Shown here piece after piece: positions 1-40,772 of a stretch of 40,772 nucleotides of DNA. Each line of letters starts with the position of its first letter. The first letter of the stretch is position 1. The stretch lies in IMG/VR virus record IMGVR_UViG_3300020473_000057, positions 1-40,772 of that record. One strand, written 5' to 3'. Below the pieces are notes generated by a model. It was not told where the DNA came from. It saw only the letters and a list, made by a program, of their open reading frames with translations, and did no database searches. Source of the DNA: a virus. Position numbers and translations under genes: made by a program.

Positions 1-360
1 ATTATATTTTTCAATTATTCAGCCCAGACACCAGATTTAAAATTCTGGGATACATTCCCTATGGTACTAATCACAGATGTAGATTACCAGAAACTTCAAT
101 TCTCTGGTGGTAATTTGCACTATTTGAGACCTAATAGTAGACAGAGTATGGCAAATACCTGGGCAGCTGGTAGTATTTCATATCCCATGCGTTGCCATCA
201 TAAATACTTTATGAATAGTGTCACTTCAGCATATAATGTACCTTCCGAGGAATTGAAAGACATGACACCACTTCCAGTCGAGCAATTCGTCATTAGACCA
301 AAAGGTTTAGGTCGTACCATGGAAGTACCAAGTAGCATTATATGGAGTAAACTCAAATGA
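1..360 (+). CDS. Baseplate/tail-tube-associated structural protein, C-terminal part (gp48-like?)
   Basis: The reading frame is open from base 1, so this is the last 119 codons of a gene that begins before the window; the ATG at 61 is internal. The visible part has no clear catalytic motif. It is followed with an ATGA overlap by a tube-like protein, then by gp26-like and tape-measure-like genes. In T4, genes 48 and 54 (tail-tube cap and initiator on the baseplate) lie next to this hub group, so a gp48-like role is the best guess from context. A different baseplate or tail-completion protein is possible. Confidence 0.55.
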   Translation: MIFFNYSAQTPDLKFWDTFPMVLITDVDYQKLQFSGGNLHYLRPNSRQSMANTWAAGSISYPMRCHHKYFMNSVTSAYNVPSEELKDMTPLPVEQFVIRPKGLGRTMEVPSSIIWSKLK

Positions 361-1091
361 GTGCCAATAGTTTTGATATTTTTAAGGATCTGGTAGTTTC
401 TGGTAAGAAGGAACCAGCTAGATCTAACCTGTTTGGTATTAAGGTATTCCTACCAACCTGTATGCTTGCTAATGATGCAATGACTAGGAAGGATCAAAGG
501 ACTTTACAAATATCTAATAATTACCTAGCAGATGCAGTTACCGTACCAGGTAAAAGAGCAGATGCTATAGAGCATCCACAAGTTGTTGGTAATAAGTTTA
601 AGTTAGCAAATGGTCAGACACATCAGGATGTGGGAATATCATTTGTGATGACTAAGGATGCACAGCATCGTCTATTTTTTGAGAAATGGATGAATTATGC
701 TGCACCAGATCAAGAGAATAGAGCTACATTTTATGATGAGTATGTAACTAACCTATTAGTAACAAAATGGGAGTTAGGATCACCTGTTAAGTGGGCTGGT
801 ATAACTGATAGTGGTACTCCATATACACAGAGACTTAATAGTGTGACTAGTGTTTGGCAATTCTTTGCTGCGTGGCCTATAGATATGTCACAGTTATCAT
901 TTAATAATGGTCCTACACAGTTAGTTAAATATAACGTCAAATTTGCTTTCGAGAGATATAGATATGATACAGTCGGTGCTGATGCACTAGGAAATAACAC
1001 TCCAGACAAGTTTATTAACTCTGTTACTGGTACCCTAGATAACATAGGAATATCTCAACAACAGAGAGATGCAGCCCAGTTTGGTGTCTAA
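357..1091 (+). CDS. Tail-tube-like baseplate protein (gp54/gp19 fold)
   Basis: A 244-aa protein. The order of segments resembles T4-type tube proteins: an N-terminal stretch introducing the protein as a fibre subunit (SNLFGIKVFLP near residue 25), a central region on protein displacement and fit (VPGKRADAIEHPQVVG near 63), and a C-terminal strand pattern (LVKYNVKFAFERYRYD near 190) like the last sheet of tube proteins. At 244 aa it is longer than gp19 (about 163 aa) and shorter than T4 gp54 (320 aa). It starts inside the stop of the previous gene (ATGA), implying coupled translation. A role as tail-tube initiator on the baseplate is inferred from position; the tube-like fold is the firmer part. 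Confidence 0.55.
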   Translation: MSANSFDIFKDLVVSGKKEPARSNLFGIKVFLPTCMLANDAMTRKDQRTLQISNNYLADAVTVPGKRADAIEHPQVVGNKFKLANGQTHQDVGISFVMTKDAQHRLFFEKWMNYAAPDQENRATFYDEYVTNLLVTKWELGSPVKWAGITDSGTPYTQRLNSVTSVWQFFAAWPIDMSQLSFNNGPTQLVKYNVKFAFERYRYDTVGADALGNNTPDKFINSVTGTLDNIGISQQQRDAAQFGV

Positions 1092-1094
1092 ATA
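1087..1094 (+). promoter_or_regulatory. Late promoter-like octamer overlapping a stop codon
   Basis: TCTAAATA contains the TAA stop of the upstream gene and ends 22 bp before the ATG at 1117. It differs from the T4 late octamer TATAAATA at two positions, but the same TCTAAATA recurs at 22531 in the same arrangement, which supports a functional motif. Confidence 0.4.
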
Positions 1095-1116
1095 GAACTA
1101 TAATAATGTAATCGTT

Positions 1117-1821
1117 ATGCCATTACCTAAGTTAGCCATACCTGAGTATGAAGCGACCTTGCCTGTCACAGGCACAAAAATATCATATAGACCATTCTTA
1201 GTTAAGGAAGAGAAACTACTCTATCTTGCTATGGAGTCGCAAGACAACAAGCAAATGGTCAAAGCAGTGAAGACTATTATTAAAAACTGTACAAACTTAA
1301 AGACTAAGGTTGAGGATCTCGCTACTTTCGAGATTGAATATATTTTCCTTAAGATTAGATCTGTTGCAGTTGGTGAGACAAGTGAATTTAAAGTCACATG
1401 TCCAGATGATGAGAAAACACAAGTTACTGTTACTATACCTCTTGCAGATGTAGGTTGTAAAATCCCAGATGATCATGACTCTAAAATACAGTTAGATCAG
1501 GAAGTGGGTATTAAGATGAAGTATCCATCATTGGATGTATTCATTCAGCAAAACCTATCTGAGAATCCTAATATTGATGATATCTTTGAGTTAGCTGCTG
1601 GATGTATTGATCAGGTATATACCTCAGATGAGGTTTATGATACTTTTAGTAAGAAAGAAGCACTTGAATTCCTTGAAGATTTGAATGCAGAGCAATTTGC
1701 TAAGATTCAGCAATTCTTTGAGACAATGCCTAAACTATCTTATACACTAGAAGTTCTTAATCCTGAGACTAAAGTTAAGAGTGATTTGGAACTGGAGGGT
1801 CTAGCGGCTTTTTTCGAGTAG
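1117..1821 (+). CDS. gp26: gp26-like baseplate hub protein / tail assembly chaperone
   Basis: A 234-aa acidic protein resembling the T4 gp26 family of baseplate proteins (seen as IPEYEATLPVTGTKISYRPF near residue 7 and YPSLDVFIQQNL near 137). It sits just ahead of a 63-codon frame and two tape-measure-like genes, the position held by tail assembly chaperones in many tailed phages. The last codons read GCT TTT TTC GAG TAG, a canonical slippery site, and the downstream frame is -1 relative to this gene. A -1 shift would yield a 300-residue fusion. It is therefore plausible that this protein acts as a G-like chaperone for the tape measure rather than, or as well as, a structural hub part. The family call is fairly sure; the chaperone role is inference. 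Confidence 0.7.
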   Translation: MPLPKLAIPEYEATLPVTGTKISYRPFLVKEEKLLYLAMESQDNKQMVKAVKTIIKNCTNLKTKVEDLATFEIEYIFLKIRSVAVGETSEFKVTCPDDEKTQVTVTIPLADVGCKIPDDHDSKIQLDQEVGIKMKYPSLDVFIQQNLSENPNIDDIFELAAGCIDQVYTSDEVYDTFSKKEALEFLEDLNAEQFAKIQQFFETMPKLSYTLEVLNPETKVKSDLELEGLAAFFE

Positions 1822-1875
1822 CGTTAATGCACGACAGTCTTGAGAATTACTACAAGACAAACTTCGCATTAATGC
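1809..1875 (+). promoter_or_regulatory. Candidate programmed -1 ribosomal frameshift signal
   Basis: Slippery heptamer T TTT TTC at 1809-1815 is in the correct zero-frame phase. After a 5-nt spacer, GCGTTAATGC (1821-1830) pairs with GCATTAATGC (1866-1875) over 10 bp with one G-U. A second stem, GTCTTG (1837-1842) with CAAGAC (1853-1858), nests inside it with a 10-nt loop. The -1 frame is open from the slip into the 63-codon frame. The ATG of that frame (1827-1829) is buried in the outer stem and has no good Shine-Dalgarno. Confidence 0.7.
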
Positions 1876-2018
1876 AACATCACAAATATAGTCTTACTGA
1901 ATTGGAGAACATGATACCGTGGGAACGTGATGTGTATGTGAACCTTCTTATTGCTCATATTCAAGAGGAAGAGAGGAGACAGAAGGCAGACGAACAAGCA
2001 GGTAGAGTATCACTCTAA
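1827..2018 (+). CDS. Small hub/tail assembly protein, likely made as a -1 frameshift extension of gp26-like protein
   Basis: A 63-codon frame encoding a helical, charged peptide (LTELENMIPWERDVYVNLL near residue 23). The PWER-type helix is reminiscent of short tail assembly chaperone domains that recruit the tape measure. It is in the -1 frame relative to the gp26-like gene and the frame stays open upstream through the slippery site, so a fusion adding R-V-A-L plus these 63 residues is possible. Independent initiation looks poor: no purine-rich Shine-Dalgarno is visible and the ATG is within a predicted stem. It overlaps the next gene as TAATG. In T4 this position corresponds to hub assembly factors (gp51, gp28), but no clear homology to them is visible. 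Confidence 0.7.
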   Translation: MHDSLENYYKTNFALMQHHKYSLTELENMIPWERDVYVNLLIAHIQEEERRQKADEQAGRVSL

Positions 2019-4264
2019 TGATTAGAAGTTACGTTAAAATTAAACCTATAAAAGACGATGGTGCCTTTGGATCAAATTTCAATGAGGTCCGTAAGGGTAT
2101 CAATCGTACAGGTTCCGTAACTGAAAATATTGGTAATAATCTAGTAGAGACTCATAAACTAATTCAATTTGAGAAAGACTGGTTAAGGGATAAGCAAGAT
2201 AAGGAAGTAGATGATGATAAAGATGATGAGAAAGAATCGCTGCAAGGATTTAAACGGTGGTTTAAGGGATTCCGAGATATGTTCCGTCTCCAGAAGAGAG
2301 ACGAAAGTACTAAGGATAAAGAATTAGAAAAGATAGAAGAAGAAGGTGGTAACTTTGGTCAGAAGACAAAGGAGAAAGTTAAGAGTGGTCTTGAACTACT
2401 AGGTGGTTTCTTAACACCTATTTTTAAATGGGTTGTTACTATGGGTGTCCTTAAATGGATGTCCGATCCAGAGAATGCTAAGAAAGCAGAGAAGGTATTC
2501 AAACTTATAGGTGCTATTGCTAAATTTGCCTGGAAAATAGGTAAGTTTGGTGTGGGTCTTATAATGGCAGGACTCACCAAGGTATTTGGTGTTTTTGATG
2601 GAAGTACTAGTCCTATTAAGAAAGGATTCAAATTTGTATTTGGTGCCTTACAGTTATTTGCAGGTTTTAAAACTCTTCAATATCTTTTAAATCCTCTTAA
2701 GGCAGTATCTGATGCAAAGAAATTAACTACTCTCTTTAATAGTAATGCAGAGAAGGAAGTAGAGTTTAAAAAGAATGAGCAGTGGCGTAAGTTTGGTTAT
2801 AAGGATAAAGAAACAGGTGCAATCTATACAGAGAAGGAATATAAAGCACAGAAGAAGTCAGTAGAGAGACAGCAGAAGAAGTTAAGAAAACAAGGTAGAG
2901 ACGCACAAGCAAAACAACTTGGTGCCAAGTTTAATAGTAGGGTAAAGAATCCAACAAGACTACAACAGGGTAAGAATGTTGGTAAGAAGTTGTTGAAACC
3001 TGGAATGCAGAAAGGTATCGCTGTTGTTGGTGGTATCTCTCGTATTGCATCAGGTATTGCAATGGGTGAGGATAAGACTCAAGCAGTTGGTGCAGGTATT
3101 GGTCAAGCAGCAGGAGGTATGATAGGTGCTGCTGCTGGTACTGCATTATTAGGTCCATTCCTAGGTCCATTTGCACCTATAGTAGGTAATGCTATTGGTA
3201 GTTTCTTAGGTGAGTGGGTAGGTAAGACATTCTTACCAATGATTAAACCACTATTTGAACCTATTCAGAAAGCATTCCAGATGTGGTGGACAATCATCAA
3301 AGGTGTTGCTGATGAGACTGGTATTACAGAGTTCCTTGGTACATTCTTTAAGTTCCTAGGACAAATAGGTAAGGTCATGTTTGATATCCTTGGATGGATA
3401 ATGAAACCTCTGACATGGTTATTAGGTGGTGCAATTAAAGTTATTGGTAAGAGTATAAGTTTTATTATTAGTGCTGCTAAGAATATATTTGCGTTTATGG
3501 TTAATCCCATAGGATTCGCATGGAAAATTATAAGAGGTAAGGATCCTGGAAAGGATGTAAAACTGGAGGAGATGTCCGAGGGTGGTGCTTTACAGGCAGC
3601 ATTCTTATCTGGTTATGCTGAAGGTGGTAAGTATACTATGGGATATAGAATGGGGCAGATAACCCCAGATCAATATATCTACAATTTCCAGAAGTTTACC
3701 AGTAAGACAGTAGTAAAAGGTGGTGAATTAATAGAAGAATCTGAGAATCTTACTGAGCTTGGTGGATCTATTGAGGTACAAGATTTAATAGATCATAAGG
3801 AACAATTACTATCTCATCCTCTATTAAAGTCATTTAAGATAGCAGATATTATAAACAGGAAGACAGGTCTACCACCAGAGGTATTATTTCCTATTCTTAT
3901 GGAAAGTGATGCTCAGGAGGCAACTTATAAGAAGATGGATGCTGCTATTGCTCTTGATATCAAGAAGATGGAAGCGAAGTTTGGTAAGGGTAAGGGATGG
4001 AGTTGGTACGATACGTCTTTCTCAGAGGGTGGTGAATTTAGATCAGGCACATTGAGTGATAGTCAGATATTTGAAATGACTGAGAAGAGAGATGCAATGC
4101 ATGATCAATTCAAATATAAGAATCAGAGAGATAATGATGCAGAGATGATGATGCAAGCACCCATCGTTATTACTAAACAAGTTACAACTCCTGTAATAAA
4201 TACTAAGAGTAGTGGACACATTATACCTGTGGTCGCTTCTCCATCACCAATGTTTACCTGTTAA
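2018..4264 (+). CDS. Tape-measure-like / baseplate hub protein, paralog 1
   Basis: A 748-aa protein with a charged, coiled-coil-prone N-terminus (residues 1-115, rich in K, E and D), then several hydrophobic segments (about 125-225), a second basic coiled region (about 245-325), a Gly/Ala-rich stretch (about 335-400, with GAAAGTALLGPFLGPFAP) and further hydrophobic helices to about 500. This alternation is typical of tape-measure proteins, which thread the tail tube and set its length. T4 uses gp29 (590 aa) for this job. The next gene has the same architecture and shared motifs (GAL/AVxLFAGF), so the two are paralogs. Start codon overlaps the previous stop (TAATG). The exact division of labour between the two copies is unknown. 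Confidence 0.6.
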   Translation: MIRSYVKIKPIKDDGAFGSNFNEVRKGINRTGSVTENIGNNLVETHKLIQFEKDWLRDKQDKEVDDDKDDEKESLQGFKRWFKGFRDMFRLQKRDESTKDKELEKIEEEGGNFGQKTKEKVKSGLELLGGFLTPIFKWVVTMGVLKWMSDPENAKKAEKVFKLIGAIAKFAWKIGKFGVGLIMAGLTKVFGVFDGSTSPIKKGFKFVFGALQLFAGFKTLQYLLNPLKAVSDAKKLTTLFNSNAEKEVEFKKNEQWRKFGYKDKETGAIYTEKEYKAQKKSVERQQKKLRKQGRDAQAKQLGAKFNSRVKNPTRLQQGKNVGKKLLKPGMQKGIAVVGGISRIASGIAMGEDKTQAVGAGIGQAAGGMIGAAAGTALLGPFLGPFAPIVGNAIGSFLGEWVGKTFLPMIKPLFEPIQKAFQMWWTIIKGVADETGITEFLGTFFKFLGQIGKVMFDILGWIMKPLTWLLGGAIKVIGKSISFIISAAKNIFAFMVNPIGFAWKIIRGKDPGKDVKLEEMSEGGALQAAFLSGYAEGGKYTMGYRMGQITPDQYIYNFQKFTSKTVVKGGELIEESENLTELGGSIEVQDLIDHKEQLLSHPLLKSFKIADIINRKTGLPPEVLFPILMESDAQEATYKKMDAAIALDIKKMEAKFGKGKGWSWYDTSFSEGGEFRSGTLSDSQIFEMTEKRDAMHDQFKYKNQRDNDAEMMMQAPIVITKQVTTPVINTKSSGHIIPVVASPSPMFTC

Positions 4265-4267
4265 TAG

Positions 4268-6460
4268 ATGGCAGTAAAGGCAGACATAAAGAAACCAGCA
4301 CTTTATAAGATGATATCTTATAAGGGTACTACTGGTGCCAAGAGTTATACTCCTTTAACTGCTGCGAAGAGATTGCGTGAGCATGAGAAGAGTATGGGTA
4401 CAGGATTTAGTTCTGTAATTGCTGGTATAAACTCACTTGGTGCTACTATTAATAGTATTGCTGTAAATACTCAAGGTCTTCTTAATGGTTGGCAAGAGAG
4501 TATTAATTCACAGGTAAAGGATGCTAATAGAGTAGAGAAGTTAAAAGCAAAGAATAAGAAGTTACAGGAAAAGAGAGATCGTAAGAAAGAGAAGGAAGAG
4601 AAAGATAGGAGAGCATTATTAGCAAGAGAGAAGAGCACTAAAGATCCTGAGAAGAAGAAGGTAAGTAAGAATCCTGTTGTAGCAGCAGTTGCTAAACAGA
4701 GTGAAGGTTTCTTAAAATGGTTAGGTAAACTGGTAGGAAGTTTAATTAGTATTGCTATATTGGATTGGGTACGAAAGAATCCAGAGGCAGTAGAGAAACT
4801 TGTTAAGACATTAGGTGCTATAGGTAAGTTTATATTTAAGACTGTTGGATTTCTGGCAGGAATGTCGTTAGATGGTTTGGTGTCATTTCTTGAGAATCCT
4901 ATAAGTCTCAAAGGAATCTTTGGTATATTTAAGTTTCTAATTGGTGCTGTACCATTATTTGCAGGGTTTGCGATATTAAAGAATCCTGTTGGGGCTATTA
5001 AAATTATTGGTAAGGTAGTTGGTGGAATAATACAGTCTATTAAACGACTGTTTGGATTGAATAGTAAGGCAGATAAATTTAAACAATTTAAACTGAAGAA
5101 GTTAGGGAAGGGAGGTAATTTCTTCCAGAGTAAGACAGGTAAAATTGCTATGGGTCTTGGTGCTGGTGCTACAGCAGCTACAGCAGTATTAGCTGGAGGT
5201 GGTACAGGTGCTGAGGCAGCAGGTGCAGGTGTTGGTGCTGCTGGTGGTCAGATGCTTGGTGCCAAACTAGGTGCTGCTACTGGTATTCCAGGTATGGGTG
5301 CTGTCGGTGGTATGGTCGGTACCATGGCAGGTGGTGCTGTTGGTAAGGCAATAGGAGGATTAATTCAACCTATTGTTGAACCTTTTAAAGAATGGTTCGG
5401 TATGGTTAGTAAGGTATTCAATGATGTATTAAAGGATATTAAAGAACCATTAGAGCAATTCTTTAGTGCTCTTGGTGCATTCATGAGTAAGATACTGAAA
5501 GTGGTAGAACCTCATCTACCTATGATTACTAAGATAATCAGTACTGGTATTCAGATTGTATTTGCTCCTTTATTCTTAGGTATTAAAGCATTAACTGCGG
5601 TATTAAAATTATTCACAGGTGGTGAAGGTAAAGGTGAAGAGAAGACTGTAGAAGTACCAAAAGAAGCAGTTGAAACGCCTAGTGGTGGTAATGAGACGAA
5701 GACTCTACTGATTGCTGGTATGCCTGTAGGTGAAAAACTCACCAAGGAACAGTTGGCGATCATTGGAATGGCTCGTCAAATGGATGAGAGTAATTTCAAG
5801 AGGTATCCACCAAACGTACAGCAGATGTACGAAGAGCAATCTGCTGGACAGCAACCAACAGAAGAGAAGTCAAGAGGTGGTTGGATTAAAGGTCCACTGT
5901 CAGGATATAAAGTATCATTAGATGGTAAGAAACCCTCGTTTATTGGACATGGTACTGAGTGGGTAGGTAGGAAAGCAGGTGGTAAAGCATTTGTGGTACC
6001 ATTTGATACTCCTGCAACTAGAACTGACAGAGGTCTCACCAATAGGAGATTGGGTGAAGCTGCCAGAGGTGGATACACATTACCTAGGGGATTTGCTAAG
6101 GGTGGAGAATTAAAAGGATGGAAGAGATGGTTAGCAGGTGCTGCTGATCAAATGACTGGTGGTTTCTGGGATTTTGATAAAAAAGGACATTCAATCTATC
6201 AAGCATCTGGTCAGTTACAGAAGGCAGGTGAAATCATTGAGAATGTCAAGCAAGCAATGACTGAGCAGAAGGCAGAGATGTTATCACAACCATCTGTAAC
6301 TCAGATTAATGATTCAAACCCAGCAGTAGTTGTTGGAGAGGATGGTGATGATATGCCAATCCTTATTCCTGGTAGAGAGGAATTGGATGCTGATAAGTAT
6401 ATTAAACCTAAGTATGGTTTGATTGCTGAGTTCTTAACTGATCCTGTGGAGTTTATGTAA
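4268..6460 (+). CDS. Tape-measure-like / baseplate hub protein, paralog 2
   Basis: A 730-aa protein three bases after paralog 1. It has a K/E-rich coiled-coil (about residues 80-130), hydrophobic segments (about 145-265), a Gly/Ala-rich region (about 295-365, with GAAGGQMLGAKLGAATG), another hydrophobic block (about 400-445), and a Gly-rich C-terminal half with RGG and KGG motifs. Shared features with paralog 1 are the order GFLKW...NPEAVEK...IGKF...GLV, the LFAGF motif, and a PIVEPFKEWF segment aligned to PLFEPIQKAF in paralog 1. The next gene starts directly after its stop. Likely a tail-length or hub component; it could also carry a distinct ejection function. Confidence 0.6.
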   Translation: MAVKADIKKPALYKMISYKGTTGAKSYTPLTAAKRLREHEKSMGTGFSSVIAGINSLGATINSIAVNTQGLLNGWQESINSQVKDANRVEKLKAKNKKLQEKRDRKKEKEEKDRRALLAREKSTKDPEKKKVSKNPVVAAVAKQSEGFLKWLGKLVGSLISIAILDWVRKNPEAVEKLVKTLGAIGKFIFKTVGFLAGMSLDGLVSFLENPISLKGIFGIFKFLIGAVPLFAGFAILKNPVGAIKIIGKVVGGIIQSIKRLFGLNSKADKFKQFKLKKLGKGGNFFQSKTGKIAMGLGAGATAATAVLAGGGTGAEAAGAGVGAAGGQMLGAKLGAATGIPGMGAVGGMVGTMAGGAVGKAIGGLIQPIVEPFKEWFGMVSKVFNDVLKDIKEPLEQFFSALGAFMSKILKVVEPHLPMITKIISTGIQIVFAPLFLGIKALTAVLKLFTGGEGKGEEKTVEVPKEAVETPSGGNETKTLLIAGMPVGEKLTKEQLAIIGMARQMDESNFKRYPPNVQQMYEEQSAGQQPTEEKSRGGWIKGPLSGYKVSLDGKKPSFIGHGTEWVGRKAGGKAFVVPFDTPATRTDRGLTNRRLGEAARGGYTLPRGFAKGGELKGWKRWLAGAADQMTGGFWDFDKKGHSIYQASGQLQKAGEIIENVKQAMTEQKAEMLSQPSVTQINDSNPAVVVGEDGDDMPILIPGREELDADKYIKPKYGLIAEFLTDPVEFM

Positions 6461-7966
6461 ATGCCATTTGCTGAGTTAATATCTGCTATTGATGATAGTT
6501 GGAGAAAAATACAATATGGTCAGAGTCAGAACAGAGGTGAGATGTATGCTGCTGACAAGCCACGTGAGTATGTTCTTGATAAGTTAGAGATTGAGATGAT
6601 CAGTGGTAAGAAGTATGATATTAGGGAGATGGTAATTGATTTTGCATATCATGAATCCATTGAGTCATCATTTCTTAGATGTGAGTTTAGTATATTAGAT
6701 ACATTAGATTTTAATAGATTACTACAGGGTGGTGAGACAGTTACTATTAAAGCTACTACTGCTACATCAGTTGATAAAATACCATTGGAAGTTGACCTCT
6801 TAATTTATAAGATAGGTTCTATATCTAAAAGTGAGAGAGGACAATTATATATTTTACATTGTGTATCACCTGAGATGTACAATGATGAAAGTAATAAAGT
6901 TTTTAAAGCATTTGGTCCTGGTCAAGGAGCATTGGATGCTGATTGTATACCTAGAATGATATGTGAAAAGTATCTTAAGAGAAAGGGTAAGAAGAATAAG
7001 TTTAAGGCAGCTAATTTTGAGAATCATTCAAAGTATACCTTTGTGGCATGTAGTTGGAAACCTAGTGATGCTATAGCATTCATATCTGATAAGGTAACTA
7101 GACTTACTAAGAGTAAGGGTGGTAATAAGCAAGGTGGATTTTTATTCTGGGAGAATAGGAATGGGTTTAACTTTAGATCTATCGATAGTATTGCTCAAGG
7201 ACAAGCTGTAACTGATAATATCTATCAGTATGAGTATACTATTAAATCTTTGCAAGGAGTAGATGCTAGGTTTGCTATTGAGAGTATTACATATCCTGAT
7301 AAAGCAAATCATCTCACTAATATGAGAATGGGTACCTATAAGACTGCTGCTATAGGTGTGCAGATATCCGCAGCAGCAGATAGTTATGCACCTGACTCTG
7401 GTAATAAAGATGAGAATGTGGATGAAGTTACATCAGAAGGTGGTGTGGTATCTGGTACAGGATTATCTTCAACACCAGGTGGTGTGATACAACCACCTAG
7501 GATATTGACATTCAATGATGTATTTGGAAAGGCAGATACAATAGAAAAGGCAAGACCATATGAGATACCAGAATTCTTTGATCTTGATAAGGCACAACCT
7601 ACTCGTATGAAGATCAGACCATTGCCAGCACTGAAGAATCAAACTTCTACTACTAATACTAACAATGGTACAAATCCGAATATCGACACAATGGCAGTTG
7701 CACAATATTCATCAGCAAGGTATAATTTATTTAAGTCTATCAAGTTGGATATAACGATACCAGGTAATACTTCTCTTACAGCAGGTGGTCTAATTAAGAT
7801 CATTATACCTGCTGCAAGGAATGAAGGTGAAACTGTAATGACTGATACTAGATTCAGTGGAATGTATTGTATTGCAGGACTGACCCATGTATACAGGAAG
7901 GATGGATTCACCACAAAGCTATACCTTGTTAGGGATTCCCAACCCAGACAGTCTGAAAAAGTGTAA
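6461..7966 (+). CDS. Baseplate hub protein (gp27-like)
   Basis: A 501-aa protein. Its N-terminal third contains a pattern seen in gp27-type hub proteins of contractile tails (LDKLEIEMISGKKYDIREMV, residues 40-59, then a CEFSILDT strand near 80). The middle (residues 60-210) reads as mixed beta structure, and the C-terminal part (about 410-495) has another hub-like beta region. T4 gp27 is 391 aa; the extra length here is mainly a low-complexity linker rich in G, S and T (about 310-345). It lies between tape-measure-like genes and the gp5-like spike, as expected for the ring that joins tube to spike. Confidence 0.6.
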   Translation: MPFAELISAIDDSWRKIQYGQSQNRGEMYAADKPREYVLDKLEIEMISGKKYDIREMVIDFAYHESIESSFLRCEFSILDTLDFNRLLQGGETVTIKATTATSVDKIPLEVDLLIYKIGSISKSERGQLYILHCVSPEMYNDESNKVFKAFGPGQGALDADCIPRMICEKYLKRKGKKNKFKAANFENHSKYTFVACSWKPSDAIAFISDKVTRLTKSKGGNKQGGFLFWENRNGFNFRSIDSIAQGQAVTDNIYQYEYTIKSLQGVDARFAIESITYPDKANHLTNMRMGTYKTAAIGVQISAAADSYAPDSGNKDENVDEVTSEGGVVSGTGLSSTPGGVIQPPRILTFNDVFGKADTIEKARPYEIPEFFDLDKAQPTRMKIRPLPALKNQTSTTNTNNGTNPNIDTMAVAQYSSARYNLFKSIKLDITIPGNTSLTAGGLIKIIIPAARNEGETVMTDTRFSGMYCIAGLTHVYRKDGFTTKLYLVRDSQPRQSEKV

Positions 7967-7973
7967 CAAAGTA

Positions 7974-7981
7974 GATAAATA
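7974..7981 (+). promoter_or_regulatory. Late promoter-like octamer upstream of cp12
   Basis: GATAAATA matches the T4 late octamer TATAAATA at seven of eight positions and ends 12 bp before the ATG at 7994. It lies in the short gap after the hub gene. Confidence 0.45.
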
Positions 7982-7993
7982 ACTATACAGCTT

Positions 7994-8233
7994 ATGGAAA
8001 GTACAATGCAAACCATAGAACAGCACATTGAGAAAGACCAAGAGATTCTTGGCGATCCAACTACTAATCCACAGATGCGTCGTCACATTGAAGGCGAACT
8101 ACATGACTTAGAAGAGTATAAGTCTCATCATGCAGCAGAGATAGCAGCAGGAGATCATCATGATCCTAATACAATAGAACTATGGTGTGATCAGCATCCT
8201 GACGAGCCAGAGTGTTTAGTATACGACGATTAA
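7994..8233 (+). CDS. cp12: CP12-like regulatory protein
   Basis: A 79-aa acidic, disordered-looking protein whose C-terminus matches the CP12 signature: a Cys, a short DxxPxxxEC spacing and a terminal L-V-Y-D-D (LWCDQHPDEPECLVYDD, residues 63-79). CP12 uses the C-terminal cysteine pair to bind GAPDH and, with phosphoribulokinase, shut down the Calvin cycle. Visible here are Cys65 and Cys74; the N-terminal cysteine pair and the AWDxVEEL core of bacterial CP12 are not conserved (a HIEGELHDLEEY helix takes that place). Phage-encoded CP12 is established in T4-like cyanophages, and this window also has talC, its usual partner. Position between hub genes is odd for a metabolic gene. It abuts cpeT with no gap. 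Confidence 0.8.
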   Translation: MESTMQTIEQHIEKDQEILGDPTTNPQMRRHIEGELHDLEEYKSHHAAEIAAGDHHDPNTIELWCDQHPDEPECLVYDD

Positions 8234-8695
8234 ATGAAATTTGATGATGTAGTAGGTCACTACAGGAATAGAGATCAAGCATTTTCTAATCCAAGTACGT
8301 GGCCTCAGATTGACATTCGTATAGAAAAATGTGAGAAGTGCGATCACATGATTACCACTAAATCGTGGTACAAGTATAAAGGGGAAGAGAATCCATATAA
8401 CTATATACAGTATGATTACGAGCAGATGGATGAAAACATCATCTATGCTAAAACTACTAATCTGCTCACTAATACTCCTTCCTGTCCTTTCATTTGGAAC
8501 TGGGATGGAGTTTGGTGGAATGGGAATCCTGATGGAGAATGCATCCAAGGTAATACGAGGATGGTCTCCAAGATAAGATTCAATGGTAAAGAGTATCGTG
8601 CTATTGATACTGGATATGATTTAGAGACAGGAAAATTCCGATGGGGTAAAGAAGAATCGGAAGGAGAATTTCTCTTTAAAAGACTTGATAAATAA
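8234..8695 (+). CDS. cpeT: CpeT-like phycobiliprotein bilin lyase
   Basis: A 153-aa protein with the CpcT/CpeT (T-type lyase) pattern: an N-terminal GHYRNRDQAFSNPSTW (residues 8-23), a central PYNYIQYDY segment, the region around CPFIWNWDGVWW, and the C-terminal FRWGKEESEGEFLFKRLD. T-type lyases attach bilin chromophores to beta-phycobiliprotein subunits. Cyanophage CpeT proteins are shorter than host ones (about 200 aa) and a phage version has been characterised as a bilin-binding protein, so lyase activity should not be assumed. It starts immediately after the cp12 stop and likely shares its transcript. Confidence 0.8.
   Translation: MKFDDVVGHYRNRDQAFSNPSTWPQIDIRIEKCEKCDHMITTKSWYKYKGEENPYNYIQYDYEQMDENIIYAKTTNLLTNTPSCPFIWNWDGVWWNGNPDGECIQGNTRMVSKIRFNGKEYRAIDTGYDLETGKFRWGKEESEGEFLFKRLDK
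8687..8694 (+). promoter_or_regulatory. Late promoter-like octamer overlapping the cpeT stop
   Basis: GATAAATA contains the end of cpeT (GAT AAA TAA) and ends 18 bp before the ATG of the gp5-like gene at 8713. It is one substitution from TATAAATA. Confidence 0.45.
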
Positions 8696-8712
8696 AAGAA
8701 ACTATTATATAA

Positions 8713-11430
8713 ATGGCAACACGTACTGATTATCTTGGAAGAGATGGGTATACCTGGTGGGTAGGGGAGATTGAAGATGTTCGTGACCCCTCTCAGATTG
8801 GTCGTGTTAAGGTACGTATACTTGGTTGGTATACTGGTAACAATGATGGACAGGCATATTTAAAAGAAGTCCCAATGGAGATACTCCCCTGGGCAACAGT
8901 ATTATTACCTTGTGACCAACCACAAACTAAGTCGAGTGGTACCACAACAGAATTACAACCAGGAGCATGGGTATTAGGTTTCTTCCTTGATGGGGAAGAA
9001 GCACAGTTACCTTGTGTACTAGGAGCATTCAGAGGATTCCAACAGAAGAAGGCAGACGCTAAGACAACTATTGCTGATCCTAAAGTTGCTATTGAATTAG
9101 AAACTAATACTCCACATAAACAAGGTCTTGGTGGTGCTCATGCTGAGGATGGAAACCCATTCCCTAAGGTACAGAGTACTACTCCAGCAACACCTGAAGG
9201 TGCTATTGAGGAGGCAAGAGGTGGTGGTATTAATACAGCAGAGCAGGTTGTTAATGGTAATACAGTAACTAATCCAATCAAACCACCTATTAATCCTCAG
9301 TCTATTGCTGATGGTGTTGCTGGTCCTGCGGGTAGTGGATTCGCTAAGGATATGACTAGGATGCTTACTGAATTAGGTGAGATGGCATCTGCAATGTCCT
9401 CAGGTCCTGGTGGATTTGTTTCTGTTATCACTGGTAATAAGATGGCAGGAGACAAGGTGAGAGAGCACCTTGGTAAGGTAATGAACTTCCTTGCTGGTGG
9501 TATATCAGGTATTCTTGCACCTCTGAAGGAGATGTTAGCGAAGTTAATCGCTGAGGTTGTAGGAATGTTGGTGAAGATTGTATCTCAGTTTGTGCCAATA
9601 GCAGTCGTCAACATGTTGATGACATTCTTAGATCAGATCTTTGCACTATTCTGTGCTAAGAAACCAATGTGGTTAGGACTGGTGAAGGGAGCACTGAGTG
9701 ATACGGCGAACTTCGCTAATCAAATGGCGAGCCTGGCGGTAGATAAGATAGCTAGTAGTAAGATCGCTGGTAAGATTGACTCTGCTGTTAAAGGTCTAAG
9801 CAACCGTATCCTTGAGGGTATCACCTCTGCAATGAATCGTGTAAGAGACGTAGCAGGTGATGTTATAAGTGCTGTTAATACTGCTAAAGGTATGGTAGCA
9901 GGAGCAGCAAAGTTAGGAGAGACAGTACAATCTATATTTGAATTTGATTTCACCTCACTAGACTGGGGTAGTTTAATCCAGATCCTTCTTGCTATTCTAG
10001 GAGCACTATTTAAGAAGAGTTGTAACAGGAAGATAAAACGTCCGAAGTCGAAGTCGTGGTTCCCATTGATAGGATCCACGGAATGCGACAACATAGATGA
10101 TGCTATTAGAGGCACACCATATGAGAATGTTGATGACCTTTATAGTGATGGTACATCTACTCTTAATATGGCAACTCAGTCTGGAGAGATGGGTAATTAC
10201 ATCGATAAGATGTTCCAAAACTGTAATCCATACTTGATGCAGGTTAGCAGTCATTTGAATGGTACTAGAATTATAAATGATGCTACAAAGGATAAAGAGA
10301 AGAGAGTTATCTCTGGTCCTGGTGGTGTCAGTAGTTTTGAAGATGCTTTTGGTAATGTGCACTGGAATGTACCTAACAATGAGACTAAGATCATTGCTAA
10401 GGACAAGTGTGAGAATATTAAAGGTAACTACTGTCTAACAGTAGAGGGTGACTTCTATGTTAAGGTCATGGGTAACATGCACCAAGAGGTAGCAGGGTCA
10501 TGGAATGGTCACTACTCTCAAGGTCCACAGGCAGAGTCAGAAGGAGATTCTAGACAACCTGATACTACTGGTACTGGTAATTCTATAGAGTCAGTAGATA
10601 CTAATGTTACTCAAGATAGATTATCTGCTGAGGTAACATCTAACCAAGCAGCATTACAGGCAGAGCAAGACACTGCGACTGCTTTATATCGTGATCATGA
10701 TCAGAGAGATAAAAAATTAGAAGAGATTAATCATGGTGGTTTCTATCCTGTAGATAAGATTCCTTTCGCACCTGGATCCGATCACTGGGGTCGTACACAA
10801 TATGGTCCTCAGTTATCAGGTAACTTGAAGGATAGTACTGAGCAGAAATCTTCTGAAAGATTTGAAGGTGATAGAGATATATCAGTAGGTGGTGAATGGA
10901 AACATCAATCAGCTAAAGCAAGTATCGCTGGTATTGAATCGGTGATGGTTAACTCTCAAAACGTCAAGATAGAGGGTAATACTATTGAAAACATCGCTGA
11001 TGGTGAAATAATCAACCAGGCCAACTGGATAACATCATTCTTAAACTCAGGTAGATTTGAGTTTATAGCACTGTTTAATATGACTGCTACATCCTTGACA
11101 GGTCAGTTTAGTATTGTTAAGGGTTGTATCATTGATATTACTACAGACCTACCATTCCCAGCAGTAGCACCACCTACACAGATTAGAATCTCAGTAGGTC
11201 AGACTAAACCTAGCAGTATGGCAGATATACTTGCTGGTTCACAGAATTCATTCCATGCTACCTTCATCTCAGCACCTACTGGAGTTATTGCTGAGTTTGT
11301 ACCACAAGGTGCTATTATTAACCAATGTAACACTGGTATGGGAGCATATGTGGTCAACTCTGGTTACCTAGCAGTGGGTTGTAGTGCTGGTCCTTGCCAA
11401 GTGTTTGGACTTCCTGTCTTGCTGAATTGA
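8713..11430 (+). CDS. gp5: Baseplate hub/central spike protein (gp5-like)
   Basis: A 905-aa protein. Residues about 10-110 form the gp5/VgrG OB-fold domain (DPSQIGRVKVRILGW at 25-39, PGAWVLGFFLDGEEAQLPCV at 83-102). A long hydrophobic, helix-prone segment follows (about 260-330). Residues about 460-610 and 690-760 carry strand patterns such as KCENIKGNYCLTVEGDFYVK and VKIEGNTIENIADGEI that fit a trimeric beta-helical spike. T4 gp5 (575 aa) has a lysozyme domain between the OB fold and spike; no lysozyme E-D-T triad is apparent here, so peptidoglycan cleavage is not supported. The protein should sit at the tip of the tube beneath the gp27-like hub. Confidence 0.75.
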   Translation: MATRTDYLGRDGYTWWVGEIEDVRDPSQIGRVKVRILGWYTGNNDGQAYLKEVPMEILPWATVLLPCDQPQTKSSGTTTELQPGAWVLGFFLDGEEAQLPCVLGAFRGFQQKKADAKTTIADPKVAIELETNTPHKQGLGGAHAEDGNPFPKVQSTTPATPEGAIEEARGGGINTAEQVVNGNTVTNPIKPPINPQSIADGVAGPAGSGFAKDMTRMLTELGEMASAMSSGPGGFVSVITGNKMAGDKVREHLGKVMNFLAGGISGILAPLKEMLAKLIAEVVGMLVKIVSQFVPIAVVNMLMTFLDQIFALFCAKKPMWLGLVKGALSDTANFANQMASLAVDKIASSKIAGKIDSAVKGLSNRILEGITSAMNRVRDVAGDVISAVNTAKGMVAGAAKLGETVQSIFEFDFTSLDWGSLIQILLAILGALFKKSCNRKIKRPKSKSWFPLIGSTECDNIDDAIRGTPYENVDDLYSDGTSTLNMATQSGEMGNYIDKMFQNCNPYLMQVSSHLNGTRIINDATKDKEKRVISGPGGVSSFEDAFGNVHWNVPNNETKIIAKDKCENIKGNYCLTVEGDFYVKVMGNMHQEVAGSWNGHYSQGPQAESEGDSRQPDTTGTGNSIESVDTNVTQDRLSAEVTSNQAALQAEQDTATALYRDHDQRDKKLEEINHGGFYPVDKIPFAPGSDHWGRTQYGPQLSGNLKDSTEQKSSERFEGDRDISVGGEWKHQSAKASIAGIESVMVNSQNVKIEGNTIENIADGEIINQANWITSFLNSGRFEFIALFNMTATSLTGQFSIVKGCIIDITTDLPFPAVAPPTQIRISVGQTKPSSMADILAGSQNSFHATFISAPTGVIAEFVPQGAIINQCNTGMGAYVVNSGYLAVGCSAGPCQVFGLPVLLN

Positions 11431-11455
11431 CAAATATCATTTCGGCCTATATAAT
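11427..11455 (+). promoter_or_regulatory. Consensus sigma70-type promoter
   Basis: TTGACA at 11427-11432, a 17-bp spacer, and TATAAT at 11450-11455: a perfect match to the -35 and -10 consensus. The -35 overlaps the stop of the gp5-like gene. Transcription should start near 11462, exactly where the leader hairpin begins. It implies early expression by the host polymerase of the block that follows. Confidence 0.85.
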
Positions 11456-11461
11456 AATGTG

Positions 11462-11530
11462 AGTGTTGGAAGCATCTCCTAAACCAGGTGCGTCGCTAAC
11501 ACTTAATTTCCATAAACCCAAATTAGGAGA
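11462..11530 (+). promoter_or_regulatory. Structured 5' leader with anti-Shine-Dalgarno loop (candidate riboregulator)
   Basis: AGTGTTGG (11462-11469) pairs with CTAACACT (11496-11503), one G-U; inside it GCATCT (11472-11477) pairs with AGGTGC (11486-11491), one G-U, closing the loop CCTAAACC. The segment TCTCCTAA (11475-11482) is the exact complement of the Shine-Dalgarno TTAGGAGA (11523-11530) of the ParB-like gene. Loop-SD pairing would form a pseudoknot that hides the ribosome site. I do not recognise a named riboswitch class. Confidence 0.55.
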
Positions 11531-11536
11531 AAAACC

Positions 11537-12733
11537 ATGTCGTTAGACGAAACGCTTAGTTCCTTAGCGAACCCAGATATTCAACCTGAATATAAAAGGA
11601 ACCTAATCAGCCTTGTTGACTTAGCAAAGGCACAATTTGATGAAGAAACTATCCAGAAGTATAGAGATCTGGGAGTTTCAAAGAATAAGTTAACAGGTAA
11701 CCCAGAGAAACCAATTAAATATCCTTTCTGGGAGACAGTAGTACAAGATTTTGAAGTAGATTCACCTACACCTGCGTACATTCCCGTACAAGCATGTGTA
11801 GGTGATGCTTCGTACAATAGAACTATTGAGATTAATTTCAAATCAATAGAAAACAACCTCTACTATAGCAAGGGATTCTCATACGGTGCCTGCGGTACAG
11901 TAGAGGTTGTTTATTTAAGTGAGACTGGTCAATTCATTGTTACTAAAGGACAGCATCGTGTGATAGCAGCATGGTTAGCACTAGGTGAAGGTGCTGCTAT
12001 ACCTGCTAGTGTTAGAGTATGTGGTGAATACTCTGAAGAGGAGCAGATTAAAGCAGAAGCACATGAGCATCATGTGGATGCACAAAAAGTGACAAGACAG
12101 AAGGCACATCAATCTGGTCTCAGTGGATTCATTGCTGGTGATAAGGAAGAGGTGAAGTATACAGAATGGATACTATCACGAGGTATAGGTATTAAGGGTA
12201 AGATGCATCTCTTCCCTAATCTTCAGTACCCTAGGATATGTGAGACACCTTGGGCAGTTAGATCTGCTATCCAGATCAATGAATCTAATTGCTCACAGGC
12301 ATTGAAACTTCTTAATAGGTATCTACCTGACTCAGACACAATCATCAATGGTAAGTCTATTAAGGCAGTCACACAATTTCTAACACTTCTCCAAGAGAAG
12401 ATTGAAAAGACTGCTATCATCAACAACATCACACCAGATCAGTTTATTGATGATATATTCTGCTATATCTTTAAAGGTAGGAAGATTAAGACTGCTGCAT
12501 GGTTGAAAGGATCTAATGCACTTAGAGGAGAGAATATCATCATTCCTTTAGGACGTTTGATTAGATTCACCAACTCATACTGCCAAGAGAATGACGTTAG
12601 ACTACCAGATGGTAGGAAGACTGAGGATAGTGTATGGTGCTCAGTCAATGAGATATTCTGGGTTGACTTCCTTAACAAGACCACACCCAAGGAACTACAT
12701 GGTAGTGTCAACGCTATCGTGACCGAGTGTTAG
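11537..12733 (+). CDS. ParB/DGQHR-like domain protein
   Basis: A 398-aa protein. Residues about 75-165 look like a ParB/sulfiredoxin-type N-terminal domain: conserved strand TVEVVYLSETGQFIVTKGQH leading to GQHR (138-141) and helix VIAAWLALG, comparable to the GHRR...A motif of ParB-like nucleases and regulators. Residues 155-205 are rich in E, H and K. The C-terminal half is helical with no recognised motif. It has a strong Shine-Dalgarno (TTAGGAGA, 6 nt before ATG), its own consensus promoter, and a structured leader able to mask that SD, so it may be autoregulated. No partner ParA or parS-like repeats are visible. A role in transcription control or DNA processing is a guess. Confidence 0.65.
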   Translation: MSLDETLSSLANPDIQPEYKRNLISLVDLAKAQFDEETIQKYRDLGVSKNKLTGNPEKPIKYPFWETVVQDFEVDSPTPAYIPVQACVGDASYNRTIEINFKSIENNLYYSKGFSYGACGTVEVVYLSETGQFIVTKGQHRVIAAWLALGEGAAIPASVRVCGEYSEEEQIKAEAHEHHVDAQKVTRQKAHQSGLSGFIAGDKEEVKYTEWILSRGIGIKGKMHLFPNLQYPRICETPWAVRSAIQINESNCSQALKLLNRYLPDSDTIINGKSIKAVTQFLTLLQEKIEKTAIINNITPDQFIDDIFCYIFKGRKIKTAAWLKGSNALRGENIIIPLGRLIRFTNSYCQENDVRLPDGRKTEDSVWCSVNEIFWVDFLNKTTPKELHGSVNAIVTEC

Positions 12734-12738
12734 GGGGC

Positions 12739-12767
12739 TTGACAAGGGGTATCCCTTCCTATATAAT
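12739..12767 (+). promoter_or_regulatory. Consensus sigma70-type promoter with inverted repeat in the spacer
   Basis: TTGACA at 12739-12744, a 17-bp spacer and TATAAT at 12762-12767. The spacer carries AAGGG (12744-12748) and CCCTT (12753-12757), a 5-bp inverted repeat with a 4-bp centre that could be an operator. It drives the small-gene/talC block. Confidence 0.8.
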
Positions 12768-12790
12768 GTATTCAAGTAAACCCATCGCAC

Positions 12791-12994
12791 ATGGCAGACA
12801 TCACAGGTGACACAGACACATATCTAGAGCATATCTGGATAAATGTGGCGAAGAGACAGGTGAAAATTATGGATAATGAAGGTTATGATGAGATAGTGAC
12901 TTGGGAGTTCAGTGAGGATGGAGTAGATGGGTTTACTGAAACACTGAAACACTTTCGTGAAACTGTCCCAGAGGAAATGATTACTTACCTATGA
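12791..12994 (+). CDS. Small acidic hypothetical protein
   Basis: A 67-aa protein not recognised. It begins about 23 bp after the -10 element at 12762 and is the first gene of the block. The sequence alternates strands and a short helix (WINVAKRQVKIMD near residue 16; TETLKHFRET near 52), suggesting a compact single domain. It overlaps the next gene by 4 bp (ATGA), so the small genes here are probably translated together. First-gene position behind a strong promoter suggests an early host-interaction role, but nothing in the sequence says which. Confidence 0.7.
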   Translation: MADITGDTDTYLEHIWINVAKRQVKIMDNEGYDEIVTWEFSEDGVDGFTETLKHFRETVPEEMITYL

Positions 12995-13248
12995 ATATCA
13001 TAGAATTAACTCAGGGAGAATTGCAAGACAATCTCCCTTTTTCATTGAACTTAGTAGAGAAAGGACATACCCTTAAGGTAACTACTGACAAGGGTATTGT
13101 TTGTATTATCTCACCAGTAGCATCGGTTGCTCAAGATCCACAAGATCCAGACATAAATATTCCAAACCCTGATGAATTTGTCCCAGATCCAGTCGGTACA
13201 CGAGCATTTGTGGACGGAGCATTGAGGGATATGACCAAAGGATTCTGA
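12991..13248 (+). CDS. Small hypothetical protein, faintly Phd/YefM-like N-terminus
   Basis: An 85-aa protein. Residues 1-45 have a short helix then two strands (LKVTTDKGIVCIISPV at 28-43) that faintly recall Phd/YefM antitoxins. Residues 48-70 are proline- and aspartate-rich and probably disordered. No toxin gene is adjacent, so an antitoxin role is not supported. It starts inside the stop of the previous gene and ends 1 bp before the next start. Confidence 0.65.
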   Translation: MNIIELTQGELQDNLPFSLNLVEKGHTLKVTTDKGIVCIISPVASVAQDPQDPDINIPNPDEFVPDPVGTRAFVDGALRDMTKGF

Positions 13249-13249
13249 C

Positions 13250-13516
13250 ATGAAAGGACGTATCACTCGCAATTACTGTTATTTGGATGACAAAATTGTG
13301 GATATGTGGTATATTCAAGGTATCCCTTTCACGTTTGAGGAATTACCTCAACCAATGGCAGAATTGGATGAAATACAGGAGGAGGCAGAGGATGCCACAG
13401 GTTACTCGATGGATGAGATGTATCGTTGGTCAGAGTATCTAATAGCAGAGGAGTGTCATCCTTTACTATTTCCTATTAATGAATTTATTGAAAACTACGA
13501 GGAAGTTCCTGAATGA
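13250..13516 (+). CDS. Acidic hypothetical protein
   Basis: An 88-aa protein, strongly acidic, with two short strands at the N-terminus (RITRNYCYLDDKIVDMWYIQ, residues 4-23) and an acidic helix in the middle (about 36-62). I do not recognise it. It overlaps talC by 4 bp (ATGA) and is therefore likely co-translated with it. Confidence 0.7.
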   Translation: MKGRITRNYCYLDDKIVDMWYIQGIPFTFEELPQPMAELDEIQEEAEDATGYSMDEMYRWSEYLIAEECHPLLFPINEFIENYEEVPE

Positions 13517-14211
13517 AAATCTTTTTAGATACTGCTGATGTACCAACTATTCTCAAACATTTTGAGACTGGGTTGATCGATGGTATCACAACAAATCCAT
13601 CTCTTATTAAGAAGAGTGGTAGAGATCCATTGGATGTCTATCGTGAATTGATGATTGCTGGTGTCCCTGACATTAGCATGGAAGTCGTAGAAGACATGGA
13701 GTTTGAAGCAAGAAGACTTGCTGCTGAATTTGGTGATGTTTGTACTGTTAAGGTACCATGCACACCAGAGGGTTTAAATGTATGTAAAAAATTATCTGAT
13801 GATGGAGTTAGAGTAAATGTTACGCTTATATTCAATGCTGCTCAGGCTATCTTATCTGCAAAGGCAGGTGCTTCGTACGTCTCTCCTTTTATTGGGAGGT
13901 TGGACGACAATAGCGTTGCTGGGTTGGAGGTTATCCGATCAATAAGTGAAGTGTTTAGAGTGCAACAAGTTAAGAAGACACAGATACTTGCTGCATCTAT
14001 TCGTGATGTATATAAAGTCACTAGAGCATTCTGGAATGGTGCACATATAGTTACCATGCCACCTAAAATCTTTGAAGGAATGTATAAACATGTCCTTACA
14101 GACAAAGGTTTAGAAATTTTTGATGCTGACTATCAAGAAACTAAGAAAGCAGTATTCAATCCGCCTGCATTCGCAACAACCAAACATGGCAAAGACCTTG
14201 ATGCCTTATGA
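13513..14211 (+). CDS. talC: Transaldolase (TalC/fructose-6-phosphate aldolase-like)
   Basis: A 232-aa TIM-barrel enzyme of the short TalC/FSA class. Visible motifs: FLDTAD (4-9) with the catalytic Asp6, GITTNPSLI (24-32), the Schiff-base lysine in VKVPCTPEG (Lys80), NVTLIF (102-107), YVSPFIGRLDD (122-132), AASIR (160-164) and the phosphate-end region HIVTMP (178-183). Transaldolase links glycolytic and pentose-phosphate sugars. Phage talC is a hallmark auxiliary gene of cyanophages and with CP12 is thought to move host carbon toward NADPH and ribose for nucleotide synthesis. It is expressed from the block promoter at 12739, apart from cp12, and overlaps genes on both sides by 4 bp. Confidence 0.95.
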   Translation: MKIFLDTADVPTILKHFETGLIDGITTNPSLIKKSGRDPLDVYRELMIAGVPDISMEVVEDMEFEARRLAAEFGDVCTVKVPCTPEGLNVCKKLSDDGVRVNVTLIFNAAQAILSAKAGASYVSPFIGRLDDNSVAGLEVIRSISEVFRVQQVKKTQILAASIRDVYKVTRAFWNGAHIVTMPPKIFEGMYKHVLTDKGLEIFDADYQETKKAVFNPPAFATTKHGKDLDAL

Positions 14212-14654
14212 GTGAAGTAGTACATTTACCATGTTGGACTCAAGTGGACATCCATTGGGATCAGATTATCGAGAAGATAAATGGTGATGTAATGGATGGA
14301 CACTGGGGTTATTCTAATGAAAAGACTCCAGATGAAATACTTCCTACAGTTATATTAGAGGGTGATACGTTACCCTCTTCTTTTGTGCCTGTTGCTGAGA
14401 AGGTATATCATGAGTTTGGATTTGGTTTACTAGATACCTATGTGTCATTCACACCACAGTCGAAGACACTAGGTAGACATTGTGATCATCAAGACGTATT
14501 CATAGTTGGTGCGATAGGTGCCACTAAGTATAGATTTGACGACGGTAAACAATATACCATATGGCCAGGATGCGGTATTTACATACCTGCTGGTGTATAT
14601 CATGAACCTATCAGTTGTACACCAAGAGCAATTTTAAGTTTTTCCGATGGATGA
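14208..14654 (+). CDS. Cupin/JmjC-like Fe(II) oxygenase-fold protein
   Basis: A 148-aa protein with a double-stranded beta-helix pattern. The metal site is visible as GRHCDHQDVF (89-98), giving His91 and Asp93 (or His94), and a distal His132 in PAGVYHEP. The preceding strand TIWPGCGIYIPAG (117-129) is the usual cupin turn. The small size suits a single-domain cupin or a minimal JmjC-type 2OG oxygenase. It overlaps talC (ATGA), so it may share its regulation. The substrate is unknown. It is separate from the large oxygenase cluster at 31588-35105. Confidence 0.65.
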   Translation: MSEVVHLPCWTQVDIHWDQIIEKINGDVMDGHWGYSNEKTPDEILPTVILEGDTLPSSFVPVAEKVYHEFGFGLLDTYVSFTPQSKTLGRHCDHQDVFIVGAIGATKYRFDDGKQYTIWPGCGIYIPAGVYHEPISCTPRAILSFSDG

Positions 14655-14784
14655 AATTAAATGGGATTATGAAGATCTAAAAAAGGCACTGCTTGACAGT
14701 GCTAAAGATTATGATAGAATAGTGCAAAGTATGAAAGAAAATGAGTCTAAGAAGCGAGAAGAGAAGAGCACAGGTAAAGAGTAG
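14647..14784 (+). CDS. Small charged helical protein
   Basis: A 45-codon frame beginning inside the end of the cupin gene (ATGGATGA) and ending inside the next gene. It encodes a Lys/Glu-rich helix (MDEIKWDYEDLKKALLDSAK, residues 1-20). Overlap at both ends fits the tight packing of this block. It also contains a sigma70-like promoter, so part of its sequence is under a second constraint. Not recognised. Confidence 0.5.
   Translation: MDEIKWDYEDLKKALLDSAKDYDRIVQSMKENESKKREEKSTGKE
14693..14720 (+). promoter_or_regulatory. Sigma70-like promoter
   Basis: TTGACA at 14693-14698, a 16-bp spacer and TAGAAT at 14715-14720, 20 bp upstream of the ATG at 14741. It lies within the 45-codon frame. Spacer length and -10 are slightly off consensus. 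Confidence 0.5.
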
Positions 14785-14932
14785 ATTTTATTATCTCTTC
14801 TGGGGTGCTGCAACTGTATCAGTAGTTTTAGGTCAGTTATACGTTGGAACAGGATATAGACAGTTTGCTGGTGCACTTAATAGAATATTTGATACTATTG
14901 ATGTAGAAGTACAACAACCAAGATTTTATTGA
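14741..14932 (+). CDS. Small single-span membrane protein
   Basis: A 63-aa protein with a basic N-terminus (residues 1-15, rich in R and K) followed by a hydrophobic span (FYYLFWGAATVSVVLGQLYV, residues 16-35), predicting an N-in inner membrane protein. The last 20 residues are soluble. It overlaps the preceding 45-codon frame by 44 bp and may be driven by the promoter at 14693. It is the last + strand gene before the minus-strand unit. Function unknown; the shape resembles other short cyanophage membrane proteins. Confidence 0.65.
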   Translation: MSLRSEKRRAQVKSRFYYLFWGAATVSVVLGQLYVGTGYRQFAGALNRIFDTIDVEVQQPRFY

Positions 14933-14935
14933 ACA

Positions 14936-14958
14936 TGAAAAACCCCCTTTCGGGGGTT
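14936..14958 (-). terminator. Intrinsic terminator for the minus-strand unit
   Basis: AACCCCC (14941-14947) and GGGGGTT (14952-14958) form a 7-bp GC-rich stem with a TTTC loop. Read on the minus strand, the stem is followed by TTTTT (complement of the A-run before 14941), the layout of a Rho-independent terminator. On the + strand no T-run follows, so it terminates minus-strand transcripts. Confidence 0.75.
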
Positions 14959-15019
14959 GAGTAACTACACATAACGATAGCCGCTGTCGTAGATTGAAAA
15001 AGTTTGAAACACTCCAGAG
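14959..15019. other. 3' untranslated stretch of the minus-strand unit
   Basis: About 60 bp between the stop of the minus-strand gene and its terminator. No reading frame or repeat of note seen. It is the only long untranslated trailer in the window. Confidence 0.4.
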
Positions 15020-15181
15020 TTAACAGAGCAAATGTCTACAGAGTCTTTCTTGCTCATAAGTGTCACTTTCAATAAGACAAGAGAAGTAATCATCTATTAA
15101 TTCATCTTGTGGTGTGTTTAAGCAACGTTCTGAAGAGTGCTTCCACTCGTACATTTGATTTTGCGGTCTAAGGTTATGCAT
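15020..15181 (-). CDS. Small hypothetical protein on the minus strand
   Basis: A 53-codon frame from ATG at 15181 to TAA at 15020. The predicted protein starts MHNLRPQNQMYEWKHSSERC and continues with a Pro-Gln-Asp-Glu start to an acidic helix with four cysteines overall (residues 20, 35, 48 and 53). It has balanced composition and no low complexity. An in-frame stop lies upstream, so the ATG is the likely start, though its Shine-Dalgarno is weak. It is bracketed by a perfect late octamer on the same strand and a terminator, so it forms a self-contained antisense-oriented transcription unit in an otherwise + strand window. Not recognised; the cysteines may bind metal. Confidence 0.6.
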   Translation of the reverse strand: MHNLRPQNQMYEWKHSSERCLNTPQDELIDDYFSCLIESDTYEQERLCRHLLC

Positions 15182-15240
15182 ATGATACTCGAATTGGGGA
15201 TAATAACAAATTAAGTTTTCACTTCATCTTGTCTTTCCTA

Positions 15241-15270
15241 ATTCTACCACTATTTATATGTCGGTATCAA
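15241..15270 (-). promoter_or_regulatory. Minus-strand promoter region: late octamer plus sigma70-like elements
   Basis: On the minus strand, TATAAATA lies at 15258-15251, a perfect T4-type late octamer about 70 bp before the ATG. The same region also reads TTGATA (15270-15265), 18-bp spacer, TAGAAT (15246-15241). Either would transcribe the 53-codon gene. Confidence 0.65.
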
Positions 15271-15345
15271 CAAATACCATAATTTCCTTAACAAATATTA
15301 TTGCCTACTAACATATACCTAGTGAAAAGGGTAGCCCGTTAGTCG
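15259..15345. other. Intergenic spacer between divergent late promoters
   Basis: Non-coding gap between the minus-strand late octamer (15251-15258) and the plus-strand one (15346-15353). It contains a short inverted repeat, GGTAT (15263-15267) with ATACC after a CAACAA loop. Nothing else identified. Confidence 0.4.
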
Positions 15346-15353
15346 TATAAATA
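15346..15353 (+). promoter_or_regulatory. T4-type late promoter
   Basis: A perfect TATAAATA octamer, 28 bp before the GTG start of the structural gene at 15382. It heads the long virion fibre gene block. Confidence 0.75.
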
Positions 15354-15381
15354 AAACTGTAAGAAATTGTGTTGAAATTTC

Positions 15382-16725
15382 GTGGCAACTAAACGTATAT
15401 CCCAGTTAGAAACAATCTCAGATGCTCTGGTAACTGGTGAAGCCGTACTGCCTATAGTTATTTCTGATCCATTAATACCAAATAGAAAGGCAAAGGTTAA
15501 TCAACTCTTTCGGGGTCTTAGTGCAGGATCAGCGACAGCTCCAGGATTGGCTTTTGATTTGGACAGAGATACTGGAATTTACCAAAGTGCAGTAGACGAA
15601 ATTGGTCTTGCTTTTGGTACTGCTGCTCTATACAATAGTAGGAGAGCAAATACAGATGGATCATCAACTCTAATAATTAGAGCAATCGATAGTGCATCTG
15701 CAACTTCTAGTGTGGAGATAACACCTCAAGGTAGCGGTTATATGACCGTTAATGGTGATCTTGTACAAACTGACACGCAATTCTATCTCTCAGGTGATCA
15801 AAACCCTGCTAAGAGAGCACACTTTAACGTAGATACTATTTCTACACAGTCTGGTACCAGAAGGTTTGACCTACCCAATGTGGGTGTCAATACTAGTACT
15901 ACTATAGTTGCTAATGATACTTTCCAGACTTTAACTAACAAGACTATACTTGTTAAGGACGCAGAGCTACAGATCATTGGATCCTCTGCTGCTGATAAGA
16001 TAGCAAAGTTTGAGGTTGATGCATGGGAATCTCCAGGTGCTCATACATATAAGTTACCTGACTTCGGTGCATCTAATACACAATCTACTCTTATTGATGA
16101 CATTACAGAACAGAATGTCTTTAATAAGAATATGGTTAATCCTACATTCTCTAATACTCCATCTAATGATGAGAATAACCCTACGAGATATGTAATATTT
16201 GATCAATCAGGATTAACACAGGATCGTAATGTTGTATGGCCAGACCTCAACATTAAGGTTGTAGGTGAAGAATCAGCACAAACAATTTCTAACAAAGTTT
16301 ACAAAGGAGCAGTATTCTGCGATACTGATCCTAGTGATGGAGAAGGAAGAAAGATTCAATTCGATCTATCTAATATTGAGGACAACCAGTCCTATGTCTT
16401 TAGATTCCCTGATAATGAACCAACAGCACCATTGAATAATGGTACTGATCCTAATATGCTAGTTGCTGAGAAGAAAACTCAGACACTGTATAATAAAACG
16501 ATGGAATTGATGAAGATAAATAATCCTAACAACCTTAATGGGGTTGTTACGGTTGACGCATCAAACATCGAAGGGGCAGTTTCTATACAGTTTCCCAACG
16601 CAGATGCAACTCTACTATCTACTAACAACATTAGTGATGTTGCAATTAGTTTCGGTGGAGCACTCGCAGCACCTGTCTTAGGTGGACAAATTAGACTACA
16701 ACAACATTTCATGTCTGGATGGTAA
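15382..16725 (+). CDS. Virion structural protein, fibre-like
   Basis: A 447-aa protein starting at GTG (no ATG fits the N-terminus MATKRISQLETISDALVTGE). The N-terminal 50 residues resemble the attachment segments of cyanophage tail fibres. The rest is repetitive beta-structure with recurring units of the type TLTNKTI and TISNKVY (about residues 176-186 and 302-310), as in trimeric phage fibres. The C-terminal part ends in ISDVAISFGGALAAPVLGG. First gene behind the late promoter at 15346 and followed after 7 bp by another structural gene. Specific role within the tail is unknown. Confidence 0.65.
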   Translation: MATKRISQLETISDALVTGEAVLPIVISDPLIPNRKAKVNQLFRGLSAGSATAPGLAFDLDRDTGIYQSAVDEIGLAFGTAALYNSRRANTDGSSTLIIRAIDSASATSSVEITPQGSGYMTVNGDLVQTDTQFYLSGDQNPAKRAHFNVDTISTQSGTRRFDLPNVGVNTSTTIVANDTFQTLTNKTILVKDAELQIIGSSAADKIAKFEVDAWESPGAHTYKLPDFGASNTQSTLIDDITEQNVFNKNMVNPTFSNTPSNDENNPTRYVIFDQSGLTQDRNVVWPDLNIKVVGEESAQTISNKVYKGAVFCDTDPSDGEGRKIQFDLSNIEDNQSYVFRFPDNEPTAPLNNGTDPNMLVAEKKTQTLYNKTMELMKINNPNNLNGVVTVDASNIEGAVSIQFPNADATLLSTNNISDVAISFGGALAAPVLGGQIRLQQHFMSGW

Positions 16726-16732
16726 TTAACAA

Positions 16733-18928
16733 ATGACAGCAGGAAGATTAGCCGCCAGTAAGCCTGGGGCAACAACAAATACGGTTCTATATAAATGTCC
16801 GATTACTCTCAGTGGTAGCACAGTTTTAAACGTGTGTAACCAGAGTGGTGGGGCATTGACATATAGAGCAGCAATAAGGGATTATGACCAAGTATTGCAC
16901 TTAGACGGATTAAATACATCCGAATATAAGTATGCAAAGGGTAATCCTATTAGTGCATATAAACTCGTTTTGAGTCCAGGATTCCAAGATTCAGATGCAA
17001 TTCCTGGTACTACGTTTACTACAACCAATAATGCAACAGCAACTATATTGGATGTATTTAAACCAACAAGCGATGTTAACTACTACGTCCAGACTAAATC
17101 CGTAGGTGCAACTGATTTACAGGCAGACAGTCTTGCTGGTACTTTATCAAATGGTGAGACACTGACTGGAGCAACGTCAGGTTTTACTGCGATATTCCGT
17201 GGTATGAATGGTACCAACGGTGTTTTTGCACAATATACAGATACAGGAGCAGCAGCGACTGCTGTCCAGATCTCAAGGACAACTGGTCTTGCTGATGGAA
17301 TGTATCTCAGTATTGGTACAGATTCTTCCACATTCTTAGGTGGTGAGATTGCAACAATTAATGTTGCTGGAATTAATACCACAACTAATGCGTTAACAAT
17401 AACAAGAGCACAACTAGGTACTACTGGTGCTGCAATTCCTGCTGGTAGTGCAGTAAATGCTTGGTCTGCTTCTGCTACTGTTACCACTATTGCTGAGGGT
17501 GCGACATACGTTGCTGGTGATACCACGCTGACTGTTGCTAACTCAACTGGATTTACCTCTGGTGGTATTATTCAGGTTGATAATGAATTACTACAGATCA
17601 GTGAAGTTAATGGTAATGACTTAACTGTTGTTAGAGGACGTGTTGGTACTGCTGACGTTGATCACAACGATGGTGTTAACGTAACTCTATTAACTAATAA
17701 TGGTACATACCTCTTAAACTATTGGTCTGAAGCAGAGCAAATCACTGGAGCATCATCTAACGCTACTGCAACTATGGGATTTGATCCATCAACTGCTCAA
17801 ACTATTACTACCAGATATGTTTTCTCATTAACTGGTGTAGCAGCAACTGATCATTTTGTCCCACAGGGTTTGAGTGCTTTAACATTTAATGTTGGAAGGA
17901 CATATAAGTTTGATCTAGTTGATGCTAGTAACAACAACCATCCACTTAAATTCTCAGCAGATGATGCTGAAGGTACTAACGGATCAGGTACTGAATATAC
18001 TGCTGGAGTCAGTAAGGTAGGTACTGCTGGTACTGCTGGAGCATATACGTCTATTGATATTACAGCAGATACACCTGCATCAGTATTCGCATACGCAGAT
18101 GGCACACCTGCTGGATCTACAACTGGTGTTGGTCAGTCTATTCAGATAGTTGATAACCCAAGTTATGACACCATTTACGTTTATGACGTTAAAGGTGAAG
18201 CATTAGCAGCAGCAGATACATTCACTATTGCTGATGTCACACAGACTATTCAAGCAAATGGTGTTACTGTTGGTCCTTTTGGATATGTCCAAGACTTTGA
18301 TGCATCATTATGTCATCTTAAGGTTACTGTAGGTGTAGGATCTCAAAACTTTGCTAATAATGATGCATTCTATGATTCACCTACACTGAATAATGGTACT
18401 CGTCAATTATCTACTGTTAGGACTGGTAAAGCATTGTCATTAGGATCTCCTAGTGCTGCTGACGGATCAAGGACAGCAGGTACTTACACTAACATCTCAC
18501 CTAACTCATCAGGTGGATCTGGAGACCTAGCAACTACTAAAGTTACTGTGGTGGTTGATGGATCAGGTGCAGCGACTGTCACACTATTGAATGGTGGATA
18601 TGGTCATTCAGCATCAGATACCTTAACAATTAATGATGCTCAACTTGGTGGTGGAGGTGGTGCTAACTTAACGATTGATGTCGCAACAATTAGCACAGGT
18701 CTTCATACAGATGCGTCTGGAATATATGGTGCTGAGGATTACTTCTTCTATGATAATGCGATAGCAGCAAATACTACAGATAAGAATACTTCAATTATAG
18801 TTGGTCCTGGTCAGAACCTTCTAGTTTATTCTTCAGCAGCAGATATTAGTTACGTCCTTAATGGATTTGAAACAACTTCAGAGGATTATGAAGTAGTTAA
18901 CATGACCAAGATAAGTTCTGAGGGATAA
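16733..18928 (+). CDS. Large virion structural protein with cupredoxin-like domain
   Basis: A 731-aa protein rich in T, A, G and N. Residues about 1-90 form an N-terminal domain (cysteines at about 23 and 36). Residues about 90-340 repeat short beta motifs including EGATYVAGDTTLTVANSTGF. Residues about 360-465 resemble the cupredoxin-like domain found in marine phage virion proteins (FNVGRTYKFDLVDASNNNHP then GAYTSIDITADTP), but the usual copper-binding Cys-x-x-H end is replaced by a YADGTPAG stretch, so metal binding is unlikely. The C-terminal region (about 610-660) carries GGGGGANLTI-like beta turns. Probably a whisker, fibre or decoration protein. Confidence 0.6.
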   Translation: MTAGRLAASKPGATTNTVLYKCPITLSGSTVLNVCNQSGGALTYRAAIRDYDQVLHLDGLNTSEYKYAKGNPISAYKLVLSPGFQDSDAIPGTTFTTTNNATATILDVFKPTSDVNYYVQTKSVGATDLQADSLAGTLSNGETLTGATSGFTAIFRGMNGTNGVFAQYTDTGAAATAVQISRTTGLADGMYLSIGTDSSTFLGGEIATINVAGINTTTNALTITRAQLGTTGAAIPAGSAVNAWSASATVTTIAEGATYVAGDTTLTVANSTGFTSGGIIQVDNELLQISEVNGNDLTVVRGRVGTADVDHNDGVNVTLLTNNGTYLLNYWSEAEQITGASSNATATMGFDPSTAQTITTRYVFSLTGVAATDHFVPQGLSALTFNVGRTYKFDLVDASNNNHPLKFSADDAEGTNGSGTEYTAGVSKVGTAGTAGAYTSIDITADTPASVFAYADGTPAGSTTGVGQSIQIVDNPSYDTIYVYDVKGEALAAADTFTIADVTQTIQANGVTVGPFGYVQDFDASLCHLKVTVGVGSQNFANNDAFYDSPTLNNGTRQLSTVRTGKALSLGSPSAADGSRTAGTYTNISPNSSGGSGDLATTKVTVVVDGSGAATVTLLNGGYGHSASDTLTINDAQLGGGGGANLTIDVATISTGLHTDASGIYGAEDYFFYDNAIAANTTDKNTSIIVGPGQNLLVYSSAADISYVLNGFETTSEDYEVVNMTKISSEG

Positions 18929-18935
18929 GTCCTCA

Positions 18936-18943
18936 AATAAATA
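18936..18943 (+). promoter_or_regulatory. Late promoter-like octamer
   Basis: AATAAATA, one substitution from the T4 late octamer, ends 19 bp before the ATG at 18963. Confidence 0.4.
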
Positions 18944-18962
18944 ACTGAATAGGGACTATTAA

Positions 18963-21900
18963 ATGGCACTCACACGTCTTAAAAATATCATAACGTCGAG
19001 GACTGGTCGTATTATATACGTTAACCCCGACGACTTTGATGCATCGGATGCTTATGATAACCGAGGTAACTCTGCATTGCGTCCATTTAAGACGTTACAA
19101 CGTGCATTCCTTGAAGTAGCAAGATTTTCATATAGGGTTGGTCTTTCAAACGACGAATTTGACGCATTCTCAATCTATCTCTACCCATCTGAGTATGTGG
19201 TGGATAATAGACCAGGTATTGCTGACTATAACAATATTCAACCATTTAACGAGAATACTAACTTTGATCTCACATCACCTTCAAACGAACTTTTTAAATT
19301 CAATTCGACTCGTGGTGGCATTATCGTCCCAAGAGGTTGTTCCGTTGTTGGATCTGACCTTAGAAGAACGAAGATTACACCTAAGTATGTACCTTATCCT
19401 ACAGTACAAGGATCTCTGGGAATAACTGCTGCTAACGAACCTGTCCCTGCTGGTATATTCAAACTAACTGGTGGATGCTATTTCTGGCAGATGTCATTCT
19501 TTGATGGTGACAACACTGGTGTATATTATCGTGATGATTTAGCACAAATCGCTCCAAACTTCTCACACCATAAACTCACATGTTTTGAGTTTGCTAATGT
19601 AGAAGATCTAGAGTTATATTACCAAAAGATATCAAAAGGATACGCTGTTATTCCTGATACCTCTGGTATTGTTTCTCAAGACCAAATGCAGGCAAGGGTT
19701 GAGGAAAACAGAATTGTAGGTCCGATTTCTGATGAATTCGCTGTATCACAGATAATAAGAAATGGACAAACAGCAACAGCATTTACCGTGGACCAACTTG
19801 GTAACCCCAAGAACCACGGATTCTCTGTGGGTGTGGCAGTTAACATCTCTGGTGTTACTGGTCCTACTGATCAGGATGCTCTCCTTTATAACGGATCATT
19901 CCTAGTCACCTCAGCACAGGGTAACCAATTTACGTACCAGATGTCTGCTGAGCCATCAGGTAACGCACTAGGTAGCAACGTACTAGTCAAGGTCGAGATT
20001 GATACAGTTGACTCTGCTTCACCATATGTCTTCAACTGCTCTCTAAGATCGGTGTGGGGTATTAATGGTATGCATGCTGACGGTAGTCAAGCAACAGGTT
20101 TCAAGTCAATGGTTGTTGCCCAGTTTACTGGCATATCACTTCAGAAAGATGACAGAGCATTCGTCTTATACAATCAAACTACTGGAGCATACGAACCGCA
20201 AGCTTCGGGATCTGGTGCACACATTAACGGACTGGCAAAGTACCGTAAAGGGTGGAGACACAGACACATCAAAGCATCCAACGACGCATTCATTCAGGTC
20301 GTCTCGGTCTTCGCAGTTGGATTCGGAGATCATTTCTTCTCTGAGTCAGGAGGAGACCTCTCGATTACCAACTCGAACTCAAACTTTGGTAACACTTCTC
20401 TCCGATCTAAAGGCTTTAAAGCAGCAGCATTCACGAAAGATAAGGCAGGACAATTAACTCACGTTATACCACCTAAATCTCTGAGTGATGTTGATGAGAT
20501 ATCTATCAACTGGATCACGATTGATATTAATAAGACTCGTAGTGTTGCTGATCCTACTAAATTATTCTTATATGGTTATACAGTAGAAACTGGCAAACCA
20601 CCAGCAAAAGTCCAAGGCTATACGATAGGTGCAAGAAGAGATGACGTTAACACTCCTGATAGACTATATGTGCTCCTCATTGCCTCAGGTGCAAGTGAAC
20701 CTACTACCCATTTCGCTGATGTTAGTCCATCAGGTCCTACAGTAACAGGTACAAAAGCAGGTGATGATGAATCACCAATCAAATGGGATTCATCAAATGG
20801 TCAATGGTATATTCAGGTAGATGGATCTGTTAATACCATCTATACTACATTACAGGCAAACAGTCTTTATCAGAACTTAGGATTCACACCTACTACATTC
20901 ATAAGGAGGGTACCCGATGCTAGAAACTTGGTTGACAGGATTTACAGGTACCGCTATGTATTGGACAAAGATGCATTCCCCGTTCCTAGACAACCTATTA
21001 CAGGTTTTGTCATACAACCCCGCAGTAGTGAAACAAATAGTCCAGCATACAGTAAGACCTACTACATTTATAGTGTAGAGGTACATATTGAGTTTATTAA
21101 GGGTGTGCAAGACGGTGTATATTATCTGACATTACTCAATGCATCAGTAGCACCATCAACGTCTAACTTCAATGACTTTGCATTCTCGCAACCAGTCGTT
21201 GATTTATATCCTGCATTCGATAGAGATAATCCAATTGCTGACCCTGCTGCATCGGTATGTATTGCGAGTAATGAGACACTTGGAGTTGTTACTACAACTG
21301 ATGGTGCATCACCTACACCTAATGAAGATACACAAAGAAGTATCACTAAAGAGACATCTCAGTTCTTCTTACTAGAGAATGAGAATAACTTAGGATATAA
21401 CACTACATCCAACGTACTGAATGGTATTAGTGTTACTGCTAGATTAGGTGATGCTGAGGAAAGAAAGATTGCACTCAAACTAAATGCTGATAACTCAGTA
21501 CAATCTATACTCTGTGAGACGAGACGTTACTCAATTCTTAGAGCATCAGGTCACACGTTTGAGTATCTTGGATTTGGTCCAGGTAACTACTCAACTGCCT
21601 TCCCATCTACACAGGTGGAGGTATTAAGTAAGGATGCAGTTAGACTATCACAGTCATTGAAAGAAGCAGCAGGTGTTGCTTACTACTCTGGTGTTAACAG
21701 TGATGGTGAGTTATTTGTTGGTAACCAGGTTATTAACCCAGTTACAGGTCAGATAACCAATGAAGATATTGCTCAACTTAACGTGTTGGGTGAGGAAGGT
21801 ACAACTATTGAGACCTTCAGTGAAGTTGTGCTTACTGATAAACTAACAGTTATTGGTGGTGCATCTAACCAGTTAGAATCTGTATTCTCAGGTCCTGTTA

Positions 21901-22535
21901 CCTTCCAGAAGAAGATAACATCACAGGATGTCTTACAGACTCTTAACTTTACATTATCTAACGATGATGGTACTGTTTTAAGAAATACTTTCCTTGCTGA
22001 GGATGATGGTACTGGTAACCCAGTAACAACAGCAGGGGCAGCATATAACAGTGGTGACTTGTGTTATAACGTAGACTGGACTCCAGGTACGTTTATGGGA
22101 TGGATATATGATTCTGGCACTTGGTACAAGTTTGGTCTAAGTGACACATCACCTATTACTTCCACGAGGTATTCAGGTGTAACTCATTATGGTATTGGTG
22201 AAGCACCAGATGCAAACAATAGAATGAAGATCACAGGTAACGTGAAGGTTACAGGTGATATTGATGTAACTGGTAAGTATGGTTGTGCAGATAAATATAC
22301 TCTCGCAACAGGTGTAAATAATGGTAATAATGGTGTAATGTATTCAGGTGATGGCACGACAACTTCGTTTGCTATATCTCCTGGTCATACTGCCTATTCT
22401 CTAATGGTATTCCTAAATGGTGTTTGCCAGAGACCAGGCACAGACTACACAGTGACAGGTAATGCTGTTGACTTCTCAGTCGGCACAACACCTCAGACTG
22501 GTGACAACATACAAATTCGTGAACTTGTTATCTAA
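18963..22535 (+). CDS. Large tail fibre/virion protein with beta-helix features
   Basis: A 1190-aa protein, the largest in the window. The N-terminus (RIIYVNPDDFDASDAYDNRG, about residues 16-35, then ALRPFKTLQRAFLEVARFSY) matches the entry segment of pectin-lyase-like right-handed beta-helix fibres and tailspikes. Residues about 110-350 contain the parallel-strand pattern (GGIIVPRGCSVVGSDLRRTK). The C-terminal 55 residues (LMVFLNGVCQRPGTDYTVTG) form the compact beta-sandwich often seen at the end of marine phage fibres. No polysaccharide-lyase catalytic residues can be assigned. It likely contacts or braces the host-binding apparatus. Confidence 0.65.
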   Translation: MALTRLKNIITSRTGRIIYVNPDDFDASDAYDNRGNSALRPFKTLQRAFLEVARFSYRVGLSNDEFDAFSIYLYPSEYVVDNRPGIADYNNIQPFNENTNFDLTSPSNELFKFNSTRGGIIVPRGCSVVGSDLRRTKITPKYVPYPTVQGSLGITAANEPVPAGIFKLTGGCYFWQMSFFDGDNTGVYYRDDLAQIAPNFSHHKLTCFEFANVEDLELYYQKISKGYAVIPDTSGIVSQDQMQARVEENRIVGPISDEFAVSQIIRNGQTATAFTVDQLGNPKNHGFSVGVAVNISGVTGPTDQDALLYNGSFLVTSAQGNQFTYQMSAEPSGNALGSNVLVKVEIDTVDSASPYVFNCSLRSVWGINGMHADGSQATGFKSMVVAQFTGISLQKDDRAFVLYNQTTGAYEPQASGSGAHINGLAKYRKGWRHRHIKASNDAFIQVVSVFAVGFGDHFFSESGGDLSITNSNSNFGNTSLRSKGFKAAAFTKDKAGQLTHVIPPKSLSDVDEISINWITIDINKTRSVADPTKLFLYGYTVETGKPPAKVQGYTIGARRDDVNTPDRLYVLLIASGASEPTTHFADVSPSGPTVTGTKAGDDESPIKWDSSNGQWYIQVDGSVNTIYTTLQANSLYQNLGFTPTTFIRRVPDARNLVDRIYRYRYVLDKDAFPVPRQPITGFVIQPRSSETNSPAYSKTYYIYSVEVHIEFIKGVQDGVYYLTLLNASVAPSTSNFNDFAFSQPVVDLYPAFDRDNPIADPAASVCIASNETLGVVTTTDGASPTPNEDTQRSITKETSQFFLLENENNLGYNTTSNVLNGISVTARLGDAEERKIALKLNADNSVQSILCETRRYSILRASGHTFEYLGFGPGNYSTAFPSTQVEVLSKDAVRLSQSLKEAAGVAYYSGVNSDGELFVGNQVINPVTGQITNEDIAQLNVLGEEGTTIETFSEVVLTDKLTVIGGASNQLESVFSGPVTFQKKITSQDVLQTLNFTLSNDDGTVLRNTFLAEDDGTGNPVTTAGAAYNSGDLCYNVDWTPGTFMGWIYDSGTWYKFGLSDTSPITSTRYSGVTHYGIGEAPDANNRMKITGNVKVTGDIDVTGKYGCADKYTLATGVNNGNNGVMYSGDGTTTSFAISPGHTAYSLMVFLNGVCQRPGTDYTVTGNAVDFSVGTTPQTGDNIQIRELVI

Positions 22536-22538
22536 ATA
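22531..22538 (+). promoter_or_regulatory. Late promoter-like octamer overlapping a stop codon
   Basis: TCTAAATA contains the TAA stop of the 1190-aa gene and ends 19 bp before the ATG at 22558. It is identical to the element at 1087. Confidence 0.4.
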
Positions 22539-22557
22539 GTATTAATAGAGGATAAAC

Positions 22558-23427
22558 ATGTCCACCAAGATAATTGGAAATCAGATTGATGCTTCAACTC
22601 GTGCCATAATGGAGGCACTACAGTTGACAGAGCAACTCAATCTCCCTGCTCTTAATCAGACAGCAGTAACTGCTCTCGGTGCTCCTGCCTATGGTACCAT
22701 TGTGTACAATAGTACTGAGGACATGGCACAGATCTATAAGCAAGATGCTGCCCAGGGTGTCCCAGGTTGGACAGACGTAGGTGGAGGTGGTCCTTCTGTT
22801 GGTGAGAATAGTATAATAAGGACAAACGGTACAACAATATCTGAAAACTTAACTATAGGTCCCAGTGCTAACGGTGGTGTAGAATTTACCAACGGATTTA
22901 GTGGAGGTCCTATTACAATCGCAAACGGTTTTACTGTTACGATTGAGACTGGTGCTACATGGAACATTATTGGTGGACAAGATTCATCAAACATGGAAGT
23001 TGCTAGTATTATTACACAAGACTTTAAATCACATGGTCTCTTACATTTTGGAGAGACAAAAGAATCTATAACATACTATACCAGTAGTGGTACTATTACA
23101 CATCCCTTCAGTAGTAATAACGTAGTCTATGTTAGTAGAACTGGTGGTAGTAACTTTACCTTTAACCTCACAGGATTCCACTCAAACACAGGTGATGGTG
23201 CTGGTTATGGTATAACAATAATTTGTGAGAATGCTGGAGCATCAGGAGCACCAACTACTATACAAATAGATGGAGTTACTCATACTGTATACTGGGCTGG
23301 TGGTGCACCATCTCACGGATCGACGTACTTAGTAGTTTCCTTAGCAATCATAGATAAGATACCTGCTGAAGGTGAAGATACTGATGAGTACTTAATATTT
23401 GGATCCTCTGGTGGATATGGAAGTTAA
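22558..23427 (+). CDS. Tail fibre-like structural protein
   Basis: A 289-aa protein. The N-terminal 35 residues (STKIIGNQIDASTRAIMEAL) are an attachment-type helix. Residues about 38-75 are a short beta domain (GAPAYGTIVYNSTEDMAQIY) of the type used in phage fibres to start the shaft. A glycine-rich turn (about 77-82) leads into beta repeats, and the C-terminus resembles a tip domain (YLVVSLAIIDKIPAEGEDTD). A Shine-Dalgarno GAGGA precedes the ATG. It is followed after 2 bp by the glycine-rich adhesin and probably forms part of the same fibre. Confidence 0.6.
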   Translation: MSTKIIGNQIDASTRAIMEALQLTEQLNLPALNQTAVTALGAPAYGTIVYNSTEDMAQIYKQDAAQGVPGWTDVGGGGPSVGENSIIRTNGTTISENLTIGPSANGGVEFTNGFSGGPITIANGFTVTIETGATWNIIGGQDSSNMEVASIITQDFKSHGLLHFGETKESITYYTSSGTITHPFSSNNVVYVSRTGGSNFTFNLTGFHSNTGDGAGYGITIICENAGASGAPTTIQIDGVTHTVYWAGGAPSHGSTYLVVSLAIIDKIPAEGEDTDEYLIFGSSGGYGS

Positions 23428-23429
23428 CT

Positions 23430-24326
23430 ATGGGAAGACTGGGATTTAGTGCTAGATATATTCCAACTGCTTCTGGACCTGGATCTTCAGGAGGTGGAGG
23501 AGCAGGAGGTGGAGGTGGTGGTACCTCTGTTACAGGTAATGCTTCATATACATCTCCAGGTACTCAGTCATGGACGGTACCAGGTGGAGTTTTTAATGTC
23601 TCTGTAGTTGTCATTGGTGCTGGTGGTGCTGGTGGTGGAGGAGGAGACGGAAGAAATGGAGGAGGGGGCGGTGGCCTCAGGTATGGTAATAATATAGATG
23701 TCTCTCCAGGAGAGACAATAACTGTTCAGGTAGGTTCTGGTGGATCTGCTAACAACTCATGTAATGCTGGAGCTTCAGGAGGTCAGTCATATTTCAGGAA
23801 TACATCTACCCTAGTGGCGTATGGTGGCAACGGTGGAGGTAATGGTACCAACTGTAGTAACCAAACCAACGGTGGTGGTAATGGAGGAACTGGAGGAGGT
23901 TCCGCATCAGATGGTGGTGGAAACGGTGGTAAAGGTGGTACCAATTACACTGGATCTCATGGAGATGAGAACGGTGGTGGTGGCGGTGGAGCTGGTGGAT
24001 ACACCCAAAATGGTGGACAAGGAAACAACAACACCTACCGAGGTGGAGAATACTCTGCTGGCGGTGGTGGTGGCACTGGATTAACTGGTGGTACCTCTGG
24101 TGGCGGTGGTGGTGAACATGGCAACAACGGTACAGTTTCTGGTGGGTCTGCTGGATCTGGTGGAAACAGTGGACAAAATGGTGGAGGAAACCCTGCTGGC
24201 TCTGGAGGTAACTACGGAGGTGGTGGAGGTGGAGGTGAGGAATCCGATAAACGGTCTGGTAATGGTGCTAATGGTGCTGTTAAGATCATTTGGGGACCTG
24301 GTAGATCATACCCATCCAATCATTAA
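23430..24326 (+). CDS. Glycine-rich adhesin-like fibre protein
   Basis: A 298-aa protein in which nearly half the residues are glycine. After a short N-terminus there is a beta segment (GTQSWTVPGGVFNVSVVVIG, about residues 44-63), a form common before Gly-rich tips, then long runs of GG, GGN and GGGG (about 64-285). Such motifs can pack as polyglycine-II bundles, as in the gp38 adhesin of Salmonella phage S16. The C-terminus is GAVKIIWGPG, a closing strand. Its nearest relatives here are the three genes that follow. Receptor binding is inferred from composition and context. Confidence 0.6.
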   Translation: MGRLGFSARYIPTASGPGSSGGGGAGGGGGGTSVTGNASYTSPGTQSWTVPGGVFNVSVVVIGAGGAGGGGGDGRNGGGGGGLRYGNNIDVSPGETITVQVGSGGSANNSCNAGASGGQSYFRNTSTLVAYGGNGGGNGTNCSNQTNGGGNGGTGGGSASDGGGNGGKGGTNYTGSHGDENGGGGGGAGGYTQNGGQGNNNTYRGGEYSAGGGGGTGLTGGTSGGGGGEHGNNGTVSGGSAGSGGNSGQNGGGNPAGSGGNYGGGGGGGEESDKRSGNGANGAVKIIWGPGRSYPSNH

Positions 24327-24333
24327 TAATGTT

Positions 24334-24341
24334 TATAAATA
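24334..24341 (+). promoter_or_regulatory. T4-type late promoter
   Basis: A perfect TATAAATA, 22 bp before the ATG at 24364, with a GGAGG ribosome site between. It heads the tandem adhesin array. Confidence 0.75.
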
Positions 24342-24363
24342 CTTTGGAGGTTAAGAGTATAAC

Positions 24364-25173
24364 ATGGCACAGTTAAACCTGGGAGCTATTAAAGATTTAG
24401 GAGGAATAGGTGGATTCACCTTCTCTACAGGTGGTATTACTGCCAACGGTACATTGACTGTGACTGATGTCGAAGTTAATGGTACACTTGCTGGATCTTC
24501 TAATTATATTCTCCCCAACCCATCAGGTCACACTGATGAATTTATAACTAATAACGGATCTAACCTAACATGGGGTACATTAACCTCTGCTTCAGGTGTT
24601 AGATCTATGCAAGTATGGACTAATAACGGAACCTGGTATAGACCTAGTGGTGTAACCACAGTGATGATTACTGTCACTGGTGCAGGTGGTGGAGGTTCAG
24701 GATACTGTGAATCTGGAGGTTCGGGTGGTACCGCACAACGTCAGTTAGACGTTACTAACGTATCATCAGTTTCAGTAACAGTAGGAAACCCAGGCGGTGG
24801 TACAAGTTATTCTGGGTGCGGTGGTAATGGTAACTCATCTTCATTTGGTAGTTACTGCTCTGCATCAGGTGGATATGGTGCCAACTGTCGCCAAGGTAGA
24901 GCAGGAGGTATCGGTGGAAATGGTTCTGGCGGTAACTTAAACGTCTACGGAGGTGGCGGTAACGGATATGGATCACACTACTCATATGGTAACCATTGTG
25001 GTGGTGTTAGTTACTGGGGTGGTAGTCAACCTGCAAGTCACCAACAGTCCAACTATGCTCATAGACACCAATCCCACGCAGCGTGGGGTGCTGGAGGAAA
25101 TGGTGCCAGATTTGGAAACCGTGGTGCCAGAGGTCGTGAAGGAGTCGTGGTAGTGCACGAGTTCTACGGATAA
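24364..25173 (+). CDS. Glycine-rich fibre adhesin, paralog A
   Basis: A 269-aa protein. Residues about 1-75 are a variable attachment/shaft region (beginning AQLNLGAIKDLGGIGGF). Residues about 80-115 contain the beta segment MQVWTNNGTWYRPSGVTTV, followed by the Gly-rich tip (GAGGGGSGYCESGGSGG and NPGGGTSYSGCGG). The end (YAHRHQSHAAWGAGGNG then RGREGVVVVHEFYG) is nearly the same in all three paralogs. Cysteines at about 119, 156, 171, 182 and 214 could cross-link. It is preceded by a perfect late octamer and a strong GGAGG. Host recognition is the likely job. Confidence 0.65.
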   Translation: MAQLNLGAIKDLGGIGGFTFSTGGITANGTLTVTDVEVNGTLAGSSNYILPNPSGHTDEFITNNGSNLTWGTLTSASGVRSMQVWTNNGTWYRPSGVTTVMITVTGAGGGGSGYCESGGSGGTAQRQLDVTNVSSVSVTVGNPGGGTSYSGCGGNGNSSSFGSYCSASGGYGANCRQGRAGGIGGNGSGGNLNVYGGGGNGYGSHYSYGNHCGGVSYWGGSQPASHQQSNYAHRHQSHAAWGAGGNGARFGNRGARGREGVVVVHEFYG

Positions 25174-25176
25174 ATA
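25169..25176 (+). promoter_or_regulatory. Late promoter-like octamer overlapping a stop codon
   Basis: GATAAATA spans the TAA stop of paralog A (GGA TAA ATA) and ends 20 bp before the ATG at 25197. It is one substitution from TATAAATA. Confidence 0.4.
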
Positions 25177-25196
25177 ACAATAAGGTTTGAACAACT

Positions 25197-26006
25197 ATGT
25201 CAACACTTAAAGTATCAGCATTAAAAGATTTAACTGGAGCACAAGGTTTTATGCTCGCAGGTGGTAGTATCACTGCGACTACTACCTTAACAGTGTCCAA
25301 CATAGTCATTAATGGTCAGATCTTAGGAGGATCTACTTACGTTGTCCCAGCGATGGGAGGTAACGCAGGTAAAGCATTGAAATCAACTGGATCTGGATAT
25401 GTATGGTCAGATGTTGCTGCTGCTGGTGGAATAAGATCCATGCAGTCATGGACATCTAATGGTACATGGACTAGACCGAATGATTGCACTTCTATCATTG
25501 TAACAGTGGTAGGTGCTGGTGGCGGGGGCTCAGGTTATTGTGAGTCTGGTGGTGCTGGTGGAATGTCAGAGAGAGTTATTGATGTTACTAACGTATCATC
25601 AGTTTCTGTATCTGTAGGAAATCCAGGTGGTGGTACCAGTTATTCAGGATGTGGTGGTGGAGGTAACTCCTCATCATTTGGTAGTTATTGTAGTGCATCT
25701 GGAGGATACGGTGCCAACTGTCGTCAAGGACGTGCAGGTGGTATAGGTGGTAATGGATCAGGTGGTAACCTCAACGTATATGGTGGAGGTGGACATGGTT
25801 ATGGTGGGTATTGGTCACATGGATCTCACTCAGGTGGTAGATCTTTCATAGGTGGATCACAACCAAGTGCTTATCAGCAAAATAACTATGCACATAGACA
25901 TCAATCCCATTGTGCCTGGGGTGCTGGTGGTAATGGAGCACGACATAGTAGTCGTGGTGCCAGAGGTCGTGAAGGCATAGTAATTGTTCAGGAGTTCTAC
26001 GGATAG
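25197..26006 (+). CDS. Glycine-rich fibre adhesin, paralog B
   Basis: A 269-aa protein with the same plan as paralog A: variable N-terminal third (STLKVSALKDLTGAQGFMLA), the MQSWTSNGTWTRPNDCTSI strand, Gly-rich tip and a conserved end. Differences gather in the tip: HGYGGYWSHGSHSGGRSFIG replaces NGYGSHYSYGNHCGGVSYWG, and the closing region reads HRHQSHCAWGAGG rather than HRHQSHAAWGAGG. Such changes at exposed loops are what would be expected if the copies bind different receptors, which is inference. Confidence 0.65.
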   Translation: MSTLKVSALKDLTGAQGFMLAGGSITATTTLTVSNIVINGQILGGSTYVVPAMGGNAGKALKSTGSGYVWSDVAAAGGIRSMQSWTSNGTWTRPNDCTSIIVTVVGAGGGGSGYCESGGAGGMSERVIDVTNVSSVSVSVGNPGGGTSYSGCGGGGNSSSFGSYCSASGGYGANCRQGRAGGIGGNGSGGNLNVYGGGGHGYGGYWSHGSHSGGRSFIGGSQPSAYQQNNYAHRHQSHCAWGAGGNGARHSSRGARGREGIVIVQEFYG

Positions 26007-26010
26007 TATT

Positions 26011-26832
26011 ATGAGTGTTTTAAAAGTTGCTGGTGTTGCAGATATCACTGGACTAGGAGGATTTACATTCACTAGTGGATCTATCACTGCGAATGGAACT
26101 CTTAAGGTTAATAACATCAACATTAACGGTAGTATTACTGGTGGATCTGAATATATTATTCCATCCATGAGTGGTCAGTCAGGTAAATTTTTAAGTACCG
26201 ATGGTACCAATATCGTATGGTCTAATGACATCTCTGCTGGTGGTGGTGATGCTGGTTTTAATTCGATGCAAGTATGGACATCGAATGGTACATGGAATAG
26301 ACCAAGTAGTGTTAAATCCATTCAAGTAATTGTAGTAGGTGCTGGTGGCGGTGGTTCAGGATATGCTGAGTCAGGTGGTGCTGGTGGTTGCTCAAGAAAA
26401 GTAATTGACGTAAGTAATATTTCCTCAGTATCTGTATCAGTTGGTAACCCAGGTGGTGGTTCTGGATACTCTGGATGTGGTGGATCAGGAAACACTTCAA
26501 GTTTCGGTAGTCATTGCAGTGCATCTGGAGGATACGGTGCAAACTGTAGACAACAACATGCTGGTGGAATCGGAGGAAACGGTTCTGGTGGTAATATGAA
26601 TGCTTATGGTGGTGGTGGACATGGATACGGATCATGGGCTAAATATGGTAACCATACTGCTGGTGCTTCTTACTGGGGAGGTTCTCAACCCTCGTCTCAC
26701 CAGCAATCAAACTATGCTCATAGACATCAGTCACATGCAGCATGGGGAGCAGGTGGTAATGGTTCACGATTTGGCAACCGAGGTGCCAGAGGTCGAGAAG
26801 GTGTGGTCGTAGTATACGAATATGCATCTTAA
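26011..26832 (+). CDS. Glycine-rich fibre adhesin, paralog C
   Basis: A 273-aa protein starting at ATG 26011; an upstream TTG start in frame is less likely because MSVLKVAGVADITGL aligns with the starts of paralogs A and B. It has the same strand (MQVWTSNGTWNRPSSVKSI) and Gly-rich tip. Distinct features are a SAGGGDAG insertion before the strand, loss of one tip cysteine (GYAESGGAGG instead of GYCESGG), an RQQHAGG for RQGRAGG change, and a different last residue set (YEYAS). It is the last adhesin before the chaperone-like gene. Confidence 0.65.
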   Translation: MSVLKVAGVADITGLGGFTFTSGSITANGTLKVNNININGSITGGSEYIIPSMSGQSGKFLSTDGTNIVWSNDISAGGGDAGFNSMQVWTSNGTWNRPSSVKSIQVIVVGAGGGGSGYAESGGAGGCSRKVIDVSNISSVSVSVGNPGGGSGYSGCGGSGNTSSFGSHCSASGGYGANCRQQHAGGIGGNGSGGNMNAYGGGGHGYGSWAKYGNHTAGASYWGGSQPSSHQQSNYAHRHQSHAAWGAGGNGSRFGNRGARGREGVVVVYEYAS

Positions 26833-26839
26833 CTAAATA
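26832..26839 (+). promoter_or_regulatory. Late promoter-like octamer overlapping a stop codon
   Basis: ACTAAATA begins at the last base of the paralog C stop and ends 25 bp before the ATG at 26865. It is a weak match to TATAAATA but similar to the TCTAAATA elements. Confidence 0.3.
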
Positions 26840-26864
26840 ACTAACATAGGAGTATTAAACTATC

Positions 26865-27293
26865 ATGGCTAAATGGGCAATCGTATCAAAAACAAGTGGT
26901 GCGTTATCTGATATCTGCGATGAAGCAGATAAGTTTGAAATATATGAAGGTGCTGACGCTGAATTAAAGTGGTTAGAAGTGCCAGATGATACTACATACG
27001 AACATGCTATGATAAATGGTGTGGTAGTACATAGATCAGACAACGAAGACCTAAGACAGGATGCTGGTGTTGAGAGAATTATTGCCTACGGTGATGTAGG
27101 TGAACAACTCGACATGATGTATAGAGATCAAGTTAATGGAACTACTGAGTGGAAAGATCACGTTGCTAACGTGAAATCAACAACCACTAAACCAACAACT
27201 ATTCCAGCATTTGTACAAGACGAGAAGAAAGTACAACTAGAGGGTCGTGCATCATGGGATCCTTGGGTTGACAACTGGGTACCTCCAGGGTAA
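26865..27293 (+). CDS. Probable tail fibre assembly chaperone-like protein
   Basis: A 142-aa acidic protein. Residues about 78-108 (AYGDVGEQLDMMYRDQVNG then TTEWKDHVANVK) match a helix found near the end of many phage tail fibre assembly proteins and fibre-associated small proteins (pattern Y-x-x-I/V-G-x-Q-L-D-x-x-Y). The C-terminus is proline- and tryptophan-rich. Directly after the adhesin array, it would fit a chaperone for those fibres. A structural role is also possible, as similar segments occur in virion proteins. Confidence 0.5.
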   Translation: MAKWAIVSKTSGALSDICDEADKFEIYEGADAELKWLEVPDDTTYEHAMINGVVVHRSDNEDLRQDAGVERIIAYGDVGEQLDMMYRDQVNGTTEWKDHVANVKSTTTKPTTIPAFVQDEKKVQLEGRASWDPWVDNWVPPG

Positions 27294-27316
27294 AATAGTT
27301 ACACTATTACTTCGTT

Positions 27317-28786
27317 ATGAAATTTACTGTAGTGGGAGGTGGCACTGCTGGTTGGATGACCGCAGCGACACTTAATAAAGCATATCCAGATTCTACAATT
27401 ATTGTGTATGAGTCTCCCGATACTCCAGCAACAGGAGTAGGTGAGTCTACTACACAATTTTTTCGTTATTGGTTAAATTATATTGGTCTTCAAGATGAAG
27501 ACTGGATGAAGGAATGTGATGCAACATATAAAGTTAGTGTAAGGTTTCATAATTTTCATCAGAAAGGTGATGACCCTTGGCATTATCCATTTGGCACACC
27601 TAGAGAGGACATATATTCACCAGACTATTGGTATTGGTACCAATATAAGAAAGGATGGAAGAATAGTAAATTTGCACCAGATTATTGCATATCTGCAAAA
27701 TGCTCTGATGAAAATAAATTGCCTGTAGGAAAATATGCTGAGGGGTATTTTCCCTTAAGGAAGTTTAGTGGATTTCATTTCAATGCAGTTAAGTTTGCTA
27801 ACTTCTTAAGAGATAATGTATGTCTACCAGCAGGTGTTATTCATAAGATAGAGACATTAGACGGTAAACCAGATAATAATTCAGATCTATATTTTGACTG
27901 CACAGGATTCAAATCACTATTAAATAAATCACCTTGGAAATCATTTGAGGATTGGTTACCAAATAATAGTGCTATAGTCACACGTGTACATTATGATGAT
28001 AAAGAGATACAGATTAAACCAGTAACAGATTGCACAGCATTATCTTCTGGTTGGGTGTGGAATGTACCAACGTGGGATACTATTGGTACAGGATATGTTT
28101 ATTGTGATAAGTTTCTGACTAAAAAACAAGCAATTAAAGAGTTTAGGGAGCATCTAACAAATAATGTACAGAGTGATTGTGATGCATACTCTGACAAGAT
28201 GTTCCGTCAGATTAAGTTTAAGACTGGTAGAAGAGAGGAGATATGGAAGGGTGATGTAGTTTCTATTGGATTATCTGCTGGTTTTGTTGAACCATTAGAA
28301 TCTAATGGATTACTATCCATACATAATTTTCTATTATATTTCATTCGTGTAATGCAGAATAGGACTAATGTAACTCAATACATGAGAGATACATTTAATA
28401 ATCATTGTAATTATAAGTTTGATGGATTTGCGTCATTTGTGGCATGTCATTATGCTATGACACAACGTGATGATACAGACTATTGGAAATATGTAAGTAA
28501 GATACGGTATCCCTACAATGATTTACTATCATCTATTGAGATAAATTATATGGAGGAGTCTGCTAATTTTGCTGAGAAATATTCATGGCATAACTTGGCA
28601 TCTGAAGCATTATTTTATATAATGTCAGGACATGGTTGGAATCCATTTAATGATGTTGTTGAAGCAGAGATGGAATTCTTAGGTGCACATGTTGAAGAGT
28701 ATGATGAAGTTGGTTGGGATCAAAGTGAAATAGATAATATGCCCTCACCTTATCAATATTATCAGGACACAATTTATGCGAGTTGA
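27317..28786 (+). CDS. Flavin-dependent (tryptophan-type) halogenase 1
   Basis: A 489-aa protein of the PrnA/VirX1 family. All signature elements are visible: FAD-binding GGGTAGWMTA (7-16), GVGES (40-44), the catalytic lysine in ATYK (Lys72), the halogenase motif WxWxIP as WVWNVP (246-251), and the FVEPLES segment (323-329) with the conserved Glu-Ser pair. The enzyme uses FADH2, O2 and halide to make hypohalous acid that is held at the lysine and passed to a substrate. A cyanophage homologue (VirX1 of Syn10) is known to halogenate many compounds, preferring iodide; its natural substrate is unknown. No flavin reductase is visible, so the host must supply FADH2. It overlaps halogenase 2. Confidence 0.9.
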   Translation: MKFTVVGGGTAGWMTAATLNKAYPDSTIIVYESPDTPATGVGESTTQFFRYWLNYIGLQDEDWMKECDATYKVSVRFHNFHQKGDDPWHYPFGTPREDIYSPDYWYWYQYKKGWKNSKFAPDYCISAKCSDENKLPVGKYAEGYFPLRKFSGFHFNAVKFANFLRDNVCLPAGVIHKIETLDGKPDNNSDLYFDCTGFKSLLNKSPWKSFEDWLPNNSAIVTRVHYDDKEIQIKPVTDCTALSSGWVWNVPTWDTIGTGYVYCDKFLTKKQAIKEFREHLTNNVQSDCDAYSDKMFRQIKFKTGRREEIWKGDVVSIGLSAGFVEPLESNGLLSIHNFLLYFIRVMQNRTNVTQYMRDTFNNHCNYKFDGFASFVACHYAMTQRDDTDYWKYVSKIRYPYNDLLSSIEINYMEESANFAEKYSWHNLASEALFYIMSGHGWNPFNDVVEAEMEFLGAHVEEYDEVGWDQSEIDNMPSPYQYYQDTIYAS

Positions 28787-30368
28787 ATCTATTTGTATCG
28801 TAGGTGGTGGTAGTGCTGGTTGGATGACAGCAGCATTATTATCACATGAACATCCAGACCTAGAGATAGCATTAATAGAATCAGAGAATATTAAACCTAT
28901 AGGTGTAGGAGAATCTACCCTACAACATTTCAATAGATTTCTAAAGCGATTAGGATTAAAGGATGAGGACTGGATGCCATACTGTAATGCTACGTACAAA
29001 GCATCTATTCGTTTTAAAAATTTTAGAGACGGTAAGGGAGAAATATTCCAGTATCCATTTGGTGACATGGATCGTGAGGGTGATATTGATAGGACAGATA
29101 CATGGATGATGAGGTTCTTTGAATTGCAATGCATCTATGGTGAAGAGATGTACCCACCAGAGGAGTTTGCACAGTTTGTTAATAGACAGACATATCTAGC
29201 AGATGGTGGTGTCATGGCAAGAGAGATGCCAGGTATATTAGATAGAGAAGAATCTAACTGGGATCTTGATAATGATACTTCATATCATTTGAATGCTGAT
29301 AAGTTTGGTGAGTATCTCAGAGATAATATTGCAGTACCAAATGGTGTGCATCATATTAAAGGTGATGTACATAATGTCATTAAGACACCAGAAGGATATA
29401 TTAAATCTGTTATTACATTAGATGGTGGATGTATTACTGCTGATATGTTTATTGATTGCACAGGTTTTAGATCTCTATTACTTGAATCACACATGGATGT
29501 AGAGTTTAAACCATTTAATGATATGTTATTCAATGATAGTGCATTGGTAACACACATAGATTATAAGGATAAAGAAACACAGATGGTACCTTATACTGAC
29601 TGTGTTGCGTTATCTAACGGATGGGTGTATAATATTCCTATGTGGAATAATATAGGTACTGGATATGTTTATTCAAGTAAGTATATCAATGATTGCGAGG
29701 CAGAATTAGAATTTAGAGAGTATCTAAATGACCAGGATTGCCCATTAATGCCTATAAAAATAAAGCATGGTAGACATGATGTAGCATGGACTAAGAATGT
29801 AGTTGCTATTGGTTTATCTTATGGATTTCTAGAACCACTAGAATCTACAGGACTAATGACAACACATGAGAATTTGATATTATTATCGGATGCATTGTCA
29901 CAACGTCATGGTAAAGTCACCAAACACGATAGAGATGTATTTAATCATTTAACTGAGAAGATAATTGAAAGCATGAAGAATTTCGTAGCACAACATTATA
30001 CTCTTAGTTCTCGTGATGATACACAATATTGGAGAGATTGTACAGAGACAGTTGAATATGGTGGTTATATACCTGGTATGAATGAAGCATCACTTGTTGC
30101 TCTCAATGACTATAGAAATCTATTAGATTCAATTGAAATGAAGACATGGGAAACTGAGAACATGGGTGAAGGCACTATATACATTACTGCTGGTATGGGA
30201 ATTAAACCCATAAGTAAAGCATTCTTCGATGAAAAGAGATTAGATGTTGAGAAAGAAGCAGTAAAAGATTCACACAAAGCATATCAAAAAGACAAAGAGA
30301 TTATGTTAGATTGGGTATCTAAACAACTATCACATTATGAGTACTTAAAGGAACACATTTATGTTTAA
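28776..30368 (+). CDS. Flavin-dependent (tryptophan-type) halogenase 2
   Basis: A 530-aa paralog of the preceding gene, overlapping it by 11 bp. Motifs: VGGGSAGWMTAALL (9-22), GVGES (43-47), ATYK (Lys75), and the FLEPLESTG segment (351-359). The halogenase motif reads WVYNIP (283-288), so the second Trp of WxWxIP is a Tyr; in PrnA-type enzymes this motif keeps the flavin from acting as a monooxygenase. The lysine and Glu are intact, so activity is still likely. It is about 40 residues longer, with inserts near 93-165. Substrate unknown. Confidence 0.88.
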   Translation: MRVESICIVGGGSAGWMTAALLSHEHPDLEIALIESENIKPIGVGESTLQHFNRFLKRLGLKDEDWMPYCNATYKASIRFKNFRDGKGEIFQYPFGDMDREGDIDRTDTWMMRFFELQCIYGEEMYPPEEFAQFVNRQTYLADGGVMAREMPGILDREESNWDLDNDTSYHLNADKFGEYLRDNIAVPNGVHHIKGDVHNVIKTPEGYIKSVITLDGGCITADMFIDCTGFRSLLLESHMDVEFKPFNDMLFNDSALVTHIDYKDKETQMVPYTDCVALSNGWVYNIPMWNNIGTGYVYSSKYINDCEAELEFREYLNDQDCPLMPIKIKHGRHDVAWTKNVVAIGLSYGFLEPLESTGLMTTHENLILLSDALSQRHGKVTKHDRDVFNHLTEKIIESMKNFVAQHYTLSSRDDTQYWRDCTETVEYGGYIPGMNEASLVALNDYRNLLDSIEMKTWETENMGEGTIYITAGMGIKPISKAFFDEKRLDVEKEAVKDSHKAYQKDKEIMLDWVSKQLSHYEYLKEHIYV

Positions 30369-31257
30369 CCTATTTAAAAAGAAGAAACCTTGGATAAGAT
30401 TTTATTCTATGCAACCAGGTGTTGCACAGTTAAATCCGTGGATACCTGCTAGTAAGGTAAAACGTAAGTGGACTAAGAATGCACTTAAGAAATACTATGG
30501 TAAGGAGAGTAAATGTCCTGCCACTAAAGTGAGAAAGATGTGGGAGCATTATAATCATAAACTTAACCACGATGTTGAGGGTGAGAGATATGATGGTTTG
30601 TTTCAACATGCAGTCACATGTCCTGCAATTCAGAAGTTAATGCATACTGGATGGGTAGTTGTGGCACCAGCAGATTTCTTAATTAAAACACATGGTGATG
30701 GTCATGATTTTGGATGGTTATCACAGATTATGTTTGATACTGGTGGACCTACTTATGTTAAGGCACATGTACCAGAGCAGACAGAAGGAATGCGTGAGAC
30801 TATGGTACCATCACCTTATGAAGTGTTGGATACTACTGTTAAACTTGAGTTACCTTGGAGAGTCCAAGCACATAAAGATATAGTATTCTTACAAATACCT
30901 GTACCATATTATGAGGATGATAGATTCACTGTAGCAACTGGTATTGTTGATCCTGCATATTCATATGAAGTTAACATGCAGATGTTTTGGCATTCTAAAG
31001 CAGACAAAGAAGAGAAAGAATATATTGTGGAAGCAGGCACACCATTAGCACAGTGGATACCATTCCATCGTAAGTACCTTGAAAATAATGAATTTGATGT
31101 TATAATAGAGGACGCTAATGATGAGGATAGACACAACAATAAAATGATGGACTATAACAGGTACATGCATTTTACTGAATTGACATCCTTAAGCGAGAGG
31201 ATCGACAGACAAAAACAAATTTTAGACCTAAATAAAAACAAAGAGAGGTTCGATTAA
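30361..31257 (+). CDS. Hypothetical protein of the halogenase cluster
   Basis: A 298-aa protein that I do not recognise with certainty. It starts with a basic N-terminus (MFNLFKKKKPW), has a central region with HGDGHDFGW (residues 111-119) and acidic segments, and ends in a charged helix. A Shine-Dalgarno (AAAGGA) precedes the ATG and it overlaps halogenase 2 by 8 bp. The middle contains several His/Asp/Glu residues, but no clear HxD...H oxygenase triad can be placed. It may be a scaffold or partner of the cluster; a member of an uncharacterised family found near such genes is possible. Confidence 0.6.
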   Translation: MFNLFKKKKPWIRFYSMQPGVAQLNPWIPASKVKRKWTKNALKKYYGKESKCPATKVRKMWEHYNHKLNHDVEGERYDGLFQHAVTCPAIQKLMHTGWVVVAPADFLIKTHGDGHDFGWLSQIMFDTGGPTYVKAHVPEQTEGMRETMVPSPYEVLDTTVKLELPWRVQAHKDIVFLQIPVPYYEDDRFTVATGIVDPAYSYEVNMQMFWHSKADKEEKEYIVEAGTPLAQWIPFHRKYLENNEFDVIIEDANDEDRHNNKMMDYNRYMHFTELTSLSERIDRQKQILDLNKNKERFD

Positions 31258-31601
31258 TGCCAGAAGATACCACAGTAGTTGATCTTGCTCAAGAAGCAGG
31301 AGTAACTAAGGAAGAAGATAAAGAAGTAAAAGAGATCACTGGACTTATTACATTTGATGAGTTGGTGATGAACTTCTTACAACAGCACCAAACTGCTAAG
31401 GAGGAGTATCAGAAACTCCAGCAAGCATTGGACAACATGCACTATACTAGTACTATCACTAAGATATCACTAGAGGAGTTGCAGGCAAAGAAAGACTTGC
31501 TTAATAAATTATCTGGTGCAGTTGAAGCACTAGCATTATATAAGAAGCACGTTGATCCCAACTGCACTGATAGAGATTTCGTATTTAATGATGAAGACTG
31601 A
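31257..31601 (+). CDS. Small acidic coiled-coil protein
   Basis: A 114-aa acidic protein with heptad-like helices (about residues 40-100: QQHQTAKEEYQKLQQALDNM, then LEELQAKKDLLNKLSGAVEA). It overlaps the previous gene as TAATG and the next by 14 bp. A structural or adaptor role is suggested by composition only. Not recognised. Confidence 0.65.
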   Translation: MPEDTTVVDLAQEAGVTKEEDKEVKEITGLITFDELVMNFLQQHQTAKEEYQKLQQALDNMHYTSTITKISLEELQAKKDLLNKLSGAVEALALYKKHVDPNCTDRDFVFNDED

Positions 31602-32289
31602 ATTATTATTTCCAACACCTGTATGGGTAGAGGATGATTGTAAGTTAGATGTCAAGAAATTAGAAGAGTTTTGTTATTATGCCAAAGAACAAGATGATAT
31701 TGGACGCAGAGCATCCAATGATGGAGGATGGCAGTCTGGAGACTTCAAATTAATTCAATCTGGAGGGTATCCACCTATAGGCGAAACTGAATTAAAACCA
31801 CTGCATGATAAGATCATGGAGGTGGCGTACCAATCAGCAGATGATTGGGGATTTCAAAGATATAGATTAGGCATGTCTAACATGTGGATCAATATCAATA
31901 AGAAGGGAAGTTTTAATCATTTACATACACACTGTGGATGTATAATGTCAGGTGTATTTTATGTGAAGGTACCACCTTGTTGTTGTGGTGAATTATCATT
32001 CCAGAAACCACCAGTTGAGCAGAACCTTAAGGAGTATTGGGGTTGTGATGAAAACTTTGATAGGTTTGAGAAGGAACATAATTTTATGGATGCCACATTC
32101 CCACCAGCAGAGAATAAATTAATATTATTTCCTGCATGGTTACTTCACATGGTCGGCAAGAGTGCTAGTGATGAAGATAGGATCTCTATCTCATTTAATA
32201 TTCATGTATTCTCTGAATTATTATTAGACGATGAAGTTTATCCAAAAAGAAAATCTAATAACTCCCGCTTATCTCTCAAGGTTATGTGA
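31588..32289 (+). CDS. 2OG-Fe(II) oxygenase (TIGR02466-like)
   Basis: A 233-aa protein, start chosen at ATG 31588 (a second ATG follows directly), giving a good N-terminus (MKTELLFPTPVWVEDD). The iron site is the SNMWININKKGSFNHLHTH segment (97-115) with His113 and His115 or His111, followed by the sheet SGVFYVKVP and the distal His187 (FPAWLLHMVG) and Arg198, which should bind 2-oxoglutarate. The cluster of cysteines (130-133, PCCCGE) is unusual. It overlaps the next gene by 59 bp. The family hydroxylates unknown substrates in marine phages. Confidence 0.75.
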   Translation: MMKTELLFPTPVWVEDDCKLDVKKLEEFCYYAKEQDDIGRRASNDGGWQSGDFKLIQSGGYPPIGETELKPLHDKIMEVAYQSADDWGFQRYRLGMSNMWININKKGSFNHLHTHCGCIMSGVFYVKVPPCCCGELSFQKPPVEQNLKEYWGCDENFDRFEKEHNFMDATFPPAENKLILFPAWLLHMVGKSASDEDRISISFNIHVFSELLLDDEVYPKRKSNNSRLSLKVM

Positions 32290-32884
32290 TCTAACATTTG
32301 GTATGAATGGATTTCCTTGGTACTTTTTGTCTGAGGATATATCATACGACTCAACATCAGATTTTAAGTTTGGTGCTGAGGATTTAATGGACATACCACA
32401 GGCACAGAAGTCAACAGGTTTTGTACATGTGTTATTAGATCAAGAGGGTGTAGAGAGTCCTTACCTACCATTATTTTTACCATTAATGGATAGTGTTAGT
32501 GATGCTATGCCACACCCAGTACAGTTTACACGAGTTAGAATGGCATTAACCTTACCAATGGGTAAGGATCCAATGCAACACAACGCACCACATACTGATT
32601 CAGAGAAGGATCATTATGCTGCGTTATTTTATTTGCATGATTCTAGTGGTGATACAGTATTCTTTGATCAGTACGATGATCCTAACATTGGTACATTAGA
32701 AGATAGATGGTGGAAAGCAAGAACACAAGAATATAGTATTGCTAAGAGAGTAACACCTAAAGCAAATAGATTATTTGTATTTGATGGACATAATTTTCAT
32801 GCATCATCTAATCCATCAGGTGAGGATACATTTAGAATAGCAATCAATTTTAATTTTGAGTGTGAGCATGATCTTTTTGCATAG
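32231..32884 (+). CDS. 2OG-Fe(II) oxygenase (prolyl-hydroxylase-like)
   Basis: A 217-aa protein. The N-terminus (MKFIQKENLITPAYLSRLCD) is the usual start of phage prolyl-4-hydroxylase-like enzymes, so the long overlap with the previous gene is accepted. Iron ligands: His121 and Asp123 in NAPHTDSEKD, distal His190 in FDGHNFHASS; Arg202 is placed for 2-oxoglutarate. It begins 59 bp before the end of the previous gene and overlaps the next. Substrate unknown. Confidence 0.75.
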   Translation: MKFIQKENLITPAYLSRLCDLTFGMNGFPWYFLSEDISYDSTSDFKFGAEDLMDIPQAQKSTGFVHVLLDQEGVESPYLPLFLPLMDSVSDAMPHPVQFTRVRMALTLPMGKDPMQHNAPHTDSEKDHYAALFYLHDSSGDTVFFDQYDDPNIGTLEDRWWKARTQEYSIAKRVTPKANRLFVFDGHNFHASSNPSGEDTFRIAINFNFECEHDLFA

Positions 32885-33557
32885 ATTAGATAAAGAATGG
32901 TATAAAGATGACACACCACAACTATGGGAGGGTGTTGTAGATAATCCTGGTGAGTTAGCATCATGGGATGATCTTGAATATTGTATGAATAACCCACAAT
33001 CCTATCAAATAATATTCTTAGAGAAAGATAGTGGTGAACCATTTACATTAGATCAATATCCTAGGTCATGGTCACATGATGCAGCAGATGTATCAGAGGT
33101 ATTCAAAGCATTTAAAGAAGGACATAATATTATTATTAATAATTTTGATAGTGGATTTCGTACCAAACAACAGCAACTAGGAGAAGTAGAAAAGATATTT
33201 AATGGACAGTGTGCTATGCACTTGTATGCAGGTATAGGTGATTGTAGTTCATTTAGAGTGCATGAAGATATGCCTAGTAATTTTATTATACAGGTAGAAG
33301 GAGAGACACAGTGGACAGTATATAAAAATAGATGTGCTGAAATCGTGAAAGACTTTACGATTAATGATAAACCTGATATAATAGATACACTAGAGGTTGC
33401 TATTGATACTATATTAAAACCTGGTGATGTTATATACATACCACCAAGGACATATCACAGAGCATCACCGAGTGGTAAGAGATTATCTGTTAGCATACCA
33501 ATTCAACATGGTATTGAACACATGAAACCTAAAGATAGAAATTGGTATAAACTATGA
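32868..33557 (+). CDS. JmjC/cupin-4-type oxygenase
   Basis: A 229-aa protein from ATG 32868; upstream TTG or GTG starts in frame are possible but weaker. Iron ligands: His132 and Asp134 (HED, 132-134) in SSFRVHEDMPSNFIIQVEG, distal His197 in IPPRTYHRAS. The strand after the ligands (FIIQVEGETQWTVYKNR) is typical of JmjC-fold ribosomal oxygenase and asparagine-hydroxylase relatives. It is one of two JmjC/cupin proteins in the window and lies between two prolyl-hydroxylase-like enzymes. Confidence 0.72.
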   Translation: MIFLHRLDKEWYKDDTPQLWEGVVDNPGELASWDDLEYCMNNPQSYQIIFLEKDSGEPFTLDQYPRSWSHDAADVSEVFKAFKEGHNIIINNFDSGFRTKQQQLGEVEKIFNGQCAMHLYAGIGDCSSFRVHEDMPSNFIIQVEGETQWTVYKNRCAEIVKDFTINDKPDIIDTLEVAIDTILKPGDVIYIPPRTYHRASPSGKRLSVSIPIQHGIEHMKPKDRNWYKL

Positions 33558-34246
33558 TAAAAATATTTGATACACAATTAGCATCAGTAGATTTATTTGA
33601 TAAGGTAATGTTCTTACCTTATATGTTTACTCGTACTGATGATCCACCTTGTGAGTCAAGACCAGAGATAGATATAACTCATAACTATTGGACACATCAG
33701 TTATATAATTTTTGTCCAGTATCAGATCCATCATACTTTCAGAATGGTGGATTGAAAGCAAGTGAGGATCCACTATACCTAGAGGTGTTAGAATATTTGG
33801 AGGCAGTTTGCCCAGAAATGCCCAAACGAGAAAATTTGTACGGTGCATATATTAATTGTTTAAAGGCAGGTGATACACCAGGTATACATGTTGACTCACC
33901 ATTTTGGGTAGAGGATAACCAAACAGTATTATGTTATCTTAATGTTGACTATCATCCTAACTTCGGAGGTGAAACAATATTCTATGATGATAAATTAAAT
34001 GCAGCAAAAATAGTATCACCTAAACCAGGACGTATAGTTATATTTGATGGTCGGATACCACACAAGGGTACACCACCAACATTTAGGTATCCAGTACCTA
34101 GATACATTATGGCATTTAAGTATATGGATCCAGCAACAAGACAGAAATTATTTGACGATCACGAGATGGATGGCAACATGCCACCAGAGGACATGGGAAT
34201 TCAAGGTTTTGATCCCAACACAGTTAAAAGATTGGACTTGACATGA
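33554..34246 (+). CDS. 2OG-Fe(II) oxygenase (prolyl-hydroxylase-like)
   Basis: A 230-aa protein. Iron ligands: His112 and Asp114 in PGIHVDSPFW, distal His170 in DGRIPHKGTP; Arg183 (or Arg178) for 2-oxoglutarate. The FGGETIFYDD segment (137-146) is the usual strand between them. Overlaps both neighbours by 4 bp (ATGA). It appears complete. Confidence 0.75.
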   Translation: MIKIFDTQLASVDLFDKVMFLPYMFTRTDDPPCESRPEIDITHNYWTHQLYNFCPVSDPSYFQNGGLKASEDPLYLEVLEYLEAVCPEMPKRENLYGAYINCLKAGDTPGIHVDSPFWVEDNQTVLCYLNVDYHPNFGGETIFYDDKLNAAKIVSPKPGRIVIFDGRIPHKGTPPTFRYPVPRYIMAFKYMDPATRQKLFDDHEMDGNMPPEDMGIQGFDPNTVKRLDLT

Positions 34247-34479
34247 CAGAGAAACTAGATATACTAATAAATAGTTCTGCAAAGGATCTATTGGGGAAGG
34301 GTTCTCAAATGTACATGTCGTTAAAAACTGCTATCTTAGATCACGACCAAAAGGAGTTACTTAAGAAAGCATTATTCTTCTATCAGAAGGATGCTTGTGA
34401 GCATTATGGTGATGTATCACAAGAAGATAAAGGATTAATTGAGTCAATTATTGACAAACTGCATATGAAACATATATGA
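34243..34479 (+). CDS. Small helical hypothetical protein
   Basis: A 78-aa all-helical protein (LINSSAKDLLGKGSQMYMSL near residue 8; KELLKKALFFYQKDACEHYG near 37) with no known domain. It is wedged between two oxygenase genes with 4-bp overlaps at both ends, so it is likely translated in step with them and may be an adaptor. Not recognised. Confidence 0.65.
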   Translation: MTEKLDILINSSAKDLLGKGSQMYMSLKTAILDHDQKELLKKALFFYQKDACEHYGDVSQEDKGLIESIIDKLHMKHI

Positions 34480-35105
34480 TAAATGATCCACAGGTAGTTC
34501 AATTATTCTCACATCCACTGGCAATTAATCAGGTAAATCCTGATAAATTTAAAACTATAAAAGATGCAGCATCAGATACTTTCATTGAAAGAGAAAATGC
34601 TGGTCATAATAATGGTTCAATGAGTGGGACTAATTGGTTGGAATCACAACCAGAAGTTAGAACTATTGTGGAGCAACATTTATCAGCATATGTATTTGGT
34701 GTGCTGGCAATAGATGAAACTAAACACTACTTACAACATACATCATCATGGGTTAATAAACATGTACCTGGAGATCTAGGTGCAGGTCACTCTCATTCAA
34801 ATGCTATGTTTAGTGGTGTTTTGTACTTTAAAGTACCACAGAATTCAGGTGCTATAATATTTCATCTACCTGCAATGTTTCCTACATTTTGTACACAAAC
34901 ATTATACCCTGAGGTACGAGAGTATAATGAATATAATATGAGAGAAGCAACTATCAATCCTGTAGATGGTATGATATTATGTTTTCCCTCACATTTACCA
35001 CACAGTATAAATGAGAATCTATCTAACGAGGATAGATATTCTATGGCATTTAATTACATCTTGCGTGGTGAATATGGTGAAAGAGATCACTATTTAAAAC
35101 TATGA
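34476..35105 (+). CDS. 2OG-Fe(II) oxygenase (TIGR02466-like)
   Basis: A 209-aa protein. Iron ligands: His105 and His107 in GAGHSHSNAMFSGVLYFKVP, distal His176 in FPSHLPHSINENLSNEDR with Arg187 for 2-oxoglutarate. The overall plan parallels the enzyme at 31588. The first ligand pair is H-x-H rather than H-x-D, as in that subfamily. It is the last of the five-oxygenase run. Confidence 0.75.
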   Translation: MINDPQVVQLFSHPLAINQVNPDKFKTIKDAASDTFIERENAGHNNGSMSGTNWLESQPEVRTIVEQHLSAYVFGVLAIDETKHYLQHTSSWVNKHVPGDLGAGHSHSNAMFSGVLYFKVPQNSGAIIFHLPAMFPTFCTQTLYPEVREYNEYNMREATINPVDGMILCFPSHLPHSINENLSNEDRYSMAFNYILRGEYGERDHYLKL

Positions 35106-35452
35106 CTATTCCTATATTTTTAGCGGAGGCAATTCCATTGGAGATTAGAAACATTCTTAAATCCCTTGAGAAGGGGCAGAAGGTTAGGTTGAAGAATGGT
35201 GATGAAGGATATATCAATTTTATTAGTGATGATTATATTACTGTTAGTATGCATAGGAGAGAAGATCCTAACAGTATGCATGGTTATAAAGAGACTAACG
35301 TCTTAGTATATCCACATGAGTGGGATGATATGTATATTGAAGCAGATCATTTCTACAATAAGAAGAGTTATAAAGGTTATATAAGAGAACATCCTGGCAA
35401 CGAAGATTTACCAACTGATATTACAGGCATACCAAATGAGAACACAGAATAA
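35102..35452 (+). CDS. Hypothetical protein
   Basis: A 116-aa protein with an SH3-like beta stretch (GQKVRLKNGDEGYINFISDD, residues 25-44) that may bind nucleic acid or protein; the C-terminal third is acidic and proline-containing. It overlaps both neighbours. Not recognised. Confidence 0.65.
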   Translation: MTIPIFLAEAIPLEIRNILKSLEKGQKVRLKNGDEGYINFISDDYITVSMHRREDPNSMHGYKETNVLVYPHEWDDMYIEADHFYNKKSYKGYIREHPGNEDLPTDITGIPNENTE

Positions 35453-35558
35453 AGAAAACTATTACTATGTGTTTTGGGTGATAGCAATGGTAGCATTTAT
35501 TGTACCTCAAGTATTCACAGCATATGGTATACTCAAAATAGTAGAGTATTTACAATGA
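35436..35558 (+). CDS. Tiny single-span membrane protein
   Basis: A 40-codon frame with a short polar start then a hydrophobic span (YYYVFWVIAMVAFIVPQVFT, residues 9-28). It begins 17 bp before the end of the previous gene and ends 4 bp into the next frame (ATGA). The span and packing argue it is real. Function unknown, though membrane-acting phage peptides can be holin-like or host-inhibitory. Confidence 0.55.
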   Translation: MRTQNKENYYYVFWVIAMVAFIVPQVFTAYGILKIVEYLQ

Positions 35559-35638
35559 GTAGACAGTATAAAAAAATTATGATAGAATATGGTATAACAT
35601 ATCCTAAAAATATTGAGAGATACAATACTATTTGGTGA
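35555..35638 (+). CDS. Very short basic ORF
   Basis: A 27-codon frame (starting MSRQYKKIMIEYGITYPKNI) that overlaps the previous frame by 4 bp and the methyltransferase by 26 bp. It may be a coupling peptide that brings ribosomes to the TTG start of the methyltransferase; its own function is unsupported. Confidence 0.35.
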   Translation: MSRQYKKIMIEYGITYPKNIERYNTIW

Positions 35639-36560
35639 TTGTAGAGAGACACTTCCACAATTTACCACTAAAGCACGTACATGTGTTACATCACCACCAT
35701 ACTACGGATTAAGAGATTATGGTGGAGAAGAGCAACAAATAGGTCAGGAGCAGTCACCAGAAGAATATGTACAAGAGTTAGTCAAGACATTCAGATTAGT
35801 ACGTGATGTATTAACTGATGATGGTACATTATGGTTGAATATTGGTGACTCATATTATAATTACAGATCAGATGGTAACTATCCTAAACAGACAGTATCA
35901 AAGACTAAACAAGATCTACCTGATTTCTCACCAGTAAGAGGTAATAAGTTAAAAGGATATAAATCAAAAGATTTAATAGGTATACCTTGGATGCTCGCAT
36001 TTGCCCTTAGAGCAGATGGTTGGTACTTACGTCAGGATATAATATGGCATAAACCAAATCCTATGCCTGAGAGTGTGAAGGATAGATGTACAAAAGCACA
36101 TGAGTATATCTTTTTATTGAGTAAGAATAAGAACTATTATTATAACAATGAAGCAATTAAAGAGGATGCTAAAGACTGGGGTACTAGAGATAGGTCTAAA
36201 GGTAAGTATCATAATCCTGGCACTGGTTTATCCCCTCATAGTGGTCTATCCAAGTCTTATGATAGGAAGAATAAACGATCTGTTTGGACAGTAACAAAGA
36301 AACCATATAAAGGTGCACACTTCGCAACATATCCTAGAGAGTTAATTGAACCATGTATCAAAGCAGGTAGTGAGAAGGGTGATTTAGTATTAGATCCATT
36401 TATGGGTAGTGGTACAACTGCAATGGTATCAAAGGAGTTAGGAAGAAATTATATTGGGTGTGAATTAAATAATGACTATGAAAACTTAATCAAGCAACGG
36501 TTAGGTTTATATTATAGTTTATCAACAGGAGGCACAGCAGACACAGATGATTCTGACTGA
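35613..36560 (+). CDS. DNA methyltransferase 1 (N4-cytosine/N6-adenine, beta class)
   Basis: A 315-aa enzyme starting at TTG 35613; no closer ATG exists because of an upstream stop in frame. Motif IV is SPPY (27-30, in TSPPYYGLRDYG), motif I is DPFMGSGTT (261-269), with motif IV first and motif I near the C-terminus, the beta order. The target-recognition part lies between (about 85-230). It transfers a methyl group from SAM to an exocyclic amine of a cytosine or adenine. It is followed by a small membrane ORF and then the nuclease-like gene. Recognition site unknown. Confidence 0.88.
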   Translation: MRDTILFGDCRETLPQFTTKARTCVTSPPYYGLRDYGGEEQQIGQEQSPEEYVQELVKTFRLVRDVLTDDGTLWLNIGDSYYNYRSDGNYPKQTVSKTKQDLPDFSPVRGNKLKGYKSKDLIGIPWMLAFALRADGWYLRQDIIWHKPNPMPESVKDRCTKAHEYIFLLSKNKNYYYNNEAIKEDAKDWGTRDRSKGKYHNPGTGLSPHSGLSKSYDRKNKRSVWTVTKKPYKGAHFATYPRELIEPCIKAGSEKGDLVLDPFMGSGTTAMVSKELGRNYIGCELNNDYENLIKQRLGLYYSLSTGGTADTDDSD

Positions 36561-36822
36561 ATTTTGGAGAGTATGGAAGTATGCTCTCGGATCATTTAAT
36601 GATAGGACAACAAAGAAATATGATAACTGGATTTGCATCATTAGATCATTGGTCATGTTTCAACTTATTGTAACGAATTGTTTCATTATTGGCGGTAACA
36701 TACGACATTGGAACGATGTAGACTATAATAATAGTATTCACAAGGAAACCGATGAAACTCAGAGAAAAAACACTGGAGGAGAGTATAGAGATCCTCAACA
36801 GAGAAATACCATCACGAGTTGA
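36547..36822 (+). CDS. Small membrane protein between methyltransferase and nuclease
   Basis: A 91-aa protein. The N-terminal half has an aromatic, basic stretch (FWRVWKYALGSFNDRTTKKY, about residues 6-25) and a hydrophobic span (about 28-50: ICIIRSLVMFQLIVTNCFII). The last 25 residues overlap the nuclease-like gene by 71 bp. It is inside the R-M-like cassette but has no known restriction role; it may be a passenger. Confidence 0.6.
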   Translation: MILTEFWRVWKYALGSFNDRTTKKYDNWICIIRSLVMFQLIVTNCFIIGGNIRHWNDVDYNNSIHKETDETQRKNTGGEYRDPQQRNTITS

Positions 36823-37375
36823 TACATTAATTACACACTTTCGTAAACTACCACTGAAGTATGTTACCATTAAAGATTTTCATCAGTTGGTAAGTGATAA
36901 TGAGAGTGATACTAAGCAACAAACACAGTCTGGTACCAAGATCATTCAGAATTGGGTTAACCTAGCAATCACTGATATTATTAATGAGTTTAAACTACCT
37001 ATCAAGGGTGCAGATGAAAAGGGATCTGACTTAAGATATGTTGGTGAAGGTGCAGACATACCTATCGAAGTTAAATGCTCAGGTGGTAAGGATGGCAGCA
37101 CAGCATGTATTGGTAACCTTAAAGTATTAGACAGTAAGTGTGAGTTAACATTAGTATTCAGATTTGAGGTAAGAGATAATAGAATTGCTAAGTGGCAGAC
37201 AGTTACTATTGATGGTAGTGCAAGGAAGTGGACAGAGTATAACGATCAGTCTGGATCCTCTAACTTCAGTGCTTTGAAATGTAAGTCAGACATTGACTTT
37301 CAAGACATAAAGGTGTATAGTGGTAATATTAAACCAAATGCAACATGGGTGAAGTTTATAAAGGAGGCACGTTGA
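36752..37375 (+). CDS. PD-(D/E)XK nuclease-like protein (candidate restriction endonuclease)
   Basis: A 207-aa protein with a good Shine-Dalgarno (AAGGA, 36742-36746). The catalytic pattern of restriction-type nucleases is visible as GSDLRYVGEGADIPIEVKC (91-109): Asp93, then Glu106-Val-Lys108 of an E-x-K. N-terminal helices (about 10-55) may bind DNA. It lies directly between two DNA methyltransferases. A restriction enzyme flanked by two methyltransferases is the layout of type II systems with asymmetric sites. It could also be an accessory phage nuclease. Activity is inferred. Confidence 0.6.
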   Translation: MKLREKTLEESIEILNREIPSRVDTLITHFRKLPLKYVTIKDFHQLVSDNESDTKQQTQSGTKIIQNWVNLAITDIINEFKLPIKGADEKGSDLRYVGEGADIPIEVKCSGGKDGSTACIGNLKVLDSKCELTLVFRFEVRDNRIAKWQTVTIDGSARKWTEYNDQSGSSNFSALKCKSDIDFQDIKVYSGNIKPNATWVKFIKEAR

Positions 37376-38215
37376 TTGTTAGAAATTAATAAGACTTATC
37401 ATGTCAACTGCATTGCAGGTATGCAACAGATGGATGATGAGTCTGTTGATTTAGTGGTGACATCACCACCTTATGATGACTTGCGTACGTATAATAATAG
37501 TAGTAAATGGGATCAGAATACATTCTATGCAGTAGCAGCACAACTCGCAAGAGTAATAAAACCTGGTGGTGTTATAATGTGGAATGTAAATGATGCTACC
37601 ATTAAAGGGAGTGAGACTGGATCATCATTTAGACAAGCATTACATTTCATGGATGTATGTAAGTTAAGATTACATGATACTATGATATATGAGAAGACTG
37701 GCACTGCATTTGCTAGTGGTGTTAAGTCAGTGAGATATACTCAACAGTTTGAGTATTGTTTTATATTATCTAAGGGTAAACCAAAGACTCATACATTATT
37801 ATGTGATAAAAAGAATAAGTGGGCAGGTCACCAGTCATGGGGTAATGCACAGACTAGAGCGAAGGATGGATCAATCAAGGATCCTGGTAAGAAGAGTAAA
37901 GAGATTAAGGAGTGGGGTGTAAGGACTAATATATGGAAGATAAAGAATAGTGGAGGATTTGGACAGTCAAGTAAGAGTGCATACAAACATCCTGCTACTA
38001 TGCCTGAGGAGTTAGCACGAGGACACATTAAAACATGGAGTGAGGAGGGTGATCTAATATTAGATCCTTTCATGGGTAGTGGTACTACTGCTCAAGTGTC
38101 AATAGAAGAGAACAGAAACTTTATAGGATTTGAAATTGATGATACATACTATAACATGTGTGTTGATAGGGTTAAACCTCTTCAAGACAATTTAATAACG
38201 AGGTTAGATGCTTAG
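37376..38215 (+). CDS. DNA methyltransferase 2 (N4-cytosine/N6-adenine, beta class)
   Basis: A 279-aa enzyme starting at TTG, with a strong AAGGAGG Shine-Dalgarno (37361-37367) 8 bp before. Motif IV is SPPYDDLR (30-37); motif I is DPFMGSGTT (230-238). It has the same beta order as methyltransferase 1, but the central region differs, so a different recognition half or base is likely. It overlaps the next ORF by 8 bp. Confidence 0.88.
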   Translation: MLEINKTYHVNCIAGMQQMDDESVDLVVTSPPYDDLRTYNNSSKWDQNTFYAVAAQLARVIKPGGVIMWNVNDATIKGSETGSSFRQALHFMDVCKLRLHDTMIYEKTGTAFASGVKSVRYTQQFEYCFILSKGKPKTHTLLCDKKNKWAGHQSWGNAQTRAKDGSIKDPGKKSKEIKEWGVRTNIWKIKNSGGFGQSSKSAYKHPATMPEELARGHIKTWSEEGDLILDPFMGSGTTAQVSIEENRNFIGFEIDDTYYNMCVDRVKPLQDNLITRLDA

Positions 38216-38411
38216 ACAAAAGGTATGGGTATCACCCATTAGTGAGCAAAGTAAACTCACTTGGGTACAATATCTTAACTCAAAGAATATTGTACACTTA
38301 GAACATAACAGAGGTGATAAACTATTCTGTTCATCAATAGATAACCCAGACTTCTGGTTTTGGATTAACATTGACAACGATAAGAATTGGGAATATAATA
38401 TACTTAAATAA
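38208..38411 (+). CDS. Short ORF overlapping a dense set of inverted repeats
   Basis: A 67-codon frame (starting MLRQKVWVSPISEQ) not recognised. It overlaps methyltransferase 2 by 8 bp. The first half of the frame contains several long inverted repeats, listed separately, so this may be a protein gene with strong structure or a structured RNA that happens to be open. Tryptophan and aspartate are enriched near the C-terminus (DNPDFWFWINIDND). Confidence 0.45.
   Translation: MLRQKVWVSPISEQSKLTWVQYLNSKNIVHLEHNRGDKLFCSSIDNPDFWFWINIDNDKNWEYNILK
38225..38295 (+). repeat. Overlapping inverted repeats: candidate structured RNA or switch
   Basis: Three mutually overlapping stems: (i) ATGGGT 38225-38230 with ACCCAT 38234-38239; (ii) ACCCA 38234-38238 plus AGTGAG 38241-38246 with CTCACT 38256-38261 plus TGGGT 38262-38266, 11 bp with a 2-nt bulge; (iii) GTACAATAT 38265-38273 with ATATTGTAC 38287-38295, 9 bp perfect. 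Stems (i) and (ii) compete. Further short pairs occur at 38307-38331 and 38346-38357. Confidence 0.5.
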
Positions 38412-38444
38412 TGCCCATTTTTGCCCAATATTGCTCAAATTATT

Positions 38445-38720
38445 ATGGATCAAACAAACATTAGAATTACTGAATCAGAGCATCCTGCACAAATGCACCA
38501 ACAAGATATAAATGCTTGTGTGCATCATATTAGGGATGCAGTTGTTGACTACTTGGAGAGTGATATACTCACACCAGGTGAATTTGTTAATGCTATTCGT
38601 ACAGCATTAGGTGATAGTTTACAACATCATCAATCAAGAGCAAATCTACTCAAGGATGCTGAATCACTATTAACACAGAATATATCACCAGGTTTTAGAC
38701 TAGATGAGTTGCAAGAATGA
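38445..38720 (+). CDS. Hypothetical helical protein
   Basis: A 91-aa protein taken from ATG 38445; a TTG at 38421 would add eight residues. It is mostly helical (VHHIRDAVVDYLESDILTPG near residue 26; FVNAIRTALGDSLQHHQSRA near 47). It overlaps the next gene by 4 bp. Not recognised. Confidence 0.65.
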   Translation: MDQTNIRITESEHPAQMHQQDINACVHHIRDAVVDYLESDILTPGEFVNAIRTALGDSLQHHQSRANLLKDAESLLTQNISPGFRLDELQE

Positions 38721-38902
38721 AGGAAGCAGATGAAGCAGCAAGAGCATTAAGGAAACTTCAGGAACTAACTAACAAGTATAGTGACATGGAGTTAGATGCT
38801 GATGGATTAAAACAGTCCATTAAGGATAGAGTTAATGCTACTGAAGAACTGAAAGAAATCATTAAAAAAGCAACTGAAGCAAAACGCAAAAATAACATTT
38901 AG
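38717..38902 (+). CDS. Short charged coiled-coil protein
   Basis: A 61-aa protein rich in K, E and A (heptad-like ALRKLQELTNKYSDMELDAD, about residues 10-29). It starts inside the stop of the previous gene and ends 4 bp before the next. Not recognised; may pair with its neighbour. Confidence 0.6.
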   Translation: MKEADEAARALRKLQELTNKYSDMELDADGLKQSIKDRVNATEELKEIIKKATEAKRKNNI

Positions 38903-38906
38903 TGAC

Positions 38907-39491
38907 ATGAATAAACGAGGTGATTATAAAGTTATTGATGATTATTTCCCTGATTGGTTAATAACTAACGTATCATATTATCTTAAAACATTTCCTGTTA
39001 CCTACACAAATACACCCAATAAAAATACATATAAGAATGCTAGATTTATGGGTAATATGATAATGATTGAAGATGAATGGATGGTTCCAATTAAACCATC
39101 TTGGTTTATAGAATATTTTAATCGTTGTATTTTCAATGATTTATTAAAAGAATATAATATAAAACATTGTCTTAGATGTTTACATAATGGACAATTTCCA
39201 TTAGAAAAGATGAATGGAATTAATCATAGAGATGCAGATGATGAGAACTATGTGAGTGTAATTTACATGGGTCATGGTAACTCAGGTGACACAGTTATAG
39301 TAGATGAGAATGAAAATGATGTTGAAAGAATATCATTTAAGGAGGGAAGAATAGTGATGTTAAATTCATTTACTAAGCATAGAGGTGAAGCACCTAAAGA
39401 TGGATATAGAGTAAGTTGGGGTTTTGTTTATCCCTTATTTACACCTATTGAATTAACTGAAACACAACAATTAGATTGGAGAATGAGATGA
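38907..39491 (+). CDS. 2OG-Fe(II) oxygenase (prolyl-hydroxylase-like)
   Basis: A 194-aa protein. Iron ligands: His107 and Asp109 in INHRDADDENYVSVIYM, distal His158 in TKHRGEAPKDGYRVSW with Arg168 for 2-oxoglutarate. Between them GNSGDTVIVDENEN forms the usual strand and turn. It is separated from the main cluster by the R-M-like cassette. It overlaps the next gene by 4 bp. Confidence 0.72.
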   Translation: MNKRGDYKVIDDYFPDWLITNVSYYLKTFPVTYTNTPNKNTYKNARFMGNMIMIEDEWMVPIKPSWFIEYFNRCIFNDLLKEYNIKHCLRCLHNGQFPLEKMNGINHRDADDENYVSVIYMGHGNSGDTVIVDENENDVERISFKEGRIVMLNSFTKHRGEAPKDGYRVSWGFVYPLFTPIELTETQQLDWRMR

Positions 39492-40129
39492 CTACACCAA
39501 CAAAACACCCACTAAGTGATACTTTAGAGAGTGCAATTACAAATGAAACTTATGGACTATTTCCAGTTCCTATTAGTAAGTTTTCATTACCTAACCACGA
39601 TGCTCTTAAACAAGAGATATTATATTGGATGAAAGATAGTGAAATACTACAGAAATCAGGTAGAGAAAGTATTACTCACAATGTCGTACAAATTGGTAAA
39701 AATAATCAATTATTAAATGATTTACCATCAGTAGCAGATGCTTTTAAAGTTGCAATTTCACAGCATAATGATAACTCAATGCACTATGATTGTGATTTAA
39801 AAGTATCAGAATCATATCTTGAATTAGCAAATAAAGATGCAATTTATGCACCACATGAGACATCTAATTGTTTATTTCATAGCATATATTTGGTAAACTT
39901 TGATGATGAAAAGCATAGTTATTATAAGTTTAGAAAGAATGTAGGTTCTAATCATTATCCTATTATGCAATTTAATAGTAAACAATTAACTCAATATAAT
40001 ATGACTGAAGCAACATTTAAGATGAATGAAGGTGATATTATTACTTTCCCATCTAATTTAACATTCGGATTTGATAGTAACCCTAACAATGAAAGAATAA
40101 CACTTAGTGCCAATATTGTACCAGTATAA
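39488..40129 (+). CDS. Oxygenase-fold protein, degenerate metal site
   Basis: A 213-aa protein from ATG 39488 (ATGA overlap; an upstream TTG is less likely). Its layout resembles TIGR02466-like oxygenases, with an N-terminal FPVPISKFSLPNHDALKQEI and a C-terminal DIITFPSNLTFGFDSNPNNE. The expected H-x-H pair is replaced by PHETSNCLFH in the middle, and the distal His is missing from FPSNLTFGF. Either the ligands shifted or the enzyme lost iron binding. It may be an inactive partner of its neighbour. Confidence 0.55.
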   Translation: MTTPTKHPLSDTLESAITNETYGLFPVPISKFSLPNHDALKQEILYWMKDSEILQKSGRESITHNVVQIGKNNQLLNDLPSVADAFKVAISQHNDNSMHYDCDLKVSESYLELANKDAIYAPHETSNCLFHSIYLVNFDDEKHSYYKFRKNVGSNHYPIMQFNSKQLTQYNMTEATFKMNEGDIITFPSNLTFGFDSNPNNERITLSANIVPV

Positions 40130-40305
40130 TGATAGATAAGGATACTATTGAAGATCTATGGGATGACATGGATAGATTAAATGCACTCTATGAGGAATTA
40201 TTATGGCATCCCAAAGATAAATTAGAGTTTACACCTGATTATAAAAATAATAGAATAATCATTAATAATGTATCAATGAATGGATCTAAATCTCAACCAA
40301 CTTAA
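40129..40305 (+). CDS. Small hypothetical protein
   Basis: A 58-codon frame with an N-terminal acidic helix (MIDKDTIEDLWDDMDRLNAL, residues 1-20, then YEELLWHPKDKLEF). It overlaps the previous stop (TAATG) and extends 26 bp into the next gene. The helix resembles short conserved cyanophage proteins; not otherwise recognised. Confidence 0.6.
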   Translation: MIDKDTIEDLWDDMDRLNALYEELLWHPKDKLEFTPDYKNNRIIINNVSMNGSKSQPT

Positions 40306-40696
40306 GTTAATTAGAGGAGTATTATCCCTTAAAAGGTGTTATAAACCTTATGAAGATCGTGGTGATCTTAATACACCTAAAGGTGCATTATGGAATGATG
40401 ATATGGAAGATTTACTCATTCAAGTTGAAGCAGAGATAGCGAGACGGTTTACAAACTGTCCACCTTGGTCACCGTACGGGTCATTTTCGACTATAATAGA
40501 AGAGTCAAGCAAATTAAACGAGAAAATGACTCAAACAAAACAACTCAGCAAAGCAGATTTTGATCTCATCCAACTCGTATTTTCTAGTGCAGCAGCATTA
40601 GATATAGACACAAAACTTGTTGATGATGGAGATACAACCCACGATCAATTCTCACAAGTGTGGGATAAAGTTATCGATCTTGGAGGTGCAGCATAA
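40280..40696 (+). CDS. Hypothetical helical protein
   Basis: A 138-aa protein, largely helical, with two similar helical halves (LNLNQLKLIRGVLSLKRCY near residue 3 and LSKADFDLIQLVFSSAAALD near 94). No domain recognised. It starts inside the previous frame and ends as TAATG with the next gene. Confidence 0.65.
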   Translation: MDLNLNQLKLIRGVLSLKRCYKPYEDRGDLNTPKGALWNDDMEDLLIQVEAEIARRFTNCPPWSPYGSFSTIIEESSKLNEKMTQTKQLSKADFDLIQLVFSSAAALDIDTKLVDDGDTTHDQFSQVWDKVIDLGGAA

Positions 40697-40772
40697 TGGA
40701 AATTACTGCAAAAGGTGGAAGCATGGTTGTAGATTTCTATCCTCTAAAGGACTGGGATAATACAAACATTGA
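40696..40772 (+). CDS. Hypothetical protein, N-terminal part only
   Basis: A reading frame from ATG 40696 open to the window end; 25 codons are visible (MEITAKGGSMVVDFYPLKDW). It overlaps the previous stop. The product continues outside the window, so no function can be assigned. Confidence 0.5.
   Translation, partial: MEITAKGGSMVVDFYPLKDWDNTNI

Follow-up and report, generated by a model that had tools for sequence, protein, structure and literature searches.

A conserved slippery site and a downstream RNA structure point to −1 frameshifting in the gp26-like tail chaperone gene of T4-like phages

Judging from the sequence at its 3′ end and from its relatives, a gp26-like gene of a marine T4-like cyanophage, like that of nearly all the relatives analyzed, very probably yields two products through a −1 slip, forming a tail assembly chaperone pair of the lambda G/GT type. 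The programmed −1 frameshift, already proposed in a sequence-only reading of this DNA, is supported by a conserved heptamer, by its phase, by an open −1 frame, and by a structure in the downstream RNA. The window, that is, the whole stretch of DNA analyzed, is an entire virus record of 40,772 bases that contains CpeT, transaldolase, and T4-like tail genes, and therefore represents part of a T4-like cyanophage genome; the proposed frameshift junction and the genes on either side of it are all encoded on the plus strand.

The candidate short product is encoded by the zero-frame ORF at 1117-1821, a gp26-like protein of 234 aa that matches PF12322 (E 1.9e-66) and phrog_150 (E 1.6e-74), has an AlphaFold2 model with a pLDDT of 88.7, and would represent the chaperone N domain (the "G" role). 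The end of this ORF reads GCT TTT TTC GAG TAG (1807-1821), where the slippery heptamer T TTT TTC (1809-1815) is in the frame of the 234-aa ORF, as the sequence-only reading had it. The same reading placed the heptamer three codons before the stop; the proximity to the stop holds, but GAG is the sole sense codon between TTC and the zero-frame TAG (1819-1821). The 5-nt spacer GAGTA (1816-1820), which includes the first two bases of that TAG, was correctly described, and so was the −1 frame, open from upstream of the heptamer into the 63-codon ORF at 1827-2018. After the slip, this frame runs for 67 codons to a stop (1815-2018), and the extension is the putative C-terminal domain of the long product (the "GT" role). 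Among the other in-phase heptamers of the window, only two precede a long −1 extension, and one of these belongs to an ORF nested in a larger gene. In the ORF of a 2OG-Fe(II) oxygenase (34476-35105), a second in-phase heptamer, T TTA AAA, stands two codons ahead of the stop (35093-35105), and the next ORF (35102-35452) starts there at an ATGA overlap, which probably makes this an ordinary gene overlap.

The conservation of the heptamer across phages, which the sequence-only reading had named as one way to check its proposal, is very high. In the near set, composed of the window and 80 IMG/VR relatives (about 50-99% identical), T TTT TTC is present in 81/81 junctions, each followed by one codon and the stop. 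Phe-Phe pairs elsewhere in the genes of this set are never coded in this way (0/84, counted on related and not independent sequences), and TTT accounts for 69% of their Phe codons; the codon choice at the heptamer is not explained by codon usage and is more than chance. A further set comprised 94 more distant loci with the end of the gene present, representing 63 distinct junctions, and T TTT TT(C/T) was found in 94/94 of them, as T TTT TTC in 80 and as T TTT TTT in 14. The distance from heptamer to stop in these loci is mostly 0-3 codons, and reaches 8 codons in six of them (L132, L158, L177, L178, L180, and L192), in which the short product carries a longer private tail. The collection was also scanned with KVP40, S13, phiM12, and T4 gp51 as queries, used singly. 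T TTT TTC was likewise present in KVP40, Cronobacter S13, Aeromonas AS-yj, Stenotrophomonas Yut2, Delftia W-14, and Synechococcus MC09, while the site reads T TTT TTG in the Pootjesviridae phiM9 and N34 and T TTT TTT in Sinorhizobium phiM12.

The −1 extension matches phrog_634, named "baseplate hub assembly catalyst" (E 1.2e-30), and positions 239-276 of phrog_150, and its frame is open in all the near relatives. The 63-aa ORF starting at ATG 1827 (1827-2018; phrog_634) is usually annotated as gp51; genome records list two separate genes, and a joined gene is annotated in none of the records examined. According to this public annotation, the 63-aa protein would be made from its own ATG, through reinitiation or translational coupling once the TAG has been reached, and an ATG is indeed found 2-6 codons after the slip in many loci, including the window, where reinitiation may take place. 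Nevertheless, this start codon is not conserved: in 27 of the 115 distinct junctions there is no ATG, GTG, or TTG within the first 14 codons of the extension, so that expression of the conserved 63-aa domain would need a shift in them. The protein at the beginning of the extension is itself conserved (RxxLSHDSLENYYxTNF and similar), and substitutions along this early stretch in related loci (2197/1239/4272 by position) favor the third positions of the −1 frame. In the window, the ATG does lie inside the downstream stem, as the sequence-only reading had noted, and a GAG, which is not conserved, sits 8 nt upstream of it. Moreover, independent expression leaves the invariant heptamer without explanation, and is difficult to reconcile with S13 and AS-yj, where the coding is kept and the downstream gene is unannotated, or with T4, where gp51 is one collinear protein spanning both parts; in P-TIM40, the downstream gene is annotated only from an internal ATG. 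A situation that suits two separate genes is that of the Ackermannviridae, whose gp26 genes (May and SKML-39; loci L087 and L094) are devoid of the heptamer and present TAATG overlaps instead, and there the downstream domain may be expressed by reinitiation, which would represent a third way. For the junction of the window, a second independent gene is a highly improbable explanation, and the 63-aa "gp51" most probably forms the domain at the C terminus of the long product.

Regarding the RNA, the minimum-free-energy fold of the region contains the stem-loop expected from the sequence-only reading (1821-1875), with an outer stem of 10 bp and one G-U (1821-1830/1866-1875) enclosing an inner stem of 6 bp (1837-1842/1853-1858). 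This fold has an energy of -21.5 kcal/mol, and compared with dinucleotide shuffles its z is -3.4 (1800-1885) or -5.1 (1809-1890). RNA structure was separated from coding by 300 synonymous recodings of the −1 frame at each locus, and native folding exceeded that of the recoded sequences, with a mean z of -2.16 over 79 loci, 66% of them with p < 0.05, and a z of -3.37 for the window; four control sites within these genes gave mean z values between -0.26 and -1.09 under synonymous recoding. The structure downstream of the heptamer therefore exceeds what protein coding imposes.

The exact stem of the window is kept in only about half of the nearest relatives, and the type of stem is specific to each clade. 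In the clade of the window (15 sequences), pairing is retained in 90% of the compared cells for the inner stem, where four pairs show two-sided changes, and in 77% for the outer stem. A second clade exhibits a different, perfect 10-bp stem located 5 nt past the site, one pair of which is seen as A-U, U-A, and G-C, and in a third clade compensating changes are seen in a 5-bp hairpin. With modest covariation among related sequences, the individual stems are supported rather than proved. A single stem common to all relatives was considered and rejected, since roughly half of the 15 nearest sequences do not keep the outer stem of the window and the other clades differ; no Rfam family was found at this junction. 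The T6-T7 run that is found throughout could also suggest transcriptional slippage, in which an extra U is inserted by the RNA polymerase at the T6 run, so that ordinary translation goes on in the −1 frame and gives the same product, but this is the least credible possibility, as six T make a short run for slippage by the polymerase, the run keeps the fixed codon phase T|TTT|TTC and is followed by C in 161/175 loci, neither of which polymerase slippage would need, and the downstream structure points to the ribosome.

In a translational −1 frameshift, the majority of ribosomes would end at the TAG at 1819 and release the short chaperone of 234 aa. A minority would instead move back by one base at T TTT TTC, where the tRNA-Phe of both the P and the A site would leave TTT TTC and pair anew with TTT TTT; the stem-loop beginning 5 nt further on would assist this step. 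The slipped ribosomes would read 67 more codons in the −1 frame and produce a long chaperone of 300 aa with an extra helical C-terminal domain. By analogy with lambda gpG/gpGT, the short and long forms together may coat the tape measure and recruit tail-tube or hub subunits. The slippage, its efficiency, and the action of the chaperones on the tape measure are what we infer from this arrangement.

The genomic setting was described in the sequence-only reading as just upstream of the tape measure, and this is clear for the upstream side, where the tail tube protein is immediately adjacent (357-1091; phrog_45, E 4e-32), but the match of the downstream side is weak. The gene immediately downstream encodes a putative tape-measure-type protein of 748 aa (2018-4264), with phrog_90 ("endolysin") as its best family and a weaker match to the tape-measure family phrog_167 (E 5e-9); for both downstream proteins, of 748 and 730 aa (2018-6460), the best families are named endolysin and the tape-measure matches are weaker, and the tape-measure label reflects their position. 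In another part of the window, phrog_2928, a tryptophan halogenase family, is matched by each of the overlapping neighbors at 27317-28786 and 28776-30368, which suggests a duplicated halogenase in a cyanophage.

The relationship with T4 becomes evident at the protein level. In T4, as in Acinetobacter phage 133, genes 26 and 51 are adjacent, on opposite strands and divergently transcribed; PF12322 matches both T4 gp26 (8.8e-64) and residues 1-201 of gp51 (3.9e-52), residues 147-246 of gp51 match the family to which the 63-aa protein belongs, phrog_634 (1.2e-23), and the two T4 proteins, which are paralogues, align with each other. In hhalign comparisons, the profile of the fused cyanophage protein matches T4-type gp51 from one end to the other and across the junction (E 3.7e-13, 236 columns), the T4-type gp26 profile aligns with the N part of the fused protein (E 8e-17), and the predicted secondary structures follow the same order, with gp51 adding a C-terminal helical part. 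These alignments indicate that the shifted product is collinear with full-length T4 gp51 and that the unshifted one is the counterpart of T4 gp26. Because of this homology and collinearity, the two genes of T4 would provide the two proteins of the frameshift pair by another route: T4 has two divergent paralogues without a slip site, whereas the window has one gene and T TTT TTC, and T4 gp26 still ends in ...EFFELL but codes its Phe-Phe by the non-slippery G TTC TTT. The view of gp26 and gp51 as separate hub proteins, mentioned in the sequence-only reading, stands for T4, whose gp51 is the in-frame equivalent of the fusion. T4 gp51 is reportedly needed for assembly and absent from the final particle (PMC3004832), which fits a chaperone role.

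Among other chaperone systems, lambda gpG/gpGT also depends on ribosomes slipping by −1 close to where the short gene ends, ahead of the tape measure, which yields a minor long form (PMC5009743); the window differs in its T TTT TTC and its 234-aa short product of the PF12322 family, and a sequence relationship with lambda was neither found nor is claimed. Pseudomonas phage Adele (Vandenendeviridae/Andersonviridae) belongs to another lineage and has the motif GTTTTT instead of T TTT TTC; in that lineage, a conserved poly-T −1 slip site ends the TAC-N gene and the downstream ORF has been mis-annotated as a gene (PMC12846349). In the structure comparison, HK97 gp13 (2OB9) appeared in Foldseek at ranks 4 and 6 (probability 0.35 and 0.20, E about 1, TM 0.37 and 0.35 on the target) and was not among the best PDB matches of the gp51 model. 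Neither model had a significant Foldseek match in the PDB, the matches among viral models were chiefly gp26-like and unnamed proteins, and a sequence search of solved structures returned no relative.

The sequence-only reading knew of no such frameshift described for T4-like phages, but it is not new to them. Vladimirov, Gautam & Davidson 2022 (Virology 566:9-15) reportedly identified the T4-like tail assembly chaperone genes gp26/gp51, and, according to papers citing it, that work deals with the frameshift. According to a 2016 review, long-tailed phages share a conserved G-T frameshift, "except T4" (PMC5009743). One of the citing papers describes T4-like phages with separate short and fused genes in place of frameshifting (PMC10885494), and another mentions poly-T −1 signals as known in T4-like TAC genes (PMC12846349). 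With the T4-like chaperones gp26/gp51, the window shares the PF12322 family and the production of N and N+C products. As far as these citing papers indicate, the chaperone frameshift of T4-like phages was already known and its two-gene counterpart in T4 is probably already published, and the novelty here may reside in the breadth of the census and in the test of the downstream RNA structure.

On balance, we consider that the −1 frameshift is somewhat more likely than not to be ancestral across the T4-like superfamily, with the heptamer approximately fixed, the stem rebuilt in each clade, and the gene duplicated in T4 into gp26 and gp51; the breadth of the frameshift, rather than a rooted tree, suggests that the T4 state is derived. 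If this is true, the cyanophage, vibriophage, and rhizophage records listing a separate "gp51 catalyst" would be mis-annotated. What many cyanophage genomes list as a small "baseplate hub assembly catalyst gp51" is most probably the end of a frameshifted chaperone. T4 gp26 and gp51, whose hub roles have long been disputed, would gain a shared logic as the short and long forms of one chaperone, and the T4-like phages would offer a natural comparison between a slippery site and two genes as ways to reach the same protein ratio.
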